DNA from: Pseudorhodoferax soli
GTDB taxonomy: Bacteria; Pseudomonadota; Gammaproteobacteria; Burkholderiales; Burkholderiaceae_C
DNA: 64,000 nt
Reading direction: 5' to 3'
Assembly (NCBI RefSeq): GCF_003337555.1
Contig: NZ_QPJK01000001.1
Span: 620,001 to 684,000 of the forward strand
In this document: positions 1 through 64,000 of the stretch, in pieces
Layout: every line of letters starts with the position of its first letter
How positions within the stretch are numbered: the stretch's first letter is position 1
The notes under the pieces: model-generated
The model's input: the letters and a program-made list of their open reading frames with translations, nothing else
What the model was told of the DNA's origin: nothing
Databases searched by the model: none
Translations under genes and position numbers: made by a program

Positions 1-41
1 CCAGCGCGGCCGGCAGCCTGACAAATGGACCCGCCGGCAAC

Positions 42-66
42 AAAAAACCCCGCACGCGGCGGGGTT
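42..66 (-). terminator. Rho-independent terminator of the desaturase gene
   Basis: On the minus strand an 8-bp GC-rich stem (AACCCCGC / GCGGGGTT) with a 5-nt loop is followed by a run of six T. It lies 18 bases past the desaturase stop codon, so it should end that transcript. Confidence 0.85.
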
Positions 67-84
67 CTTGGGAGCGGGCAGCCC

Positions 85-1299
85 TCAAACGTGGGCAGAA
101 CGCAGGCGGACGGAAAAGTCCTGCAGCGCCTGGATGCCGCTGCTCTCGGCGCGGTGGCACCAGGCTTGCAGGTTGGCGGTCAACTGCTCGCGCGTCAGCG
201 AAGTCGACAGCCACATCTGGCGCAATTCCTCGCGCATGGTGACCATCTTGTCGAGCACCGGGTGCGCGGCCCGCGCCTCGGCGATCTTGGGCTGGACCGA
301 TGCCGGCACACGTTCGTCGTCGCGGTGCAACCAGCGGCGGGCAGCCACCAGCACCGAAGCGTCGGCCTGCTTGGCCTTGAGCGCGGCGATCTCATCCTGG
401 CAGGTGCGCTTGAGTTCGCGCGCATAGCCGGCCATGACTTCGTAGCGGTGGGCAATCAGGGCCTCGAGCGTCTTCTCGTCGGCAACCGGCTTGATCTGGC
501 CGAGTTGCAGGCGCGGCGGCGTCTTCTTGACCTTGGCCAGGCCGACACGCTGCATCATGCTGATGTACATCCAGCCCACATCGAACTCGTAGGGCTTGAC
601 CGAAAACTTGGCCGAGGTCGGGTAGGTATGGTGGTTGTTGTGCAACTCCTCACCGCCGATGATGATGCCCCAGGGCGAGATGTTGGTGCTCGCGTCCGGT
701 GCCTCGAAGTTGCGGTAACCCCAGTAGTGGCCGATGCCGTTGACGACGCCTGCCGCCCAGAACGGAATCCAGACCATCTGGACGGCCCAGACAACCAGGC
801 CGGCCGCACCGAACAGCGCCAGGTTCAAGATCAGCATGAGGCCCACACCCTGCCAGCTGTAACGCGAGTACAGGTTGCGCTCGATCCAGTCGTTGGGGCA
901 ACCCAGGCTGAACTTGTTGATGGTTTCCTGGTTGTTGGTTTCCGCGCGGTACAGCTCGGCACCCTTCCAGAACACGGTCTCGATGCCGTGGGCATGCGGG
1001 CTGTGCGGGTCGTCCGAGGTTTCGCACTTGGCGTGGTGCTTGCGGTGTACGGCCACCCATTCCCTGGTGACCTGTCCCGTCGCCAGCCAGAGCCAGAAAC
1101 GGAAGAAGTGCGCAGGCAGCCAATGCAGATCCATTGCACGGTGCGCCTGGTGGCGGTGCAGATAGATCGTCACGCTGGCGATCGTGATATGCGTTGTGAG
1201 CAGTGCATACAAAACGATCTGCCACCAGGAAAAGCCCAGCAGGCCATTGGCGAGCCAGTCCACGGTAGCGTTCAGCACGGCCCAATCGGGTAGCAACAT
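85..1299 (-). CDS. Membrane fatty-acid (acyl-CoA type) delta-9 desaturase
   Basis: Integral-membrane di-iron desaturase that introduces a double bond into a saturated acyl chain. The three histidine boxes of the OLE1/DesC family are visible: HRHQAH (about residues 48-53), HRKHH (85-89) and HNNHH (about 219-223), between hydrophobic segments. The protein is 404 residues. The last roughly 120 residues form a charged, probably helical tail that many shorter bacterial desaturases lack; its role is unknown. I chose the ATG at 1299 because GGAGAAGGGG lies about 8 nt upstream. An in-frame ATG 14 codons earlier lacks a comparable site. The gene is followed by a strong terminator and appears monocistronic. 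Family assignment is firm; substrate (acyl-CoA or phospholipid acyl chain) is inferred. Confidence 0.9.
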   Translation of the reverse strand: MLLPDWAVLNATVDWLANGLLGFSWWQIVLYALLTTHITIASVTIYLHRHQAHRAMDLHWLPAHFFRFWLWLATGQVTREWVAVHRKHHAKCETSDDPHSPHAHGIETVFWKGAELYRAETNNQETINKFSLGCPNDWIERNLYSRYSWQGVGLMLILNLALFGAAGLVVWAVQMVWIPFWAAGVVNGIGHYWGYRNFEAPDASTNISPWGIIIGGEELHNNHHTYPTSAKFSVKPYEFDVGWMYISMMQRVGLAKVKKTPPRLQLGQIKPVADEKTLEALIAHRYEVMAGYARELKRTCQDEIAALKAKQADASVLVAARRWLHRDDERVPASVQPKIAEARAAHPVLDKMVTMREELRQMWLSTSLTREQLTANLQAWCHRAESSGIQALQDFSVRLRSAHV

Positions 1300-1421
1300 A
1301 TAGGTATCAGCCCCTTCTCCGTTTTCCGCAGGCGCGCACATAGCACAGATGGCACAGCGCAGAAACCGGCTATTGTAGGATGCTGCCCCGTTTTGGCCTA
1401 TGGCGTCGAAACAACCTTTTC

Positions 1422-2690
1422 TCAGGCTTGTCTTTGCCAGATGGCGGCGAAGAAGCCGTCAGTGGCATGCCGGTGCGGCCACAGGCGCAGGAACCGGCCG
1501 TCTTCCCCAGCGCACAGGCCGTCCGCTCCGGCCACCTTCAAGCGCTCCAGCTCCGCAGCGACCGGCACGGCCACAAACGTCGGCTGTGCGGCCGAGAACG
1601 CTGTGGCGATGGCCTCGTTCTCCTGCGCGAGCAGGCTGCAGGTGGCGTAGACCAGCCGCCCGCCCGGCTTCAGCAGCCGCGCCGCACTCTGCAGCACGGC
1701 CAGCTGGAGGGTGGCCAGCGCATCGATGGCGGCCTGGTTCTGGCGCCACTTGAGATCAGGGTGGCGGCGCAGCGTGCCGGTGCCGCTGCATGGGGCATCG
1801 ACCAGCACGCGGTCCATCTTGCCCGCCAGGCGCTTGATGCGCTCGTCGCGCTCGTGCGCAATCGCGACCGGGTGCACGTTCGACAGGCCGCTGCGGCCCA
1901 GGCGAGGCTTGAGCGCATCGAGCCGATGCGCCGAGGTGTCGAAGGCGTAGAGCCGGCCGGTGTTGCGCATGCCGGCGCCGATGGCCAGTGTCTTGCCGCC
2001 AGCGCCAGCGCAGAAGTCGGTCACCATCTCGCCGCGACGGGCATCGAGCAACAGCGCGAGCAGCTGCGAACCTTCATCCTGCACCTCGACGGCACCGCGC
2101 GTGAACGCGTCCGCGCGGTTCAGCGACGGCTTGCCCTGCACACGCAGGCCCCAGGGCGAGTGCGGCGTGGGCTGGGACTCGATGCCGGCAGCCTTGAGCT
2201 CCTGCTGCACCTCGGCGCGCTTGGCGCTGAGCTGGTTCACGCGCAGGTCCAGCGGCGCCGGACCCAGCAAGCTGTCGGCCAGCGGCCAGAAATCCTGGCC
2301 CAGCTGCGCGCGCAGCGGCTGCACCAGCCATTCGGGCAGGTTGTGGCGATGGCGCTCCAGCAGGTCGGACGGAGCCACTGCATCGCACTGCTGCAGCCAC
2401 TCCTTCTCCTGTGGCGTCAGCGCAGAGAACAGGAAGTCGCGCGGCCCGCCGAAGCCCAGGATGGCCAGGCGGCGCTCGCGCGGGCCCGAGCCCGAGGGTG
2501 CGAAATGCTCGTACTGCAGCTTGCGGCGCAGCACGGCGAACAAGGTGTCGCTGAGCGTGGCGCGCTCGCGCGGGCCCAGGCCACGGTGGGCGCGGAAGAA
2601 GCGCGCCGCCACGGCGTCGGCGGGATGGTCGAAGACCAGCGCCTCGCGCACGAGCTCGGCGCAGGCGTCCAGAACAGCTTTGGGATGCAT
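1422..2690 (-). CDS. RsmB/NOP-family RNA (cytosine-5) methyltransferase
   Basis: Predicted SAM-dependent methyltransferase making 5-methylcytosine in rRNA or tRNA. The C-terminal Rossmann domain shows the SAM loop FCAGAGGKT, motif IV DAPCSGTG with one catalytic cysteine, and motif VI ATCSLL with the second cysteine, which is the two-cysteine arrangement of this family. The roughly 200-residue N-terminal part resembles the RsmB RNA-binding region, but I cannot confirm a full NusB domain, so I do not name it rsmB. It starts 13 nt downstream of purN and is probably co-transcribed with it. Length 422 residues, normal for the family. RNA target unknown. Confidence 0.87.
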   Translation of the reverse strand: MHPKAVLDACAELVREALVFDHPADAVAARFFRAHRGLGPRERATLSDTLFAVLRRKLQYEHFAPSGSGPRERRLAILGFGGPRDFLFSALTPQEKEWLQQCDAVAPSDLLERHRHNLPEWLVQPLRAQLGQDFWPLADSLLGPAPLDLRVNQLSAKRAEVQQELKAAGIESQPTPHSPWGLRVQGKPSLNRADAFTRGAVEVQDEGSQLLALLLDARRGEMVTDFCAGAGGKTLAIGAGMRNTGRLYAFDTSAHRLDALKPRLGRSGLSNVHPVAIAHERDERIKRLAGKMDRVLVDAPCSGTGTLRRHPDLKWRQNQAAIDALATLQLAVLQSAARLLKPGGRLVYATCSLLAQENEAIATAFSAAQPTFVAVPVAAELERLKVAGADGLCAGEDGRFLRLWPHRHATDGFFAAIWQRQA

Positions 2691-2703
2691 GGTGCGATTG
2701 TCC

Positions 2704-3297
2704 TCAGGCAGCGGTCAGCAGGCGCTCGATCACGCGCGGGTACATGCGGTGTTCCTGTGCCAGCACGCGGGCCGACAGGGCGGCCTCGTCGTCGCCGGGC
2801 AGCACAGGCACCACCACCTGGTCGAGGATGGGGCCATGGTCCAACTCTTCGGTCACGCGGTGCACAGTGGCGCCGGCCACGCGGCAACCGGCCTCGATCG
2901 CGCGCCGGTGCGTGTGCAGGCCGGGGAAGGCCGGCAGCAGCGAGGGATGGATGTTGACGAGCCGGCCGGCATAGTGGCGCACGAAACCCGGCGTCAGGAT
3001 GCGCATGAAGCCCGCGAGCAGCACGAGCTCGGGCGCATGCGCGTCGATGGCATCGGCCAGGGCGGCGTCGAAGGCGCCACGCGGGTCGGCCGCCTGGGCA
3101 AAGGCCCGGTGGTCGACGGCCGCGGTCGGCACGCCCAGGGCGCGTGCACGCGCCAGGCCGGCGCAATCGGGACGGTTGCTCAACACGGCGGCCACGCGGG
3201 CTTGCAGGCGGCCGGGCCAGTCGCGCTGCTGCGCGGTACGCACGATGGCTTCCATGTTGGAGCCACCGCCGGAAATCAGGATCACAAGGTTCTTCAT
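2704..3297 (-). CDS. purN: Phosphoribosylglycinamide formyltransferase
   Basis: Cytosolic GAR transformylase of purine biosynthesis, transferring a formyl group from 10-formyl-tetrahydrofolate to GAR. The N-terminal phosphate loop reads ISGGGSNME, the active-site segment is NIHPSLLPAFPG (catalytic Asn and His), and the later LDHGPIL carries the catalytic Asp. At 197 residues it is close to the usual length. It precedes the RNA methyltransferase gene on the same strand and diverges from the acyl-CoA dehydrogenase gene across a 109-bp gap. Confidence 0.95.
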   Translation of the reverse strand: MKNLVILISGGGSNMEAIVRTAQQRDWPGRLQARVAAVLSNRPDCAGLARARALGVPTAAVDHRAFAQAADPRGAFDAALADAIDAHAPELVLLAGFMRILTPGFVRHYAGRLVNIHPSLLPAFPGLHTHRRAIEAGCRVAGATVHRVTEELDHGPILDQVVVPVLPGDDEAALSARVLAQEHRMYPRVIERLLTAA

Positions 3298-3406
3298 CAG
3301 CGCGCGGGATTATCCCCACACGCAGGTGACAACCCAAAGCGCACGGTCGTGCTACAAAGCTGCGGGCCGTCGTTGGACGGCTTGCGACGACCCACAGGAG
3401 ACCACC

Positions 3407-4585
3407 ATGGATTTGGCTTTCACAGCCGAAGAGCAACAGTTCCGGGAGGAGGTGCGCGATTGGGTGCGCGCCAACCTGCCCCAGGACATTGCCTACAAGG
3501 TACACAACGCGCTGCACCAGACGCGTGACGATATGCAGCGCTGGGCCAAGATCCTGGGCAGCAAGGGCTGGCTGGGCTATGGCTGGCCCACGCAGTTCGG
3601 CGGCCCCGGCTGGAGTGCCGTGCAAAAACACCTGTTCGAAGAGGAATGTGCTTTGGCCGGCGCACCGCGCATCGTGCCGTTCGGGCCCGTCATGGTGGCC
3701 CCGGTGATCATGGCCTTCGGCACGCCCGAGCAGCACAAGCGCTTCCTGCCCGGCATTGCCAGCGGTGAAGTCTGGTGGAGCCAGGGCTACAGCGAGCCGG
3801 GCTCGGGCTCGGACCTGGCCTCGGTCAAGACCCGCGCCGTGCGCCAAGGCGACAAGTACATCGCCAATGGCCAGAAGACCTGGACCACGCTGGGCCAGTA
3901 CGGCGAGTGGATCTTTTGCCTGGTGCGCACCAGCACGGAAGGCAAGCCGCAGACCGGCATCAGCTTCCTGCTGATCGACATGAAGAGCCCCGGCATCACG
4001 GTGCGGCCCATCATCATGCTGGACGGCGGCCATGAGGTGAACGAGGTGTTCTTCGACAACGTCGAGGTGCCCGTGGAGAACCTGGTCGGCGAGGAGAACA
4101 AGGGCTGGACCTACGCCAAGCACCTGCTGAGCCACGAGCGCACCAACATCGCCGACGTGAACCGCGCCAAGCGCGAGCTCGAGCGCCTCAAGCGCATCGC
4201 CAAGGCAGAGGGCGTCTACGACGACATCCGCTTCCGCGACGAGATCGCCAAGCTCGAGGTCGACGTGGTGGCCCTGGAAATGATGGTGCTGCGCGTACTG
4301 TCGGCCGAGAAGTCGGGCAAGAACCCGCTCGACGTGGCCGGCCTGCTCAAGATCAAGGGCAGCGAGATCCAGCAGCGCTACAGCGAACTCATGATGCTGG
4401 CCGCCGGCCCGTACAGCCTGCCCTTCATCCAGGAGGCCATGGAAGCCGGCTGGCAGGGCGACTACGTGGGCGCTGCGCACTGCGCGCCGCTGGCTGCCAC
4501 CTACTTCAACATGCGCAAGACCACGATCTACGGCGGATCGAACGAGGTCCAGCGCAACATCGTCGCCCAGACTGTGCTGGGTTGA
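3407..4585 (+). CDS. Acyl-CoA dehydrogenase, PimC-like (large-subunit type)
   Basis: FAD-dependent acyl-CoA dehydrogenase of 392 residues with the normal N-terminal helical, middle beta and C-terminal helical layout. Visible signatures are the flavin-binding stretch around GYSEPGSGSDLAS and the C-terminal GGSNEVQRNIVAQ. The ATG at 3407 follows ACAGGAG at optimal distance; a longer open frame upstream has no initiation signal. It is followed 13 nt later by a second acyl-CoA dehydrogenase gene. Such paired genes often encode unlike subunits of one enzyme, as with pimeloyl-CoA dehydrogenase PimC/PimD. The substrate could be a dicarboxyl-CoA, a steroid side chain or another acyl-CoA. Confidence 0.88.
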   Translation: MDLAFTAEEQQFREEVRDWVRANLPQDIAYKVHNALHQTRDDMQRWAKILGSKGWLGYGWPTQFGGPGWSAVQKHLFEEECALAGAPRIVPFGPVMVAPVIMAFGTPEQHKRFLPGIASGEVWWSQGYSEPGSGSDLASVKTRAVRQGDKYIANGQKTWTTLGQYGEWIFCLVRTSTEGKPQTGISFLLIDMKSPGITVRPIIMLDGGHEVNEVFFDNVEVPVENLVGEENKGWTYAKHLLSHERTNIADVNRAKRELERLKRIAKAEGVYDDIRFRDEIAKLEVDVVALEMMVLRVLSAEKSGKNPLDVAGLLKIKGSEIQQRYSELMMLAAGPYSLPFIQEAMEAGWQGDYVGAAHCAPLAATYFNMRKTTIYGGSNEVQRNIVAQTVLG

Positions 4586-4598
4586 GCAGGAGACGCGA

Positions 4599-5714
4599 AT
4601 GGACTTCAACTTCAGCGACGACCAGGAACAGCTGCGCGATGCCGTGCGCAAATGGGTCGACAAGGGCTATGGCTTCGAACACCGCCGCGGCCTGGTCAAG
4701 GCAGGCGGCTTCTCGCGCGAGGCCTACGGGGAACTGGCCGGCCTGGGCCTGACCGGCCTGTACGTGGCCGAGGAACATGGCGGCATGGGCATGGGCCCGG
4801 TCGACGCCATGGTGGCCCTGGAAGAACTGGGCCGCGGCATCGTGCTCGAGCCGCTGGGCCAGACCCTGATCGCCAGCGGCGTGCTGTCCGGCTATGCCGA
4901 CGACGCGCTCAAGGCCACGTGGCTGCCGCGCCTGGCCGCCGGCGAAGCCCTCGTGGTTCTGGCCTACCAGGAGCGCGCCGCGCGCTACCGCCTCGACCGG
5001 TGCGCCGCCACGGCCACCAAGGCCGGTGCTGGCTGGACCGTCTCGGGCCACAAGAGCGTGGTGCCGGCGGGTGACCAGGTCGACGCGCTGCTGGTGCCGG
5101 CCACCGTGGACGGCAAGATCGCGCTGTTCCTGGTCGAACGTGCCGCCTCGGGCGTGGCCACACGCGGCTACGTCACGCAGGATGGCTCGCGCGCCGCCGA
5201 GGTCGATTTGCAGCAGGCACCTGCCACGCTCGTGACCGCCGACGGCCTCACAGCCTTGGAGCATGCGGTGGACATCGGCATCGCCGCGCTGTGCGCCGAG
5301 GCCGTGGGCGCCATCGACAAGACCATGGAGATCACGGCGGAATACCTGAACACGCGCAAGCAGTTCGGCGTGGTGATCGGCAGCTTCCAGGCCCTGCGCC
5401 ACCGCATGGCCGACATGAAGATGCAGCAGGAACTGGCGCGCTCGATGAGCTACTACGCCACGCTCAAGCTCCATGCCCCGGCCGAGGAACGCCGCCGCGC
5501 CATGGCGCGTGCCAAGTACCAGCTGGGCCAATCCCTGCGGTTTGTCGGCCAGAACTCGGTGCAGCTGCACGGCGGCATCGGGGTGACCGACGAGTACGTG
5601 GGCAGCCACTACTTCAAGCGGCTCACGCAGATGGAGATCCTGTTCGGCGACACCCTGCACCACCTGGGCGAGGTCTCGGCTCGCATGCAGGACAAGGCTG
5701 GCGTGTTCGCCTGA
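4599..5714 (+). CDS. Acyl-CoA dehydrogenase, PimD-like (small-subunit type)
   Basis: Second acyl-CoA dehydrogenase (371 residues), presumably partner of the preceding one. The N-terminus MDFNFSDDQEQLRDAV and the conserved HGGIGVTDEY near the C-terminus fit the PimD/FadE group; the central segment is more divergent and gapped than in the PimC-like partner. An AGGAGACG ribosome site precedes the ATG. Spacing of 13 nt and a shared downstream terminator indicate a two-gene operon. Which subunit holds the catalytic base cannot be settled from sequence alone. Confidence 0.87.
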   Translation: MDFNFSDDQEQLRDAVRKWVDKGYGFEHRRGLVKAGGFSREAYGELAGLGLTGLYVAEEHGGMGMGPVDAMVALEELGRGIVLEPLGQTLIASGVLSGYADDALKATWLPRLAAGEALVVLAYQERAARYRLDRCAATATKAGAGWTVSGHKSVVPAGDQVDALLVPATVDGKIALFLVERAASGVATRGYVTQDGSRAAEVDLQQAPATLVTADGLTALEHAVDIGIAALCAEAVGAIDKTMEITAEYLNTRKQFGVVIGSFQALRHRMADMKMQQELARSMSYYATLKLHAPAEERRRAMARAKYQLGQSLRFVGQNSVQLHGGIGVTDEYVGSHYFKRLTQMEILFGDTLHHLGEVSARMQDKAGVFA

Positions 5715-5737
5715 AGCGCTTGCCCCTCAGAAAGAAG

Positions 5738-5762
5738 AAGCCCCGCAGTGCGGGGCTTTTTT
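5738..5762. terminator. Bidirectional terminator between pimD-like and HNH genes
   Basis: A GCCCCGC / GCGGGGC stem (5740-5756, 3-nt loop) is followed on the plus strand by six T, and on the minus strand by TTCTTCTTTCT. It sits between two convergent genes and can serve both. Confidence 0.85.
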
Positions 5763-6319
5763 CATACGAGGAGCCGAGACGACCTGGGCACATGCGCCAT
5801 CAGGAACTCCATCTGGTCCGCCAGGATGCGGCGGTTGCGCAGGATGAAGTCTTCCCACAGGCTGGGCACATAGGGTGCGTACAGCAGCGGCATGCGCGCC
5901 TGCTCGGGCGTGCGGTTGCTCTTGCGGTGGTTGCAACTGCGGCACGCCGTGACCACGTTCATCCAGTGGTCCTGCCCCTTCTGGGCCAGCGGCACGATGT
6001 GCTCGCGCGTGAGGGCATCCTCCGGCACATGCTGCCCGCAGTAGGCGCAGACGTTGCGGTCGCGCGCAAACAGCTTGCTGTTGGTCAGGGCCGGACGTGC
6101 GCGAAACGGGTTGACCCCCGGCACGCCCTTGGTGCCGATGATGCTGCTGACGGCGATCTTCGATTGCAGGCCCGTGACGGCGTTGTGGCCGCCGCGGAAC
6201 ACCGCGACCTCCGCGCCGGACTCCCAGCGCACCTCGTCGGCGGCGTAGTGCAGCACCGCCTGTTCCAGCGTGATCCAGGATTGGGGCAGGCCCTGCCCCG
6301 ACAGCTTCAAGACCTTCAA
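5762..6319 (-). CDS. HNH endonuclease family protein (TTG start)
   Basis: A 185-residue HNH protein. CAYCGQH, then REHIVPLAQKGQDHW, then CRSCNHRKSN give the Cys-x2-Cys, His-containing beta-beta-alpha-metal core and second Cys-x2-Cys of HNH_5-type nucleases. The N-terminal 80 residues are conserved-looking but of unknown role. I place the start at a TTG (6319) because GGAGG lies six bases upstream of it; the ATG eight codons earlier has no ribosome site and the family usually begins at this point. Not associated with phage or restriction genes here, so a housekeeping role is likely, but the function is unknown. Confidence 0.85.
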   Translation of the reverse strand: MKVLKLSGQGLPQSWITLEQAVLHYAADEVRWESGAEVAVFRGGHNAVTGLQSKIAVSSIIGTKGVPGVNPFRARPALTNSKLFARDRNVCAYCGQHVPEDALTREHIVPLAQKGQDHWMNVVTACRSCNHRKSNRTPEQARMPLLYAPYVPSLWEDFILRNRRILADQMEFLMAHVPRSSRLLV

Positions 6320-6493
6320 ATGACGCCTCCAGCTAGCGTGCATGCGCACGGACACGGAATCGCAAAACATCCAGGCTGCGCGCACCACTTGGCATTGGTG
6401 CGCCGCGTCACAATATACAGGGTTCGCGTGGCCAGGATATGACGGGCGCCGCCGGGGGCATGCCTTTGGCGCTATGAAAAAGACAACGACACC

Positions 6494-7537
6494 ATGAAGA
6501 TCTTCCGCGGCTTCCACTACCGGGGCATCGCACCGGCGTGCGCGCTGACCATTGGCAACTTCGACGGCGTGCACCGCGGCCACCAGGCCATGCTGGCGCT
6601 GCTGCGCAACGAGGCCCAGCACCGTGGCGTGGAAAGCTGTGTGATGAGCTTCGAGCCGCACCCGCGCGACTACTTCGCGCAGGCGACCGGCAAGCCCGAG
6701 ATCGCACCCGCGCGCATCGGCACGCTGCGCGACAAGCTGACCGAACTGGCCCGCTGCGGCGTGAACCAGACCATCGTGCTGCCCTTTCGCGCCGCATTGG
6801 CCAGCCAGAGCCCCGAGTCCTTCATCCAGGATGTGCTGGTCGCCGGCCTGAACGTGCGCTACGTGCTGGTGGGGGACGATTTCCGCTTCGGCGCCAAGCG
6901 CGCCGGCGACTACGCCATGCTGGCTGCGGCCGGCAGTGCCATGGGCTTCGAGGTGGCGCGCATGAACAGCTACGAAGTCTCGCTGCCCGACCCCGCGGCC
7001 CAGGGCGGCCGGCGCAGCGTGCGCGTCTCGAGCTCGGCCGTGCGCGAGGCGTTGGGCCAGGGCCGCATGGACGACGCGGCGCGCCTGCTGGGCCGGCCCT
7101 ACAGCATCAGCGGCCATGTGGTGCGCGGCCGCCAGCTGGGCCGCGAGCTCGGGTTCCGCACCATCAACATGCGCTTCTCCCACTGGAAACCGGCCGCCTC
7201 GGGCATCTTCGTGGTCGGGGTGCACGGCCTGGCGGAGCAGCCGCTGGCCGGTGTCGCCAACCTGGGCGTGCGCCCTTCGCTGGACCCGAACGACGTCAAC
7301 GGCGGCCGTGTGCTGCTGGAGACGCACTGCCTGGACTGGCCCGCCAGCCTGGGGCCAGAGGGGGGCTACGGTAAGATCGTGCGCGTGGAACTGCTGCACA
7401 AACTGCACGACGAGCTGAAGTACGACAGCCTGGATGCCCTCACGACCGGCATCAACAGGGACTGCGACGACGCCCGTGCCTGGCTGGCGGCCGGCCATGC
7501 GCAGACGCGCCGCCAGACCACGCGCGACCGAATTTAG
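6494..7537 (+). CDS. ribF: Bifunctional riboflavin kinase / FAD synthetase
   Basis: Converts riboflavin to FMN and FMN to FAD. The N-terminal nucleotidyltransferase domain begins with TIGNFDGVHRGHQAML (about residues 16-31), and the C-terminal riboflavin-kinase domain (about 188-330) contains LGFRTINM, a variant of the usual GFPTAN loop. At 347 residues it is slightly longer than typical because of an extra segment near residues 165-185. First gene of the common ribF-ileS-lspA order. It diverges from the HNH gene over 174 bp. Confidence 0.95.
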   Translation: MKIFRGFHYRGIAPACALTIGNFDGVHRGHQAMLALLRNEAQHRGVESCVMSFEPHPRDYFAQATGKPEIAPARIGTLRDKLTELARCGVNQTIVLPFRAALASQSPESFIQDVLVAGLNVRYVLVGDDFRFGAKRAGDYAMLAAAGSAMGFEVARMNSYEVSLPDPAAQGGRRSVRVSSSAVREALGQGRMDDAARLLGRPYSISGHVVRGRQLGRELGFRTINMRFSHWKPAASGIFVVGVHGLAEQPLAGVANLGVRPSLDPNDVNGGRVLLETHCLDWPASLGPEGGYGKIVRVELLHKLHDELKYDSLDALTTGINRDCDDARAWLAAGHAQTRRQTTRDRI

Positions 7538-7565
7538 CCGCCCGGCTTCCGCGCTCGCGCGTGCT

Positions 7566-7582
7566 CCCGGTTGCCAACCGGG
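7566..7582 (+). other. Intergenic hairpin in the ribF-ileS gap
   Basis: CCCGGTT-GCC-AACCGGG forms a perfect 7-bp stem with a 3-nt loop in the 105-bp gap upstream of ileS. No T-tract follows, so it is not a typical terminator. It may act as a processing or stabilising structure. Confidence 0.45.
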
Positions 7583-7642
7583 CCGCGCTTCCCCCCTCCC
7601 CACGTTCCACGGCGCCGTCGCCGACGACGCCCTGCCCGCACC

Positions 7643-10468
7643 ATGACCGACACCACCGACTACCGCAGTACCCTGAACCTGCCCGACACGCCGTTCCCCA
7701 TGCGTGGCGACCTGCCCAAACGCGAGCCGGGCTGGGTCAAGGACTGGAACGAGCAAGGCCTGTACAAGCGGCTGCGCGCGGCGCGCGCCGGCAAGCCCAA
7801 GTTCATCCTGCACGACGGCCCGCCCTATGCCAACGGCCAGATCCACATGGGCCACGCGGTCAACAAGATCCTGAAGGACATGATCGTCAAGGCGCGCCAG
7901 CTGGAGGGCTTCGACGCACTCTACGTGCCGGGCTGGGACTGCCATGGCCTGCCGATCGAGAACGCCATCGAGAAGAAATTCGGCCGCAAGCTCAGTCGCG
8001 ACGACATGCAGGCCAAGAGCCGCGCGTTCGCCACCGAGCAGATCGCCCAGCAGATGGCCGACTTCCAGCGCCTGGGCGTGCTGGGTGAATGGGACCATCC
8101 CTACAAGACCATGGACTTCGCCAACGAGGCAGGCGAGTTGCGCGCGTTCAAGCGTGTGATCGAGCGCGGCTTCGTCTACCGGGGCTTGAAGCCCGTGTAC
8201 TGGTGCTTCGACTGCGGCTCGTCGCTCGCCGAGTTCGAGATCGAGTACGCCGACAAGAAGAGCCAGACGCTGGACGTGGCCTTCAAGGCGCACGACCCGG
8301 CTGCGCTGGCTGCCGCCTTCGGCCTGCCCGCGCTGGACAAAGATGCCTTCGTGGTGATCTGGACCACGACGGCCTGGACCATCCCGGCCAACCAGGCGCT
8401 GAACCTGAATCCCGAGCTCGAGTACGCGTTGGTCGACACCGAGCGCGGCCTGCTGGTGCTGGCCGCCTCGCTGGTCGACAAATGCATGGCGCGCTACGGC
8501 CTGCAAGGCCAGGTGCTGGCGACAACCAAAGGCGAAAAGCTCGGTGGCCTCGACTTCGAACACCCGCTGTACGACGTGGACCCGGGATACCGCCGCCTGG
8601 CGCCTGTGTACCTGGCCGACTACGCCACGGCCGACGACGGCACCGGCATCGTGCATTCCGCGCCGGCCTATGGTCTGGAGGACTACAACTCCTGCACCGC
8701 GCACGGCGTGCGCAACGAGGACATCCTGAACCCGGTGCAGGGCAATGGTGCCTATGCCGACGACTTCCCGCTGTTCGGCGGGCAGCACATCTGGAAGGCC
8801 GTGCCCGTCATCCTGGACGCGCTGAAGGCCGCCGGCCGCCTGCTGGCCACCGAGACCATCACGCACAGCTACCCGCACTGCTGGCGCCACAAGACGCCCG
8901 TGATCTACCGCGCCGCCGCGCAGTGGTTCATCCGCATGGACGAGGGCGAAGGCGTGTTCACCAAGGACAAGGCCCCGCAGACGCTGCGCCAGACCGCGCT
9001 GGCCGCCATCGAGCAGACCAGCTTCTACCCCGAGAACGGCAAAGCGCGCCTGCACGACATGATCGCCAACCGGCCCGACTGGTGCATCTCGCGTCAGCGC
9101 AGCTGGGGCGTGCCGATCCCGTTCTTCCTGCACAAGGATTCGGGCGATCTGCACCCGCGCACCATGGAGATCCTGGACCAGGCCGCCGACATCGTCGAGA
9201 AAGGCGGCATCGAGGCCTGGAGCCGCGTGACGACCGAGGAGATCCTGGGCGCCGACGCGGCCCAGTACACCAAGAGCACCGACATCCTGGAGGTCTGGTT
9301 CGACTCAGGCTCGACCTTCTGGCACGTGCTGCGCGGCACGCACGCGCCGGGCTTTCACACCGAAGGCCCCGAGGCCGACCTGTACCTGGAAGGCCACGAC
9401 CAGCACCGCGGCTGGTTCCACAGTTCGCTGCTGCTGGCCAGTGCGCTGGAAGGCCGCGCGCCTTACCGTGGCCTGCTCACGCACGGCTTCACGGTGGACA
9501 GCCAGGGCCGCAAGATGAGCAAGTCGCTCGGCAATGGCATCGACCCGCAAGAGGTCAACAAGAAGCTGGGCGCAGAGATCATCCGCCTGTGGGTGGCCGC
9601 CAGCGACTACTCGGGTGACATCGCCGGCGACGACAAGATCCTCGCGCGCGTGGTCGACGCCTACCGCCGCATCCGCAACACCCTGCGCTTCCTGCTGGCC
9701 AACACCAGCGACTTCGACCCGGCCAAGGACGCCGTGCCGGCTGACCAACTGCTGGAGATCGACCGCTACGCGCTGGCGCGCGCCGCGCAGTTCCAGGCCG
9801 AGATCCTGGCGCACTACAAGGTGTACGAATTCCATCCGGTCGTCGCCAAGCTGCAGGTCTACTGCTCGGAAGACCTGGGTGCGTTCTACCTCGACGTCCT
9901 GAAGGACCGCCTGTACACCACGGCCGCTGGCTCGCTGGCGCGCCGCAGCGCGCAGACGGCTCTGTGGCAGATCACCCAGGCCATGCTGCGCTGGATGGCG
10001 CCATTCCTCTCCTTCACGGCAGAAGAGGCCTGGAAGCTGGTCGGCACGTCGGACTCCATCTTCATGGAGACCTACAGCGCCCTGCCCCCGCCCGACGAGG
10101 CGCTGCTGGCCAAGTGGTCGCGCATCCGCAATGTGCGCGATGCGGTCAACAAGGAGATCGAGGCCGTCCGCACCACGGGTGCCGTCGGTTCCTCCCTGCA
10201 GGCCAACGTGGTGCTGTCGGCCGCGGCGGATGACCACGCCGTGCTGGCCGCGCTGGGCGAAGACCTGCGCTTCGTGCTGATCACTTCCAAGGCCGACTTG
10301 CAGCCGGGCGCCGAGCTCGCCGTGCAGGTCACAGCTTCGGCGGACACCAAGTGCGAGCGCTGCTGGCACTACCGCGCCGACGTGGGCAGCGACCCGGCGC
10401 ATCCCACGCTGTGCGGCCGCTGCACGGACAACCTGTTCGGCGCCGGCGAAACCCGGACCTTCGCCTGA
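7643..10468 (+). CDS. ileS: Isoleucyl-tRNA synthetase
   Basis: Class I synthetase of 941 residues charging tRNA-Ile. The HIGH motif appears as HMGHA in [13 protein letters not shown] (about residues 60-72), and KMSKS near residue 623. The editing domain lies between them, including the [10 protein letters not shown] stretch. A C-terminal zinc site has CERCW (about 903) and CGRC (about 923). Start chosen at [14 protein letters not shown], the conserved beginning of the family; the longer upstream frame is Arg/Pro-rich and non-homologous looking. Stop overlaps the lspA start (TGATG). Confidence 0.97.
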
Positions 10469-10959
10469 TGGCGTCCGGCAGCGCACGCCCGCGCTGGTGG
10501 CCCTGGCTGCTGCTGGCGGCCGCGATCTTCGTGGCCGACCAGTGGACCAAGCAGTGGATCCTGGACCACTACCAGCACGGCGATGCCACGCCCATCACCA
10601 GCTTCTTCAACATCGTGCGGGCGCACAACCCGGGCGCGGCCTTCTCGTTCCTGGCCGGCGCCTCGGGCTGGCAGCGCTGGTTCTTCACGGCCATCGGCGT
10701 GGGCGCGGCGGTGTTCATCGTCTGGCTGCTGCGCGCGCATGCGGGCCAGCGGCTGTTCTCGTTCGCGCTGACGCTGATCCTGGGCGGCGCCATCGGCAAC
10801 GTGGTCGACCGGCTGCAGCACGGCTACGTGGTCGACTTCCTGGACTTCCACTGGGCCGGCTGGCATTTCCCGGCCTTCAACATCGCGGACAGCGGCATCA
10901 CGGTCGGTGCCGTGCTGTTGATCCTGGACGAGCTGCGGCGCATGCGGCGCGGCCGCTGA
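10468..10959 (+). CDS. lspA: Lipoprotein signal peptidase (signal peptidase II)
   Basis: Inner-membrane aspartyl protease that removes signal peptides from prolipoproteins. Four hydrophobic segments are visible in 163 residues, and the two catalytic-Asp regions read NVVDRLQ and FNIADSGI. The ATG overlaps the ileS stop by one base (TGATG), implying translational coupling in ribF-ileS-lspA. A strong inverted repeat just past the stop probably marks the operon end. Confidence 0.95.
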
Positions 10960-10966
10960 AGCACCG

Positions 10967-10988
10967 GCTGTGGCCACCAGGCCACAGC
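10967..10988. terminator. Perfect 9-bp inverted repeat after lspA
   Basis: GCTGTGGCC-ACCA-GGCCACAGC is a perfect stem with a 4-nt loop, 8 bases after the lspA stop and 30 bases before the next start codon. No T-run follows, so it could be a weak terminator, an RNA 3' end stabiliser or an operator for the downstream transporter. Confidence 0.5.
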
Positions 10989-11018
10989 GCCGTGCAGCGT
11001 ATAGTCGTCTGCACATTC

Positions 11019-12683
11019 ATGAAGCATCTGCTGAATCTGTTGGCGGCCATCGCGCTGCTCGTCTGGGGTACGCACATGGTGCGCACCGGCATCCTGCGCG
11101 TGTTCGGCGCCAACCTGCGCAGCGCGCTGTCGATGAGCCTGTCCAGCCGCTTCTCGGCCTTCGCTTCAGGCCTGGGTGTCACGGCCCTCGTGCAGTCGAG
11201 CACGGCCACTGCCCTCATCGTCTCCTCCTTCGTCGGCCAGGGCCTGGTGGCATTGCCCGCCGCACTGGCGGTGATGCTGGGCGCCGACGTGGGCACCAGC
11301 CTCATGGCCGTGGTGTTCTCGTTCGACCTGTCCTGGCTCTCGCCACTCCTGATCTTCGTCGGCGTGGTGCTGTTCATCGCACGCCAGTCCACCAACGTGG
11401 GCCGCTTCGGCCGCGTGCTGATCGGCCTGGGCCTCATGCTGCTGGCGCTGCGCCTGGTCACGGCCTCCACGGCCGTGCTGACGCAGGCACCCGCGATCAA
11501 GTCCTTGCTGGGTTCCTTGTCCAGCGATCTCATGCTGGAAATCACGGTCGGCGCGCTGCTGGCCGTGATCTCGTATTCCAGCCTTGCCATCGTGCTGCTG
11601 ACGGCCACGCTCGCCGCCTCTGGCGTGGTGCCGGCCGAGGTGGCGCTGGGCCTGGTGCTGGGCGCCAACCTGGGCAGCGGCGCACTGGCCGTGCTGACCA
11701 CGCTGCGCTCGACCGTCGAGGCGCGCCAGGTACCGCTCGGCAACCTGGTGTTCAAGCTGCTCGGCGTGGTGCTGGCCGCCCCCTGCGTCGGGCTGTGGCT
11801 GCCGGCGGTGCGCCCCTACATCGCCGACACGGCCACGCAGGTGGTGCTGTTCCACCTGGCCTTCAATGTCGCCGTGGCCATCGTCTTCATCGGGCTCACG
11901 CAGTGGATCGGGCGCGGCGTGGAGCGCTGGCTGCCGCGCCAGCCGCGCGGCCAGGGCGGGCCGCTGGAGCGCCCCCGGCACCTGGACCCCTCGGCCCTGG
12001 CAACGCCCTCGCTGGCGATCTCCTGCGCGGCGCGCGAGGCGCTGCACCAGGCCGACGTGGTGGAGACCATGCTGCGCGGCGTGCTCGACGTGATCGTGCG
12101 CAACGACCTGCGCCTGGCCGAAGACCTGCGCAAGCTCGACGACACGGTGGACCAGCTGTACTCCTCGATCAAGTACTACCTGACCGAGATCTCGCGCGAG
12201 GCGCTGGGTGAAGAGGAGAGCCGGCGCTGGACGGACATCATCAGCTTCACGATCAACATGGAGCACATCGGCGACACCATCGAGCGCGTGCTGATCGACA
12301 TCGAGGACAAGAAGATCCGCCCGGGCCGCAGCTTCTCCGAGGCCGGCATGGCAGAGATCCGCGAACTGCACGAGCGGCTGCTGTCCAACCTGCGGCTGGG
12401 CATGAGCGTGTTCCTGAACGGCACGGTGCACGATGCGCGCAAGCTGCTCGAAGAGAAGGCGCGCTTTCGCGACCTCGAACGCGCCTACTCGCGCACCCAC
12501 CTGGCCCGGCTGACCGACAAGACCGTGTCCAGCATCGAGACCAGTTCGCTGCACATCGACCTGCTGTCCGAGCTCAAGCGCATCAACTCGCACATCTGCT
12601 CGATCGCCTACCCCATCCTGGATTCGGCCGGGGCGCTGGCGCCCAGCCGCATCCGCGAATCCAAGTTCGACGAACTGGGCTGA
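11019..12683 (+). CDS. Na/Pi cotransporter-family protein with PhoU-like tail
   Basis: Membrane protein of 554 residues in the NptA/YjbB family. The N-terminal part has two repeated Na/Pi-cotransporter units with the conserved QSSTA (in LVQSSTATALIVSSF) and a second, degenerate copy around YSSLAIVLL. After about residue 320 a soluble helical PhoU-like domain follows (residues about 340-540). Likely role is sodium-linked phosphate movement or phosphate homeostasis. No clear ribosome site is seen before this ATG, but the N-terminus matches the hydrophobic beginning of the family. Its stop codon directly abuts the stop of the convergent diguanylate cyclase gene. Confidence 0.85.
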   Translation: MKHLLNLLAAIALLVWGTHMVRTGILRVFGANLRSALSMSLSSRFSAFASGLGVTALVQSSTATALIVSSFVGQGLVALPAALAVMLGADVGTSLMAVVFSFDLSWLSPLLIFVGVVLFIARQSTNVGRFGRVLIGLGLMLLALRLVTASTAVLTQAPAIKSLLGSLSSDLMLEITVGALLAVISYSSLAIVLLTATLAASGVVPAEVALGLVLGANLGSGALAVLTTLRSTVEARQVPLGNLVFKLLGVVLAAPCVGLWLPAVRPYIADTATQVVLFHLAFNVAVAIVFIGLTQWIGRGVERWLPRQPRGQGGPLERPRHLDPSALATPSLAISCAAREALHQADVVETMLRGVLDVIVRNDLRLAEDLRKLDDTVDQLYSSIKYYLTEISREALGEEESRRWTDIISFTINMEHIGDTIERVLIDIEDKKIRPGRSFSEAGMAEIRELHERLLSNLRLGMSVFLNGTVHDARKLLEEKARFRDLERAYSRTHLARLTDKTVSSIETSSLHIDLLSELKRINSHICSIAYPILDSAGALAPSRIRESKFDELG

Positions 12684-13592
12684 TCAGCCTTCGGCAACGA
12701 CCCGGTTGCGGCCGGTGCGCTTGGCGACGTAGAGGCGGCGGTCGGCCTGCAGCAGCAGCGCGGCGCCCGACAGATCCTCGGAGCGCGCCGCGTGCGCGAT
12801 GCCCATGCTGACCGTCACGCAGGGCGCGGCATCCGACCAGGCATGGGGCAGCCCCAGCTGCTCGACGGCCTCGCGCAGGCGCTCGGCGCGCCCCGCCGCG
12901 CCGTCGAGGTCCGTATCGGGCATCAGCAGCACGAACTCCTCGCCACCGTAGCGCGCTGCCAGGTCCGCAGGGCGGCGCAGGCCGGCCTGCAGCACGCGGG
13001 CGATGGACTGCAGCGCCCGGTCGCCCTTGGCATGCCCATAGTGGTCGTTGTACTGCTTGAAGCAATCGACATCGAGCAGGACCAGCGCCAGCCCCACGCC
13101 GCCGCGGCTGGCCCGCGCCGTCTCCTGCGCCAGCATGCCGTCGAAATGGCGGCGGTTCGGAATCTCGGTCAGGCCGTCGATGCGGGCCAGTTGCTCCAGC
13201 AGGCGGCGCTGGCGGGCCAGCTGCAGATGCAAGGCCACGCGGGCGCGCACGACCGCGGCGTGGAACGGCTTGACGACGTAGTCGGATGCGCCGGCGCGCA
13301 GGCCGCGCTCCTCCTCGGCCGCTGAATCCAGGCCGGTGATGAAGATCACGCCGATCACCGCGGTGCGCCCATCGGCCTTGAGCAGGCGCAGCACCTCATG
13401 GCCGTCCAGCCCCGGCATCACCACATCGAGCAGGATGAGGTCGGGTTGGTGCTGGCGCGCCAGCTCCAGCCCCTGTTCGCCGTTGCGCGCAGAGATGACG
13501 GCGTAGTCCGATCGCAGCAGGTCGGTCAGCATCTGGCGGTTCAGCGCCGAGTCGTCCACGACCAGGACGGTCTGCCGCACGTTCGAATCCAT
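12684..13592 (-). CDS. Response regulator with diguanylate cyclase (GGEEF) output
   Basis: PleD-like two-domain protein of 302 residues. The receiver domain (about 8-125) has acidic D13-D14, phosphoacceptor D56, T86 and K108. The GGDEF domain (about 137-300) carries GGEEF at 216-220, an active-form signature, and RPAD at 207-210, exactly five residues upstream, matching the RxxD inhibitory site that binds cyclic-di-GMP. It should therefore be an active, feedback-inhibited c-di-GMP synthase. The ATG at 13592 has AGGGGG six bases upstream; a 55-codon upstream extension looks non-coding. No partner histidine kinase adjoins it. Confidence 0.92.
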   Translation of the reverse strand: MDSNVRQTVLVVDDSALNRQMLTDLLRSDYAVISARNGEQGLELARQHQPDLILLDVVMPGLDGHEVLRLLKADGRTAVIGVIFITGLDSAAEEERGLRAGASDYVVKPFHAAVVRARVALHLQLARQRRLLEQLARIDGLTEIPNRRHFDGMLAQETARASRGGVGLALVLLDVDCFKQYNDHYGHAKGDRALQSIARVLQAGLRRPADLAARYGGEEFVLLMPDTDLDGAAGRAERLREAVEQLGLPHAWSDAAPCVTVSMGIAHAARSEDLSGAALLLQADRRLYVAKRTGRNRVVAEG

Positions 13593-13779
13593 GTGGTGCC
13601 CCCTTGTGCAGACTCCCCATGCCCATCGCATCCAGCCCGGGGAGCCGGTACTGCACCCACATCGTATCCGCTGCGCCAGCTGCCCACCGGCATCCCAGCC
13701 AATAGAAATGCATACAGCAGTCACGGCGCCATCGAGAGACGCAACGCGGCGCCGCAACCGGATGTGGACAGCAGCCGGT

Positions 13780-14583
13780 CTATTCGCGCAGTGCTTGGAG
13801 CAGGATCAGCGCGGCCTCGTCGGTGAACAGGCCCTGCTGCAACCGGGCCACCACCTCCTCAGGCGGCACGCATTCGAAGCGCGCCACCTCGCCATCCTGG
13901 TTGCTGGGCACAACGCCGTCGGGCAGCACGCAACGGCTCCATGCGATGTCCTCGACCAGGTAGCCATGGCGCGTGCCGTCACCAGCGGGCCGGCGCTGGT
14001 GCACCCAGCCCGCCTGGTAGAGGTCCTGCAAGGCCTCCAGGTGCAAGCCGGCCTCTTCCCAGGTCTCCCGTTCCAGCGCGGTGTCCAGCGTGTCGCCCGC
14101 GGCGACCATGCCGCCCATCAGCGTGTCCCACATGCCGGGATCGTTGGCCTTATCGAACGCACGCTGCTGCAGCCAGACATGGCCGCGTTCGTCGAAGCCG
14201 ACCAGGTGCACGGCGCGGGTCGCGATGCCAAGCACGCGCACCACGGCACGTTCCACGCTGGCCAGCGGCACGCCGTGCACATCGCAGACGGCCAGTTGCT
14301 CGTCACGCCAGGCATGGGCCAGGCCGGCGGCGCGCAATGCCCGTGCCAGCCGCTCCAGGCTGTCGCCCAGCGCGCCGCGCACGCAGTAGGCGACGCCCTC
14401 GCGGCACAGCAGCGCCGTGCCGTCGGCCGCCGCCAGGCAGCCCAGCGCCAGCGGAAGCGCCGGCTCGATGCTGCCGATCTCGCGCTCCTGCCACAGCAGC
14501 GGCACGCGCGGGGCCTGTGGCGCCTGGTGCGCGCGCGACTGCAACGCCGCGCACCAGGCCGGGTCCAGCGCCAGCGCGTTCAC
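13780..14583 (-). CDS. DUF4743-type Nudix hydrolase (GTG start)
   Basis: 267 residues. A roughly 110-residue N-terminal domain of the DUF4743 type precedes a Nudix domain. The Nudix box reads GGMVAAGDTLDTALERETWEEAGL in two overlapping parts, GGMVAAGDTLDTALE and RETWEEAGL. The metal-binding REUXEEXGU core is intact, while the first conserved Glu is replaced by Asp. Relatives are annotated as thiamine-pyrophosphokinase-linked Nudix proteins, but the substrate is unproven. The start is GTG and overlaps the qor stop as GTGA, so translation is probably coupled. Confidence 0.87.
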   Translation of the reverse strand: MNALALDPAWCAALQSRAHQAPQAPRVPLLWQEREIGSIEPALPLALGCLAAADGTALLCREGVAYCVRGALGDSLERLARALRAAGLAHAWRDEQLAVCDVHGVPLASVERAVVRVLGIATRAVHLVGFDERGHVWLQQRAFDKANDPGMWDTLMGGMVAAGDTLDTALERETWEEAGLHLEALQDLYQAGWVHQRRPAGDGTRHGYLVEDIAWSRCVLPDGVVPSNQDGEVARFECVPPEEVVARLQQGLFTDEAALILLQALRE

Positions 14584-15572
14584 AAGGTCAGGATGGTGCA
14601 GCCGGTGGTCTTGCGTGCCTCCAGGTCGCGGTGCGCCTGCTGCACCTGCTCCAGGGGGTAGCGCTGGTCGATGCGGATCTTCACGTCGCCGCGCAGCACC
14701 ACGTCGAACAGGTCATCGGCCATGGCCTGGTTGCTCTCGCGCGTGGCGATGTGCGTGAACAGCGTGGCCCGCGTCAGATACAGCGAGCCCTTGGTGCCCA
14801 GCAAGCCTGGCGGGAACGGCGGCACCGGACCGGACGCATTGCCGAAGCTGGCCATGAGGCCGAAGGGCTGCAGGCAGTCCAGGGACTTGTCGAAGGTGTC
14901 CTTGCCGATGGAGTCGTACACCACCTTGACACCCTTGCCACCCGTGATCTCCTTGACGCGGGCCAGGAAGTCCTCGCGCTTGTAATCGATGGCATGGGCC
15001 GCGCCATGGGCCAGGGCCAGCTGGCACTTCTCGGGCGAGCCGGCCGTGCCGATCAGCTCCAGGCCCATGGCACGTGCCCATTGGCAGGCGATCAGGCCCA
15101 CGCCGCCGGCCGCGGCATGGAACAGCACATGGTCGCCGCGCTGCAGGCCGCCCTGGGGCAGCGTCTTCTTGAGCAGGTACTGGGCCGTGAGGCCCTTGAG
15201 CATCATGGCCGCGCCGGTCTCGAAGTCGATGCCGTCGGGCAGCTTGCACACGTTCTTCGCCGGCATCACGCGCAGCTCGCTGTAGCTGCCGGGAGGCTGG
15301 CTCGCGTAGGCAGCCCGGTCACCCGCCGCGAGGTGCGTGACGCCGGCACCGACGGCCTCGACGATGCCCGAGGCCTCCATGCCCAGTTGCAGCGGCATGG
15401 GCAGCTGGTACAGGCCGCTGCGCTGGTAGACGTCGATGAAGTTCAGGCCGATGGCCTTGTGGCGGATGCGGATCTCGCCCGGGCCGGGCTCGCCCACTTC
15501 CACCTGCACCAGTTGCATTTCCTCGGCGCCGCCGTGGCGGTCGATGCGGATGGCCTTGCTTGTCGTCGTCAT
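14580..15572 (-). CDS. qor: Zinc-independent quinone oxidoreductase (MDR superfamily)
   Basis: NADPH-dependent quinone reductase of 330 residues. It has the GroES-like N-terminal half and a nucleotide-binding half with HAAAGGVGLIACQWA. The catalytic-zinc cysteines of alcohol dehydrogenases are absent, as in QOR enzymes. AGAGGAAG precedes the ATG. It overlaps the Nudix gene by four bases and diverges from an EamA transporter across 71 bp. Reduction of small quinones or enones is the likely activity. Confidence 0.9.
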   Translation of the reverse strand: MTTTSKAIRIDRHGGAEEMQLVQVEVGEPGPGEIRIRHKAIGLNFIDVYQRSGLYQLPMPLQLGMEASGIVEAVGAGVTHLAAGDRAAYASQPPGSYSELRVMPAKNVCKLPDGIDFETGAAMMLKGLTAQYLLKKTLPQGGLQRGDHVLFHAAAGGVGLIACQWARAMGLELIGTAGSPEKCQLALAHGAAHAIDYKREDFLARVKEITGGKGVKVVYDSIGKDTFDKSLDCLQPFGLMASFGNASGPVPPFPPGLLGTKGSLYLTRATLFTHIATRESNQAMADDLFDVVLRGDVKIRIDQRYPLEQVQQAHRDLEARKTTGCTILTL

Positions 15573-15643
15573 GTCTTCCTCTCGTGCGCTGCAATCGAAG
15601 CGGCGGATGCTAGCAGCGATGGCGCGTTGTTACAGTCGCTTCA

Positions 15644-16561
15644 ATGCCTTCGCAACGCCTGACGCCTTCCACGGTCGCCCTGCTCACACTGCCCCCCTTG
15701 ATGTGGGCCAGCAACGCCATCGTCGGCCGGCTGGTGGCCGGCATGATTCCGCCTGTCCTGTTGAACTTCCTGCGCTGGGTGCTGGTGTTCGCACTGCTGC
15801 TGCCGCTGGCCGCAGCCGTGCTGCGCCGCGGCTCCGGCCTGTGGGAGCACCGCCGTGGCTTGCTGCTGCTCGGCCTGCTCAGCGTGGGCTGCTACAACGC
15901 GCTGCAGTATCTGGCGCTGCAAACCTCCACGCCCATCAACGTGACGCTGGTGGGCTCCAGCCTGCCGGTCTGGATGCTGGCCATCGGCCTGCTGTTCGGT
16001 GCCCCGGTCTCGCGCCTGCAGTTGCTGGGCGCGGCGTTGTCGGTCGCCGGCGTGCTGGTGGTGCTGGCCCGTGGCGAAGCGCAGCAGCTGCTGCAGCTGC
16101 GCCTGGTGCCGGGCGACCTGTACATGCTGGCCGCCACGCTGGCCTGGGCCGCCTACAGCTGGCTGCTGACACGGCCCGGCTACCCCGCCTCGCTGCGTGC
16201 GCACTGGGCCGGCTTCCTGATGGCGCAGGTGGTGTTCGGCCTGCCCTGGGCCGGAGCCTTCGCGCTGGGCGAGGCGCTGTGGATGGCGCCCGTGGCCACG
16301 GCCTGGGGCTGGCCGCTGGCCGGCGCGCTGCTGTACATCGCGCTCGGCCCCTCGCTGACGGCCTATCTGTGCTGGGGCGCAGGCGTGCGGCGCGTGGGCC
16401 CCAGCACGGCGGGCTTCTTCGCCAACCTCACGCCGCTGTTCGCGGTGCTGCTGTCCGGCCTGGTGCTGCACGAGCCGCCACGGCCTTACCACGCATTCGC
16501 GTTCGCGCTGATCGTGGGCGGCATCGTGGTGTCCTCCCGCCGGAGCGCGGCAGGCACCTAG
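15644..16561 (+). CDS. EamA/DMT-family transporter
   Basis: Inner-membrane protein of 305 residues with about ten hydrophobic helices arranged as two EamA repeats (the second beginning near VPGDLYMLAATLAWAAYS). Conserved helix-end motifs such as PLMWASNAIVGR and LTPLFAVLLS fit drug/metabolite exporters. Substrate unknown. Its stop lies 13 bp from the convergent SDR gene. Confidence 0.88.
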   Translation: MPSQRLTPSTVALLTLPPLMWASNAIVGRLVAGMIPPVLLNFLRWVLVFALLLPLAAAVLRRGSGLWEHRRGLLLLGLLSVGCYNALQYLALQTSTPINVTLVGSSLPVWMLAIGLLFGAPVSRLQLLGAALSVAGVLVVLARGEAQQLLQLRLVPGDLYMLAATLAWAAYSWLLTRPGYPASLRAHWAGFLMAQVVFGLPWAGAFALGEALWMAPVATAWGWPLAGALLYIALGPSLTAYLCWGAGVRRVGPSTAGFFANLTPLFAVLLSGLVLHEPPRPYHAFAFALIVGGIVVSSRRSAAGT

Positions 16562-16574
16562 GCCCGCCTGCGGC

Positions 16575-17372
16575 TCAGTGCGTGCCGGGGTAGGCGCCGC
16601 CGTCAGGCAGGATGTTCTGGCCCGTGATGTAGCTGGCGTGCTGGCTGCACAGGAAGGCGCAGATCGCGCCGAACTCGGCCGGCGTGCCCAGGCGCCGCGC
16701 CGGGATGTTGTTCTTGCGCGCAGCGACGATGTCCTCGACCGGCTTGCCGGTCTTGGCGGCCTGGCCGGCCACGGTGGCGCGGATGCGGTCGGTGTCGAAC
16801 ACACCGGGCAACAGGTTGTTGATGGTCACGTTGGCCGAGGCCAGCTTGGTGGTGCGCGCCACGCCCGCGACGAAGCCGGTCAGGCCGCTGCGCGCGCCAT
16901 TGGACAGGCCCAGCACGTCGATCGGCGCCTTCACCGAACTCGAGGTGATGTTGACAATGCGGCCGAAGCCGCGCGCGGCCATGCCGTCGACCGCACCTTT
17001 GATCAGTTCGATCGGCGTCAGCATGTTGGCGTCCAGCGCCTTGACCCAGTCCTCGCGGTTCCAGTCGCGGAAGTCGCCGGGCGGCGGGCCGCCGGCATTC
17101 GTCACGATGATGTCGAACTCGGGCCGCACGGCGAACACGGCGGCGCGGCCGGCGGGCGTTGTGATGTCCGCGGCCACGTGGCGCACCTCGGCTGCGGCCG
17201 GACGCTGCGGATCGTCCAGCAGCGTGCGCTCGGCTGCCTGCAGCGCCTCGGCACCGCGCGCCACGATCAACACGTTCACGCCTTCGCGCACCAGCGCCTG
17301 CGCGCAGCCGAAGCCCAGACCCTTGCTCGCGCCACACACCAGCGCCCATTTGCCTGCAATACCCAAGTCCAT
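16575..17372 (-). CDS. SDR-family protein lacking the catalytic Tyr-Lys pair
   Basis: 265-residue short-chain dehydrogenase-like protein. The cofactor loop reads CGASKGLGFG and NAGG is present. Where classical SDRs have S...YxxxK, this protein has ITSSSV followed by LSNGARSGL, so the catalytic Tyr and Lys are missing. A subgroup of FabG-like SDRs is known to depart from the catalytic tetrad in this way, so this is probably ancestral to the subgroup rather than decay. Function may be non-enzymatic or use other residues. Ends 13 bp from the EamA gene and is separated from tctA by a terminator. Confidence 0.85.
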   Translation of the reverse strand: MDLGIAGKWALVCGASKGLGFGCAQALVREGVNVLIVARGAEALQAAERTLLDDPQRPAAAEVRHVAADITTPAGRAAVFAVRPEFDIIVTNAGGPPPGDFRDWNREDWVKALDANMLTPIELIKGAVDGMAARGFGRIVNITSSSVKAPIDVLGLSNGARSGLTGFVAGVARTTKLASANVTINNLLPGVFDTDRIRATVAGQAAKTGKPVEDIVAARKNNIPARRLGTPAEFGAICAFLCSQHASYITGQNILPDGGAYPGTH

Positions 17373-17412
17373 CGAGTTCTCCGTTTGTTGCCCTGAATCG
17401 GGCGCCGATCAT

Positions 17413-17440
17413 AAAAAAAACGGCGCCCAAAGGCGCCGTT
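17413..17440 (-). terminator. Rho-independent terminator of tctBA
   Basis: AACGGCGCC-CAAA-GGCGCCGTT (17419-17440) with eight consecutive T on the minus strand. It lies just past the tctA stop and separates tctBA from the SDR gene. Confidence 0.92.
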
Positions 17441-17463
17441 CCGGTGAAAAGCCGCGCGAAGCG

Positions 17464-18975
17464 TCAGTCTTCGACGAAGGCCTCTTCGCGCTTGTTCTTG
17501 ACCGCCGGCAGCAGCACGATGATCACGAGGATCGCCGCGGCGATCAGCAGGCCAGCCGAGATCGGGCGCGTGACGAACACGCTCCAGTCGCCGCGCGAAA
17601 GCAGCAGCGCACGGCGCAGGTTCTCTTCCATCATCGGCCCCAGGATGAAGCCCAGCAGCAGCGGCGCGGGTTCGGTCCCGAGCTTGTTGAACAGGTAGCC
17701 GATGAAGCCGAAGGCGCCCACCATCCAGATGTCGAAGGTGTTGTTGTTGGTCGAGTACACGCCGATCGCGCAGAACAGCACGATGGACGGGAACAGGTAC
17801 TTGTAGGGCACGGTCAGGAGCTTGATCCACATGCCGATCAGCGGCAGGTTCAGGATCACCAGCATCGCGTTGCCGATCCACATCGAGGCGATCAGGCCCC
17901 AGAACAGCTCGGGGTTGCTGGTCATCACCTGCGGGCCCGGCTGGATGTTGTGGATGGTCATGGCACCCACCATCAGCGCCATCACCGCGTTGGGCGGAAT
18001 GCCCAGCGTCAGCAGCGGGATGAAGGACGTTTGCGCGCCGGCGTTGTTGGCCGACTCGGGCGCCGCCACACCGCGGATGTTGCCCTTGCCGAACGGCACT
18101 TCGCCCGGATGCAGCTTGGTCTTCTTCTCGATGGTGTAGGCCGCGAAGGCCGCCAGCAGCGCACCGCCGCCGGGCAGGATGCCCAGGGCCGCACCCAGCG
18201 CCGTGCCGCGCAGCACGGCCGGCAGCATGCGCTTGAAGTCTTCCTTGGTCGGGAACAGGCCCGTGACCTTGCCCGTGAACACTTCGCGCTCGTCTTCCGG
18301 CTTGGACAGGTTGGTGATGATTTCACCGTAGCCGAACACACCCATGGCGATGGCCACGAAGCCGATGCCATCGGTCAGTTCGGGGATGTCGAAGCTGAAG
18401 CGGGCCACGCCCGAGTTCACGTCGGTACCCACCAGGCCCAACAGGAGGCCCAGCACGATCATGCCGATGGCCTTGAGCAGCGAGCCCGAAGCCAGCACCA
18501 CGGCGCCGATCAGGCCCAGGATCATCAGCGAGAAGTACTCGGCAGGGCCGAACTTGAACGCCACTTCGGTCAGCGGCGGCGCGAATGCGGCCAGGATCAG
18601 CGTACCGACCGAGCCTGCGAAGAACGAGCCCAGGCCGGCAGCAGCCAGCGCAGGCCCCGCCCGCCCCTTGCGCGCCATCTGGTAGCCGTCGATCACGGTC
18701 ACCACCGAGGAGGATTCGCCCGGCAGGTTGACCAGGATGGCGGTGGTGGAGCCGCCGTATTGCGCGCCGTAGTAGATGCCAGCCAGCATGATGAGTGCGG
18801 ACACAGGCGGCAGCGCGTAGGTGGCCGGCAGCAGCATGGCGATGGTCGCCACCGGGCCGATGCCGGGCAGCACACCGATCAGCGTGCCCAAGATACAGCC
18901 GATCAGGCAGTACAGCAGGTTGGTCAGCGTGAAGGCGACGCCGAAACCCAGCGAGAGGTTGTGAATCAGATCCAT
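17464..18975 (-). CDS. tctA: Tripartite tricarboxylate transporter, large permease TctA
   Basis: 503-residue inner-membrane protein with about twelve hydrophobic segments. The TctA signatures GVLPGIGPVATIAMLLP and YYGAQYGGSTTAILVNLPGE lie near the N-terminus, and a second repeat-like PGGGALLAAFAAY is in the middle. It forms the channel part of a secondary transporter for citrate or related carboxylates with TctB and a periplasmic TctC. Starts 10 bp after tctB and ends at a strong terminator. No tctC is present in the window. Confidence 0.95.
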   Translation of the reverse strand: MDLIHNLSLGFGVAFTLTNLLYCLIGCILGTLIGVLPGIGPVATIAMLLPATYALPPVSALIMLAGIYYGAQYGGSTTAILVNLPGESSSVVTVIDGYQMARKGRAGPALAAAGLGSFFAGSVGTLILAAFAPPLTEVAFKFGPAEYFSLMILGLIGAVVLASGSLLKAIGMIVLGLLLGLVGTDVNSGVARFSFDIPELTDGIGFVAIAMGVFGYGEIITNLSKPEDEREVFTGKVTGLFPTKEDFKRMLPAVLRGTALGAALGILPGGGALLAAFAAYTIEKKTKLHPGEVPFGKGNIRGVAAPESANNAGAQTSFIPLLTLGIPPNAVMALMVGAMTIHNIQPGPQVMTSNPELFWGLIASMWIGNAMLVILNLPLIGMWIKLLTVPYKYLFPSIVLFCAIGVYSTNNNTFDIWMVGAFGFIGYLFNKLGTEPAPLLLGFILGPMMEENLRRALLLSRGDWSVFVTRPISAGLLIAAAILVIIVLLPAVKNKREEAFVED

Positions 18976-18985
18976 GGTGTCTTGC

Positions 18986-19474
18986 TCAGCCCGTGATGAA
19001 GGTCGGCCAGACCTGGATCTGGAGCTTCAAAGCCCAGATGAACGCGAAGTAGCTGCCGATCGCCAGCACCGTGGCCAGGATCAGCACCGCCTTGAGGTTG
19101 AACTCATGGCCAGCCAGGCTGGAGATGATGGTGAGCGCGTAGATCGCCACGATCAGCCCCATGGCCGGGATGCCCAGGCTGGGCAGGCCGCCGAGCAACA
19201 CGCCGAAGGCGAAGTTGGCCCCCAGGATGAAGACCACCTGCTTCCACGCCCACTTGCCGATCTTGTCGCCGTCCGGCGTCTCGGTCACCAAGGAGGTGAA
19301 GGTGATGATCATGCCGATGATGGCCATGACGATGCCCAACATGAGCGGGAAATAGCCCGGCCCCATGCGGGCGCCATTGCCTACCGTGTAGGTCGTCGCG
19401 CCCCAGGCGAACGCGACACCGACAACGGTGAACATGAGCCCTGAGAAAAAGTCTTTCTGACTTTTGATGTTCAC
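18986..19474 (-). CDS. tctB: Tripartite tricarboxylate transporter, small subunit TctB (GTG start)
   Basis: 162-residue protein with four hydrophobic helices and the early GxGxxPxxxxxxL-like element GARMGPGYFPLMLG typical of TctB. The start is GTG with AGGAGG upstream. It precedes tctA by 10 bp on the same strand. The usual order is tctC-tctB-tctA; here upstream DNA leads to the GspE-like gene instead, so the binding protein must be encoded elsewhere. Confidence 0.9.
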   Translation of the reverse strand: MNIKSQKDFFSGLMFTVVGVAFAWGATTYTVGNGARMGPGYFPLMLGIVMAIIGMIITFTSLVTETPDGDKIGKWAWKQVVFILGANFAFGVLLGGLPSLGIPAMGLIVAIYALTIISSLAGHEFNLKAVLILATVLAIGSYFAFIWALKLQIQVWPTFITG

Positions 19475-19600
19475 AAAAATGCCTCCTCGAAACCAAAGGT
19501 GGCGCGATTGTGGGTGCTTTCAAACAGCCAAAAGATGTGGATTCCACCTACATGCTCGCTGACGTCCGCCTGACGGATTGGCGGCGCAGCGACGGCCTGT

Positions 19601-19615
19601 GTGACGGACGGTCAC
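19601..19615. other. 15-bp palindrome at the 3' end of the GspE-like gene
   Basis: GTGAC-GGACG-GTCAC, perfect 5-bp arms, overlaps the GspE stop codon and lies about 127 bp upstream of the tctB start. It may be an operator for tctBA or chance in GC-rich DNA. Confidence 0.3.
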
Positions 19616-21390
19616 GCCGTCGGCGGCGCCTCCAGTGGTGGCGTGGCGCTGAGCACTTCGGCCATGGTGGTCAGCCCTTCGGCCACGCGCAGCGCCCCGG
19701 CCAGGCGCAGCGGCCGCATGCCGTCCACCAGCGCCTGGCGGCGCAATGCCGAGGGCTGGCCGCCGCCCTGGGCGAGCTTGTCCTTGAAGCTCTCGCTGAC
19801 GGTCAGCAGCTCGTACAGACCCATGCGGCCCATGAAGCCGGTCATGCGGCACTCCAGGCAGCCGACTGGCTTGTACGGCGTGCAGGCGCCGTTGATGCGC
19901 CAGGGCTGGATCACGCGGTTCAGCGTCTCGGCCGTGGTGCTTTCGTCGGGCGCGCGGCAGTGCCGGCACAGCACGCGCACCAGGCGCTGCGCAAGCACGC
20001 CCAGCACAGTGGCGTTGAGCAGGTAGGCCGGCACGCCCAGTTCCATGAGCCGGGTCAGCGCGGCCGGGGCGTCGTTGGTGTGCAGCGTGGAGAACACCAA
20101 GTGGCCTGTCAGCGCCGACTGGATCGCCATCTCGGCCGTCTGCAGGTCGCGGATCTCGCCGACCATGATCACGTCCGGATCCTGGCGCATGAGCGCACGC
20201 AGGCCCTCGGCGAAATCGAAGTCCAGCTGCGGCTGCACCTGGGTCTGGTTGAAGGCCGGCTCGATCATTTCGATCGGGTCTTCGATGGTGCTGACGTTGA
20301 GCGCCTCGGTCGCCACGCGCTTGAGCGTGGAGTACAGCGTGGTGGTCTTGCCCGAACCGGTGGGCCCAGTGACCAGGACCACGCCATGCGGCTGGCGCAC
20401 CAGCGCCTCCCAGCGTGTGGCGTCGTGCGGCGAGAAGCCCAGCGCGTCCAGATCCTTGACGGCCGTGTCGGGGTCGAAGATGCGCATCACCATCTTCTCG
20501 CCGAAGGCCGTGGGCAGCGTGGACAGGCGCATCTCGATCTCGTCGCCCCGGGGGTTGCGCGTCTTGATGCGGCCGTCCTGCGGCCGGCGCTTCTCCACCA
20601 CGTCCATGCGGCCCAGCAGCTTGACCCGGGCCACCACGGCATTCATGACGCCCATGGGCATCTGGTAGACCGGGTGCAGCACGCCGTCGATGCGGAAACG
20701 GATCACGCCCTGCTCGCGCCGCGGCTCCAGGTGGATGTCGCTGGCACGCTGGTTGAAGGCGTATTGCCAGAGCCAGTCCACCAGCTGCACCACGCCTTGG
20801 TCGTTGGCGTCCAGCGTCTTGTTGGATTTGCCGAGCTCGACGAGCTGCTCGAAGCTGGCCAACCCGGCGCTGCCGCCGGCCTTCTGCGCAGCGCGCACCG
20901 ATCTGGCCAGCGCAAAGAACTCGGCCGTGTAGCGCTGGATGTCCAGCGGATTGGCGACCACGCGGCGCACGCTGCGGCGCGACTGGCGCTCGACCTCGGG
21001 CACCCAGTCGCTGACGAAGGGCTCGGCCGTGGCCACGGTGACCTCTGTCGCGCCCACCTGCAGGGGCAACACCTTGTGGCGCTCGGCGTAGACGGCGCTC
21101 ATGGTGTCGGCGACCTTGCCCACATCGACCTTGAGCGGGTCGATGCGCTGGTACGGCAGGCCGGCGCGGCCGGCCAGCCATTCGGCCAGCATCTCGATGT
21201 CCAGCGGCTTGCCATCGCGCGCCCGCGCCATGGCCACGCTGGCCAGCCGCACCAGGGCCGGCTGGGCACTCTCGGCCTGGGCGCAGCGCGCCACAGTACG
21301 GCGGTGTTCGTCGGCGGAGATCACGCCGTCGGCGGCCAGCCAGTCGACCAGCAGGCGCCAGGTCAGCGGGCCGACGTAGGGGGCGGTCAT
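19612..21390 (-). CDS. GspE/PilB-family secretion ATPase
   Basis: 592-residue hexameric ATPase of the type II secretion / type IV pilus class. An N-terminal GspE-N-like domain precedes the ATPase core: Walker A GPTGSGKTTTLYST, Asp box and Walker B MVGEIRD, His box HTNDAPAALTRL, and two zinc-type Cys pairs (CRHC and CLEC). The ATG at 21390 has GGAGG upstream and overlaps the stop of a micro-ORF as ATGA. No other gsp or pil genes are near, so its machine is encoded elsewhere or it acts as an orphan ATPase. GspE and PilB cannot be separated confidently. Confidence 0.87.
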   Translation of the reverse strand: MTAPYVGPLTWRLLVDWLAADGVISADEHRRTVARCAQAESAQPALVRLASVAMARARDGKPLDIEMLAEWLAGRAGLPYQRIDPLKVDVGKVADTMSAVYAERHKVLPLQVGATEVTVATAEPFVSDWVPEVERQSRRSVRRVVANPLDIQRYTAEFFALARSVRAAQKAGGSAGLASFEQLVELGKSNKTLDANDQGVVQLVDWLWQYAFNQRASDIHLEPRREQGVIRFRIDGVLHPVYQMPMGVMNAVVARVKLLGRMDVVEKRRPQDGRIKTRNPRGDEIEMRLSTLPTAFGEKMVMRIFDPDTAVKDLDALGFSPHDATRWEALVRQPHGVVLVTGPTGSGKTTTLYSTLKRVATEALNVSTIEDPIEMIEPAFNQTQVQPQLDFDFAEGLRALMRQDPDVIMVGEIRDLQTAEMAIQSALTGHLVFSTLHTNDAPAALTRLMELGVPAYLLNATVLGVLAQRLVRVLCRHCRAPDESTTAETLNRVIQPWRINGACTPYKPVGCLECRMTGFMGRMGLYELLTVSESFKDKLAQGGGQPSALRRQALVDGMRPLRLAGALRVAEGLTTMAEVLSATPPLEAPPTA

Positions 21391-21503
21391 GGGGCCTCCT
21401 CCGCTCCATCGCGCGAGAACACGGGCCGCGCTGGTCGGTGGCCGGCGCGCCTCGCGCTGGTGTCGATCCCCGCGCTGCGGGGCGCCTCGCCGCGTGCGCT
21501 CAT
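21387..21503 (-). CDS. Micro-ORF 2 of the tandem repeat (38 codons)
   Basis: Short frame of 38 codons starting MSARGEAPRSAG and ending DGAEEAP. Its ATG overlaps the stop of micro-ORF 1 (ATGA), and its own stop overlaps the GspE-like ATG (ATGA). It is Arg/Ala/Gly/Pro-rich with no recognisable domain. It differs from micro-ORF 1 at five residues. Whether the peptide is made is unknown; the arrangement would let ribosomes pass from gene to gene. Confidence 0.35.
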   Translation of the reverse strand: MSARGEAPRSAGIDTSARRAGHRPARPVFSRDGAEEAP

Positions 21504-21613
21504 GGCGCCACCTCCGCGCCATCGCACGAGAACACAGGCCGCGCTGGTCGGTGGCCGGCGCCCCTCGCGCTGGCGTCGATCCCCGCGCTGCGGGGCCCCT
21601 CGCCGCGTGCGCT
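21388..21613. repeat. Two tandem 113-bp direct repeats at an ATGA junction
   Basis: Units 21388-21500 and 21501-21613 align without gaps and differ at 8 of 113 positions by my count. Both contain the unchanged hairpin CCCCGC-GCT-GCGGGG (21468-21482 and 21581-21595). Each unit begins with CAT on the plus strand, so on the minus strand each boundary is an ATGA stop/start overlap. The unit length of 113 (38 codons minus one base) is what keeps this overlap at each junction. Confidence 0.93.
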
Positions 21614-21616
21614 CAT
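21500..21616 (-). CDS. Micro-ORF 1 of the tandem repeat (38 codons)
   Basis: First copy in transcription order: 38 codons starting MSARGEGPRSAG and ending DGAEVAP. Its ATG overlaps the stop of the spermidine-synthase-like gene (ATGA), and its stop overlaps the start of micro-ORF 2. Of eight base differences between copies, five change the amino acid, which gives little sign of selection on the peptide. Could be a coupling spacer, a real peptide or a non-coding repeat. Confidence 0.35.
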   Translation of the reverse strand: MSARGEGPRSAGIDASARGAGHRPARPVFSCDGAEVAP

Positions 21617-22395
21617 GGCGCCACCGGGCTGAACACGCGCAGCCACTTGCGCGCCGGCAGGCCCCAGCGCGATTCGATGTCGGCCGCGCGGGCGAGCAGG
21701 TCGGCGCGCTCGGGCCGGCTGGCCTCGCGCTGGGCCAGCACCACGGTGTTGCCCTCGCGCGTGGGCCGGAAGGCCCAGACCGCGGACTCACCGAAGGCCG
21801 CCGCAATGCGCTCCAGGCTCGCCTCGTAGCGCGACGAGCGGCCGAACAGGTTGACCGTCATGGCGCCGTCCTCGGTCAGCAGGCGGCGGCAGTCGGCGTA
21901 GAAGTCGGCGCTGTCCAGCACGGGAGAAGCCGCCTCGTGGTCGTAGAGGTCGACCTGCAGCGCATCGACGGTGCCGTGCAGCGTGGCGTCCAGCACCGCC
22001 AGGGCGGCGTCGGCAAGGCGCACGTGCAGCCGCGCATCGTCCGGCGGCAGCTTGAACCAGCCGCGGCAGGCCGCGATCACCTGCGGGTTCAGCTCGATCA
22101 CCGTGGTGCGCATGCGCAGCTTCTTGTGGCAGAACTTGGTCAGCGCGCCGGCGCCCAGGCCCAACTGCATGGCGTGGCGCTTGGTGATGCCCTCGGCGGG
22201 CACGAACAGCAGCCAGGCCATCATGCGCTGCACGTACTCGAGCTCGATGTCGTAGGGTTTGTCGATCAGCATCGAGCCCTGCACCCATTCGGTGCCCAAG
22301 TGCAGGGTGCGCACCACGCCATCGTCGGCGAACTGCACCTCGGGCAGCGCGGGCTGGGCGCGTCGTGCAGGGGCGGATTTAGCGGCTTTGGTCAT
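21613..22395 (-). CDS. Spermidine-synthase-like SAM-binding protein
   Basis: 260-residue class I methyltransferase-fold protein of the SpeE-like group. It has LGLGAGALTKF (nucleotide loop), VIELNP (acidic loop) and DLYDHEA. True spermidine synthases have an N-terminal beta domain and a longer gatekeeper region; this protein has only a short N-terminus, so propylamine transfer is not certain. Its start overlaps the end of the TatD gene by 17 nt and its stop overlaps micro-ORF 1, so it belongs to a tightly coupled operon. Confidence 0.8.
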   Translation of the reverse strand: MTKAAKSAPARRAQPALPEVQFADDGVVRTLHLGTEWVQGSMLIDKPYDIELEYVQRMMAWLLFVPAEGITKRHAMQLGLGAGALTKFCHKKLRMRTTVIELNPQVIAACRGWFKLPPDDARLHVRLADAALAVLDATLHGTVDALQVDLYDHEAASPVLDSADFYADCRRLLTEDGAMTVNLFGRSSRYEASLERIAAAFGESAVWAFRPTREGNTVVLAQREASRPERADLLARAADIESRWGLPARKWLRVFSPVAP

Positions 22396-23266
22396 CGTCC
22401 GCGATTGTGGCCTGCCCGGGTAACAGCGCCCGCAGGCGCGGCAGGGCCACGAGCGCGTTGGCCGTGGTGGCCGCCTCGATGTCGGCCAGCGGCAGGCCGC
22501 GCAGCGCCACCAACGTCTCGGCGATGCGCGGCAGCTCGGCCGGCGTATTCAGGCCCTGGGGCCGGCCGGCAGCACGCTCGGACTGGCGCACATAGAGCCA
22601 TTGCGGCGGGATGTCGGGTGCGTCGGTCTCCATGACGATGGCATCCAGCGGCAGCTCGGCGGCCAGCTGGCGCAGCTGGCGTGCGGTGTCGAAGGTCATG
22701 GCACCGCCAAACCCCAGCTTCAAGCCCTGGGCCAGCACGGCCCTGGCCTGCTGCACGCTGCCGTTGAAGGCATGGGCGATGCCCTCCCAGCGGCCGCCCG
22801 CGCCGACCTCGCGCAACTGGCGCAGGACCTGGTCCACGCTGCGCCGCGTGTGCACGATGACCGGCAGGCCGTGGCGCCGCGCCAATTGCAGCTGCTTGCG
22901 AAGGAAGTGCAGCTGGCGCGCGCGCATGGCCGGCTCAGTTAGTTCGGGCACGAAGAAGTCCAGGCCGATCTCGCCGACCGCGACCAGGCGCGCGTCGCCG
23001 GCGTGTTCCGTCAGGGCAGCGTCCAGCCGCTCCAGGTCACCGTCGTCGGCGCGCGGCACCAGCAGCGGGTGGATGCCCAGCGCGTAGGCATCTCCCGTGC
23101 GGTGGGCGAAGGCGCGCACCGTGTCGAAATCGAACACGCCAACGGCCGGCACCACGCACAGCGCCACCCCGCGTTCGGACGCCTGCGCGCGCGCCGCCAG
23201 CGCCAGTGCGTGGTCCCGCCCGAACTCCGGCGCATCGAGGTGGCAGTGGGTGTCGATCCAGGGCAT
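22379..23266 (-). CDS. TatD-family metal-dependent hydrolase
   Basis: 295-residue TIM-barrel hydrolase, probably a deoxyribonuclease or D-Tyr-tRNA-type enzyme as in TatD/YcfH proteins. Metal ligands are visible: WIDTHCHLD at the start, GEIGLDFF, VIVHTRR, HAFNGS and METDAPDIPP. I start at MPWIDTHCHLD; an in-frame ATG 12 codons upstream adds a non-conserved extension. First gene of the overlapping run TatD, SpeE-like, micro-ORFs, GspE-like. Confidence 0.9.
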   Translation of the reverse strand: MPWIDTHCHLDAPEFGRDHALALAARAQASERGVALCVVPAVGVFDFDTVRAFAHRTGDAYALGIHPLLVPRADDGDLERLDAALTEHAGDARLVAVGEIGLDFFVPELTEPAMRARQLHFLRKQLQLARRHGLPVIVHTRRSVDQVLRQLREVGAGGRWEGIAHAFNGSVQQARAVLAQGLKLGFGGAMTFDTARQLRQLAAELPLDAIVMETDAPDIPPQWLYVRQSERAAGRPQGLNTPAELPRIAETLVALRGLPLADIEAATTANALVALPRLRALLPGQATIADDDQSR

Positions 23267-23424
23267 GGCACCACTGTAGCGCGCGGCCTGCGGGCGCTGC
23301 ACGGGTCCGGTGCGGCATCGCCGTACGTCGCCTGGGGGATGCCCTCCGGCCGGGGATGCGCCCTGGAATGAACCGTGGTACTGTCATTGCGTAGATCCGC
23401 ACAACGTCCCATCAGGTGATCACC

Positions 23425-24336
23425 ATGCGTAGGCCGGCTCTTTACAGCAGTGCATCCCGTGCCCGACCCGAGCCGCCGGATGCCGACGCTGCCCCCTCCC
23501 CCCCCCAGCCCCCCGAAGCAGCGCCCGCGGCGCCACCGTCCATGCGCAAGCGCTGGTGGAGCGATCCGCGCCTGCTGTGGGCCACCATCGTGCTGCTGGC
23601 GGCGGCGGCGCTGGGTGCCGGCACCGTCGCCTTGCGTCCCGGCACGCGCACCTTGACCCAGAAGGACATCGACGCGGCCGTCATGCGCACGCTGGAGACC
23701 AACGTGCTGCCGTCGCCGGCGGCCAAGGCCTACGCCGCCATCATCCCGTCGGTGGTGCGCGTCATGGGCTTCGTCAAGGGCAAGGACGGCAAGGACGTGG
23801 AGCAAGGCGTGGGCACCGGCGTGGTCATCGTCGACAAGGGCATCATCCTGACCAACCTGCATGTGGTTTCCGGTGCGCAGAGCATCAAGGTCACGTTCTC
23901 CGACGGCATGGAAACCACCGCCAGCGTGACCGGCATGCAGCCCGAGAACGATCTGGCCGTGCTGCAGGCGCACAAAATCCCGGACGACATGATCGCCGCC
24001 ACCATGCGCTCCACGGCCGACCTCTCGCCCGGCGACCAGGTGGTCGCGGTCGGCTTTCCCTTCGGCATCGGCCCCTCGACTTCGGCCGGCGTGGTCTCCG
24101 GCCTGGGCCGCTCGTTCCGCTCGCCGGAAGGCAAGCATGTGCTGACCAACCTGATCCAGTTCGACGCCGCGGCCAACCCCGGAAACTCCGGCGGCCCCCT
24201 GGTGACCATGGACGGGCAGGTGGTCGGCATCGTCACCGCCATCCTCAACCCGTCGCAGCAACGCACCTTCGTGGGCATCGGCTTTGCCGTGCCGATCGAG
24301 AACGCCGCCTCGGCCGTGGGCCTGCATCCCTTCTGA
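23425..24336 (+). CDS. Membrane-anchored trypsin-like (DegP-type) protease without PDZ
   Basis: 303-residue S1C-type serine protease. A Pro/Ala-rich cytoplasmic N-terminus (about residues 1-40) is followed by one transmembrane helix (about 50-70) and a periplasmic protease domain. The triad is visible as NLHVV (His about 146), NDLAVL (Asp about 175) and GNSGGPL (Ser about 256). The protein ends right after the protease domain, so the PDZ domains of DegP/DegS are absent. The ATG at 23425 has AGGTG seven bases upstream. It lies 18 bp before moxR, suggesting a four-gene unit. Confidence 0.88.
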   Translation: MRRPALYSSASRARPEPPDADAAPSPPQPPEAAPAAPPSMRKRWWSDPRLLWATIVLLAAAALGAGTVALRPGTRTLTQKDIDAAVMRTLETNVLPSPAAKAYAAIIPSVVRVMGFVKGKDGKDVEQGVGTGVVIVDKGIILTNLHVVSGAQSIKVTFSDGMETTASVTGMQPENDLAVLQAHKIPDDMIAATMRSTADLSPGDQVVAVGFPFGIGPSTSAGVVSGLGRSFRSPEGKHVLTNLIQFDAAANPGNSGGPLVTMDGQVVGIVTAILNPSQQRTFVGIGFAVPIENAASAVGLHPF

Positions 24337-24354
24337 CCATCCTGAGGACCCTTC

Positions 24355-25362
24355 ATGAGCGAAGCCAGCACCCAGAGCCCAGACACCGCCCAGCTGATGG
24401 AGCAGATCCTCTACGAGGTCAAGCGTGTCGTCGTCGGGCAGGACCGTTTCCTCGAGCGTGTGATGGTGGCCATGCTGGCCCAGGGCCATCTGCTGGTGGA
24501 AGGCGTGCCGGGGCTGGCCAAGACCCTCACGGTCAAGACCCTGGCCGAAACCATCCAGGGCCAGTTCAAGCGCATCCAGTTCACGCCCGACCTGGTGCCC
24601 GCCGACCTGGTCGGCACGCGCATCTACAACCAGAAGACCGGCGACTTCGCCACCGCGCTGGGTCCGGTATTCACCAATTTGCTGCTGGCCGACGAGATCA
24701 ACCGCGCACCCGCCAAGGTGCAGAGCGCGCTGCTCGAGGTCATGCAGGAGCGCCAGGTGACGATCGCGGGCGAGACGCACCACGTGCCCAAGCCCTTCCT
24801 CGTGATGGCCACGCAGAACCCGATCGAGACCGAAGGCACCTACCCGCTGCCCGAGGCGCAGGTCGACCGCTTCATGATGAAGGTGCTGGTCGACTACCCG
24901 ACCGACGAGGAAGAGTTCGTGATCGTGACGCGCGTGACCGGCCCAGCCGTGCAGGTGGCGCCCGTGGCCACGGTCGAGCAACTGGCCGCGCTGCAAAAGG
25001 AATGCCGGCGCATCTACGTCGACCCATCGCTGATCCAGTACGCCGTCAAGCTGGTCTCGGCCACGCGCAGGCCCGAGGCGCACGGCCTCAAGGAGCTGGC
25101 GCGCTTCATCACCTTCGGTGCCAGCCCGCGTGCCACCATCAACCTGACCGAGGGCGCGCGCGCGCTGGCCATGCTGCGCGGGCGCAGCTACGCGCTGCCC
25201 GAAGACATGAGCGACCTGGTGCCCGACGTGCTGCGCCACCGCGTGGCGCTGTCGTACGAGGCGCTTTCCGAGGGCGTCACGGCCGACACGCTGATCGGCA
25301 AGGTCATGGCCCGCATCCCGGCCCCGCCCAAGCCGCTGGAACATGAAAAGCTCGCCGCCTAA
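24355..25362 (+). CDS. MoxR-family AAA+ ATPase
   Basis: 335-residue AAA+ ATPase thought to act as a chaperone with DUF58 and VWA partners. Walker A is GVPGLAKT, Walker B LLADEINRAP, sensor region ATQNPIETEGTYPLPEAQ, all typical of MoxR proteins. GAGGACCC lies just before the ATG. Its 3' end overlaps the DUF58 gene by 20 nt, implying translational coupling. Client protein unknown. Confidence 0.94.
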   Translation: MSEASTQSPDTAQLMEQILYEVKRVVVGQDRFLERVMVAMLAQGHLLVEGVPGLAKTLTVKTLAETIQGQFKRIQFTPDLVPADLVGTRIYNQKTGDFATALGPVFTNLLLADEINRAPAKVQSALLEVMQERQVTIAGETHHVPKPFLVMATQNPIETEGTYPLPEAQVDRFMMKVLVDYPTDEEEFVIVTRVTGPAVQVAPVATVEQLAALQKECRRIYVDPSLIQYAVKLVSATRRPEAHGLKELARFITFGASPRATINLTEGARALAMLRGRSYALPEDMSDLVPDVLRHRVALSYEALSEGVTADTLIGKVMARIPAPPKPLEHEKLAA

Positions 25363-26329
25363 ACCCAAGGCCACACCCGCAGCACCGGCCGCGCAGGCAG
25401 AGCACCTGCTGCGCCGGCTCGAGTGGACGGTGCTGCGCCGGCTCGACGGCCTGCTGCAGGGCGACTACCGCACGCTGATGCGCGGCACGGGCATGGACCT
25501 CGCGGATCTGCGCGAATACCAGCACCACGACGACGTGCGCCACATCGACTGGAACGTCACGGCCCGGCTGCAGCAGCCGCATGTGCGCGTGTTCACCGAG
25601 GACCGCGAGATGGCGGCCTGGTTCCTGCTCGACCTGTCGCCTTCGGTCGATTTCGGTTCGGGCGAGCAGAAGAAGCGTGAGGTCTCGGCCGCCTTCGTGG
25701 CCGTGCTGGCCCGGCTGCTCACCCGCCATGGCAACCGCGTCGGCGCCATGCTCTACGGCGCAGGGCTGGACCAGGTGCTGCAACCGCGCGCCAGCCGCCT
25801 GCATGTGCTGGATCTGCTGCACCGCATGCTGCCTGCCCCGGGGCAGGCCGCCGAGCCCGGCCGCGTGACGCACCTGCACGAGCTGCTGCAGGCCGCTGGC
25901 GGCCTCATGCGCCGGCGCTCCACCGTGTTCGTGGTGTCCGACTTCATCAGCGCGCCGGGCTGGGAGAAGCCGCTGGCCCAGCTGGCCCAGCGCCACGAGG
26001 TGCTGGCCGTGCGCCTGCTCGACCCGCTGGAGCTGGAACTGCCCGACCTGGGCCTGATCCCCATCCGCGACGCCGAGACCGGCGAGCAGCTGCTGGTCGA
26101 CACCTCGGACGCCGGCTTTCGCAAGCGCTTCGCGCGCATCGCCGCGCAGCGCGAAGCCGAACTGCGCCAGGCACTCGGCGAGGCCGGGGTCGACACGCTG
26201 GAGCTGTCCACCGACGATGACCTCGCGGCCGCCATCCTGCGCTTTGCCGAACTGCGCCGCCGACGCAGCCGGCTGTCCGGTGCCGGCGGCGGCCTGCCAA
26301 CCCATCTGCGGCCCGCCATGGCCGCCTGA
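25343..26329 (+). CDS. DUF58-domain protein
   Basis: 328 residues. The DUF58 hallmark GTGMDLADLREYQHHDDVRHIDWN is present in overlapping parts, GTGMDLADLREYQ and DDVRHIDWN, near residues 48-70. It is followed by a VWA-like fold with DLSPSVDFG. Works with MoxR and VWA proteins in cell-envelope or enzyme maturation systems. Starts inside the end of moxR and ends 24 bp before the VWA gene. Confidence 0.92.
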   Translation: MKSSPPKPKATPAAPAAQAEHLLRRLEWTVLRRLDGLLQGDYRTLMRGTGMDLADLREYQHHDDVRHIDWNVTARLQQPHVRVFTEDREMAAWFLLDLSPSVDFGSGEQKKREVSAAFVAVLARLLTRHGNRVGAMLYGAGLDQVLQPRASRLHVLDLLHRMLPAPGQAAEPGRVTHLHELLQAAGGLMRRRSTVFVVSDFISAPGWEKPLAQLAQRHEVLAVRLLDPLELELPDLGLIPIRDAETGEQLLVDTSDAGFRKRFARIAAQREAELRQALGEAGVDTLELSTDDDLAAAILRFAELRRRRSRLSGAGGGLPTHLRPAMAA

Positions 26330-26353
26330 ACCTGTTCCAGCAGGAGAACGCCC

Positions 26354-27403
26354 ATGAACTTCCTCTGGCCCCAATTCCTCTGGCTGCTGTTGCTGGCACC
26401 GCTGCTGGTGCTGCTCTATCTCTGGTTGCTGCGCCGGCGCAAGAAGACGGCACTGCGCTATGCCAGCCTGTCCATCGTGCGCGAGGCCATGGGCGCGCGC
26501 CAGGGTTTCAAGCGGCACCTGCCGCCGCTCCTGTTCCTGCTGGCCCTGGGTGCGCTGATCGTCGCGGCCGCGCGGCCCATGGCCGTGATCAGCCTGCCGT
26601 CGCAGCAGGAGACCATCATCCTGGCCATGGACGTGTCGGGCAGCATGCGCGCCACCGACGTGCAGCCCAACCGCCTGGTGGCGGCGCAAAGTGCGGCCAA
26701 GGCGTTCATCGCCGACCTGCCGCGCCATGTGCGCGTGGGCATCGTCGCCTTTGCCGGCACGGCGCAGGTGGTGCAGCCGGCGACGCTGTCGCGCGAGGAT
26801 CTGGTGGTGGCCATCGACAAATTCCAGCTGCAGCGCGCCACGGCCATCGGCAGCGCCATCGTCGTCTCGCTGGCCGAACTGTTCCCCGATGCAGGCATCG
26901 ACGTGGGTGCCATGACGTATGGCCGCGAGCGTCCGCGCGGCCAGTCTCTCGACAAGGACCTGGCCGCCAAGGGCGAGGTCAAGGAGTTCACCCCGGTGGC
27001 ACCCGGCTCCTACGATTCGGCCGCCATCATCCTCTTGACCGACGGCCAGCGCACCACGGGCGTGGACACGCTGGAGGCCGCCAAGATGGCGGCCGACCGC
27101 GGCGTGCGCGTCTACACCGTGGGCATCGGCACCGTGGACGGCGAGACCATCGGCTTCGAGGGCTGGTCCATGCGCGTGCGGCTGGACGAGGAGACGCTCA
27201 AGGCCGTGGCCACGCGCACCCAGGCCGAGTACTTCTACGCCGGCTCGGCCGAGAACCTGCGCAAGGTCTACCAGACCCTGAGTTCACGGCTGACGGTCGA
27301 GAAGAAGGAGACCGAGATCTCGGCGCTGCTGGCGCTGGCCGGTGCGCTGCTCGCACTCATCTCGGCCGGCTTGTCGCTGGCCTGGTTCAACCGGGTCCTC
27401 TGA
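26354..27403 (+). CDS. Membrane-anchored VWA-domain (BatA-like) protein
   Basis: 349 residues. Two N-terminal membrane segments (about 5-25 and 58-76), a VWA domain with intact MIDAS start MDVSGSMRATD near residue 92 and a later LTDGQRTTG, and a C-terminal membrane helix. Matches BatA-type partners of MoxR. The CAGGAG site precedes the ATG. The fuller bat set (second VWA with TPR, BatD) is missing downstream. The last 17 nt overlap the convergent VTT gene. Confidence 0.9.
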   Translation: MNFLWPQFLWLLLLAPLLVLLYLWLLRRRKKTALRYASLSIVREAMGARQGFKRHLPPLLFLLALGALIVAAARPMAVISLPSQQETIILAMDVSGSMRATDVQPNRLVAAQSAAKAFIADLPRHVRVGIVAFAGTAQVVQPATLSREDLVVAIDKFQLQRATAIGSAIVVSLAELFPDAGIDVGAMTYGRERPRGQSLDKDLAAKGEVKEFTPVAPGSYDSAAIILLTDGQRTTGVDTLEAAKMAADRGVRVYTVGIGTVDGETIGFEGWSMRVRLDEETLKAVATRTQAEYFYAGSAENLRKVYQTLSSRLTVEKKETEISALLALAGALLALISAGLSLAWFNRVL

Positions 27404-28091
27404 GGCTGCGCTGCGCCTCCACGCGCTGCACCCAGCGCCTGGCGCCGAAACCGGCGCCGACGATGAGCAACAAGGTTCCCGCGATCAGGGCGTAGGTCAG
27501 CGGGCCGGGGTCGCGCAGGGCCGCGACGATCTGGTCGACGAAGAAGGCCATCACCAAGGTGCCGGGCGCCATGCCGATGAAGGTGCCCAGCAGCATGTGG
27601 CGCAGGCTGATGTGCGAGGCGCCGGCCACCATGTTGATGATGGCGAACGGCGCCACCGGAACCATGCGGATCGCGACCACGGCCAGCAGGCCATGGTCGG
27701 CCAGGCGCTGGCTCACGGCGTTCACGCGGGGCCCGCCGAGGCGCTGCACGACCTCGCGGCCCAGCAGTGCCCCGAGGCCATGGCTGGCGGCGGCCGCAAC
27801 CAAGGCGCCGGCCATGCAGGTGACGAAGCCGGTCCAGGGCCCGAAGGCCACCAGTGTCACCAGCGTCAGGAAGGTCAGCGGCACGGCCAGCACCAGGGCC
27901 AGGCTCAGCCCGGCGACCGCGGCCACGGGGCCGAAGGATGCGCCCAGCTCCTGCAGGCCATCCACGATGCGGTCCACATCCAGCCATTCGCGCATGGGCG
28001 ACCAGGTCCAGGCCACGGCCAGGCCGATGAGCACGGCCAGAGCCAGCACGAGGCCCCAGAGCCGGCCGCGCAATCCGCGTGGCGCGCTCAT
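27387..28091 (-). CDS. VTT-domain (TVP38/TMEM64, DedA-like) membrane protein
   Basis: 234-residue integral membrane protein with about six hydrophobic helices. The VTT core has the typical FGPWTGFV and IRMVPVAPFAIINMVAGAS elements. Relatives include DedA proteins and eukaryotic TMEM41/VMP1 lipid scramblases, so lipid movement is possible but unproven. The start at MSAPRGLRG is chosen because the upstream 37 codons are Arg/Pro-rich and lack a start signal. It lies 58 bp downstream of the NRPS gene on the same strand and overlaps the VWA gene tail-to-tail. Confidence 0.87.
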   Translation of the reverse strand: MSAPRGLRGRLWGLVLALAVLIGLAVAWTWSPMREWLDVDRIVDGLQELGASFGPVAAVAGLSLALVLAVPLTFLTLVTLVAFGPWTGFVTCMAGALVAAAASHGLGALLGREVVQRLGGPRVNAVSQRLADHGLLAVVAIRMVPVAPFAIINMVAGASHISLRHMLLGTFIGMAPGTLVMAFFVDQIVAALRDPGPLTYALIAGTLLLIVGAGFGARRWVQRVEAQRSLRGPG

Positions 28092-28149
28092 TGGAGACCT
28101 TCGCGCGGCGCGCTGCGGCACCGAAGGCCTTGGAGAGCCCGGGCGGCCG

Positions 28150-31100
28150 TCACTGGCCCTGCTCCATGCGCTCGCGCAGCGCCGCGGCCAGCTCGGCCAC
28201 ATGCCGCTCGTCGAACATGGTGCCGTGCATGCCGGCGATCTCCACCTCTCGCAGGTGCCGGCCCATGAGCCGGCGCCAGGGCTTGAACAGCCAGCGGTCC
28301 CAGGTGCGCAGGCCGGAGGTGCGCACCAGCAGCATGGGCCCGTCGTAGGCCTCGGGCTTGTAGCCCCGCAGCGCCATGACCTGGCTCACGAGGCCGGGGT
28401 CGTTGAACATGGCGTCGAGCCGGCGGCCGTTCATCGTTAAGTCCTGGATGTGGAAGTGCCGCACCATCCACCCGGCCGCGCGCCAGGCCCGGGTGCCGCC
28501 CAGCACCGAGCTGGGGTAGGTGGTGTCCAGCAACACCAGGCCGCGCACGGGCCAGCCGCGCTGGCGCAGCAGCCGCGCGGTTTCCAGCGCGGCCATGCCA
28601 GCCACCGAGAAGCCGGCCACCCAGCCACCGTCGAAGCCCTCGGCCAGCGCCTGCGCCTGGATGCGGTCGGCGTACATGGTGGCGAGTTCGGCGATGGTCG
28701 CGATCGGTTCGCCGGGCGGCGGCTGCAGCATGTACAGGCTGCAGGCCTCGCCCATGGCCGGCCCCAGGTTCTGCAGCCGCAGCAGGTCGCCGTGGCCCGA
28801 AGCCGCCAAGTACAGCGGCACGCGGCCGCTGCCGCCCAGCGGCAGCAGCAGGCCGGGCGTGGTGCTGTGCTGCTGCAGCGCGGCCGCCAGGCTCTCCACC
28901 GTGGGATGCTCGGTGATCAGGTACAGCGGCACCTGCCGGCCCACCAGCTTCTCCAGCCCGCTCATCATGTTGACCGCCGCAAGCGAGTCGCCGCCGAGGT
29001 CGAAGAAGTTGTCCTGCACGCCCAGCGTGGGCAGCTTGAGCACCTGTTTCCAGAGTTCCAGCAGCGCGCGCTCGGTGTCGTTCGCCGGGGCGCGCGTGCC
29101 CCCGCTCGGCTGCGCCACCGGGTCGGGCAGCTGCTTGTAGTCGATCTTGCCGGTGCCGCTGGACGGCAGCTCGGGCAGCAGCGTGATGCTGGCCGGCAGC
29201 ATGTAGTCGGGCAGGCGCGCCCGCAGCAGCGCGTGCAGCCGCTCGGCGCTCTGGCCCGGCGCCTGGGCCCAGGCATGGATGGCGGGCTTGCCCCGCAGCT
29301 CGCGCAGCGCGGCCGCGGCCTGCACCACGCCGTCGATGGCCAGCAGCGCCGATTCGATCTCGCCAAGCTCGATGCGGTAGCCGCGCAGCTTCACCTGGCG
29401 GTCCAGCCGGCCGACGAAGTGCAGATGGCCATCGCTGGCCAGCCAGCCGCGGTCGCCGGTGCGGTACATGCGCTCGCCGACATGGAAGGGGTCGGCCACG
29501 AAGGCCTGCAGGTCCAGTTCGGGCCGGTGCAGGTAGCCCCGCGCCACGGCCGCGCCACCGATGAAGATCTCGCCGGCCACGCCCAGCGGCAGCGGGCGCA
29601 GGCCGGCGTCCAGCACGTAGATGCGGGTGTCGTCGATGGGCCGGCCGATCGGCAGTGCCGCGTGGCTGCGCTGGGCTTCGCACTCCCAGGCGGTGGCGAA
29701 GATGGTGGCCTCGGTCGGCCCGTAGACGTTGAACAAACGCCCACCCGTGACGCTGATGAAGCGGCTGGCCAACTCGGGTGGCAGCACCTCGCCGCCACAG
29801 CAGGCCACGCGCAGCTTGAGGCCGGGGCGGCCGGCCACGGCATCGAGGAAGCGCGCCAGCGTGGAGGGCACGAAGGCCATGAACGTCACGCCGTGGCGCA
29901 GCGCGAAATCGGCCAGCATCTCGGGCAGCAGCCGGCCAGGCGGCGGCAGCGCCACGCTGGCGCCGTGGATCAGCGGCAGCAGCAGTTCGATCAGGGAGGG
30001 ATCGAAGGTGGCCTGCGTGCCCTGGCCGGACCGGTCGCGCGCATCCACCGCCCAGGCGCGCGAGAGCCACATGAGCCGGCGCGACAGCATGCCGTGCTCG
30101 ATGGTCACACCCTTGGGCCGCCCGGTGGATCCCGAGGTGAACAGCACGTAGGCCATGTCCGAGGCGGCCGGCCGGCGCGGCGGCAGGTCGGTCGCGTTGG
30201 CGTCGAAGAGCTCGTCGCCCAGCGGCTCCAGCACCAGCGTGTTGCCGTGCAGCCCGCCCAGGCGGTCGGCATGGCGCGGCTGGATCACCAGCGCCGCCGC
30301 CCCGCTCTCCTGCAGGATGGCGCCCAGGCGGGCCAGCGGTGCGTCCACGTCCAGCGGCAGGAAGGCCGCACCGGCCTTGGCGATGGCCAACAGCGTGACC
30401 ACCAGTTCCGGCGAGCGCTCCAGCGCCATGGCGACGACGACATCGCGCCCGGCGCCACGCTCGACCAGCTTGCGCGCCAGGCGGTTGGCGTGCCGGTCCA
30501 GCGCCAGGTAATCCATGCTGCCGCCGTCCCAGGCCAGGGCGACGGCCTCTGGCCGCAGCGCCGCCTGGTACTCGAACAAATTCACGAAGGGCAGCACCAC
30601 CTGGTGCCAGGCCACATCCTTGTGCTGGCCCGAGACCACGTGCCAGCGCTCCTCGGGCGGCAGCAGCTCGATGCCGTCGACGGTGCCCCCTGGCGGCGTG
30701 GCCATGATGGCCTCGACCAGGTGCCACAGCCGCCGCCCCAGCAGCTCGGTCTCGCCGGCCGAGAAGCAGGCGGCGCTGGCCTCCAGCGCGAGTTCCACGT
30801 CCTGGGTCGGGTGGAATTCGCACACCGTCACGCCCAGCGGGAACCGGGCCACGCCGGAGAACAGCTGGCGCGATTCGACCAGTTGGGCCGCGCCGAAGGA
30901 GACGGCGTAGTCCTGCCGCTCGAACGAGAGCAGCACGTCGAACAGCCCGTCGCGGTTGGCGCGGATCATCTGCAGCTCGCGGCCGAGTTCGCTGATCGGG
31001 TAGCGCGGATGGCGCAGCGCCGCACGCATGGAGGCGCCGACGTTGGCGATCAGTTCGGCCACCGGCATCTGCGGCGTGATCTCGATGCGGATCGGCACCA

Positions 31101-32016
31101 CGCCGACGAACATGCCCAGCGTGTCGGTGTAGCGGCGCCCGCCCCGGTTCAGGCTGGGCACGCCGACGATCACATCGCTGCGCTCGCAGATCCGCGCAAA
31201 GTACAGCACCAGCGCAGCCAGCACCAGGTTGAACACGGTCTGGCCCTGCTCCGTCGCATGGCGGCGCAGGCGCTCGTAGTCGGCCCGCGGCACGCGGTGG
31301 AAGGCCAGGCTGGCCGGCGGCAGCGTGTCGGGCCGGGCCTGGCTGAAGCGCCGTTCGATCAGCGGCGTGGGCAGCTCCGGAATGCGTTCGCGCCAGTAAC
31401 GTGCATCGCGCGCGAAACCCTCGGAGCTGCGGTAGGCGTTGGACTCGGCGATGAAGGTGCTGTAGTGCGGCACCGACGACATCGGTGGCGGTTCGCCGTC
31501 CAGCAGCGCGTTGTGGATCTCGGCCCAGCGCCGCATGACCTGCGAGGTGCCCCAGCCGTCCATGACCAGGTGGTGGAACTGGATGGTCAGCCCATGCAGC
31601 TGGTCGGACGCGCGCAGCAATGCGAAACGCCATGGCGAGCGGCCGTCCAGCACGAAGGGCTCGGTCATGCGCTGCTGCCACCAACGGCGCATCGCCTCCT
31701 TCGGGTCCTCGGCGTCGCCCAGGTCCACCACCTCCAGCGCCGGCTCCTCGGTCGGCGCCAACAGGTGCTGGCGGCCATCCGACATCGGCGCCAGGCGCAG
31801 GGCTTCGTTCTCGGCGACCAGGTGCGCGAGCGCGCGGCGGAAGACCGCCAGGTCCAGCAGTCCGACCAGGAAGGCACCGCCGCCGATGTTCAGGTGGGCG
31901 CTGCCAGGCCAGGCCCGCTGGTCCAGCCAGACCTCGCGCTGGCTCAGCGACAGCGCCAGTCCGTCGCTGCGCTCGCCGTCGGCGGCCGGGTCGGCATGGA
32001 CTACGGGCGCGTCCAC
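28150..32016 (-). CDS. Single-module non-ribosomal peptide synthetase (C-A-PCP-TE), GTG start
   Basis: 1288-residue NRPS. Condensation domain (about 20-440) with intact HHLVMDG at 148-154; adenylation domain (about 480-960) with YVLFTSGSTGRPKGV near 620, NVYGPTEAT near 758 and the A10 lysine segment GTGKIDYKQL; carrier domain with DNFFDLGGDSL near 1005; thioesterase (about 1070-1288) with GFSVAG in place of the usual GxSxG. Layout equals that of EntF. By hand alignment to GrsA the pocket residues read roughly D-P-I-A-A-C-V-I-F-K, which I cannot match to a known amino acid. The GTG start with GGAGAGGA upstream lies inside the end of the patatin gene. Confidence 0.9.
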   Translation of the reverse strand: MDAPVVHADPAADGERSDGLALSLSQREVWLDQRAWPGSAHLNIGGGAFLVGLLDLAVFRRALAHLVAENEALRLAPMSDGRQHLLAPTEEPALEVVDLGDAEDPKEAMRRWWQQRMTEPFVLDGRSPWRFALLRASDQLHGLTIQFHHLVMDGWGTSQVMRRWAEIHNALLDGEPPPMSSVPHYSTFIAESNAYRSSEGFARDARYWRERIPELPTPLIERRFSQARPDTLPPASLAFHRVPRADYERLRRHATEQGQTVFNLVLAALVLYFARICERSDVIVGVPSLNRGGRRYTDTLGMFVGVVPIRIEITPQMPVAELIANVGASMRAALRHPRYPISELGRELQMIRANRDGLFDVLLSFERQDYAVSFGAAQLVESRQLFSGVARFPLGVTVCEFHPTQDVELALEASAACFSAGETELLGRRLWHLVEAIMATPPGGTVDGIELLPPEERWHVVSGQHKDVAWHQVVLPFVNLFEYQAALRPEAVALAWDGGSMDYLALDRHANRLARKLVERGAGRDVVVAMALERSPELVVTLLAIAKAGAAFLPLDVDAPLARLGAILQESGAAALVIQPRHADRLGGLHGNTLVLEPLGDELFDANATDLPPRRPAASDMAYVLFTSGSTGRPKGVTIEHGMLSRRLMWLSRAWAVDARDRSGQGTQATFDPSLIELLLPLIHGASVALPPPGRLLPEMLADFALRHGVTFMAFVPSTLARFLDAVAGRPGLKLRVACCGGEVLPPELASRFISVTGGRLFNVYGPTEATIFATAWECEAQRSHAALPIGRPIDDTRIYVLDAGLRPLPLGVAGEIFIGGAAVARGYLHRPELDLQAFVADPFHVGERMYRTGDRGWLASDGHLHFVGRLDRQVKLRGYRIELGEIESALLAIDGVVQAAAALRELRGKPAIHAWAQAPGQSAERLHALLRARLPDYMLPASITLLPELPSSGTGKIDYKQLPDPVAQPSGGTRAPANDTERALLELWKQVLKLPTLGVQDNFFDLGGDSLAAVNMMSGLEKLVGRQVPLYLITEHPTVESLAAALQQHSTTPGLLLPLGGSGRVPLYLAASGHGDLLRLQNLGPAMGEACSLYMLQPPPGEPIATIAELATMYADRIQAQALAEGFDGGWVAGFSVAGMAALETARLLRQRGWPVRGLVLLDTTYPSSVLGGTRAWRAAGWMVRHFHIQDLTMNGRRLDAMFNDPGLVSQVMALRGYKPEAYDGPMLLVRTSGLRTWDRWLFKPWRRLMGRHLREVEIAGMHGTMFDERHVAELAAALRERMEQGQ

Positions 32017-33776
32017 TGCGCAATCCTCTCCACGGCGTAGCGGTAGCCTGCCTCGACGATCTCGGGCGCGCGCTTGTGGTCCATCATGGAGTATTCGGCC
32101 ACGGGCGGCTCCAGGTAGTGGTCGGCCTGCGCCACGGTGCCGGCGCGCTTGTGCAGGCCGCCGATGTGGCCGGCCCGGTAGAGGATCTCGACGATGCCGG
32201 GTTGCGTGGGCTTGCGTGCCAGCATGCCCTTGAGCGCGCTGCGGCGCGACAGGCGGGCCAGGTCCTGCGCCACGGCCAGGTCTTCCTGCACGTCCACGTC
32301 GATGGCGATGATGGTGCCGTTGCCGCGCCGGCGCTCCAGCGGCGTGCCCAGGCGCATGCGCATGGCATCGACCGGCACGTTCTCCAGGATGGCGCCGTCC
32401 ACGAGCAGGTCGCCCTTGTGCAGCACGGGCGGAAACAGCCCGGCCGGCGAGTTGCTGGCCAGCACGGCCTTCCACAGCGGCCCGGTGTCCTGCACCGTGG
32501 TGTGGCCCTTGGACAGGTTGCAGGCGGCGGCGAAGAACGGGCGCCACAGGCTGTCGACGCTGCGCTCGCCGAACATCTTGCGCAGGTCGCGCTCGACCCG
32601 GAAGCCCGAGACCAACGAGATCAAGGGCAGCGTCAACCGCTCGCCGCCGGCCGCGAAGGCCTGGGTGTTGCGCATGATCTCGTCCAGCGACAGATCGCAC
32701 GCGTACTGCGCACCGACCAGCGCGCCCATGCTGTTGCCGCCCACCATGTCGATCGGGATGCCGGCCTCGTGCAGCGCGCGCAGGATGCCCAGGTGGGCAT
32801 AGCCGCGGGCGCCGCCGCCACCCAGCACCACGCCGATGGCGTTGCCGGTCAGGAAGCGCGCCAGCCGGGCGAAGTCCTCGACATGGTCGGTCCGCAGCGG
32901 GTAGACCCGCTCGCAGGCACGGCCGGCGAGCCAGCGCCGCACCTCGTGCGGCGCCTGGGCATCAGCAGGATGCATGACCACCAGGTGCTTGCGCTTGAGC
33001 GCGTACCCGGGTTCGCGCGCCAGTTGCTGCTCCAGCTCGCTGACGGCCAGCGCACCGTCTGCGCGGGCCACATAAATCACCTGGTCCGCCTGGCGGAAGG
33101 CCCGGCGTGTCCACTCCGACGGCTGGGCCTGGGCCTCGTAGACCAGGTGGTCGAACTGCTCGTCGAGCGCATCGGCGCGGTCGTCGTCACCGGTCTCCTG
33201 TGCAGGCGGCGCCAGGTGCCGCGCGCGCCCGGTCTTAGCGAAGGCCGCGGTCAGGGCCCGGGCCACCGCGCCGGCCTGCGCATCCGGGTGCAGGGGCACC
33301 ACCACGAAGGACTGCGCGAAGGCACGCTGCACCACCTGGGCACCGTGGCGCAGATGGTTGTAGATGGCCTGCGAGAACACCCGGTTGACGGCCAGCGGCC
33401 GCAGCTTGAGCAGGGCCTCGAAATCGCTGCTGTGCAGCACGGCCAGTGTGGAGTCCCGTACCGCCGTCACGTCGGCCGTGCGCGGCTGTTGCAGGATCAT
33501 GCCGGTCTCGCCGACGCCTTCGCCCACGCTGATCTCGTTGTAGAGCAGCAGGCTGCCGTCGGGATTGGTGCGCGATACCCGCAAGCGGCCGCTCAACAGG
33601 ATCAGCATGCTGTCCGAAGGCGCGCCCTCACGCAGCACCTGGTGGCCGCCGGGCACATCCTGCCGCACGAGGAAGCGCGCCAGGTCTTGCAGCACCTCTT
33701 GGTCGAGCTGGCCGAAGATGCGGCTGCTCCTCAGCACCTGCAGTGCGCGCGCCTGAAACTTCTCGATTGCGACCAT
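32001..33776 (-). CDS. Cyclic-nucleotide-binding patatin-like phospholipase (NTE/RssA type)
   Basis: 591 residues. N-terminal cNMP-binding domain (about 10-130) with the cassette GEGVGETGMILQQPRTADV; a middle region of unknown role (about 150-310); C-terminal patatin domain with oxyanion loop GGGGARGYAHLGIL near 318, nucleophile GNSMG near 344 and DGA near 460. Predicted Ser-Asp lipid hydrolase controlled by a cyclic nucleotide or similar ligand. The ATG at 33776 follows AAGGG. Its last 16 nt overlap the NRPS start, so both are probably translated as a unit. Confidence 0.9.
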   Translation of the reverse strand: MVAIEKFQARALQVLRSSRIFGQLDQEVLQDLARFLVRQDVPGGHQVLREGAPSDSMLILLSGRLRVSRTNPDGSLLLYNEISVGEGVGETGMILQQPRTADVTAVRDSTLAVLHSSDFEALLKLRPLAVNRVFSQAIYNHLRHGAQVVQRAFAQSFVVVPLHPDAQAGAVARALTAAFAKTGRARHLAPPAQETGDDDRADALDEQFDHLVYEAQAQPSEWTRRAFRQADQVIYVARADGALAVSELEQQLAREPGYALKRKHLVVMHPADAQAPHEVRRWLAGRACERVYPLRTDHVEDFARLARFLTGNAIGVVLGGGGARGYAHLGILRALHEAGIPIDMVGGNSMGALVGAQYACDLSLDEIMRNTQAFAAGGERLTLPLISLVSGFRVERDLRKMFGERSVDSLWRPFFAAACNLSKGHTTVQDTGPLWKAVLASNSPAGLFPPVLHKGDLLVDGAILENVPVDAMRMRLGTPLERRRGNGTIIAIDVDVQEDLAVAQDLARLSRRSALKGMLARKPTQPGIVEILYRAGHIGGLHKRAGTVAQADHYLEPPVAEYSMMDHKRAPEIVEAGYRYAVERIAQWTRP

Positions 33777-33900
33777 GCGCGGGAACCCTTTCCTCTGCGG
33801 AGCGCATGCGAACGGAATGGATCCCGGTCTGTCGATGCGCCAGTACACACTCCTGCACCCGCGCAAGACGATAACAAATTAGTACGTTCTTTGGCATGAA

Positions 33901-33924
33901 AAGTGCGCGATTTATCACGCACTT
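33901..33924. terminator. Hairpin downstream of ugpQ
   Basis: AAGTGCG / CGCACTT arms (7 bp) with a 10-nt loop, in AT-richer DNA 27 bases past the ugpQ stop. On the minus strand it is followed by TTC, a weak T-tract. Probably ends the ugp operon; the patatin promoter must lie just beyond. Confidence 0.5.
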
Positions 33925-33951
33925 CTCCACCGTTACATGTACGCCTGTGCT

Positions 33952-34691
33952 TTAGCGCAATGGCGCGAACAGATCGACGCGGTCTGTGATGACGGTGTGC
34001 TCGCCAAGCGCGCGCAAGCGTTGCGCCTCGGCTTCGTCGTTGACGGTGTAGCTCGCCATCCGCAGCCCCAGGGCCCGTGCCTGCTGCACCCGGCCGGTCG
34101 TCCACAGGCTGTGCCGGCAGACCAGCACCTGGCAGGCCAGGCGTTGCGCCGCCTGCTCCCACCCGGGCGGCAGCTCGTCCAGCAGCAGGCCGCGCGGCAG
34201 CGCCGGCTGGGCCGCATGGGCGGCCGCCAGGGCCTCCAATTGGAATGAAGTGAGCAGCGGTGGCACCGGCTGGTCAGCCCACAGTGCCGCTGCCGCTTCG
34301 GCCACCGCGGCGCCCGTGGCCGCCTCGGCGCCCGGCGTGGGCTTGATCTCGATGTTGAGCAGCAGGCCGTTGGCCTGGCAAAAGCGGGCGACGCCGGCCA
34401 GCGTGGCCAGTGGTTCGCCCGCATAGGCGCGGGAATGCCAGCGGCCAGCGTTCAGCCGAGAGAGTTCGTCCCAGGGCTTGTCGCCGGCGGTGCCCTGGCC
34501 GTTGGTGGTGCGTTCCAGCGTGGCGTCGTGCAGCAGGAAGGGCACGCCGTCGGCGCTGAGCTTCACATCGCATTCGAACATGCGGTACCCGTGCGCGGCA
34601 CCCAGGCGGAAAGCGGCCAGCGTGTTCTCCGGCGCCAGCTTGCCGGCGCCGCGGTGGGCCACCCAGGCGGGGTAAGGCCAGGGCGCGGTGC

Positions 34692-34695
<4 letters not shown>
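33952..34695 (-). CDS. ugpQ: Glycerophosphodiester phosphodiesterase (GTG start)
   Basis: 247-residue cytosolic GDPD that splits glycerophosphodiesters to glycerol-3-phosphate and an alcohol. Catalytic [12 protein letters not shown], then [18 protein letters not shown], are visible. The start is GTG, overlapping the ugpC stop as GTGA. Last gene of ugpBAECQ, so imported diesters are hydrolysed on entry. Confidence 0.94.
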
Positions 34696-35753
<1,058 letters not shown>

Positions 35754-35763
35754 GTGTGCTTGC

Positions 35764-36615
35764 TTACTTCTCGGTGTCGACCAGGCCCTTGACGAACCAC
35801 TTCTGCATCAGCACCACGACCAGCGCCGGCGGCAGCATGGCCAGGATGGCGGTGGCCATGATGATGTTCCAGTCGGTGGCGGAATCGCCGCTGGCGATCA
35901 TTCGCTTGATGCCGATGACGATGGGGTACATGTCTTCGGTGGTCGTGGCCAGCAGCGGCCACAGGTACTGGTTCCAGCCGTAGATGAACTGGATCACGAA
36001 CAGCGCCGCGATGGAGGTCTGCGACAGCGGCACCAGCACATCCTTGAAGAAGCGCATGGGCCCGGCGCCATCGATGCGCGCGGCCTCCACGAGTTCGTCG
36101 GGCACGGTCAGGAAGAACTGGCGGAACAGGAAGGTCGCCGTGGCCGAGGCGATGAGCGGCACCGTGAGACCGGCATAGGTGTTCAGCATGCTCAGGTCCG
36201 ACAGGACCTTGTAGGTGGGCAGGATGCGCACCTCCACCGGCAGCATCAGCGTGATGAAGATCATCCAGAAGACGAGCTTCTTGAACGGGAAGCGGAAGTA
36301 GACGATGGCGAAGGCCGACAGCAGCGAGATCGCGATCTTTCCGAGGCTGATGACCAGCGCCGTGACCAGGCTCACCCACATCATGCGGCCGACCGGCGCC
36401 GCCGAACCCTGGGTGGAACCGGTGCCCGTGAGGGCCGCCTTGTAGTTCTCCACCATGTGGCTGCCGGGCGTGATCGGCATGGGCACCTGCACGATCTCGT
36501 CGCGCGTGTGCGTGGAGGCCACGAAGGCCAGGTAGATCGGGAAGGCGACGATCAGGATGCCCAGCACCAGCACCAGGTGGGACAGCAGCGTCAGCAGGGG
36601 GCGGCGTTCGACCAT
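35764..36615 (-). CDS. ugpE: sn-Glycerol-3-phosphate ABC transporter permease UgpE
   Basis: 283-residue inner-membrane permease with six hydrophobic helices. The coupling loop reads [23 protein letters not shown] in part ([14 protein letters not shown]), the EAA motif that contacts UgpC. Starts one base after the ugpA stop. MalG-like partner of UgpA. Confidence 0.95.
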
Positions 36616-36616
36616 G

Positions 36617-37498
36617 TCAGTAGTTGACCTTCTTCTCGACGTAGCGGAACTGGATGACGGTCAGCACCACGACGATGGCCATCAGCACCACCGACTGCGC
36701 CGCCGAGCCGCCCAGGTCGAGCGCTTTGAAGCCGTCGTGCCAGACCTTGTAGACCAGGATGGAGGTGTCTCGGCCGGGCCCGCCCTCGGTGGTCGCGTGC
36801 ACGATGGCGAAGGTGTCGAAGAAGGCGTAGACCACGTTGATGACGAGCAGGAAGAACGTGGTGGGCGACAGCAGCGGCAGCTGGATGGAGAGGAAGCGGC
36901 GCGCCGGGCCGGCGCCGTCGATGGCGGCGGCCTCGATCAGCGCCTTCGGGATGGACTGCAGTCCCGCCAGGAAGAACAGGAAGTTGTAGGAGATCTGCTT
37001 CCAGATGGCAGCGACAACGATCAGCGTGAGCGCGTGGCCGGAATTGAGCAGGTGGTTCCAGTCGTAGCCCAGCCCGCGCAACCCGTAGGCCACGATGCCG
37101 ATGCTGGGCGAGAACATGAACACCCAGAGCACGCCCGCGACGGCGGGTGCGACGGCGTAGGGAATGATCAGGAAGGTCTTGTAGACCAGAGAGCCGCGCA
37201 GGATGCGGTCGGCGAACACCGCCAGCACCAGCGAGACGGCGATGCCGATGCCGGCCACGAGCGCCGAGAACACCGCCGTGACCTTGAACGACTCCAGATA
37301 GGCCTCGTCCTCGAACAGCGCGACGAAGTTGTCGAGCCCGACCCAGGTGGTCGAGGTGCCGAAGGCGTCCTCGCTCTGCAGCGACTGCACGATGGCCTGG
37401 CTGGCCGGCCAGAAGAAGAACACCAGCACGACTGCCATCTGCGGCGCGACCAGCAGCCAGGGCAGCCATGCCGAGCGGAACAGCACGCGTTTTTCCAT
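36617..37498 (-). CDS. ugpA: sn-Glycerol-3-phosphate ABC transporter permease UgpA
   Basis: 293-residue permease with six hydrophobic helices and the EAA loop [16 protein letters not shown]. Matches UgpA in the order ugpB-A-E-C. Separated from ugpB by a 77-bp gap holding a stable hairpin, which may lower its expression relative to the binding protein. Confidence 0.95.
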
Positions 37499-37524
37499 GT
37501 TGTGATCGTCCTCGGCCGGGGTTA

Positions 37525-37550
37525 CCGCGGCGCGCTCCCTGGCGCCGCGG
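37525..37550 (-). other. Stem-loop between ugpB and ugpA
   Basis: CCGCGGCGC / GCGCCGCGG, perfect 9-bp arms with an 8-nt loop, no T-tract. Such stem-loops after binding-protein genes are known to protect the upstream mRNA and raise binding-protein levels; that role is inferred here. Confidence 0.6.
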
Positions 37551-37575
37551 CGGGCGAGTGTACCTACCGGAGGGC

Positions 37576-38883
37576 TCAGCCCTTGTTGGCCTTCTGGAAG
37601 CGCTCGAGTTGCTCGTTGCCGCGCTTGACGGCGTTGTCCAGCGCCTGCTTGGCGCTTTGCTTGCCGCTCCAGATCTGTTCGGCTTCCTCGTCCACGATGG
37701 TGCGGATCTGCAGGAAGTTGCCGAGGCGGATGCCGCGCGACTTGTCGGTGGTCTTGCGGATCATCTGCGTGACGGCCACGTCGGTGCCGGGGTTCTGCTT
37801 GTAGAAGCCCGATTTCTCGGTCAACTCATAGGCGGCCATGGTGACCGGCAGGTAGCCCGTGCGCTTGTGGCTGGCGGACTGCACGTCGGCGTTGGACAGG
37901 AAGCTGAAGAACGCGGCCACACCCTTGTACTCGGCCGGCTTCTTGCCACCGATGGCCCACAGGCTGGCGCCGCCGATCACGGTGTTCTGCGGCGCGCCGG
38001 CCACGTCCGGGTAGTAGGGCAGCGCACCGATGCCGTAGGCGAACTTGGCGTCCTTGGCCACGCGGGCGTACAGGCCGGAGGAGCCGGTCATCATCGCGCA
38101 CTCGCCCGAGGGGAAGGAGGCGTCGGGGGTGTTGTTGCGGCCCTTGTAGACGAACAGGCCCTGCTGCGACATGTTGGCCAGGTTCTCGAAGTGGCGCACG
38201 TGCAGCGGCGAATTGAAGGCCAGGCGCGTGGCCGTGCCGCCGAAGCCGTTGTTGAGCGTGGCGTACAGCGTGTTGTGCCACGCCGAGAAGCTTTCCAGCT
38301 GCGTCCAGCTGACCCAGCTGGTCGTGAACGGGCACTTGTGGCCGCTGGCCTTGAGCTTGGCGGCCGCGGCGACGACCTCGGGCCAGGTCGTCGGCGCCTT
38401 GTTCGGGTCCAGGCCGGCCGCCTTGAAGGCGTCCTTGTTGTAGTAAAAGATGGTCGTGGAGCTGTTGAACGGGAAGCTCAGCATCTGGCCGTTCGGCGCC
38501 GTGTAGTAGCCGGCGACGGCGGAGATGTAGGCGGCCTGGTCGAACTTGGCGCCCGAATCCTTCATGATCTCGCCGACCGGCTTGATCACGCCCTTGGAGG
38601 CCATCATGGTCGCGGTGCCGACTTCGAACACCTGCAGGATGTGCGGCGCATTGCCGGCGCGGAAGGCGGCGACCCCGGCCGTCAGCGTCTCGTCGTACTG
38701 GCCCTTGTAGGTGGGCACGACCTTGTACTCGCTCTGGCTTGCGTTGAACTGCTTGGCCAGGTCGTTGACCCACTCGCCCAAGGGGCCGCTCATGGCATGC
38801 CACCACTGGATTTCGGTCTGTGCGTGGGCCGGCAGCGCGAACGCGGCGGCGGCCAGTGCCGCCAGGGCAAAGGTCTTCTTCAT
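37576..38883 (-). CDS. ugpB: sn-Glycerol-3-phosphate-binding periplasmic protein
   Basis: 435-residue solute-binding protein of family 1. A signal peptide [21 protein letters not shown] with cleavage after AHA near residue 21 precedes [11 protein letters not shown], the conserved start of mature UgpB (the Trp-rich pocket segment). GGAG precedes the ATG. First gene of the ugp operon; the divergent 188-bp region upstream carries paired CTGTCA-type motifs. Confidence 0.95.
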
Positions 38884-38926
38884 GAATGCTCCGAATTGAA
38901 GGAAGGCGGCAGCCTAGCTGCGCCAT

Positions 38927-38959
38927 GTGACAGAACGATTTAAGCGCAGTGACTGTCAT
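38927..38959. promoter_or_regulatory. Inverted TGACAG/CTGTCA repeat upstream of ugpB
   Basis: GTGACAG at 38927-38933 and CTGTCAT at 38953-38959 form inverted 6-bp arms 19 bases apart, between ugpB and the divergent oxidase gene. CTGTCAT is the half-site of the PhoB box, and ugp is a known Pho-regulon operon, but PhoB half-sites are normally direct repeats 11 bp apart. Candidate operator only. Confidence 0.35.
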
Positions 38960-39071
38960 GCGCCCATGCGGGCTTTCCATGGTCCGCGCGGATGGCGGCG
39001 CTGATTGTTGCGCTGCGGTAACATCCAGCCCCGCCTGCGCAGGGCCGGCGGTCAGCCACGCCCCTCCCCCG

Positions 39072-42000
39072 ATGAATGCCCCGAATACCCTGAACCAGCT
39101 TCTGGCGCCGGCAGAAGAGACGCAGCGCCTGCGCGAGATTCCCTACAACTACACCTCGTTCTCCGACCGCGAGATCGTCGTGCGGCTGCTCGGTGCGCGC
39201 GCCTGGGAGCTGGTGCAGACCCTGCGTGCCGAACGCCGCACGGGCCGCTCCGCCCGCATGCTGTACGAGGTGTTGGGCGACATCTGGGTGGTGCAGCGCA
39301 ACCCCTACCTGCAGGACGACCTGCTGGACAACCCCAAACGCCGTGCCTTGCTGGTGCAGGCGCTGCAGCACCGGCTGGCCGCTGCCGAGGAACGCCGCAC
39401 GCCGCAGGCCGACCCGGCCCGCGATGCGCTGGTCGGCGAGCTGCTGGAGGCCGCGCGCCAGGCCGTGGCCCGCTTCGACGCCGACTTCGCAGAGGTCGCC
39501 ACGCTGCGCCGGCGCGCGCGCCGCACGCTGCAAAAGCTCACGGCCAAGGACAACATCAAGTTCGACGGCATGTCGCGCGTGTCCCATGTGACGGACGCGA
39601 CCGACTGGCGCGTCGAATACCCCTTCGTGGTGCTGACGCCCGACACCGAGGCCGAGATGGCCGGCATGGTCGCCGCGTGCATCGAGCTGGGCCTGACCAT
39701 CATCCCGCGTGGCGGCGGCACCGGCTACACGGGCGGCGCGATCCCGCTGACTTGGAACAGCGCGGTCATCAACACCGAGAAGCTCGAGGCCATGACCGAG
39801 GTCGAGCTCGTCGCATTGCCCGGCCTGGAACAGCCAGTGGCCACCATCTGGACCGGCGCCGGCGTCGTCACCCAGCGCGTGGCCGATGCGGCCGAGCGCA
39901 GCGGCTATGTGTTCGCGGTCGACCCGACCTCGGCCGAGGCCTCCTGCGTCGGCGGCAACGTGGCCATGAACGCGGGCGGCAAGAAGGCCGTGCTGTGGGG
40001 CACGGCGCTGGACAATCTCGCATCCTGGCGCATGGTCACACCGCAGGCGCAGTGGCTGGAAGTCACGCGGCTGAACCACAACCTGGGCAAGATCCACGAC
40101 GTGGAAGTGGCCAGCTTCCAACTGGAGTACTTCGAGGCCGACGGCAAGACGCCGGTGCGCAGCGAGCGCCTGGACATTCCGGGCCGCACTTTCCGCAAGG
40201 AGGGCCTGGGCAAGGACGTGACGGACAAGTTCCTGTCGGGCCTGCCGGGCATCCAGAAGGAAGGCTGCGATGGCCTGATCACCAGCGCGCGCTGGATCGT
40301 GCACCGCATGCCGGCGCACACGCGCACGGTCTGCCTGGAGTTCTTCGGCAACGCCAAGGACGCCGTGCCCAGCATCGTCGAGATCAAGGACTTCATGTTC
40401 GCCGAGCAGAAGCGCTCGGGCGTGCTGCTGGCCGGCCTGGAGCACCTGGACGACCGGTACCTGAAGGCCGTGGGCTACGCGACCAAGTCCAAGAGCCATG
40501 GCGCGGGCCTGCCCAAGATGGTGCTGTTCGGCGACATCGCGGGCGACGACGCCGACGCCGTGGCGCGTGTCACCTCCGAGGTGGTGCGCATCGCCAACTC
40601 GCGCAGCGGCGAGGGCTTCATCGCCATCAGCCCCGAGGCGCGCAAGAAGTTCTGGCTGGACCGCAAGCGCACGGCGGCCATCAGCCGCCACACCAACGCC
40701 TTCAAGATCAACGAAGACGTGGTGATCCCGCTGCCGCGCATGGCCGAGTACACCGACGGCATCGAGCGCATCAACATCGAGCTCTCGCTGCGCAACAAGC
40801 TGGCGCTGGTGGATGCGCTGATCGAGTTCTTCGGCGCCGGCAAGCTGCCGCTGGGCAAGGAGGACGATGCCTCCGAGATCGCCTCGGCCGAGCTGCTGGA
40901 AGACCGCGTGGCCCAGGCGCTGGCGCTGCTGCGCGAGGTGCGCATGCAGTGGCAGGGCTGGCTGCACGACGTGGATGCACTGTTCCCTGAGCTGCAGGAC
41001 CACCGCCTGCGCGCGAGCTGGAAGACGCAGATCCGCGCGCCGCTGCAGACCCTGTTTCCGGGTGCGGCCTTCCGCCCGCTGCTGGCCGAGTGCGACACCA
41101 TCCACCAGCGCGTGCTGAAGGGCCGCGTCTGGGTTGCGCTGCACATGCACGCCGGCGACGGCAACGTGCACACCAATTTGCCGGTCAACAGCGACAACTA
41201 CGAGATGCTGCAGACCGCGCACGAGGCCGTGGCCCGCATCATGGTGCTGGCGCGTTCGCTCGACGGCGTGATCTCGGGCGAGCACGGCATCGGCATCACC
41301 AAGCTGGAGTTCCTGACCGAGGACGAGGTCGCGCCCTTCGCCGACTACAAGCGCCGCGTCGACCCCGAGGGCCGCTTCAACAAGGGCAAGCTGCTGCGCG
41401 ACAGCGCGCTGCACGCCGACCTGACGAATGCCTACACCCCGAGCTTCGGGCTGATGGGGCATGAGTCGCTGATCCTGCAGCAGAGCGACATCGGGGCGAT
41501 TGCCGACAGCATGAAGGACTGCCTGCGCTGCGGCAAGTGCAAGCCGGTCTGCGCCACGCACGTGCCGCGCGCCAACCTGCTCTACAGCCCGCGCAACAAG
41601 ATCCTGGCCACCTCGCTGCTGATTGAGGCCTTCCTGTACGAGGAGCAGACGCGCCGCGGCGTGTCGATCAAGCACTGGGCCGAGTTCGAGGACGTGGCCG
41701 ACCACTGCACGGTCTGCCACAAGTGCCTGACGCCCTGCCCGGTCAAGATCGACTTCGGCGACGTGACCATGAACATGCGCAACCTGTTGCGCAAGATGGG
41801 CAAGAAGAGCTTCCGCCCCGGCAACGCGGCCGCGATGCTGATGCTCAACGCGACCAACCCGCAGACCATCAAGTTCATGCGCACGGCCATGGTCGATGTC
41901 GGCTTCAAGGCCCAGCGCCTGGCCAGTGACCTGCTGCGTGGCCTGTCGAAGAAGCAGACCGCCGCGCCGCCAGCCACGGTGGGGCCCGCTCCCATCAAGG

Positions 42001-42923
42001 AGCAGGTGGTCCACTTCGTGAACAAGAAGATGCCGAGCGGGCTGCCCAAGCGCAGCGCGCGTGCGCTGCTGGACATCGAAGACAAGGACTACGTGCCCAT
42101 CATCCGCAATCCGCAGGCCACGAGCACGGATTCGGAGGCGGTGTTCTATTTCCCCGGCTGCGGCTCGGAGCGGCTGTTCAGCCAGGTGGGCCTGGCCACG
42201 CAGGCCATGCTCTGGCACGCCGGCGTACAGACCGTGCTGCCGCCGGGCTACCTGTGCTGCGGCTATCCGCAGCGCGGCTCGGGCCAGTTCGACAAGGCCG
42301 AGAAGATCATCACCGACAACCGGGTGCTGTTCCACCGCGTGGCCAACACGCTGAACTACCTGGACATCAAGACGGTGGTGGTCAGCTGCGGCACCTGCTA
42401 CGACCAGCTGCAGGGCTACCAGTTCGACAAGATCTTCCCGGGCTGCCGCATCATCGACATCCACGAGTTCCTGCTGGAGAAGGGCATCACGTTGGGCGAA
42501 GGCGGGGCCTACCTGTACCACGACCCCTGCCACACGCCCATGAAGCAGCAGGAGCCCATGAAGACCGTCAAGGCGCTGCTCGGCGATGGCGTGACCAAGA
42601 GCGAGCGCTGCTGCGGTGAATCCGGCACGCTGGGCGTGACCCGGCCGGACATCTCCACGCAGATCCGCTTCCGCAAGGAAGAGGAACTGCGCAAGAGCGA
42701 GACCGCGCTGCGCGCCCAGGGCGTGCAGGGCGACCTCAAGATCCTGACCAGCTGCCCGAGCTGCCTGCAAGGGCTGTCGCGCTACCAGAACGACCTGCAG
42801 AGCGGCCTGCTCGAGGCCGACTACATCGTTGTCGAGATGGCGCGCAAGATCCTCGGCGAGGACTGGATGCAGACCTACGTCGCCGACGCCAACCGCGGCG
42901 GCATCGAGCGCGTGCTCGTCTGA
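39072..42923 (+). CDS. Giant FAD-linked oxidase with DUF3683, 4Fe-4S and CCG domains
   Basis: 1283-residue fusion resembling a D-lactate/glycolate oxidase complex in one chain. DUF3683-type N-terminus (about 1-180), FAD-binding PP loop [10 protein letters not shown] near 213, FAD-oxidase C-terminal domain with [12 protein letters not shown] and SGEHGIG, two 4Fe-4S sites ([11 protein letters not shown] near 816, [11 protein letters not shown] near 878), then two CCG domains (FPGCGSE and LCCGYPQRG near 1026-1061; HDPCH and RCCGESG near 1150-1179). Probably a respiratory 2-hydroxyacid dehydrogenase passing electrons to quinone. The start ATG is chosen by length and frame; its ribosome site is weak. 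Substrate unknown. Confidence 0.9.
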
Positions 42924-42933
42924 GAAAGTTCCC

Positions 42934-43347
42934 ATGGCCGGCCTGACCCCCACCACCCCACAGCCCGAAGACATCACCGTGCACGGCCAGTCGCGCGTGC
43001 TGGAGATCGCGTTCTCCGACGGGGCGCGGTTTCGCATCCCGTTCGAGCTGATGCGCGTGTACTCGCCCTCGGCCGAAGTCCAGGGCCACGGGCCTGGCCA
43101 GGAGGTGCTGCAGACCGGCAAGCGCGATGTCACGCTGCTGGGGCTGGAGCCCGTCGGCAACTACGCCGTGCAGCCCGGGTTCTCGGACGGCCACAGCTCG
43201 GGCATCTTCACCTGGGAATACCTGTACTTCCTGGGCAAGGAAGAACAACAGCTGTGGGCCGACTACACGCGCCGCCTCGCCGAGGCCGGCGTCGACCGCG
43301 ACGCACCGATGGCTCCGCCGGCGGGCCACGGCTGCGCCAGCCACTGA
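42934..43347 (+). CDS. DUF971 (GBBH-like N-terminal) protein
   Basis: 137-residue small protein with the DUF971 fold also found at the N-terminus of gamma-butyrobetaine hydroxylase. Visible features are LEIAFSDGARFRIPFELMRVYSPSAE and, later, YAVQPGFSDGHSSGIFTWEYL in part (PGFSDGHSSGIFTWEYL). It ends with a His/Cys tail (GHGCASH). Located just upstream of ubiE, as in many betaproteobacteria; suggested links to iron-sulfur handling are not proven. Starts 10 bp after the oxidase gene. Confidence 0.87.
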   Translation: MAGLTPTTPQPEDITVHGQSRVLEIAFSDGARFRIPFELMRVYSPSAEVQGHGPGQEVLQTGKRDVTLLGLEPVGNYAVQPGFSDGHSSGIFTWEYLYFLGKEEQQLWADYTRRLAEAGVDRDAPMAPPAGHGCASH

Positions 43348-43374
43348 CGGCCCCGCGCGCCTGCGCCCCTCCAC

Positions 43375-43431
43375 TGTGGCGCAAACCGCCACACAATCCC
43401 CGATCTGGTGCAGGGATGTGAGTCCCTGCAC
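43375..43431 (+). other. Two tandem hairpins upstream of ubiE
   Basis: Hairpin 1 (43375-43393): TGTGGCG-CAAAC-CGCCACA. Hairpin 2 (43408-43431): GTGCAGGGA-TGTGAG-TCCCTGCAC, perfect 9 bp. They sit in the 110-bp gap between the DUF971 gene and ubiE; neither has a T-tract. Could be a terminator pair, an mRNA boundary or a leader structure. Confidence 0.5.
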
Positions 43432-43457
43432 ACCTCTTGTGTCCTAGGATTCGTCGC

Positions 43458-44189
43458 ATGTCATCCACCCATTTCGGTTTCCAGTCCGTCGACGAGACGG
43501 AAAAGGCCAGCCGCGTGCGGGAGGTGTTCGATTCGGTCGCACCCAAGTACGACCTCATGAACGACCTCATGTCCGCCGGGCTGCACCGCGTCTGGAAACG
43601 CTACACCACGCTGGTGGCCAATGTGCGCGAAGGCCAGCATGTGCTGGACATCGCGGCCGGCACCGGCGACCTCACGCGCAGCTTCGCCAAGAGCGCGGGC
43701 CGCACCGGGCTGGTGGTGCACACCGACATCAACGAGGCCATGCTGCGCACCGGGCGCGACCGCCTGCTGGACGAAGGCGTGGTGGTGCCCAGCATGGTCT
43801 GCGACGCCGAGGCCCTGCCCTTCGCCGATGAGAGTTTCGACCTCGTCAGCGTGGCCTTCGGCCTGCGCAACATGACGCACAAGGACAAGGCCATCGCCGA
43901 GATGTGCCGCGTGCTCAAGCCGCGCGGCAAGCTCCTGGTGCTGGAGTTCTCCAAGGTGGCCAAGCCGCTCGAGAAGGCCTACGACTGGTATTCCTTCAAG
44001 GTGCTGCCGCAGGTCGGCAAGATGGTTGCCGGCGACGATGCGAGCTACCGCTACCTGGCCGAATCGATCCGCATGCACCCCGACCAGCAGGCCCTCAAAG
44101 GCCTCATGCAGGCGCAGGGATTCGGCCACGTGGACTATCACAACATGACCGGTGGCATGGTGGCCCTGCACGTGGGCATCAAGTGCTGA
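43458..44189 (+). CDS. ubiE: Ubiquinone/menaquinone C-methyltransferase
   Basis: 243-residue SAM-dependent methyltransferase for the C-methylation step of ubiquinone. [21 protein letters not shown] is visible at the N-terminus in part ([13 protein letters not shown]), the SAM loop is [12 protein letters not shown], and the C-terminal Y-R-Y-L-ES-I element is present. The ATG at 43458 is preceded by AGGA; an in-frame start seven codons earlier has no site. First of the ubi group. Confidence 0.96.
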
Positions 44190-44228
44190 ACCGCTTTTCT
44201 TTGATTTGAAGACGACGAGGAGACCTCG

Positions 44229-45239
44229 ATGAAGTTCTGGACCGTGATTTTGGCCGGCGCAATGATATTGACGCTGGGTACCGACGCTGACGCACAGCGC
44301 CGCATGGGCGGTGGGAAATCCTTCGGCAAGCAGTCGAACAACGTGACGCAGCGCGAAGCCACGCCGCAGGCACCGGCCGCGCCTGCACAGTCGGCCAACA
44401 ACGCCGTGCCGGGCAAGACCGCCGCAGCCCCCAACGCGGCTGCTGCAGCGCCCAAGCGCCCCTGGGGCGCCATGCTGGGCGGCCTGGCCGCCGGCCTGGG
44501 CCTGGCCTGGCTGGCCTCGTCGCTGGGACTGGGCGAAGCCTTCGGCCAGTTCATGCTGATCGCTTTGCTGGTGCTGGTGGCCATGGTGGTCATCGGGGCG
44601 GTGATGCGCGCACGCCGCGGCGCCCAGCCGCAGCAGGCCAACCGCAGCCCGTTCGCTTTCCAGGGCGCAGGCCCCGCCTCCCCGCAGGAGCCGCTGACGC
44701 CGCGCAGCTACCGGCCCGAGAACGTCGGCAACGACGCCTCGGCCCGCCCCTGGGAGCGCAACGCGACTGCGTTCGATGCCAGCGGCGCAACCGGTGCCGG
44801 CGGCACGGGCGTGGTGATCGGCTCGGGCCTGTCGGGCTCGCAGACCTGGGGCATTCCGGCCGACTTCGATACCGATGGCTTCCTGGTTGCCGCCAAGCGC
44901 AACTTCGTGACGCTGCAATCGGCCTGGGACCGTGCCGACATCTCTTCGCTGCGCGCCATGATGACCGACACCATGCTGGGCGAGATCCAGGCGCAGCTGA
45001 AGGAACGCGAAGCCCACACCGGCGGCCAGTCCAACACCACCGAAGTCGTGATGCTGGATGCCAAGCTGCTGGGCATCGAGGACACGGGCGAAGACTACAT
45101 GGCGAGCGTGGAGTTCTCCGGCATGATCCGCGAGGAGCCTTCGGCCGGCCCGAGCCCGTTCCGCGAAGTCTGGAACATGACCAAGCCCAAGAGCGGCCAT
45201 GCCGGCTGGCTGGTGGCCGGTGTTCAGGCACTGCAATAA
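44229..45239 (+). CDS. Tim44-like domain protein with signal peptide
   Basis: 336 residues. A signal peptide (about 1-22, ending ADA), a low-complexity Ala/Pro/Gln stretch (about 23-75), one or two membrane helices around 78-115, and a C-terminal Tim44-like domain (about 200-336) with NFVTLQSAWDRADISSLR. Tim44-like proteins in bacteria bind membrane lipids or precursor proteins; the function here is unproven. It sits between ubiE and ubiJ, a frequent place in this clade. GAGGAGAC precedes the ATG. Confidence 0.87.
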   Translation: MKFWTVILAGAMILTLGTDADAQRRMGGGKSFGKQSNNVTQREATPQAPAAPAQSANNAVPGKTAAAPNAAAAAPKRPWGAMLGGLAAGLGLAWLASSLGLGEAFGQFMLIALLVLVAMVVIGAVMRARRGAQPQQANRSPFAFQGAGPASPQEPLTPRSYRPENVGNDASARPWERNATAFDASGATGAGGTGVVIGSGLSGSQTWGIPADFDTDGFLVAAKRNFVTLQSAWDRADISSLRAMMTDTMLGEIQAQLKEREAHTGGQSNTTEVVMLDAKLLGIEDTGEDYMASVEFSGMIREEPSAGPSPFREVWNMTKPKSGHAGWLVAGVQALQ

Positions 45240-45245
45240 AGCCAA

Positions 45246-45266
45246 TGCGCCGCGGAATGCGGCGCA
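45246..45266 (+). other. Hairpin between Tim44-like gene and ubiJ
   Basis: TGCGCCGC-GGAAT-GCGGCGCA, perfect 8-bp stem, begins 7 bases after the Tim44-like stop. No T-run, so attenuation or 3' end stabilisation rather than full termination is likely. Confidence 0.5.
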
Positions 45267-45287
45267 AACGCGGAAATAATCGGGGAC

Positions 45288-45833
45288 ATGGCCACATCGT
45301 CCCCTTTTTCTTTTCTGGGCAATCTGCTCGACCGCGTCGGCAGCTCGCTGCAGCCGCCCACCTGGGCCGTGGAGGAATTCCACCGGCGCCTGGTGCTGTT
45401 GCTGAACCACGTGCTGATGCAGGAAGCGCAGGCCATGGACCGCCTGGTGCGCCACCAGGGCCGCGCCGTGCGCTTCCAGTGGCGCCACTTCACGCTGCAC
45501 CTCAAGGCCACGCCCGCCGGCCTGCTGGACCTGGCCGACGCGCTGACACCGGCCGACCTGACACTGACCGTGACCGAGGAATCCCCGGCCGCGCTGGCGC
45601 AGACGCTGCTGCGCGGAGACAAGCCCGGCATCCGCATCGAGGGCGATGTGCAGCTGGCCGCCGACGTGAACTGGCTCATCGAGCACGTGCGCTGGGACAT
45701 CGAGGAAGACCTGTCGCGCGTGATCGGTGACGCACCGGCCCACACGCTGGGCCAGGTCGGCCGGGCTGCGTCCGCGGCGCTGAAGAAGTTCGTGGCACTG
45801 GCCAGCGGCGCGCGCGGCAAGAACCCGGCATGA
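45288..45833 (+). CDS. ubiJ: Ubiquinone biosynthesis accessory factor UbiJ (SCP2 domain)
   Basis: 181-residue cytosolic SCP2-fold protein that, with UbiK, supports the Ubi enzyme complex by binding lipid intermediates. N-terminal SCP2 domain followed by a charged helical tail (about 125-181) ending in a basic Ala/Lys segment, as in UbiJ. Located between ubiE and ubiB, the normal order ubiE-J-B. Confidence 0.9.
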
Positions 45834-45867
45834 GCGTCGACACGACGGCCGGCAGGAAGGCCGCACC

Positions 45868-47439
45868 GTGAGGCAGCTCGCCCGCGGCGCCTACATCTCC
45901 TGGATCGCGCTGCGCTACGGCCTAGACGAGCTGGTGCTCTCCAGTTTCCGCCAGCCCTGGCTGCGCGGGCTCACGCGCGTGCTCTCGGTCGGGCGCGACC
46001 TGAGCGCGCCGCGCGGCCAGCGCCTGCGCGAGGCGCTGGAAAAACTGGGCCCGCTGTTCGTGAAGTTCGGACAGGTGCTGTCCACGCGGCGCGACCTGCT
46101 GCCGCCCGACATCGCCGACGAGCTCGCCCGGCTGCAGGACCGCGTGCCGCCCTTTCCTTCCGAGATCGCGGTGCAGACCATCGAGCGCGCGTTCCGCAAG
46201 CCGCTCGACGAGGTCTTCATCCAGTTCGACCGCACGCCGATCGCCAGCGCTTCCATCGCGCAGGTGCACTTTGCCGTGCTGCGCACACGCAAGGGCGAGC
46301 AGCGCGAGGTGGCCGTCAAGGTGCTGCGCCCCGGCATGCTGGCCACCATCGAGAACGACCTGGGGCTGATGCGCATGCTGGCCAGCTGGGTGCAGCGTGC
46401 ATCCAACGAAGCCAAGCGGCTCAAGCCGCTGGAGGTGGTGGGCGAGTTCGACAAGTACCTGCACGACGAACTTGACCTGCTGCGCGAGGCCTCCAGCGCA
46501 GCCCAGTTGCGCCGCAACATGGCCGACCTGGACCTGGTGCTGATTCCCGAGATGTTCTGGGACTACTGTGCGCCGGACGTGATCGTCATGGAGCGCATGA
46601 ACGGCGTGCCCATTGGCCAGACCGCACGGTTGCGCGAGGCCGGCGTCGACATGCACCGACTGGCACGCGACGGCGTCACCATCTTCTTCACGCAGGTGTT
46701 CCGCGACGGCTTCTTCCACGCCGACATGCATCCCGGCAACATCCAGGTGAGCCTGGCGCCGGCCACGTTCGGGCGCTACATCTCGCTGGACTTCGGCATC
46801 GTCGGTACGCTGACCGAGTTCGACAAGGAGTACCTGGCACAGAACTTCACGGCCTTCTTTCGGCGCGACTACAAGCGCGTGGCCGAGCTGCACATCGAAT
46901 CGGGCTGGGTGCCGGCCAACACACGCGTCGACGAGCTCGAGGCCGCCATTCGCGCCGTCTGCGAGCCCTACTTCGACCGTCCGCTCAAGGAGATCTCGCT
47001 GGGCATGGTGCTGATGCGGCTGTTCCAGACTTCGCGCCGCTTCCATGTGGAGATCCAGCCCCAGCTGGTGCTGCTGCAGAAGACGCTGCTGAACATCGAG
47101 GGCCTCGGACGCGAACTCGATCCCGACCTGGATCTGTGGGCCACCGCCAAGCCCTTCCTGGAGAAATGGATGATGCAGCAGATCGGCCCGCAAGCCCTGC
47201 TGCGCCAGCTGCGCGACGAGGCGCCGCGCTACGCCAAGCTGCTGCCCGAGATGCCGCGCCTCTTGGTCGACTACCTGCGCCGCGGCGGCCACGCGCCCGC
47301 GCACGACCGCCAGCTGCTGCAACTGCTGGCCGAGCAGCGCCGCACCAACCGGCTGCTGCAGGCCATCATCTACGGCGGCATCGGTTTTGCTTTGGGCCTG
47401 CTGGCCATGCAGCTGTGGGTGCGCGTGCAGCTGTTCTGA
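45868..47439 (+). CDS. ubiB: Ubiquinone biosynthesis kinase-like protein UbiB (GTG start)
   Basis: 523-residue ABC1/ADCK-family atypical kinase or ATPase. The KxGQ motif appears as [10 protein letters not shown], the nucleotide loop as [10 protein letters not shown], and the catalytic region as [10 protein letters not shown] with DFGIVG. Two hydrophobic segments are at the extreme C-terminus (about 495-520). The start is GTG with AGGAAGG upstream. It belongs to the ubiEJB group. Confidence 0.95.
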
Positions 47440-47467
47440 ACAACGACTTGACGGGAGAACTGGGATC

Positions 47468-48913
47468 GTGTTGCTGACACTGGTGTTCGTCTACCTTCTC
47501 GCCACCATTGCAGTGGGCCTGTGGGCCGCCCGCAGGGTGAAGACCACGGCCGACTTCGCAGTCGCCGGCAAGAACCTGCCGCTCATCATGATCGTGACGA
47601 CCACGTTCGCCACCTGGTTCGGCTCGGAGACCGTGATGGGCATCCCGGCCAAGTTCGTCCAGGGTGGGCTCAATGGCGTGGTCGAAGACCCGTTCGGCGC
47701 CGGCTTCTGCCTGATCCTGGTGGGCGTGTTCTTCGCCGCCAAGCTCTACAAGATGGACCTGCTGACCATCAGCGACTACTACCGCGAGCGCTACGGACGC
47801 GTGGTCGAGGTGGGCTGCTCGCTGATCATCATGCTGAGCTACCTGGGCTGGGTCTCGGCCCAGGTCACGGCCCTGGGTCTGGTGTTCCACCTGCTATCGG
47901 GCGGTGCCATCAGCGTGTCCATGGGGATGGTGATCGGCGTGGTCTCCATCCTGGCCTACACGCTGTTCGGCGGCATGTGGTCGGTGGCCGTGACGGACTT
48001 CGTGCAGATGATCATCCTGGTGGCCGGGCTGGCCATCCTGGCGGTGTTCGCCGGTCAGATGGCCGGCGGCGCCGACAAGGTGATCGACCTGGCCGTGAGC
48101 CGCGACCTGTTCAAGTTCTGGCCCGAGCCCAGTCTGCACGACATGCTGTTCTTCTTTGCCGCCGCGATCACCATGATGCTGGGATCGATCCCGCAGCAGG
48201 ACGTGTTCCAGCGCGTGATGTCGGCCCACAGCGTCTCGGCCGCGACCAAGGGCCCCGTGATCGGTGGCACGCTGTACATCCTGTTCGCCTTCGTGCCCAT
48301 GTTCCTGGTGGCCAGCGCGCTGATCATCATGCCCGAGCAGACCCAGGCGCTGCTGGCCGACGACCCGCAGAAGATCCTGCCCACGCTGGTCATGGAGAAG
48401 ATGCCGTTCGTGATGCAGGTGCTGTTCTTCGGCGCGCTGCTGTCGGCCATCAAGTCGACCGCCTCGGCCACGCTGCTGGCGCCTTCGGTCACGTTCACCG
48501 AGAACATCTGGCGGCAGTTCGTGCCGCGCACCAGCGATCGCCAGGAACTGCTGACCATGCGCATCACGGTGCTGGTCTTCAGCGCCTGCGTGCTGGCCTA
48601 CTCCATCGCGATGGAAGGCACCTCGATCTACGAACTCGTGTCCGGCGCCTACCAGGTGCCCTTGGTCGGCGCCTTCGTTCCGCTGGTGTTCGGCCTGTAC
48701 TGGAAGCGCGCCAGCACCCAGGGCGCCATCGCGGCCGTCATCGCCGGCATCGGCACCTGGCTGGCCGTCATGTACATGCCATGGGCTGAAGTGTTCCCGG
48801 CGCAACTGGCCGGCGTGTTGGCATCCATGGCCGGCATGGTGGTCGGCTCGCTGGCGCCGCAGTGGATCGCCAACCGGCACGCCGGCCACCACCCGCTGGT
48901 GCGCAGCGCATGA
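47468..48913 (+). CDS. Sodium:solute symporter family protein (GTG start)
   Basis: 481-residue SSS-family transporter with about thirteen hydrophobic helices. Visible signatures include the ATWFGSETVMGIPAKF region of the first sodium-binding helix and LSYLGWVSAQVTALG. The start is GTG at 47468 with GGGAG upstream; a longer frame begins inside ubiB. Substrate unknown. It is 28 bp after ubiB and may be partly co-transcribed with it. Confidence 0.87.
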   Translation: MLLTLVFVYLLATIAVGLWAARRVKTTADFAVAGKNLPLIMIVTTTFATWFGSETVMGIPAKFVQGGLNGVVEDPFGAGFCLILVGVFFAAKLYKMDLLTISDYYRERYGRVVEVGCSLIIMLSYLGWVSAQVTALGLVFHLLSGGAISVSMGMVIGVVSILAYTLFGGMWSVAVTDFVQMIILVAGLAILAVFAGQMAGGADKVIDLAVSRDLFKFWPEPSLHDMLFFFAAAITMMLGSIPQQDVFQRVMSAHSVSAATKGPVIGGTLYILFAFVPMFLVASALIIMPEQTQALLADDPQKILPTLVMEKMPFVMQVLFFGALLSAIKSTASATLLAPSVTFTENIWRQFVPRTSDRQELLTMRITVLVFSACVLAYSIAMEGTSIYELVSGAYQVPLVGAFVPLVFGLYWKRASTQGAIAAVIAGIGTWLAVMYMPWAEVFPAQLAGVLASMAGMVVGSLAPQWIANRHAGHHPLVRSA

Positions 48914-48938
48914 CGCATGCCGCGGGCGGGCCGCGGCC

Positions 48939-48944
48939 TATAAT
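48939..48944 (+). promoter_or_regulatory. Consensus -10 box upstream of the zinc-ribbon gene
   Basis: A perfect TATAAT, 36 bp before the start codon at 48981, just after a CCGCGG-GCGGG-CCGCGG inverted repeat (48920-48936). No convincing -35 at the right distance. Plausible promoter for the fmdB-type / DUF502 / aspS set. Confidence 0.4.
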
Positions 48945-48980
48945 CGAGGGTTTTTTTGAGCCCAACCGTCCGCCCACGCC

Positions 48981-49331
48981 ATGCCAATCTACGCCTACCG
49001 TTGCGAGTCCTGCGGCCATGCCAAGGATGTTCTGCAAAAGATCTCCGATGCACCGCTGACCCAGTGTCCGCAATGCGGCGCCGACGCGTTCCGCAAGCAG
49101 GTGACGGCAGCCGGATTCCAGCTCAAGGGCTCGGGCTGGTACGTGACGGACTTCCGCAACAACGGCAGCGCCCCCGCCAGCGCGCCTGCAGGCAAGCCCG
49201 ACGAGAGCGCAGCGGCACCGGCGCCCGCCAGCGATGCAGCGGCCAGCCCCGCGCCGGCGCCCGCTCCTGCCGCCGCACCCGCCGCCGCCAGCCCTGCCGC
49301 CCCGTCCCCCTCGTCGACCGGCAGCACCTGA
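48981..49331 (+). CDS. FmdB-family zinc-ribbon protein with Ala/Pro-rich tail
   Basis: 116 residues. The first 45 form the FmdB zinc ribbon MPIYAYRCESCGHAKDVLQ with a second pair CPQCGA. The remaining roughly 65 residues are almost only Ala, Pro and Ser, a low-complexity tail. Ribbon-only FmdB proteins are putative regulators of unknown target. First gene of the set with DUF502 and aspS. Confidence 0.88.
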   Translation: MPIYAYRCESCGHAKDVLQKISDAPLTQCPQCGADAFRKQVTAAGFQLKGSGWYVTDFRNNGSAPASAPAGKPDESAAAPAPASDAAASPAPAPAPAAAPAAASPAAPSPSSTGST

Positions 49332-49341
49332 GCGCCCACCG

Positions 49342-49971
49342 ATGAATGCCTTGCGCAAATGGCTGGCCACAGGCCTGCTCGTCGTGGTGCCCGCGGTGAT
49401 CACCGCATGGGTGCTCGAGTGGGTCATCAGCACGCTCGACCAGACGCTGTTGATCCTGCCTTCCGCATGGCATCCGGACCGCCTGCTCGGCTTTCACGTG
49501 CCCGGTTTCGGCGTGCTGCTGGCGCTGGCGATCCTGCTGTCGGTCGGCGCCGTCGCCAGCAACTTCCTGGGCCGCAAGCTGGTCGACTGGTGGAACCAGT
49601 TGCTGCACCGCATTCCGATCGTGCGTTCGATCTACTCGGGCGTGAAGCAGGTCTCGGACACGGTGTTCTCCGAGAACGGCAACGCTTTCCGCACCGCGGT
49701 GCTCGTGCAATGGCCGCACGCCGGCATGTGGACCATCGCCTTCGTCACCGGCACGCCGCGCGGCGACACGGCCAACCACCTGCCGCCGCAGGACTACCTG
49801 AGCGTCTACGTGCCGACCACGCCGAACCCGACCGGCGGCTACTTCGTGCTGGTCAAGGCCAGCGATTGCGTCGAGTTGCGCATGAGCGTCGACGAGGCGC
49901 TCAAATACATTGTTTCGATGGGGGTGGTGGCGCCCATGATGCCGCCCAACCCGAATCCGACCTTGCGCTGA
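49342..49971 (+). CDS. DUF502 membrane protein
   Basis: 209 residues with two N-terminal hydrophobic segments (about 7-27 and 52-74) and a soluble tail. The conserved DUF502 stretch [19 protein letters not shown] is present. Function unknown. It lies 10 bp after the zinc-ribbon gene and upstream of aspS, a conserved order in Burkholderiales. Confidence 0.88.
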
Positions 49972-50033
49972 GCCTGCTGCCAGCGCTTCTCTCCACCGGC
50001 GCCGGCACAGGCGCCAAGACTCCCGAGCTGGAT

Positions 50034-51848
50034 ATGGAATCTCAAATGCGTACCACCTACTGCGGCCTCGTCAGCGAAGCGCTGATGGGCCAGACCGTGA
50101 CCCTGTGCGGTTGGGTCAACCGCCGCCGCGACCATGGCGGCGTGATCTTCGTGGACCTGCGCGACCGCGAAGGCTATGTGCAGGTGGTCTGCGACCCGGA
50201 CCGTCCCGAGATGTTCGCCACCGCAGAAGACCTGCGCAACGAGTTCTGCATCCAGATCAAGGGACTGGTGCGTGCCCGGCCCGCTGGCACCACCAACGAC
50301 ACGATCCAGAGCGGCAAGATCGAGATCCTGTGCCAGGAACTGACGGTGCTGAACCCCTCCGTCACGCCGCCATTCCAGCTCGACGACGAGAACCTCAGCG
50401 AGACCACGCGCCTCACGCACCGCGTGCTGGACCTGCGCCGCCCCTACATGCAGAAGAACCTCATGCTGCGCTACCGCGTGGCCATGGAGGTGCGCAAGTT
50501 CCTGGACGCCAAGGGCTTCATCGACATCGAGACGCCCATGCTGGGCAAGTCCACGCCCGAAGGCGCGCGCGACTACCTCGTGCCCAGCCGCGTGCACGAT
50601 GGCCATTTCTTCGCACTGCCCCAGTCGCCGCAGCTGTTCAAGCAGCTGCTGATGGTGGCCGGCTACGACCGCTACTACCAGATCACCAAGTGTTTCCGTG
50701 ACGAGGACCTGCGCGCCGACCGCCAGCCCGAGTTCACCCAGATCGACATCGAGACCTCGTTCCTGACGGAAGAGGACATCCGCGCCATGTTCCAGGACAT
50801 GATCGTGACGGTGTTCAAGAACACGCTGGGCGTGGACCTGGGCGAGTTCCCGGTCATGACCTACCAGGAGGCCGCGCGCCGTTTCGGCTCGGACAAGCCC
50901 GACCTGCGCGTGAATCTGGAGTTCACCGAACTGACGGACGTCATGGGCGACGTGGATTTCAAGGTCTTCTCGGCGGCGGCCAACGCCAAGGGCGGCCGTG
51001 TGGTCGCCCTGCGCGTGCCGGGCGGCGCCAAGGAAGGCACGGGCCTGTCGCGCGGCGAGATCGACGGCTACACCGAGTTCGTCAAGATCTATGGCGCCAA
51101 GGGCCTGGCCTACATCAAGGTCAATGAACTGGCCAAGGGCCGCGAGGGCCTGCAGTCGCCCATCGTGAAGAACATCCACGACAAGGCCTTGCAGGAGGTG
51201 CTGACCCGCACCGGCGCGCAGGACGGCGACCTGCTGTTCTTCGGTGCCGACAAGGAAAAGGTCGTCAACGACGCCATCGGCGCGTTGCGCATCAAGATCG
51301 GTCACAGCGAGTTCGGCAAGAAGAGCGGCCTGTTCGAGAGCCGCTGGGCCCCGCTGTGGGTGGTGGATTTCCCGATGTTCGAGTTCGACGAGGAAGCGCA
51401 GCGCTACACCGCCGTGCACCACCCGTTCACGGCGCCCAAGGACGGACATGAGGACTGGATGGTCACTGCGCCGGAGAAGTGCATCTCCAAGGGCTACGAC
51501 ATGGTGCTCAATGGCTGGGAGATGGGTGGTGGCTCGGTCCGCATCCACCGCGCCGATGTGCAGCAGAAGGTCTTCGACGCGCTGAAGATCAGCGCCGAGG
51601 AAGCGCAGCAGAAGTTTGGCTTCCTGCTGGACGCGCTGCAGTACGGCGCCCCGCCGCACGGCGGCCTGGCCTTCGGCCTGGACCGCATCGTCACCCTGAT
51701 GACGGGTGCCGAGTCGATCCGCGACGTGATCGCCTTCCCCAAGACGCAGCGCGCGCAGGACCTGCTGACCCAGGCACCGGCCCCTGTGGACGAGAAACAG
51801 CTGCGCGAACTGCACATCCGCCTGCGCAACTCCGCCGCTGCCGCCTGA
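50034..51848 (+). CDS. aspS: Aspartyl-tRNA synthetase, probably non-discriminating
   Basis: Class II synthetase of 604 residues (or 600 if the ATG at 50046 is used). Motif 2 is [16 protein letters not shown] and motif 3 [13 protein letters not shown], with the bacterial GAD insertion between. The N-terminal anticodon domain has RRRDHGG: the His at this site, rather than the Leu of E. coli, and the Gly of RARPAGTTN are the residues known to relax discrimination in P. aeruginosa AspRS. It would therefore charge tRNA-Asp and tRNA-Asn, the latter being amidated by GatCAB. Confidence 0.95.
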
Positions 51849-51854
51849 GGCAGC

Positions 51855-51894
51855 GCAGCGCCAGGGTCAGCGCGGCTGGCCCTGGTGGCGCTGC
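51855..51894. terminator. Hairpin between convergent aspS and protease genes
   Basis: GCAGCGCC-AGGG pairs with CCCT-(bulge of 3)-GGCGCTGC, a 12-bp stem with a 3-nt bulge, covering the 18-bp gap and the end of the protease gene. No T-tract; may slow convergent transcription from both sides. Confidence 0.45.
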
Positions 51895-52652
51895 AGCAGC
51901 GGCACGATGAAGTTGCTCGGAATCGCGTAGGTGATGCCCGACGGCTGCGAGAGCGCGCTTTCGCGCGTGCCCCGCACGTAGACCATGTTGATCACGGCGA
52001 TGACGGCGCCGGTGGCGGGATCGAACACCGGCCCGCCGCTGTTGCCCGGGTAGGCCGTGCCATCGAGCTGGAAGATGTCGAAGCTGCCGTCCCGCACATT
52101 GCGAATCGAGCGAGCCGACAGGCTTTGCCCGTTGGCAGACGGCAGCACGATGGGCGTGATCGAAGACACCATGCCGCGGTGCGTCACCGGCGAGAAGCCC
52201 AGCGCACCGCCGATCGGAAAGCCGGTATAGGCGATCGCTTGACCCTCCTTCACCGCGTCGGAGTCGCCCAGGGCCAGCGCCGGTGCCGGATCACCCGAAA
52301 AACGCAGCAGGGCCAGGTCCCGTAAACGGTCGATCTCCAGCACGCTGACCGTGCGCATCTGCAGTTCGCGCCCCAGCCGCACCTGAACCACCAGATCGGA
52401 GCCGTCCGAAGGCTCGCCAGGCGCGGGCAAGACATGGGCATTGGTGATCGCCAAATTGCCGTCGCCCACCACAAAGCCTGTTCCGCGCAGGTTGAAGCGC
52501 GGGCTGTTGGTGGCCTTGTAGGTGCCAACGATCAGGATCGAGGGCTTGGTCTTCTCGATCAGTTCGACGAACTGCGCCCGCGCGGGCGCGGCTGCCAGGC
52601 ACCAGGCTGCCGCCGCGCAGCCAGCGAGCCAACGGCGGCGCGTGCTGGCCAT
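51867..52652 (-). CDS. Secreted trypsin-like serine protease
   Basis: 261 residues. A signal peptide (about 1-27, cleavage after ARA) precedes a two-domain trypsin fold. The triad is visible as TNAHVL (His), DRLRDLALL (Asp) and GNSGGPVF (Ser). No PDZ domain. The ATG overlaps the prsT stop (TGATG), so it is translated with the PEP-CTERM-linked PrsT. A role in processing exported PEP-CTERM proteins or matrix material is inferred from context only. Confidence 0.88.
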   Translation of the reverse strand: MASTRRRWLAGCAAAAWCLAAAPARAQFVELIEKTKPSILIVGTYKATNSPRFNLRGTGFVVGDGNLAITNAHVLPAPGEPSDGSDLVVQVRLGRELQMRTVSVLEIDRLRDLALLRFSGDPAPALALGDSDAVKEGQAIAYTGFPIGGALGFSPVTHRGMVSSITPIVLPSANGQSLSARSIRNVRDGSFDIFQLDGTAYPGNSGGPVFDPATGAVIAVINMVYVRGTRESALSQPSGITYAIPSNFIVPLLQRHQGQPR

Positions 52653-55423
52653 CAGAGCGTGGCGCGCAGCTTCTCGACCTCGGCCTGACCGGCGAACTTG
52701 TCGCCCTGCTTGGTGAGTTCATCCAGCAGCTGGCGCGCTTCGGTCTTCTGCCCGGCCTTGGCGTAGATCTTGGCCATGTTGAGCTTGAACAGCAGGTTGT
52801 TGGCCTGCAGGCTCATCGCCTTGGTCTGCAGCTCAATGGCCTTCTTGTAGTCCTGCTTCTCGGCCAACAGCATCGCCAGGGTGTCGATGAAGGCCGGCTG
52901 GTCGGGCGCCAGTTCGTTGGCCTTTTCGGCATACGCCATGGCGCCGTCGCGCTTGAGCTCGGACGACACCCAGGCGAGGTTGTTGTATGCCACGGCGTTG
53001 TTGGGCTGTGCCTTGACCACGTCCAGGTACAGCCTTTCGGCATCTGCCATCCGCTTGTCAGACATCGCCGTCTCGGCCAGGAACATGGGAACCACCATGT
53101 CCCTGGGCTGGCTCTGGCGCCAGGAAGTGGCCTGGCGATCGGCCTCGGCAGTGCGGCCGGTGCTGCGCAGGTTGCCCAGCACGCGCACCATCAGCTCAGG
53201 CGCCGCAGCGACCTTGAGCCCGGCCTGGTAGGCCGTGAGCGCGCTGGCAGGATCGTTGCCGGCCATTCGCGCATCGCCTTCCAGCAGGAAACCGATGGGC
53301 TCGGTGGGGCGCTGCTTCTGGACCGTGCGCGCGAGCGCGACTGCATCGGCCATGCGCCCTTGCTCGTTGCGCAATGAAATGATCCGCCGTTGCGCCTCGA
53401 TGAGGTTGGGTTGCAAGTCGAGCGCCTTGCGCAGCGTCTGCTCGGCGGCCGCCGCGTCCTTGCTCACCATCTGGGCATCGGCCAGGCGCACCAGCGGCAC
53501 CGTGGACTGGGGCTGCAGCGACACGACGCGTGCCAGTGTCGTGAGGCCCTGGTTCGTGTCGCCGGCCGCCATCTGGGCGCGGCCCGCCGCGTCGAGCATG
53601 GCCGCGTTGTCCGGCAGTGCGGCCACGCCAGCCTGGGCGACAGACACCGCCTGCTTCGTGTCCTGCTGGCGCAGCAGGTGGTCCACCAGCATCACGCGCG
53701 GCGCCACCTCCGCCGGATCGGCCTGCACCGCGCGGGCGAGCAGGTCTCCGATCTGCTTGGTGTTGTCGCCCGGCTGGCGGGCATAGGCCTCGGCGAGTGC
53801 CAGCATGGCGCGCGAGTTCTTCGGCTCGCGCGCGAGCAAATCCTCGAAGCGCTTGCGCGCCTGCTCAGGCTTCTTGTCGGCCAGGTCCAGCACGGCCAGC
53901 CCGGCCACGGAAGGAAAGAAGTTGGGGTTGATCGCCAGGGAAGCTTCGTAGCTCTTGCGCGCGCCGGCCAGATCGTTCTTGGCCATCAACACGCCAGCGC
54001 GCAGCTGCCCGGTCAGCGGAACGTTGGGTGTCTTTTTTTCCAGGCGGTCGATCGCGGCCAGCGCCTTGTCGAGCTCGTTGCGGCGCACCAGGGTACTGAT
54101 CAGAGCCATGTCGGCGGATGTGCCCTTGTCCGTGGCCGCGATGTCCTGCAGTTGCTCCAGGCCCGCATCCAGCTTGCCGCTGGCCATCTGCGTCATGGCC
54201 AGCGCCGTGCGCTTGCGGCCGTCGCTGGGATCGAGCTTGCTGGCGCGCGCGAAATACTCCTCGGCCTTGCGGGCATCTCCGCTCATCAGCTGGATTTCGC
54301 CCGCCAGCGACAGCAGCGTCGCATCGTTGGTGCTGTCGTTGACCACTGGCGCCAGCGTGGCCTGCGCCTTGGCGGCCTGGCCGGAGCGCAGGTAGGTCAT
54401 GGCCAGCCAGCGGCGGGCCATCTCCAGGGAGCCATCGCCCTGCACGGCCTTGGCGAGGTACTCCTCGGCCGTGACCAGCGCATTGCGTTGCAGGTCGATG
54501 CCGCCGGCAAGCTCCAGTGCGCGGGCGTTCGTGGGAACGGCGCGCAGCAGATCTTGAGCCAGCTGCCGGGCCTTGGGAAAGTCCTTCTTCGCATAGGCCA
54601 GCTGCGCATCCAGGTAGATCGCCTCGGGATGCTTGGGTGCCAGCTTGCGCAGGGTCGCCATTTCCTTTTCGGCATCGTCCAGCTTGGCCTGCCTGGTCAG
54701 CATGCCGATCAGGCCGAAGTAGCCACGCACATCACCGGGCTGGGCCTCGATGGACTTGCGGTAGGACGTTGCGGCCTCATCGGGCGCCCGAAGCACATAC
54801 TGCTGGATGTCGCCCTTGACGCGCCAGGCATCCGCGTTCTTGGCATTGCGCTGCAACACACCGTCCAGCACCGCGATCGCCCCCTCGGTGTCGCGTGCGG
54901 CCAGCTTGCTGCGGGCCTGCAAGAGCAGCGCGCCCTGGTTCCGTGGATCGGCGGCCAGTGCCTTCTCCAGCGCCTTTGCCGACGCGGCTTGATTGCGTTC
55001 GGCCGAATAGGCGCTCGCCAGCGCGGTCTGCAGTTCGGAAATGGCGTCGGGAGACGACAGCTGCGTATCGGCGAAATCCTCGATGACCTTCTTGTTCTTG
55101 CCCTGCATCAACAGCGCTTGTGCCAGCTTCGGAAGGACCTGGTCGGCAGGTTGCTTGAGGTCGCGCGCCTTGACCAGCTCGATCTCCGCAGCCGACGCAT
55201 CGCCACCGGCCAGCAGCGCCAGACCGAGCAGGCGGCGGGCCTCACCCGAATCGGGCTGCTTCTGCAGCACGTTCTTGATCTGGATGGTGGCCGCCTTGTA
55301 GTCGTTCTTGGCCATGTAGTCCTTGGCAGAGGACAGCAAGGCCTCGGGACTGTCGCCGCAGCCGGCAAGCAAGAGGGCCACTGCCATGGCGATGGTGGCA
55401 AAGGAAGTTTTATGGTGCGGCAT
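52652..55423 (-). CDS. prsT: PEP-CTERM system TPR-repeat lipoprotein PrsT
   Basis: 923-residue lipoprotein: lipobox LLAGC with Cys about residue 22, then tandem tetratricopeptide repeats throughout (for example DYKAATIQIKNVLQKQPDSG). Matches the PrsT family co-occurring with exosortase and PEP-CTERM proteins; thought to help export or assemble the polysaccharide/protein matrix. Located directly downstream of prsR, as in known prsK-prsR-prsT loci. Its stop overlaps the protease start. Confidence 0.92.
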   Translation of the reverse strand: MPHHKTSFATIAMAVALLLAGCGDSPEALLSSAKDYMAKNDYKAATIQIKNVLQKQPDSGEARRLLGLALLAGGDASAAEIELVKARDLKQPADQVLPKLAQALLMQGKNKKVIEDFADTQLSSPDAISELQTALASAYSAERNQAASAKALEKALAADPRNQGALLLQARSKLAARDTEGAIAVLDGVLQRNAKNADAWRVKGDIQQYVLRAPDEAATSYRKSIEAQPGDVRGYFGLIGMLTRQAKLDDAEKEMATLRKLAPKHPEAIYLDAQLAYAKKDFPKARQLAQDLLRAVPTNARALELAGGIDLQRNALVTAEEYLAKAVQGDGSLEMARRWLAMTYLRSGQAAKAQATLAPVVNDSTNDATLLSLAGEIQLMSGDARKAEEYFARASKLDPSDGRKRTALAMTQMASGKLDAGLEQLQDIAATDKGTSADMALISTLVRRNELDKALAAIDRLEKKTPNVPLTGQLRAGVLMAKNDLAGARKSYEASLAINPNFFPSVAGLAVLDLADKKPEQARKRFEDLLAREPKNSRAMLALAEAYARQPGDNTKQIGDLLARAVQADPAEVAPRVMLVDHLLRQQDTKQAVSVAQAGVAALPDNAAMLDAAGRAQMAAGDTNQGLTTLARVVSLQPQSTVPLVRLADAQMVSKDAAAAEQTLRKALDLQPNLIEAQRRIISLRNEQGRMADAVALARTVQKQRPTEPIGFLLEGDARMAGNDPASALTAYQAGLKVAAAPELMVRVLGNLRSTGRTAEADRQATSWRQSQPRDMVVPMFLAETAMSDKRMADAERLYLDVVKAQPNNAVAYNNLAWVSSELKRDGAMAYAEKANELAPDQPAFIDTLAMLLAEKQDYKKAIELQTKAMSLQANNLLFKLNMAKIYAKAGQKTEARQLLDELTKQGDKFAGQAEVEKLRATL

Positions 55424-55462
55424 GGGACTGCTCTCTGAGATGGTCTTGAGGGGAAGGCAGGC

Positions 55463-56827
55463 TTACTTCAAGCCCAAGCGGTGCATGAGGTCGTACAGCG
55501 TGGGCCGGCTGACACCGAGCAGCTCAGCGGCCTTGACGATGTTGCCGTTGACCCGGCCCAGTGCCGCGATGATGGCGGTGCGCTCGGCGGCATCGCGCAC
55601 GGCGCGCAGGTCGAGCGCAGGGTCCAGACCATCCGGAGCATCCGGCGCCACCAGGCCGATGTCGTCCCGCACGATCTGGTTGCCGTCGGCCATGATGACC
55701 GCGCGCTTGATGCAATTTTCCAGTTCGCGGATGTTGCCGGGCCAGGCGTGCACCTCGATGGCACGGATGGCCTCCTCGCCAAGGCTCACCGTGCCGCGGT
55801 TCTGCTCCTGTGCGAAGCGGCGCACGAAGGCATGGGCCAGCAGCGCGGCATCGCCGACACGGGCGCGCAACGGCGGGATGTTGACGACGATCTCCGCGAG
55901 CCGGTAGTACAGGTCTTCTCGGAAGCGGTTTTCCTTGCTCAGCGCCTTGAGGTCCTGGTGGGTGGCGCAGACGATGCGCACATCCACCGGAATCTCCTGG
56001 CGGCCGCCCACGCGCTCGATGGTGCGCTCCTGCAGGAAGCGCAACAGTTTGGCCTGCAGGCTGAACGGCAGATCGCCGATCTCGTCGAGCATCAATGTGC
56101 CGCCGTTGGCCGTCTCGATCTTGCCGACCGTGGTCTTGGCCGCGCCCGTGAAGGCGCCCTTCTCGTAGCCGAAAAGTTCGCTCTCGAGCAGGTTCTCCGG
56201 AATCGCGGCGCAATTGATGGCAACAAACTTGCCGTTGCGACGTGGCGAGGCCTGGTGCAGGCCCTTGGCCAAGACCTCCTTGCCGGTTCCGCTCTCGCCC
56301 AGCAGCATGACGGTCGCCGTGCTGTTGGCCACCTTCTCGATGGTGCGGCAGATGCGCAGCATTTCCGGATCGCGCGTGATCAAGCCACCGAGCGCATCGG
56401 GCTGCTGCATGGAGCGCAGCCGGCGGTTCTCCTTTTGCAGCTCGAACAGGCGGAAGGCGCGGTCCACCGTCAGGTTCAGCACGTCCGGATCGAACGGCTT
56501 GGGCATGAAGTCGTAGGCGCCCATGGCCACGGCGCGCAGGGCATTGGCCTGGTCGTTCTGCCCCGTCAGGACGATGACCTTGGTGTCCGGCTCCACGGCC
56601 AGGATTTGCTCGAGCAGCTTGAAGCCCTCGCTGACGGAGTCAGCATCTGGCGGCAGCCCCAGGTCCATGGTGACGACTGCCGGCGTGTGGCGGCGCATCT
56701 GCACCAACGCGGACTCGCGGTCCAGTGCCGTCACCGACTCGAAGCGGTCCAGTGACCACTTGATCTGCTTCTGCAGCGCCGGGTCGTCTTCGACGATCAA
56801 CAGCGCGCGCATTTTTTCCGAGCTCAT
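55463..56827 (-). CDS. prsR: Sigma-54-dependent response regulator PrsR
   Basis: 454 residues: receiver domain (about 1-120, phosphoacceptor D55 in [10 protein letters not shown]), AAA+ domain with Walker [10 protein letters not shown] and the GAFTGA loop that contacts sigma-54, and a C-terminal Fis-type helix-turn-helix ([20 protein letters not shown]). Known to activate sigma-54 promoters of PEP-CTERM genes. The ATG overlaps the prsK stop (ATGA). Confidence 0.95.
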
Positions 56828-58935
56828 GCGTTCTCCAAAGGCTGCAGGACGGATGTCGAATGGGCATCGAACAGTGGCAACAGCATCTTGATCACCGATC
56901 CGCGGCCAAGTTCGCTGTCCACCCGGATTTTCCCGCCCAACTCCTGCACATATTGATAACTCTCATAGGCGCCAATGCCCATGCCCGCTTGCTTGGTGGT
57001 CTGAAAGGGCTTGAAGAGGCGCTCGCGAACGAACTCCTCGGACATGCCGCGCCCGGTGTCCCCGACCTCGACCAACGCCATGCCGGCTTCTCGTCCAAGC
57101 TTGAGCCAGACACGGCCCGAAGGGTCGGTGGCATCGAAGGCGTTCTGAACCATGTGGCCGATGATGCGTTCGAGCCGCTCATCCTGCCCTCGGGCGACCG
57201 GCTCGTCGTCCAGGTCAAGCTCCAATTGCCGGCCGCGGCTGTCGGCCACGCGGGCGATGCGCTGGGCGATGCCAGCCAGCGCCACACCGTGCACGGTACC
57301 GGTCGGCTTGGCACCCTCGCGCAATTGAAGCATCAGCTGTCGCATCTTGTCCAAAGAATTTTCAACAGTCATGAGCATGTCCTGCTGAAACTCCGGGTTG
57401 CCCTGCAAGCGCTTGGCGTTCTTCATCATCAGGGACAACTGGGTCACGATGTTCTTGAGGTCGTGCACCACGAAGGCCGACATCTTGTTGAAGGCATCGA
57501 ACTTGCGCACTTCCAGCAAGGCTTCGGTGGCCTGCATCTGGGCCAGGAAGCTGGCTGCCTGCCGGCCGGCGGTCTTCAGCAGGTCATTGACCTCCCAGTT
57601 GACGTCCACATCGGCACGCGCGCTGGCCAGCACGACGAAGCCCGTCAGCTCGTCGCCCACGGTCAGCGGCACGATGAGCCAGGCCTGCCGCACCTCGTGC
57701 AGCCAGGCCGGCAGCGCGAGATCACCGTAGCGTTGCGGGAAGGACCGGTACTCCTGCAGGTTGATGACCCAGCCGCTTTGCAACAGGAAGCGGCAGAACG
57801 CGGAGTCGGCCTCCTCCTTGTCCTTGGACGCAGGCATGTTCCAGGTCGACGCACAGCGCAACGAGCCTTCGCCCGGACTACGCAGCCACAGCAAGCCGGC
57901 TGGACTCTCCAGCATGTCGGCCAGCCCACGGATTACACGTTGGCCCACAGCCAGCGGCGAGCGGTCGTTCGACAGGGTCTGGGTGAAACGCAGCCACTCC
58001 TCGCGGTAGTCGTAGCGGTAGCGAAAGAAGTGCTTGCCCAGCGTGACCCGCAGACGCGAGCGCACGGTACCCGACATCAGCAGCACCATCATGCCGACCG
58101 AGGCCACGGACACCAGCGCCAGCTGCAGCGCCCGGCCCCAGTCGCCACCGAAGTAGCGCACGTAGTAGCCAACGGCGGAGATGAAGATCAGGTAGGCGCC
58201 GGCAAGCACCAGCGTGGCCGAATGGAAGATGGCCGTGCGCGAGACACGCACCTTGCCGACCCAGTCGCTGCGCCCGCTCATCGACAGCCACATCAGCGGC
58301 ACCAGCACCGCATGCAACAGGCCGCGCACGCTCATCGCGTCCAGGTCTGGTCGGTTGAACAAGACCGCCTGCGAGAACACGTACAGGTCGAACAGGAAAG
58401 TTCCGGCCAGGGCCAGACACAGGGGCTTGAGGCTCCAGCGCACGTCGTCGGCCACGTTGCGGTACACCTGCTCCAACAAGAACAGCGCAAAGACCGGAAG
58501 TGCCATCGCGCCCAGCAGTTGCCACTGGCCAACCACGGCCGCGGCATTGCCGTCCAGCAGGTTCTTTACCCGCACAACCACCGTGCCGCCGACCAGCAGC
58601 GCCGCAACCACGCCCGCCCAGCCGAAGCGCTGGACCAGCCAACCTGGCCGCTCGGGCCGCCACAGCAGCAGCAGAAAACCAATCCAGCACGCATAGCGCA
58701 GGCAATCGGCAAGCAGGCTGAGGTCGACCAGCCAGGACGACGCGCTGAGCAGGGCAGCCAGCACGAGGAAGGCCCACACCGTGGAGGCGACGACCGCCCC
58801 GAGCAGCAGCCCAGGAGAGACCTCTCGCGCCGCCCACAGGGTGCGCTGCCGCGCCAACGCCACGGCGAATGCACTGAAGGCCAGCCCGGTGAAGGCATAC
58901 CCCCAGACGCTCAGCAGGATGTTGGGACTGTCCAC
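56824..58935 (-). CDS. prsK: PEP-CTERM system histidine kinase PrsK (GTG start)
   Basis: 703-residue kinase. About eight to ten membrane helices occupy the first 300 residues, a GAF-like domain follows (about 320-470), then a dimerisation/His region with VHDLKNIVTQL (phospho-His) and an ATPase domain with HMVQNAFDAT, GDTGRGMS and GMGIGAYES. The gene begins with GTG and overlaps prsR by four bases, the partner it presumably phosphorylates. Confidence 0.93.
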   Translation of the reverse strand: MDSPNILLSVWGYAFTGLAFSAFAVALARQRTLWAAREVSPGLLLGAVVASTVWAFLVLAALLSASSWLVDLSLLADCLRYACWIGFLLLLWRPERPGWLVQRFGWAGVVAALLVGGTVVVRVKNLLDGNAAAVVGQWQLLGAMALPVFALFLLEQVYRNVADDVRWSLKPLCLALAGTFLFDLYVFSQAVLFNRPDLDAMSVRGLLHAVLVPLMWLSMSGRSDWVGKVRVSRTAIFHSATLVLAGAYLIFISAVGYYVRYFGGDWGRALQLALVSVASVGMMVLLMSGTVRSRLRVTLGKHFFRYRYDYREEWLRFTQTLSNDRSPLAVGQRVIRGLADMLESPAGLLWLRSPGEGSLRCASTWNMPASKDKEEADSAFCRFLLQSGWVINLQEYRSFPQRYGDLALPAWLHEVRQAWLIVPLTVGDELTGFVVLASARADVDVNWEVNDLLKTAGRQAASFLAQMQATEALLEVRKFDAFNKMSAFVVHDLKNIVTQLSLMMKNAKRLQGNPEFQQDMLMTVENSLDKMRQLMLQLREGAKPTGTVHGVALAGIAQRIARVADSRGRQLELDLDDEPVARGQDERLERIIGHMVQNAFDATDPSGRVWLKLGREAGMALVEVGDTGRGMSEEFVRERLFKPFQTTKQAGMGIGAYESYQYVQELGGKIRVDSELGRGSVIKMLLPLFDAHSTSVLQPLENA

Positions 58936-58990
58936 GCGCCTCCCTACTCCGGGCGCGAGCAGTCCTGCGCCACACCAGGCGCCGGCATGC

Positions 58991-60367
58991 TCAGCGCGCG
59001 CCCTTGGCCATCAATACCACCCCGACGGTCTCGAACAGGATCACGAGGTCGAGGAAAAGGGAGTGGTTCTTGACATAGTACAGGTCGTACTGCAGCTTTT
59101 CCGCCGAGTCCTCCAGCGAGGCACCGTAGTGGTAACGCACCTGGGCCCAGCCGGTCACGCCCGGCTTGACGCTCTGGCGGACCGCATAGTAGGGAATCTC
59201 GCGCGTCAGTTGATCGACGAAGAATGGCCGCTCGGGGCGGGGCCCCACCAGGCTCATGTCGCCATTCAAGACGGAGAACAGCTGCGGCAGCTCGTCGATG
59301 CGCACCTTGCGGATGAAGCCACCCACGCGCGTCACGCGACTGTCCTTGGCGGCTGCGAACTGCGGCCCATCCTTTTCCGCGTCGATGCGCATGCTGCGGA
59401 ACTTCACGACATTGAACAGCCGGCCGTTGAAGCCTACCCGTTCCTGGCGGTAGAACACGGGCCCGCGGCTTTCCAGCCTGATGACCAGCGCGGTGACCAG
59501 CATCACCGGCGCAGTGATGCCGATCAGCAGCAGCGCGCAAGCGATGTCGAACATGCGCTTGACTGCGGTGCGCAGCCCGCCCTGGCTGAAACCCTCGCCA
59601 AAGACCAGCCAGCCGGCGGACACCGAGTCGAGCCGGATCTGGCCTTTGGTCTTCTCGAAATGCGTTGCCATGTCGGTCACGCGCACGCCGTGCAGCTTAC
59701 AGTCCAGCAGTTCGCGCAAAGGCATGCTGCCGCCGCGACGTTCGACCAGGGCCACGACGATTTCGTCGACTTCGAGCTCCAGCGCCGTGTCGGTCAGCGA
59801 CTTGTTCTTGGACAGGATGCCCCAGGCGGATACCTCGGCCTCAGATTCGTTCGGACTGGCGTAGTACCCCACCACGTCCACATGCGGGTCGTCTTTCTTG
59901 AGCGCCCGTCCCACCAACGCGGCGCGGGGGCCGGTGCCGAACACCAGCACACGGTGCCGCAGCGCAGACTGTGCGCCGGAATGGGCTGCATCGACACGGT
60001 GCGCCAGCACGACCAGCAGGCCGACCATGGCGGCCAGGGCCAGTGACTGGCGCCCGTCGATGCCCAGGGGCACCGAGCCGAAAACAGCATAGGTGACGGG
60101 GACCGCCAGCAGCAGCGCCAGCGCCGCGCGCGCGCGCGATTGGTTGAGAGAACGGCCATGCACACGCTGGTAGAAGCCCATGCTGCCGTTGATGACCAGC
60201 ATGCCAGTGGCCAACAATGCGGTGTAGCCCAACACCGGCACCATCGTCGGCCACTCCGCGCGGCGCCACAGCAATTCGGCGAACACGGCGGCCAGGATCA
60301 AGACGAAATCAAGAACCACCTGCAACACCGTACGCCGATGCAGGTAGTGGTTGAACAACTTGATCAT
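58991..60367 (-). CDS. PEP-CTERM-associated undecaprenyl-phosphate sugar transferase
   Basis: 458 residues of the polyprenyl glycosylphosphotransferase class. Membrane helices cover about 15-110, a Rossmann-like segment follows (VLVFGTGPRAALVGRALK), and the C-terminal catalytic domain has VKFRSMRIDAEKDG, RVTRVGGFIRKVRIDELPQL in part (RIDELPQL), SLVGPRPERP and KPGVTGWAQVRYHYG. Starts exopolysaccharide assembly on the lipid carrier. The start at MIKLFNHYLHRR has GAGGG upstream. It lies 55 bp before prsK. Confidence 0.9.
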   Translation of the reverse strand: MIKLFNHYLHRRTVLQVVLDFVLILAAVFAELLWRRAEWPTMVPVLGYTALLATGMLVINGSMGFYQRVHGRSLNQSRARAALALLLAVPVTYAVFGSVPLGIDGRQSLALAAMVGLLVVLAHRVDAAHSGAQSALRHRVLVFGTGPRAALVGRALKKDDPHVDVVGYYASPNESEAEVSAWGILSKNKSLTDTALELEVDEIVVALVERRGGSMPLRELLDCKLHGVRVTDMATHFEKTKGQIRLDSVSAGWLVFGEGFSQGGLRTAVKRMFDIACALLLIGITAPVMLVTALVIRLESRGPVFYRQERVGFNGRLFNVVKFRSMRIDAEKDGPQFAAAKDSRVTRVGGFIRKVRIDELPQLFSVLNGDMSLVGPRPERPFFVDQLTREIPYYAVRQSVKPGVTGWAQVRYHYGASLEDSAEKLQYDLYYVKNHSLFLDLVILFETVGVVLMAKGAR

Positions 60368-60646
60368 GCGCCGCGACCCTCGGCCCAAGCGCCAGGAGCA
60401 ATCAGGGAGCGCCCCCCATTGGTGTTGTTACGTCGAAGTCGAATCATCCGATGCCGTTCCCGGTAAAAGACAGAGCCCGCCAACCACAACTGTACGTGCC
60501 AACAGATGCAGGGCAGCCGCGATCCAGCCACGGGCGCAACGATTGCTCCCCAATTTGAGCGGAATCTGCGCAAAAACCCACAAATCTCCGGACGATTGTA
60601 GGAGGCCGGCACGGCATCAGATGCGGCCTGCCTTCTCCTTGTCGGA
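60368..60646. other. 279-bp intergenic region, sugar transferase / helicase
   Basis: Largest gene-free stretch in the window. On the minus strand it must carry the promoter of the sugar transferase-prsKRT operon. It holds TGGCACG at 60501-60495, the -24 half of a sigma-54 promoter, but the -12 half is imperfect. No terminator for the helicase gene is obvious. Confidence 0.5.
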
Positions 60647-62296
60647 CTAGCGCGACGCTTTGTGCGGACGCCTTTTGGCGTCAAAAGGCACGAACACTTT
60701 GCCGCCACCGGAGGGGCGCGGAGCGCCGCCAGTGCGGGCGCCGTCAGCACGCGGCGCAGGCCGTGCCTGGCTGCCAAAACCGCCGTGGTCGCCGCCCTGC
60801 CAGGTACCGAACCCGGCGCGGTCGTGCTGACCGCCACGTGGGCCACCGAAACCCCGGTTGCGCGGCTCATTGCCACGCGGACCGCCACGGCCGAAGGCGG
60901 GCTTGCGCGGCTCGGGCGCACGCTCGCGCGGCTCCATGCCGGGAATGACCTCAGCCTTGAACGGCTGGCGCGTGAAATGCTCGATGTCCTGGATGCGGCG
61001 GCGGTCGCGGAACTCGGCAAAGGTCACAGCCAAGCCGTCACGTCCTGCGCGGCCGGTACGGCCGATGCGGTGCGTGTAATCCTCTGCCTTCATCGGCAGG
61101 CCGAAGTTGAACACGTGCGTGATGGCCGGCACGTCGATGCCGCGCGCCGCCACGTCGGTGGCCACGAGAATCTGCACCTGGCCATTGCGCAGCGCCATCA
61201 GGCGGCGGTTGCGCAGGCCCTGGCTCAGCGCGCCGTGCAGGGCCACGGCCGAGAACCCCGCCTGTTGCAGGTCGTTGGCCAAGCCGTCGCACTCGATCTG
61301 GGTGCTGGCGAACACGATGGCCTGCTCGATGCTGGCATCGCGCAGCCAGTGGTCCAGAAGCGCCCGCTTGTGCTGGGCGTTGTCGGCCCAGAACAGCACT
61401 TGGCGGATGTTCTGGTGCTTTTCCTGCGGCGAATCGATCTGCACGCGCTTGGGTTCGCGCATCACGCGCATGGCCAGTTGCTGGATGCGCGGCGCGAAGG
61501 TGGCGCTGAACATCATGGTCTGCTGGCGCTGGGCCGTCAGATCGTTGACCGCGGCCAGATCATCGGCAAAGCCCAGGTCCAGCATACGGTCGGCCTCGTC
61601 GACCACCAGGAAACGCACCTTGTCGAGCTTGAGCTGCATCGAGCGCTGCAGGTCCAACAGGCGGCCCGGCGTGGCGACGACCAGGTTGGCGTTCTGCAGC
61701 TTGGCAATCTGCAGTGCGTAGGGCATGCCGCCCACCACGTTGGCGACGCGCAGGCCGCGGCAATGCTTGACCAGTTCGATGGCGTCGTGCGCGACCTGTT
61801 GCGCCAGTTCACGCGTGGGGCACAGAATCAGTGCACCCGGCTCAGCAGCCTTGAAGTGGCGCGGGTTGGTCGGATCCTTGCGGCGCGGCTTCTTGGGTGA
61901 GGTTTCACCGCGCGCCACAGCCTCGGCGGCCAGGCGTTCGCGTTCTGCACGCTCTGCCGCCTCGTCGGCCTCCTGCTGGCGGATCAAGGTGTGCAGCACA
62001 GGCAGCAGGAATGCTGCGGTCTTGCCGCTGCCCGTCTGGCTGGAGACCATCAGGTCGTTGAAGCCGGCGATGTCGCCCATGGCCATCGGAACGGTCTGCA
62101 GTTGCACGGTCGTAGGCTGGGTGTAGCCCATGTCGGCGACGGCACGCAACAGCGGCTCGGCCAAGCCCAGGGCGGCAAAGGCGGAAACATTCACCGGCGC
62201 AGCGGCGACGGGAGAAGAGGAGGAGTCGCCTTCGACGAAAGCGTTGTCGTGGGCGGGCATGGGCAAAGCTGCCCGGTCTTCAAAAGAGTCGGTCAT
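60647..62296 (-). CDS. DEAD-box RNA helicase (RhlE-like)
   Basis: 549 residues. Q motif FAALGLAEPLLRAVADMGYTQPT in part (GYTQPTTVQ), motif I SSQTGSGKTAAF, Ia PTRELAQQ, Ib ATPGRLLDL, II DEAD in VVDEADRMLDLGF, III SATF, VI HRIGRTGRAG, all intact. An acidic/basic insertion (about 135-180: EADEAAERAERERLAAEAV) lies inside domain 1, and the C-terminus (about 440-549) is rich in Arg, Gly and Pro, likely RNA-binding. The start at MTDSFEDRAALP is taken because the upstream 23 codons overlap a leader region and have no ribosome site. Confidence 0.92.
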   Translation of the reverse strand: MTDSFEDRAALPMPAHDNAFVEGDSSSSPVAAAPVNVSAFAALGLAEPLLRAVADMGYTQPTTVQLQTVPMAMGDIAGFNDLMVSSQTGSGKTAAFLLPVLHTLIRQQEADEAAERAERERLAAEAVARGETSPKKPRRKDPTNPRHFKAAEPGALILCPTRELAQQVAHDAIELVKHCRGLRVANVVGGMPYALQIAKLQNANLVVATPGRLLDLQRSMQLKLDKVRFLVVDEADRMLDLGFADDLAAVNDLTAQRQQTMMFSATFAPRIQQLAMRVMREPKRVQIDSPQEKHQNIRQVLFWADNAQHKRALLDHWLRDASIEQAIVFASTQIECDGLANDLQQAGFSAVALHGALSQGLRNRRLMALRNGQVQILVATDVAARGIDVPAITHVFNFGLPMKAEDYTHRIGRTGRAGRDGLAVTFAEFRDRRRIQDIEHFTRQPFKAEVIPGMEPRERAPEPRKPAFGRGGPRGNEPRNRGFGGPRGGQHDRAGFGTWQGGDHGGFGSQARPAPRADGARTGGAPRPSGGGKVFVPFDAKRRPHKASR

Positions 62297-62516
62297 GAAT
62301 TTCTCACACGTGCAATGCGCCGCGCTGCTTGGCGGTGCAAGGCTCGTTGTCGGTGGAACAAACATCCACCTTCAAACGAAACAACACCGAGCTGAACGCT
62401 GGGCGTTGGCGGCTTATGCAGGATGCAACGATCCAGAGCCGAGAGTGTGAGGGGAGATGCACAGGATCGGCGCAGTCAAGCGACTTTGCCGAAGCCATCG
62501 ATTATGGCATGTCCTG
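62297..62516. other. 220-bp leader region upstream of the helicase
   Basis: Non-coding stretch between orn and the helicase, AT-richer than the neighbours. It contains GGTGGA-ACAAACA-TCCACC, a 6-bp hairpin with a 7-nt loop at 62352-62370. A long helicase leader is possible; no terminator is apparent. Confidence 0.4.
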
Positions 62517-63101
62517 TCAATCCATGCGCAAGAAGTGCGTGCGGTAATGCACCAATTCGTCGATCGACTCGTGCACGTCGGCCAGTGCGGTGTGCTTCTG
62601 CGCCTTCTTGAAGCCGCTGTAGACCGCGGGCTTCCATCGCTTGGCCAGCTCCTTGAGGGTGCTGACGTCCAGGTTGCGGTAATGGAAAAAGGCCTCCAGT
62701 TTCGGCATGTACTTGACCAGGAAGCGCCGGTCCTGGCCGATGCTGTTGCCGCACATGGGCACCACGTTCTTGGGCACGTAGCGCGCGAGGAAGGCCAGCA
62801 GTTCGGCCTCGGCCTGCGCTTCGGTCACGGTGGATGCCCGTACCTTGTCGATCAGGCCGCTGCGGCCATGCGTACCCTTGTTCCAGGCGTCCATCTTGTC
62901 CAGCTGCTCGTCCGACTGGTGAATCACCAGCACCGGCCCTTCCACGCGCGGCTGCAGATCCGGGCCCGTCACCACCACGGCGATTTCGATCAGGCGCTCG
63001 ACTTCGGGGTCCAGGCCGGTCATCTCGCAGTCCAGCCAGACCAGGTTCTTGTCGGATTTTCCCAGCAGGACGGGGGTGGAAATGGTGTTCGTCGGGTCCA
63101 T
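62517..63101 (-). CDS. orn: Oligoribonuclease
   Basis: 194-residue DEDDh exonuclease that degrades 2-5-nt RNA, including pGpG from c-di-GMP turnover. Catalytic residues are seen in [29 protein letters not shown], and [11 protein letters not shown]. Length and motifs match Orn. It diverges from the M48 peptidase gene by 36 bp. Confidence 0.96.
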
Positions 63102-63137
63102 GCAACCATTCTCGCCGATGGCCTACACTGCCCGGCT

Positions 63138-64000
63138 ATGCCCCCTGACCTGTCCGCTGCGGACCTTTTCACCGCGGCATTCGCGGTCGCCCTCGTGCTC
63201 GGCCTCCTGGTCAAGTTTTGGCTGGCCAGCCGCCAGATCCGCCATGTGGCGCTCCACCGCGACGCTGTGCCCTCCGCGTTCGCCGGCACCATCACGCCCG
63301 AGGCGCACCGCAAGGCCGCCGACTACACCATCGCCAAGACGCGATTCGGCCTGCTCGACATGGCTTTCGGCGCAGCCGTTCTGCTGGCATGGACGCTGCT
63401 GGGCGGCCTGAACCTGCTGAACGAGTTGCTGTTGCGTGCCCTGGGAGCCGGCATGCTGCAGCAGTTGGCGCTGCTGGCCGCGTTCGCGGTGATCGGCGGC
63501 CTGCTGGAACTGCCGTTCTCGCTGTACCAGACCTTCGGCATCGAGCAACGCTTCGGCTTCAACAAGATGACTGGCCGGCTCTGGCTGGCCGACCTGCTCA
63601 AGTCGGCGCTGGTCGGCGCGCTGATCGGCCTGCCGATTGCAGCGCTGATCCTGTGGCTCATGGGCGCGGCTGGCCAGCGCTGGTGGCTGTGGGCCTGGGC
63701 GGCGTGGATGGGCTTCAACCTCGTGCTGCTGATGGTCTACCCGAGCTTCATCGCGCCGCTCTTCAACAAGTTCAAACCGCTCGAGGACGAAAGCCTGAAG
63801 GCCAGTGTTACCGCGCTCATGCAGCGCTGCGGCTTTGCCGCCAAGGGCTTGTACGTGATGGACGGCAGCCGCCGGAGCGCGCACGGCAACGCTTACTTCA
63901 CGGGTTTCGGCGCTGCCAAGCGCGTGGTCTTCTACGACACGCTGCTGGCCCGGCTGTCGCAGCGCCAGGTCGACGCCGTGCTCGCGCACGAACTCGGCCA
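63138..64000 (+). CDS. M48-family (Ste24/CAAX-protease-like) metalloprotease, truncated by window end
   Basis: 287 codons are visible. The N-terminal M48_N domain has several membrane helices (about 10-30, 70-95, 105-125, 155-180 and 185-210) and the family stretch PFSLYQTFGIEQRFGFNKMT. The zinc motif HELGH begins at the last bases of the window (AVLAHELG), so the catalytic domain continues beyond it. ATG at 63138 diverges from orn. Probably an inner-membrane quality-control protease. Confidence 0.9.
   Translation, partial: MPPDLSAADLFTAAFAVALVLGLLVKFWLASRQIRHVALHRDAVPSAFAGTITPEAHRKAADYTIAKTRFGLLDMAFGAAVLLAWTLLGGLNLLNELLLRALGAGMLQQLALLAAFAVIGGLLELPFSLYQTFGIEQRFGFNKMTGRLWLADLLKSALVGALIGLPIAALILWLMGAAGQRWWLWAWAAWMGFNLVLLMVYPSFIAPLFNKFKPLEDESLKASVTALMQRCGFAAKGLYVMDGSRRSAHGNAYFTGFGAAKRVVFYDTLLARLSQRQVDAVLAHELG

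Follow-up and report, generated by a model that had tools for sequence, protein, structure and literature searches.

In a window of 64,000 nucleotides from Pseudorhodoferax soli, by which we mean the whole stretch of DNA that was analysed, two head-to-tail copies of a short repeat occupy the junction between a SpeE-like gene and a type IV pilus ATPase gene. We consider it likely that these units belong to a non-autonomous, chromosomal and structured repeat that inserts at host stop codons, and that its coupled form preserves the translation chain of the operon it enters. At the sequence level, this explanation is backed by the insertion site, the agreement of the two flanks, the conservation of frame and length, and the covariation of both helices.

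All features of the locus are encoded on the minus strand. The SpeE-like gene (22395 to 21613), the terminal codons of which are the putative insertion target, ends in a TGA that overlaps the ATG of the first micro-ORF at 21616-21614. Unit 1 (21500..21616) and unit 2 (21387..21503) each comprise a 38-codon relay micro-ORF with its stop and carry ATGA at their 5' and 3' ends, and the pilus ATPase gene (19612..21390) starts at 21390 in overlap with the end of micro-ORF 2. All three junctions, i.e. SpeE-like/micro-ORF 1, micro-ORF 1/micro-ORF 2 and micro-ORF 2/pilus ATPase, consequently consist of ATGA, and the two units form a direct repeat of 113 nt each with eight differences, five of which alter the peptide. 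These coordinates agree with an earlier note on the window, which had described tandem 113-bp repeats at an operon junction, three ATGA overlaps and 38-codon frames, and its count of five non-synonymous changes among eight was confirmed as well. Of the neighbours it had named, the SpeE-like gene was retained, though its scores fall below curated cut-offs (PF01564, 20.1 vs 22.9; PRK04457, 188 vs 304), while the GspE-like assignment of the downstream gene was replaced, as the type IV pilus assembly ATPase TfpB (NF053534) scored best with 862.5 bits at a cut-off of 850. Neither micro-ORF peptide matched any Pfam or NCBIfam family up to an E value of 0.01, and a search of positions 21300-21700 against 4227 Rfam models returned zero matches up to an E value of 1, so that no known RNA family was recognised in the unit.

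A DNA search of the own genome with the window stretch yielded ten matches including the query itself, two of them weak and later unconfirmed, and the same type of search in 60 relatives gave matches, often short, in 17 genomes. A covariance model that includes the ATGA ends (R1) was built from 21 units and located 13 units at nine loci of the own genome. Counting the own genome in each case, R1 matched 31 of 299 genomes of the family (E up to 1e-3), 70 of 399 genomes of the order (1e-4) and 7 of 321 genomes of the class, with stricter filters applied in the searches of larger genome sets. The core-only model R2, constructed without the ends and without the flanking helices, matched 75 of 399 genomes of the order (E up to 1e-3) and recovered 12 units in the own genome, every one at a locus known from R1, with one known locus missed. 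Loci were fetched for the stronger matches among those listed, and the resulting core-only sample of 70 loci is biased toward genomes rich in copies. The presence of the element is patchy across genomes and the GC content of the matches ranges from 0.55 to 0.81. Plasmids returned zero matches for the window copy or for copies L003, L132 and L013, phages zero matches for the two queries tried, and viral contigs none with one exact core pattern, so that carriage by plasmids or phages is unsupported for these queries. A core pattern was found in five contigs, two of which (L037 and L038) match over only about 22-25 nt. The family is a dispersed, chromosomal repeat.

Analysis of the reading frames was based on 215 of 221 unique R1 matches, the remaining six being shorter than 100 nt. 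DTGA is present at both ends in 162 of the 215 full-length units, a sample that overstates coupling because R1 contains the ATGA ends. Among these double-overlap units, 137 have a length of 2 mod 3 (107, 110, 113, 116, 119 or 122 nt), in 134 reading from the first start leads to a stop at the TGA within the following overlap, and in 159 the relay frame is free of stops, compared with 106 for the only usable control frame. Clustering at 0.8 preserved the pattern, with lengths of 2 mod 3 in 90 of 106 clusters and an open frame in 103 (relay) vs 67 (control). The possibility that the open frame arose by chance in GC-rich DNA, raised in the earlier note as a chance frame in a neutral repeat, draws on the fact that the control frame is open in 106 of 162 units too, and a single open unit therefore says little. 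Against 159 open relay frames, and with six lengths, all 2 mod 3, accounting for 137 of 162 units, chance is a very improbable origin, and as a full account of the open frame it is refuted by these counts, which at the same time uphold the proposal that length and frame keep the coupling.

The core-only sample, in which 91 of 101 copies were evaluable and ten were cut by contig or locus ends, gave a more mixed picture. DTGA was present at the 5' end in 50 of 91 copies and at both ends in 29, and among the latter 23 had a length of 2 mod 3 and 27 an open relay frame, vs 17 with an open control frame. Exact coupling was found in only 22 of 91 copies, and 41 showed no 5' start-stop overlap. Copies without frame or ATGA junctions, which the earlier note had regarded as evidence against its reading, thus exist in part, namely the 41 copies without a 5' overlap beside the 22 coupled ones, and its view of the repeat as an intrinsic coupling module is not supported, nor is its idea that added copies tune the output of the downstream gene. 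In the own genome seven of nine loci are coupled; L005 is uncoupled and has no downstream start, and the 108-nt copy with a TTGA start at L052:1501-1628 contains a stop-less relay frame that runs in frame into the next gene. With respect to the peptide, no single frame is used for the conserved core, as all three occur (69, 34 and 9 of 122 coupled clusters at 0.9 clustering, 10 not placed). Together with the lack of a family match for the window peptides, this rules out a conserved peptide and bears out the suggestion that selection does not act on it; what selection seems to maintain is rather the nucleic acid itself and an open frame of the right length.

Comparison with relatives revealed that the SpeE-like/pilus junction is unit-free in all five sister genomes compared, which points to a precise insertion at ATGA. 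The junction of G002 reads GGTGGCGCCATGAC, and the window reads GGTGGCGCCATGA, followed by the units and then by CCCCATGACC. As the empty site of G002 contains GGTGGCGCCATGA, the same letters as 5' of unit 1, the left flank most likely predates the element. Further pairs of filled and empty partners were obtained for L053, L006, L007 and L008, and at L053 the repeated stretch is TCGAATGA. In a test with 116 single-copy units (57 clusters), agreement between the two flanks exceeded that of permuted flanks in the eight positions preceding the TGA, -1 to -8 (z 2.2 to 6.5); z was 1.5 at -9, and there was no excess farther out. The confinement of this agreement to -1 to -8 suggests that insertion duplicates a stretch of about 8 nt adjoining the stop codon, and part of the agreement could instead reflect that the same internal segments pair with either flank.

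The position of the host stop, defined as the stop of a frame of at least 100 codons, was then expressed as an offset from the core, leaving out 16 and 22 array followers as well as units without an anchor, near a locus end, or duplicated. In the R1 sample the first units of arrays had a host stop at offset -3 in 123 of 177 cases, a count partly built in because R1 contains the TGA letters; a further 14 of the 177 had it at -11. The corresponding counts for the core-only sample were 13 of 41 and 8 of 41. Random positions at the same loci had such a stop in 96 of 900 cases, with at most seven per offset and no peak. Stop identity also differed between the two registers: near -3 all 145 of 145 stops are TGA, and near -11 there are 13 TAG, 10 TGA and 5 TAA. 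Of the 41 core-only copies without a 5' DTGA, 14 come after another unit, 16 lie no more than 30 nt beyond a long frame's stop codon, and 11 belong to neither group. Since only 22 of 91 copies are exactly coupled and many lie behind stops without a start, these positions indicate that the element targets stop codons and that coupling is its operon-compatible form.

Several junctions were observed in more than one genome. One host junction, located after the GAGGTGATCGAATGA gene end, holds the element in four genomes (L053, L066, L149 and L249) with differing bodies and with internal segments whose fit to GATCGAA is full or nearly so; it represents either a recurrent insertion target or a very old insertion. 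At another shared junction, three genomes (L065, L068 and L076) have elements whose bodies differ, and two relatives (L289 and L290) have an empty site; the product encoded upstream is presumably thymidylate synthase-like. At L005 and its orthologues L251, L257 and L264 the element lies between the stop codon and a T run, and the empty sister L267 reads GGCTGAGTTTTTTG; the element possibly lies inside a terminator there. In G437, seven copies on separate contigs (L161-L167) share some 16 nt of near-identical left flank, which gives the impression that a larger unit or an array end has spread within the genome.

Copy number varies as well. Matching loci contain four units in G000 (L003) vs one in G004 (L010), and six units in G005 (L009) vs one in G004 (L026). 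The six units of the G005 array are spaced 114 nt apart with GTGA, a spacing with which the frame runs through the whole array. Copies near contig ends were noted at L304, L329, L356, L363 and L375-L378; arrays may therefore be points at which assemblies break, and the copy numbers given here may be too low. The search for the unit in own and sister genomes, as the earlier note had suggested, thus returned 13 units at nine own loci and five empty sister junctions out of five, and its proposal of a mobile or amplifiable unit is sustained by these empty sites together with the unequal copy numbers. A selfish or neutral repeat tolerated at gene ends, in which frame and overlaps are the survivors of purifying selection on the operon and no regulatory role exists, is evenly poised in our judgement and compatible with the explanation favoured above. 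It agrees with the 41 of 91 evaluable core-only copies that lack a 5' start-stop overlap and sit at sharply fixed stop offsets, with the unconserved peptide, and with copy numbers that are unequal between matching loci.

Consensus folding of 21 units with RNAalifold predicted a hairpin and two helices, designated P1 and P2; neither this fold nor the pairing with the target features in the earlier note. P1 is the outer helix, in which the target flank pairs with an internal segment and which contains the start codon, and in P2 the next Shine-Dalgarno region pairs with another internal segment. In unit 1 the conserved hairpin CCCCGC / GCGGGG is located at 21581..21595 and the 5' strand of P1, i.e. 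target letters reaching into the start codon and also present in the empty site of G002, at 21615..21622. The complementary internal segment lies at 21557..21564, where the window copy forms a P1 of only six pairs with the palindromic GGCGCC. The P2 partner GGCCACC is found at 21550..21556 and the Shine-Dalgarno region GGAGGTGGC at 21507..21515, at the end of unit 1 before micro-ORF 2. In unit 2 the Shine-Dalgarno sequence GGAGG precedes the pilus ATPase at 21398..21402, and P2 is weaker here because the base after GGAGG is A, resulting in an A-A mismatch. Thermodynamic folding of unit 1 was no better than that of shuffled sequences (z -0.35), so that no extra stability was found.

Across the 21 units, 95.5% of the cells pair vs 85.5% in shuffled alignments and 30-48% in slid controls, and 53 double-change cells were counted vs 15.7 after shuffling. 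An alignment-free test of P1 with 202 of 215 units (78 clusters) measured the longest stem that a unit's upstream flank can form with its own segment. The mean was 7.06 vs 5.63 for permuted pairs (sd 0.13), and for this flank none of 2000 permutations reached the observed value. The downstream flank also exceeded the permutation, less strongly (6.59 vs 5.79). In the core-only set, for which 95 of 101 copies could be used, P1 was recovered with z 8.3 in copies with a start-stop overlap (34 clusters) and z 5.3 in those without (27 clusters). For P2, counted in units with both motifs present (160 and 57), the tested pair was Watson-Crick in 142 of 160 units of the R1 sample, with wobble in a further eight, and in the core-only set the count was 52 of 57; start-less core-only copies showed 28 of 30 G-C and two G-G, and the pair is hence uninformative there. 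This covarying pairing of the next Shine-Dalgarno region is what a tolerated neutral repeat alone leaves unexplained. A riboregulator, in which a P1/P2 switch closes the micro-ORF start or the downstream Shine-Dalgarno sequence unless the upstream gene is translated, would make use of the start codon inside P1 and the Shine-Dalgarno region inside P2. We nevertheless regard it as unlikely in view of the P1 pairing in start-less copies (z 5.3), the patchy presence among genomes and the lack of an Rfam match. Since P1 is kept in copies without a start codon, sequestration of the start was rejected as its general purpose.

Within the same genome, copies with similar bodies differ in their internal segments, each of which fits its own flank, as in G304 L065 (GGCAGTAT with ATACTGCC) and G620 L199 (GAAGGCAT with ATGCCTTC). 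The fit of segment and flank is poor in, e.g., G304 L140 and G441 L214. Judged by eye, the segments of L006 and L007 fit the target in the empty sister better than the present target, and that of L008 fits the present target better than the empty-sister target. The match may be made at insertion, the segment either selecting the target or being rewritten from it, or may arise through later adaptation. One junction is occupied in four of the five genomes compared within a genus. Flank and segment vary together there, and the body of the G135 copy most resembles other copies from the genome it belongs to (difflib ratio 0.93). The simple view that one copy was passed on vertically at this junction was therefore not upheld, and independent insertion or concerted evolution is possible. 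One reading of these observations, which we rate as possible rather than probable, is a guide-directed mini-element that chooses or copies its target by base pairing and whose relay ORF keeps operons intact. Here, an internal segment of 8 nt would be the complement of those 8 nt by the host stop that insertion duplicates, and the guide would either scan for stop-codon targets or be rewritten from the target with each insertion.

For the explanation that we favour, the mobility mechanism, the transit and re-initiation of ribosomes, the opening of the Shine-Dalgarno region and a near-neutral downstream effect are what we infer from these data, as follows. The repeat would insert at a host stop codon with duplication of about 8 nt, and at targets that consist of a start-stop overlap (ATGA or GTGA), the new copy would preserve the translation chain of the operon. 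A ribosome finishing at the upstream stop would re-initiate at the overlapping start and read a relay frame of about 36-39 codons, the peptide being irrelevant. Reading of this frame would open the helix covering the next Shine-Dalgarno region, and the ribosome would stop at the next overlap, which is the start of either the true downstream gene or another unit. Because a coupled unit is 3n+2 nt long with an overlap at both ends, added units would leave the chain intact.

Among known systems, mycobacterial MIRUs offer a close parallel. They are described as short repetitive units, apparently mobile, that insert at start codons (PMC12548453, citing Supply et al. 1997), and the ORF inside them is coupled to the target gene with -4 nt spacing (PMC12548453). 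Their copy number differs among isolates, and at one M. tuberculosis repeat locus the transcript level fell as the repeat length decreased (PMC2734929). Like these, the present element has a small ORF with 4-nt overlaps to its neighbours (both window units, 134 of 162 units of the R1 sample and 22 of 91 core-only copies) and occupies start-stop sites of which relatives have an empty version (the window locus, L053, L006, L007 and L008). Unlike them, it resides outside mycobacteria in another phylum, and it possesses a covarying fold, a target-complementary segment and a second register without a start codon, a comparison for which MIRUs are represented by their description. We thus suggest that the element works like a MIRU as described, and do not class it as one.

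The beta-proteobacterial repeat element (BRE) of Hot et al. 2011, the function of which was left open, consists of units of 75-91 bp with no or few bases between them and a mean GC content of 69% (PMC3110155). The same description gives further similarities to the present family, namely occurrence in betaproteobacteria including Comamonadaceae, an exclusively chromosomal and mostly intergenic location, variable tandem copies and GC richness. The period here is mostly 107-122, compared with 75-91 bp, and the conserved portion falls below this period once the variable stretch is left out. A micro-ORF, stop-codon targeting and target pairing, all three found here, do not feature in the BRE account as far as we could consult it (PMC3110155). 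Judged by description, not by sequence, the family may be BRE; the genus of G449, tried as a route to this identity, gave matches in one of six genomes and brought no support for it. Enterobacterial RU elements are likewise small mobile repeats able to carry open frames, and the portions of PMC2759123 and PMC2229807 available to us describe no insertion at start-stop overlaps and no target pairing, unlike the case here. Termination-reinitiation at overlapping gene pairs, as presented in PMC6728339 and PMC10666635, is the same coupling mechanism as proposed here; there it concerns ordinary genes, whereas here an inserted repeat would supply the overlap. In the open-access literature, the matches listed included no stop-codon-targeted or start-stop-coupled betaproteobacterial repeats, with BRE, MIRU and RU elements being nearest. 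Compared with these, the target-matched segment, the two stop-codon registers and the conservation of a frame without conservation of its peptide appear to be new.

With these results, a short repeat that enters operons at start-stop overlaps and leaves the chain unbroken, as has been proposed for MIRUs, would be on record from a second phylum. The many loci, the empty sites and the covarying fold make both the coupling idea and the mode of movement testable, and the target-matched segment provides a concrete clue to the mechanism of mobility. Should the family prove to be BRE, that element would gain an anatomy.
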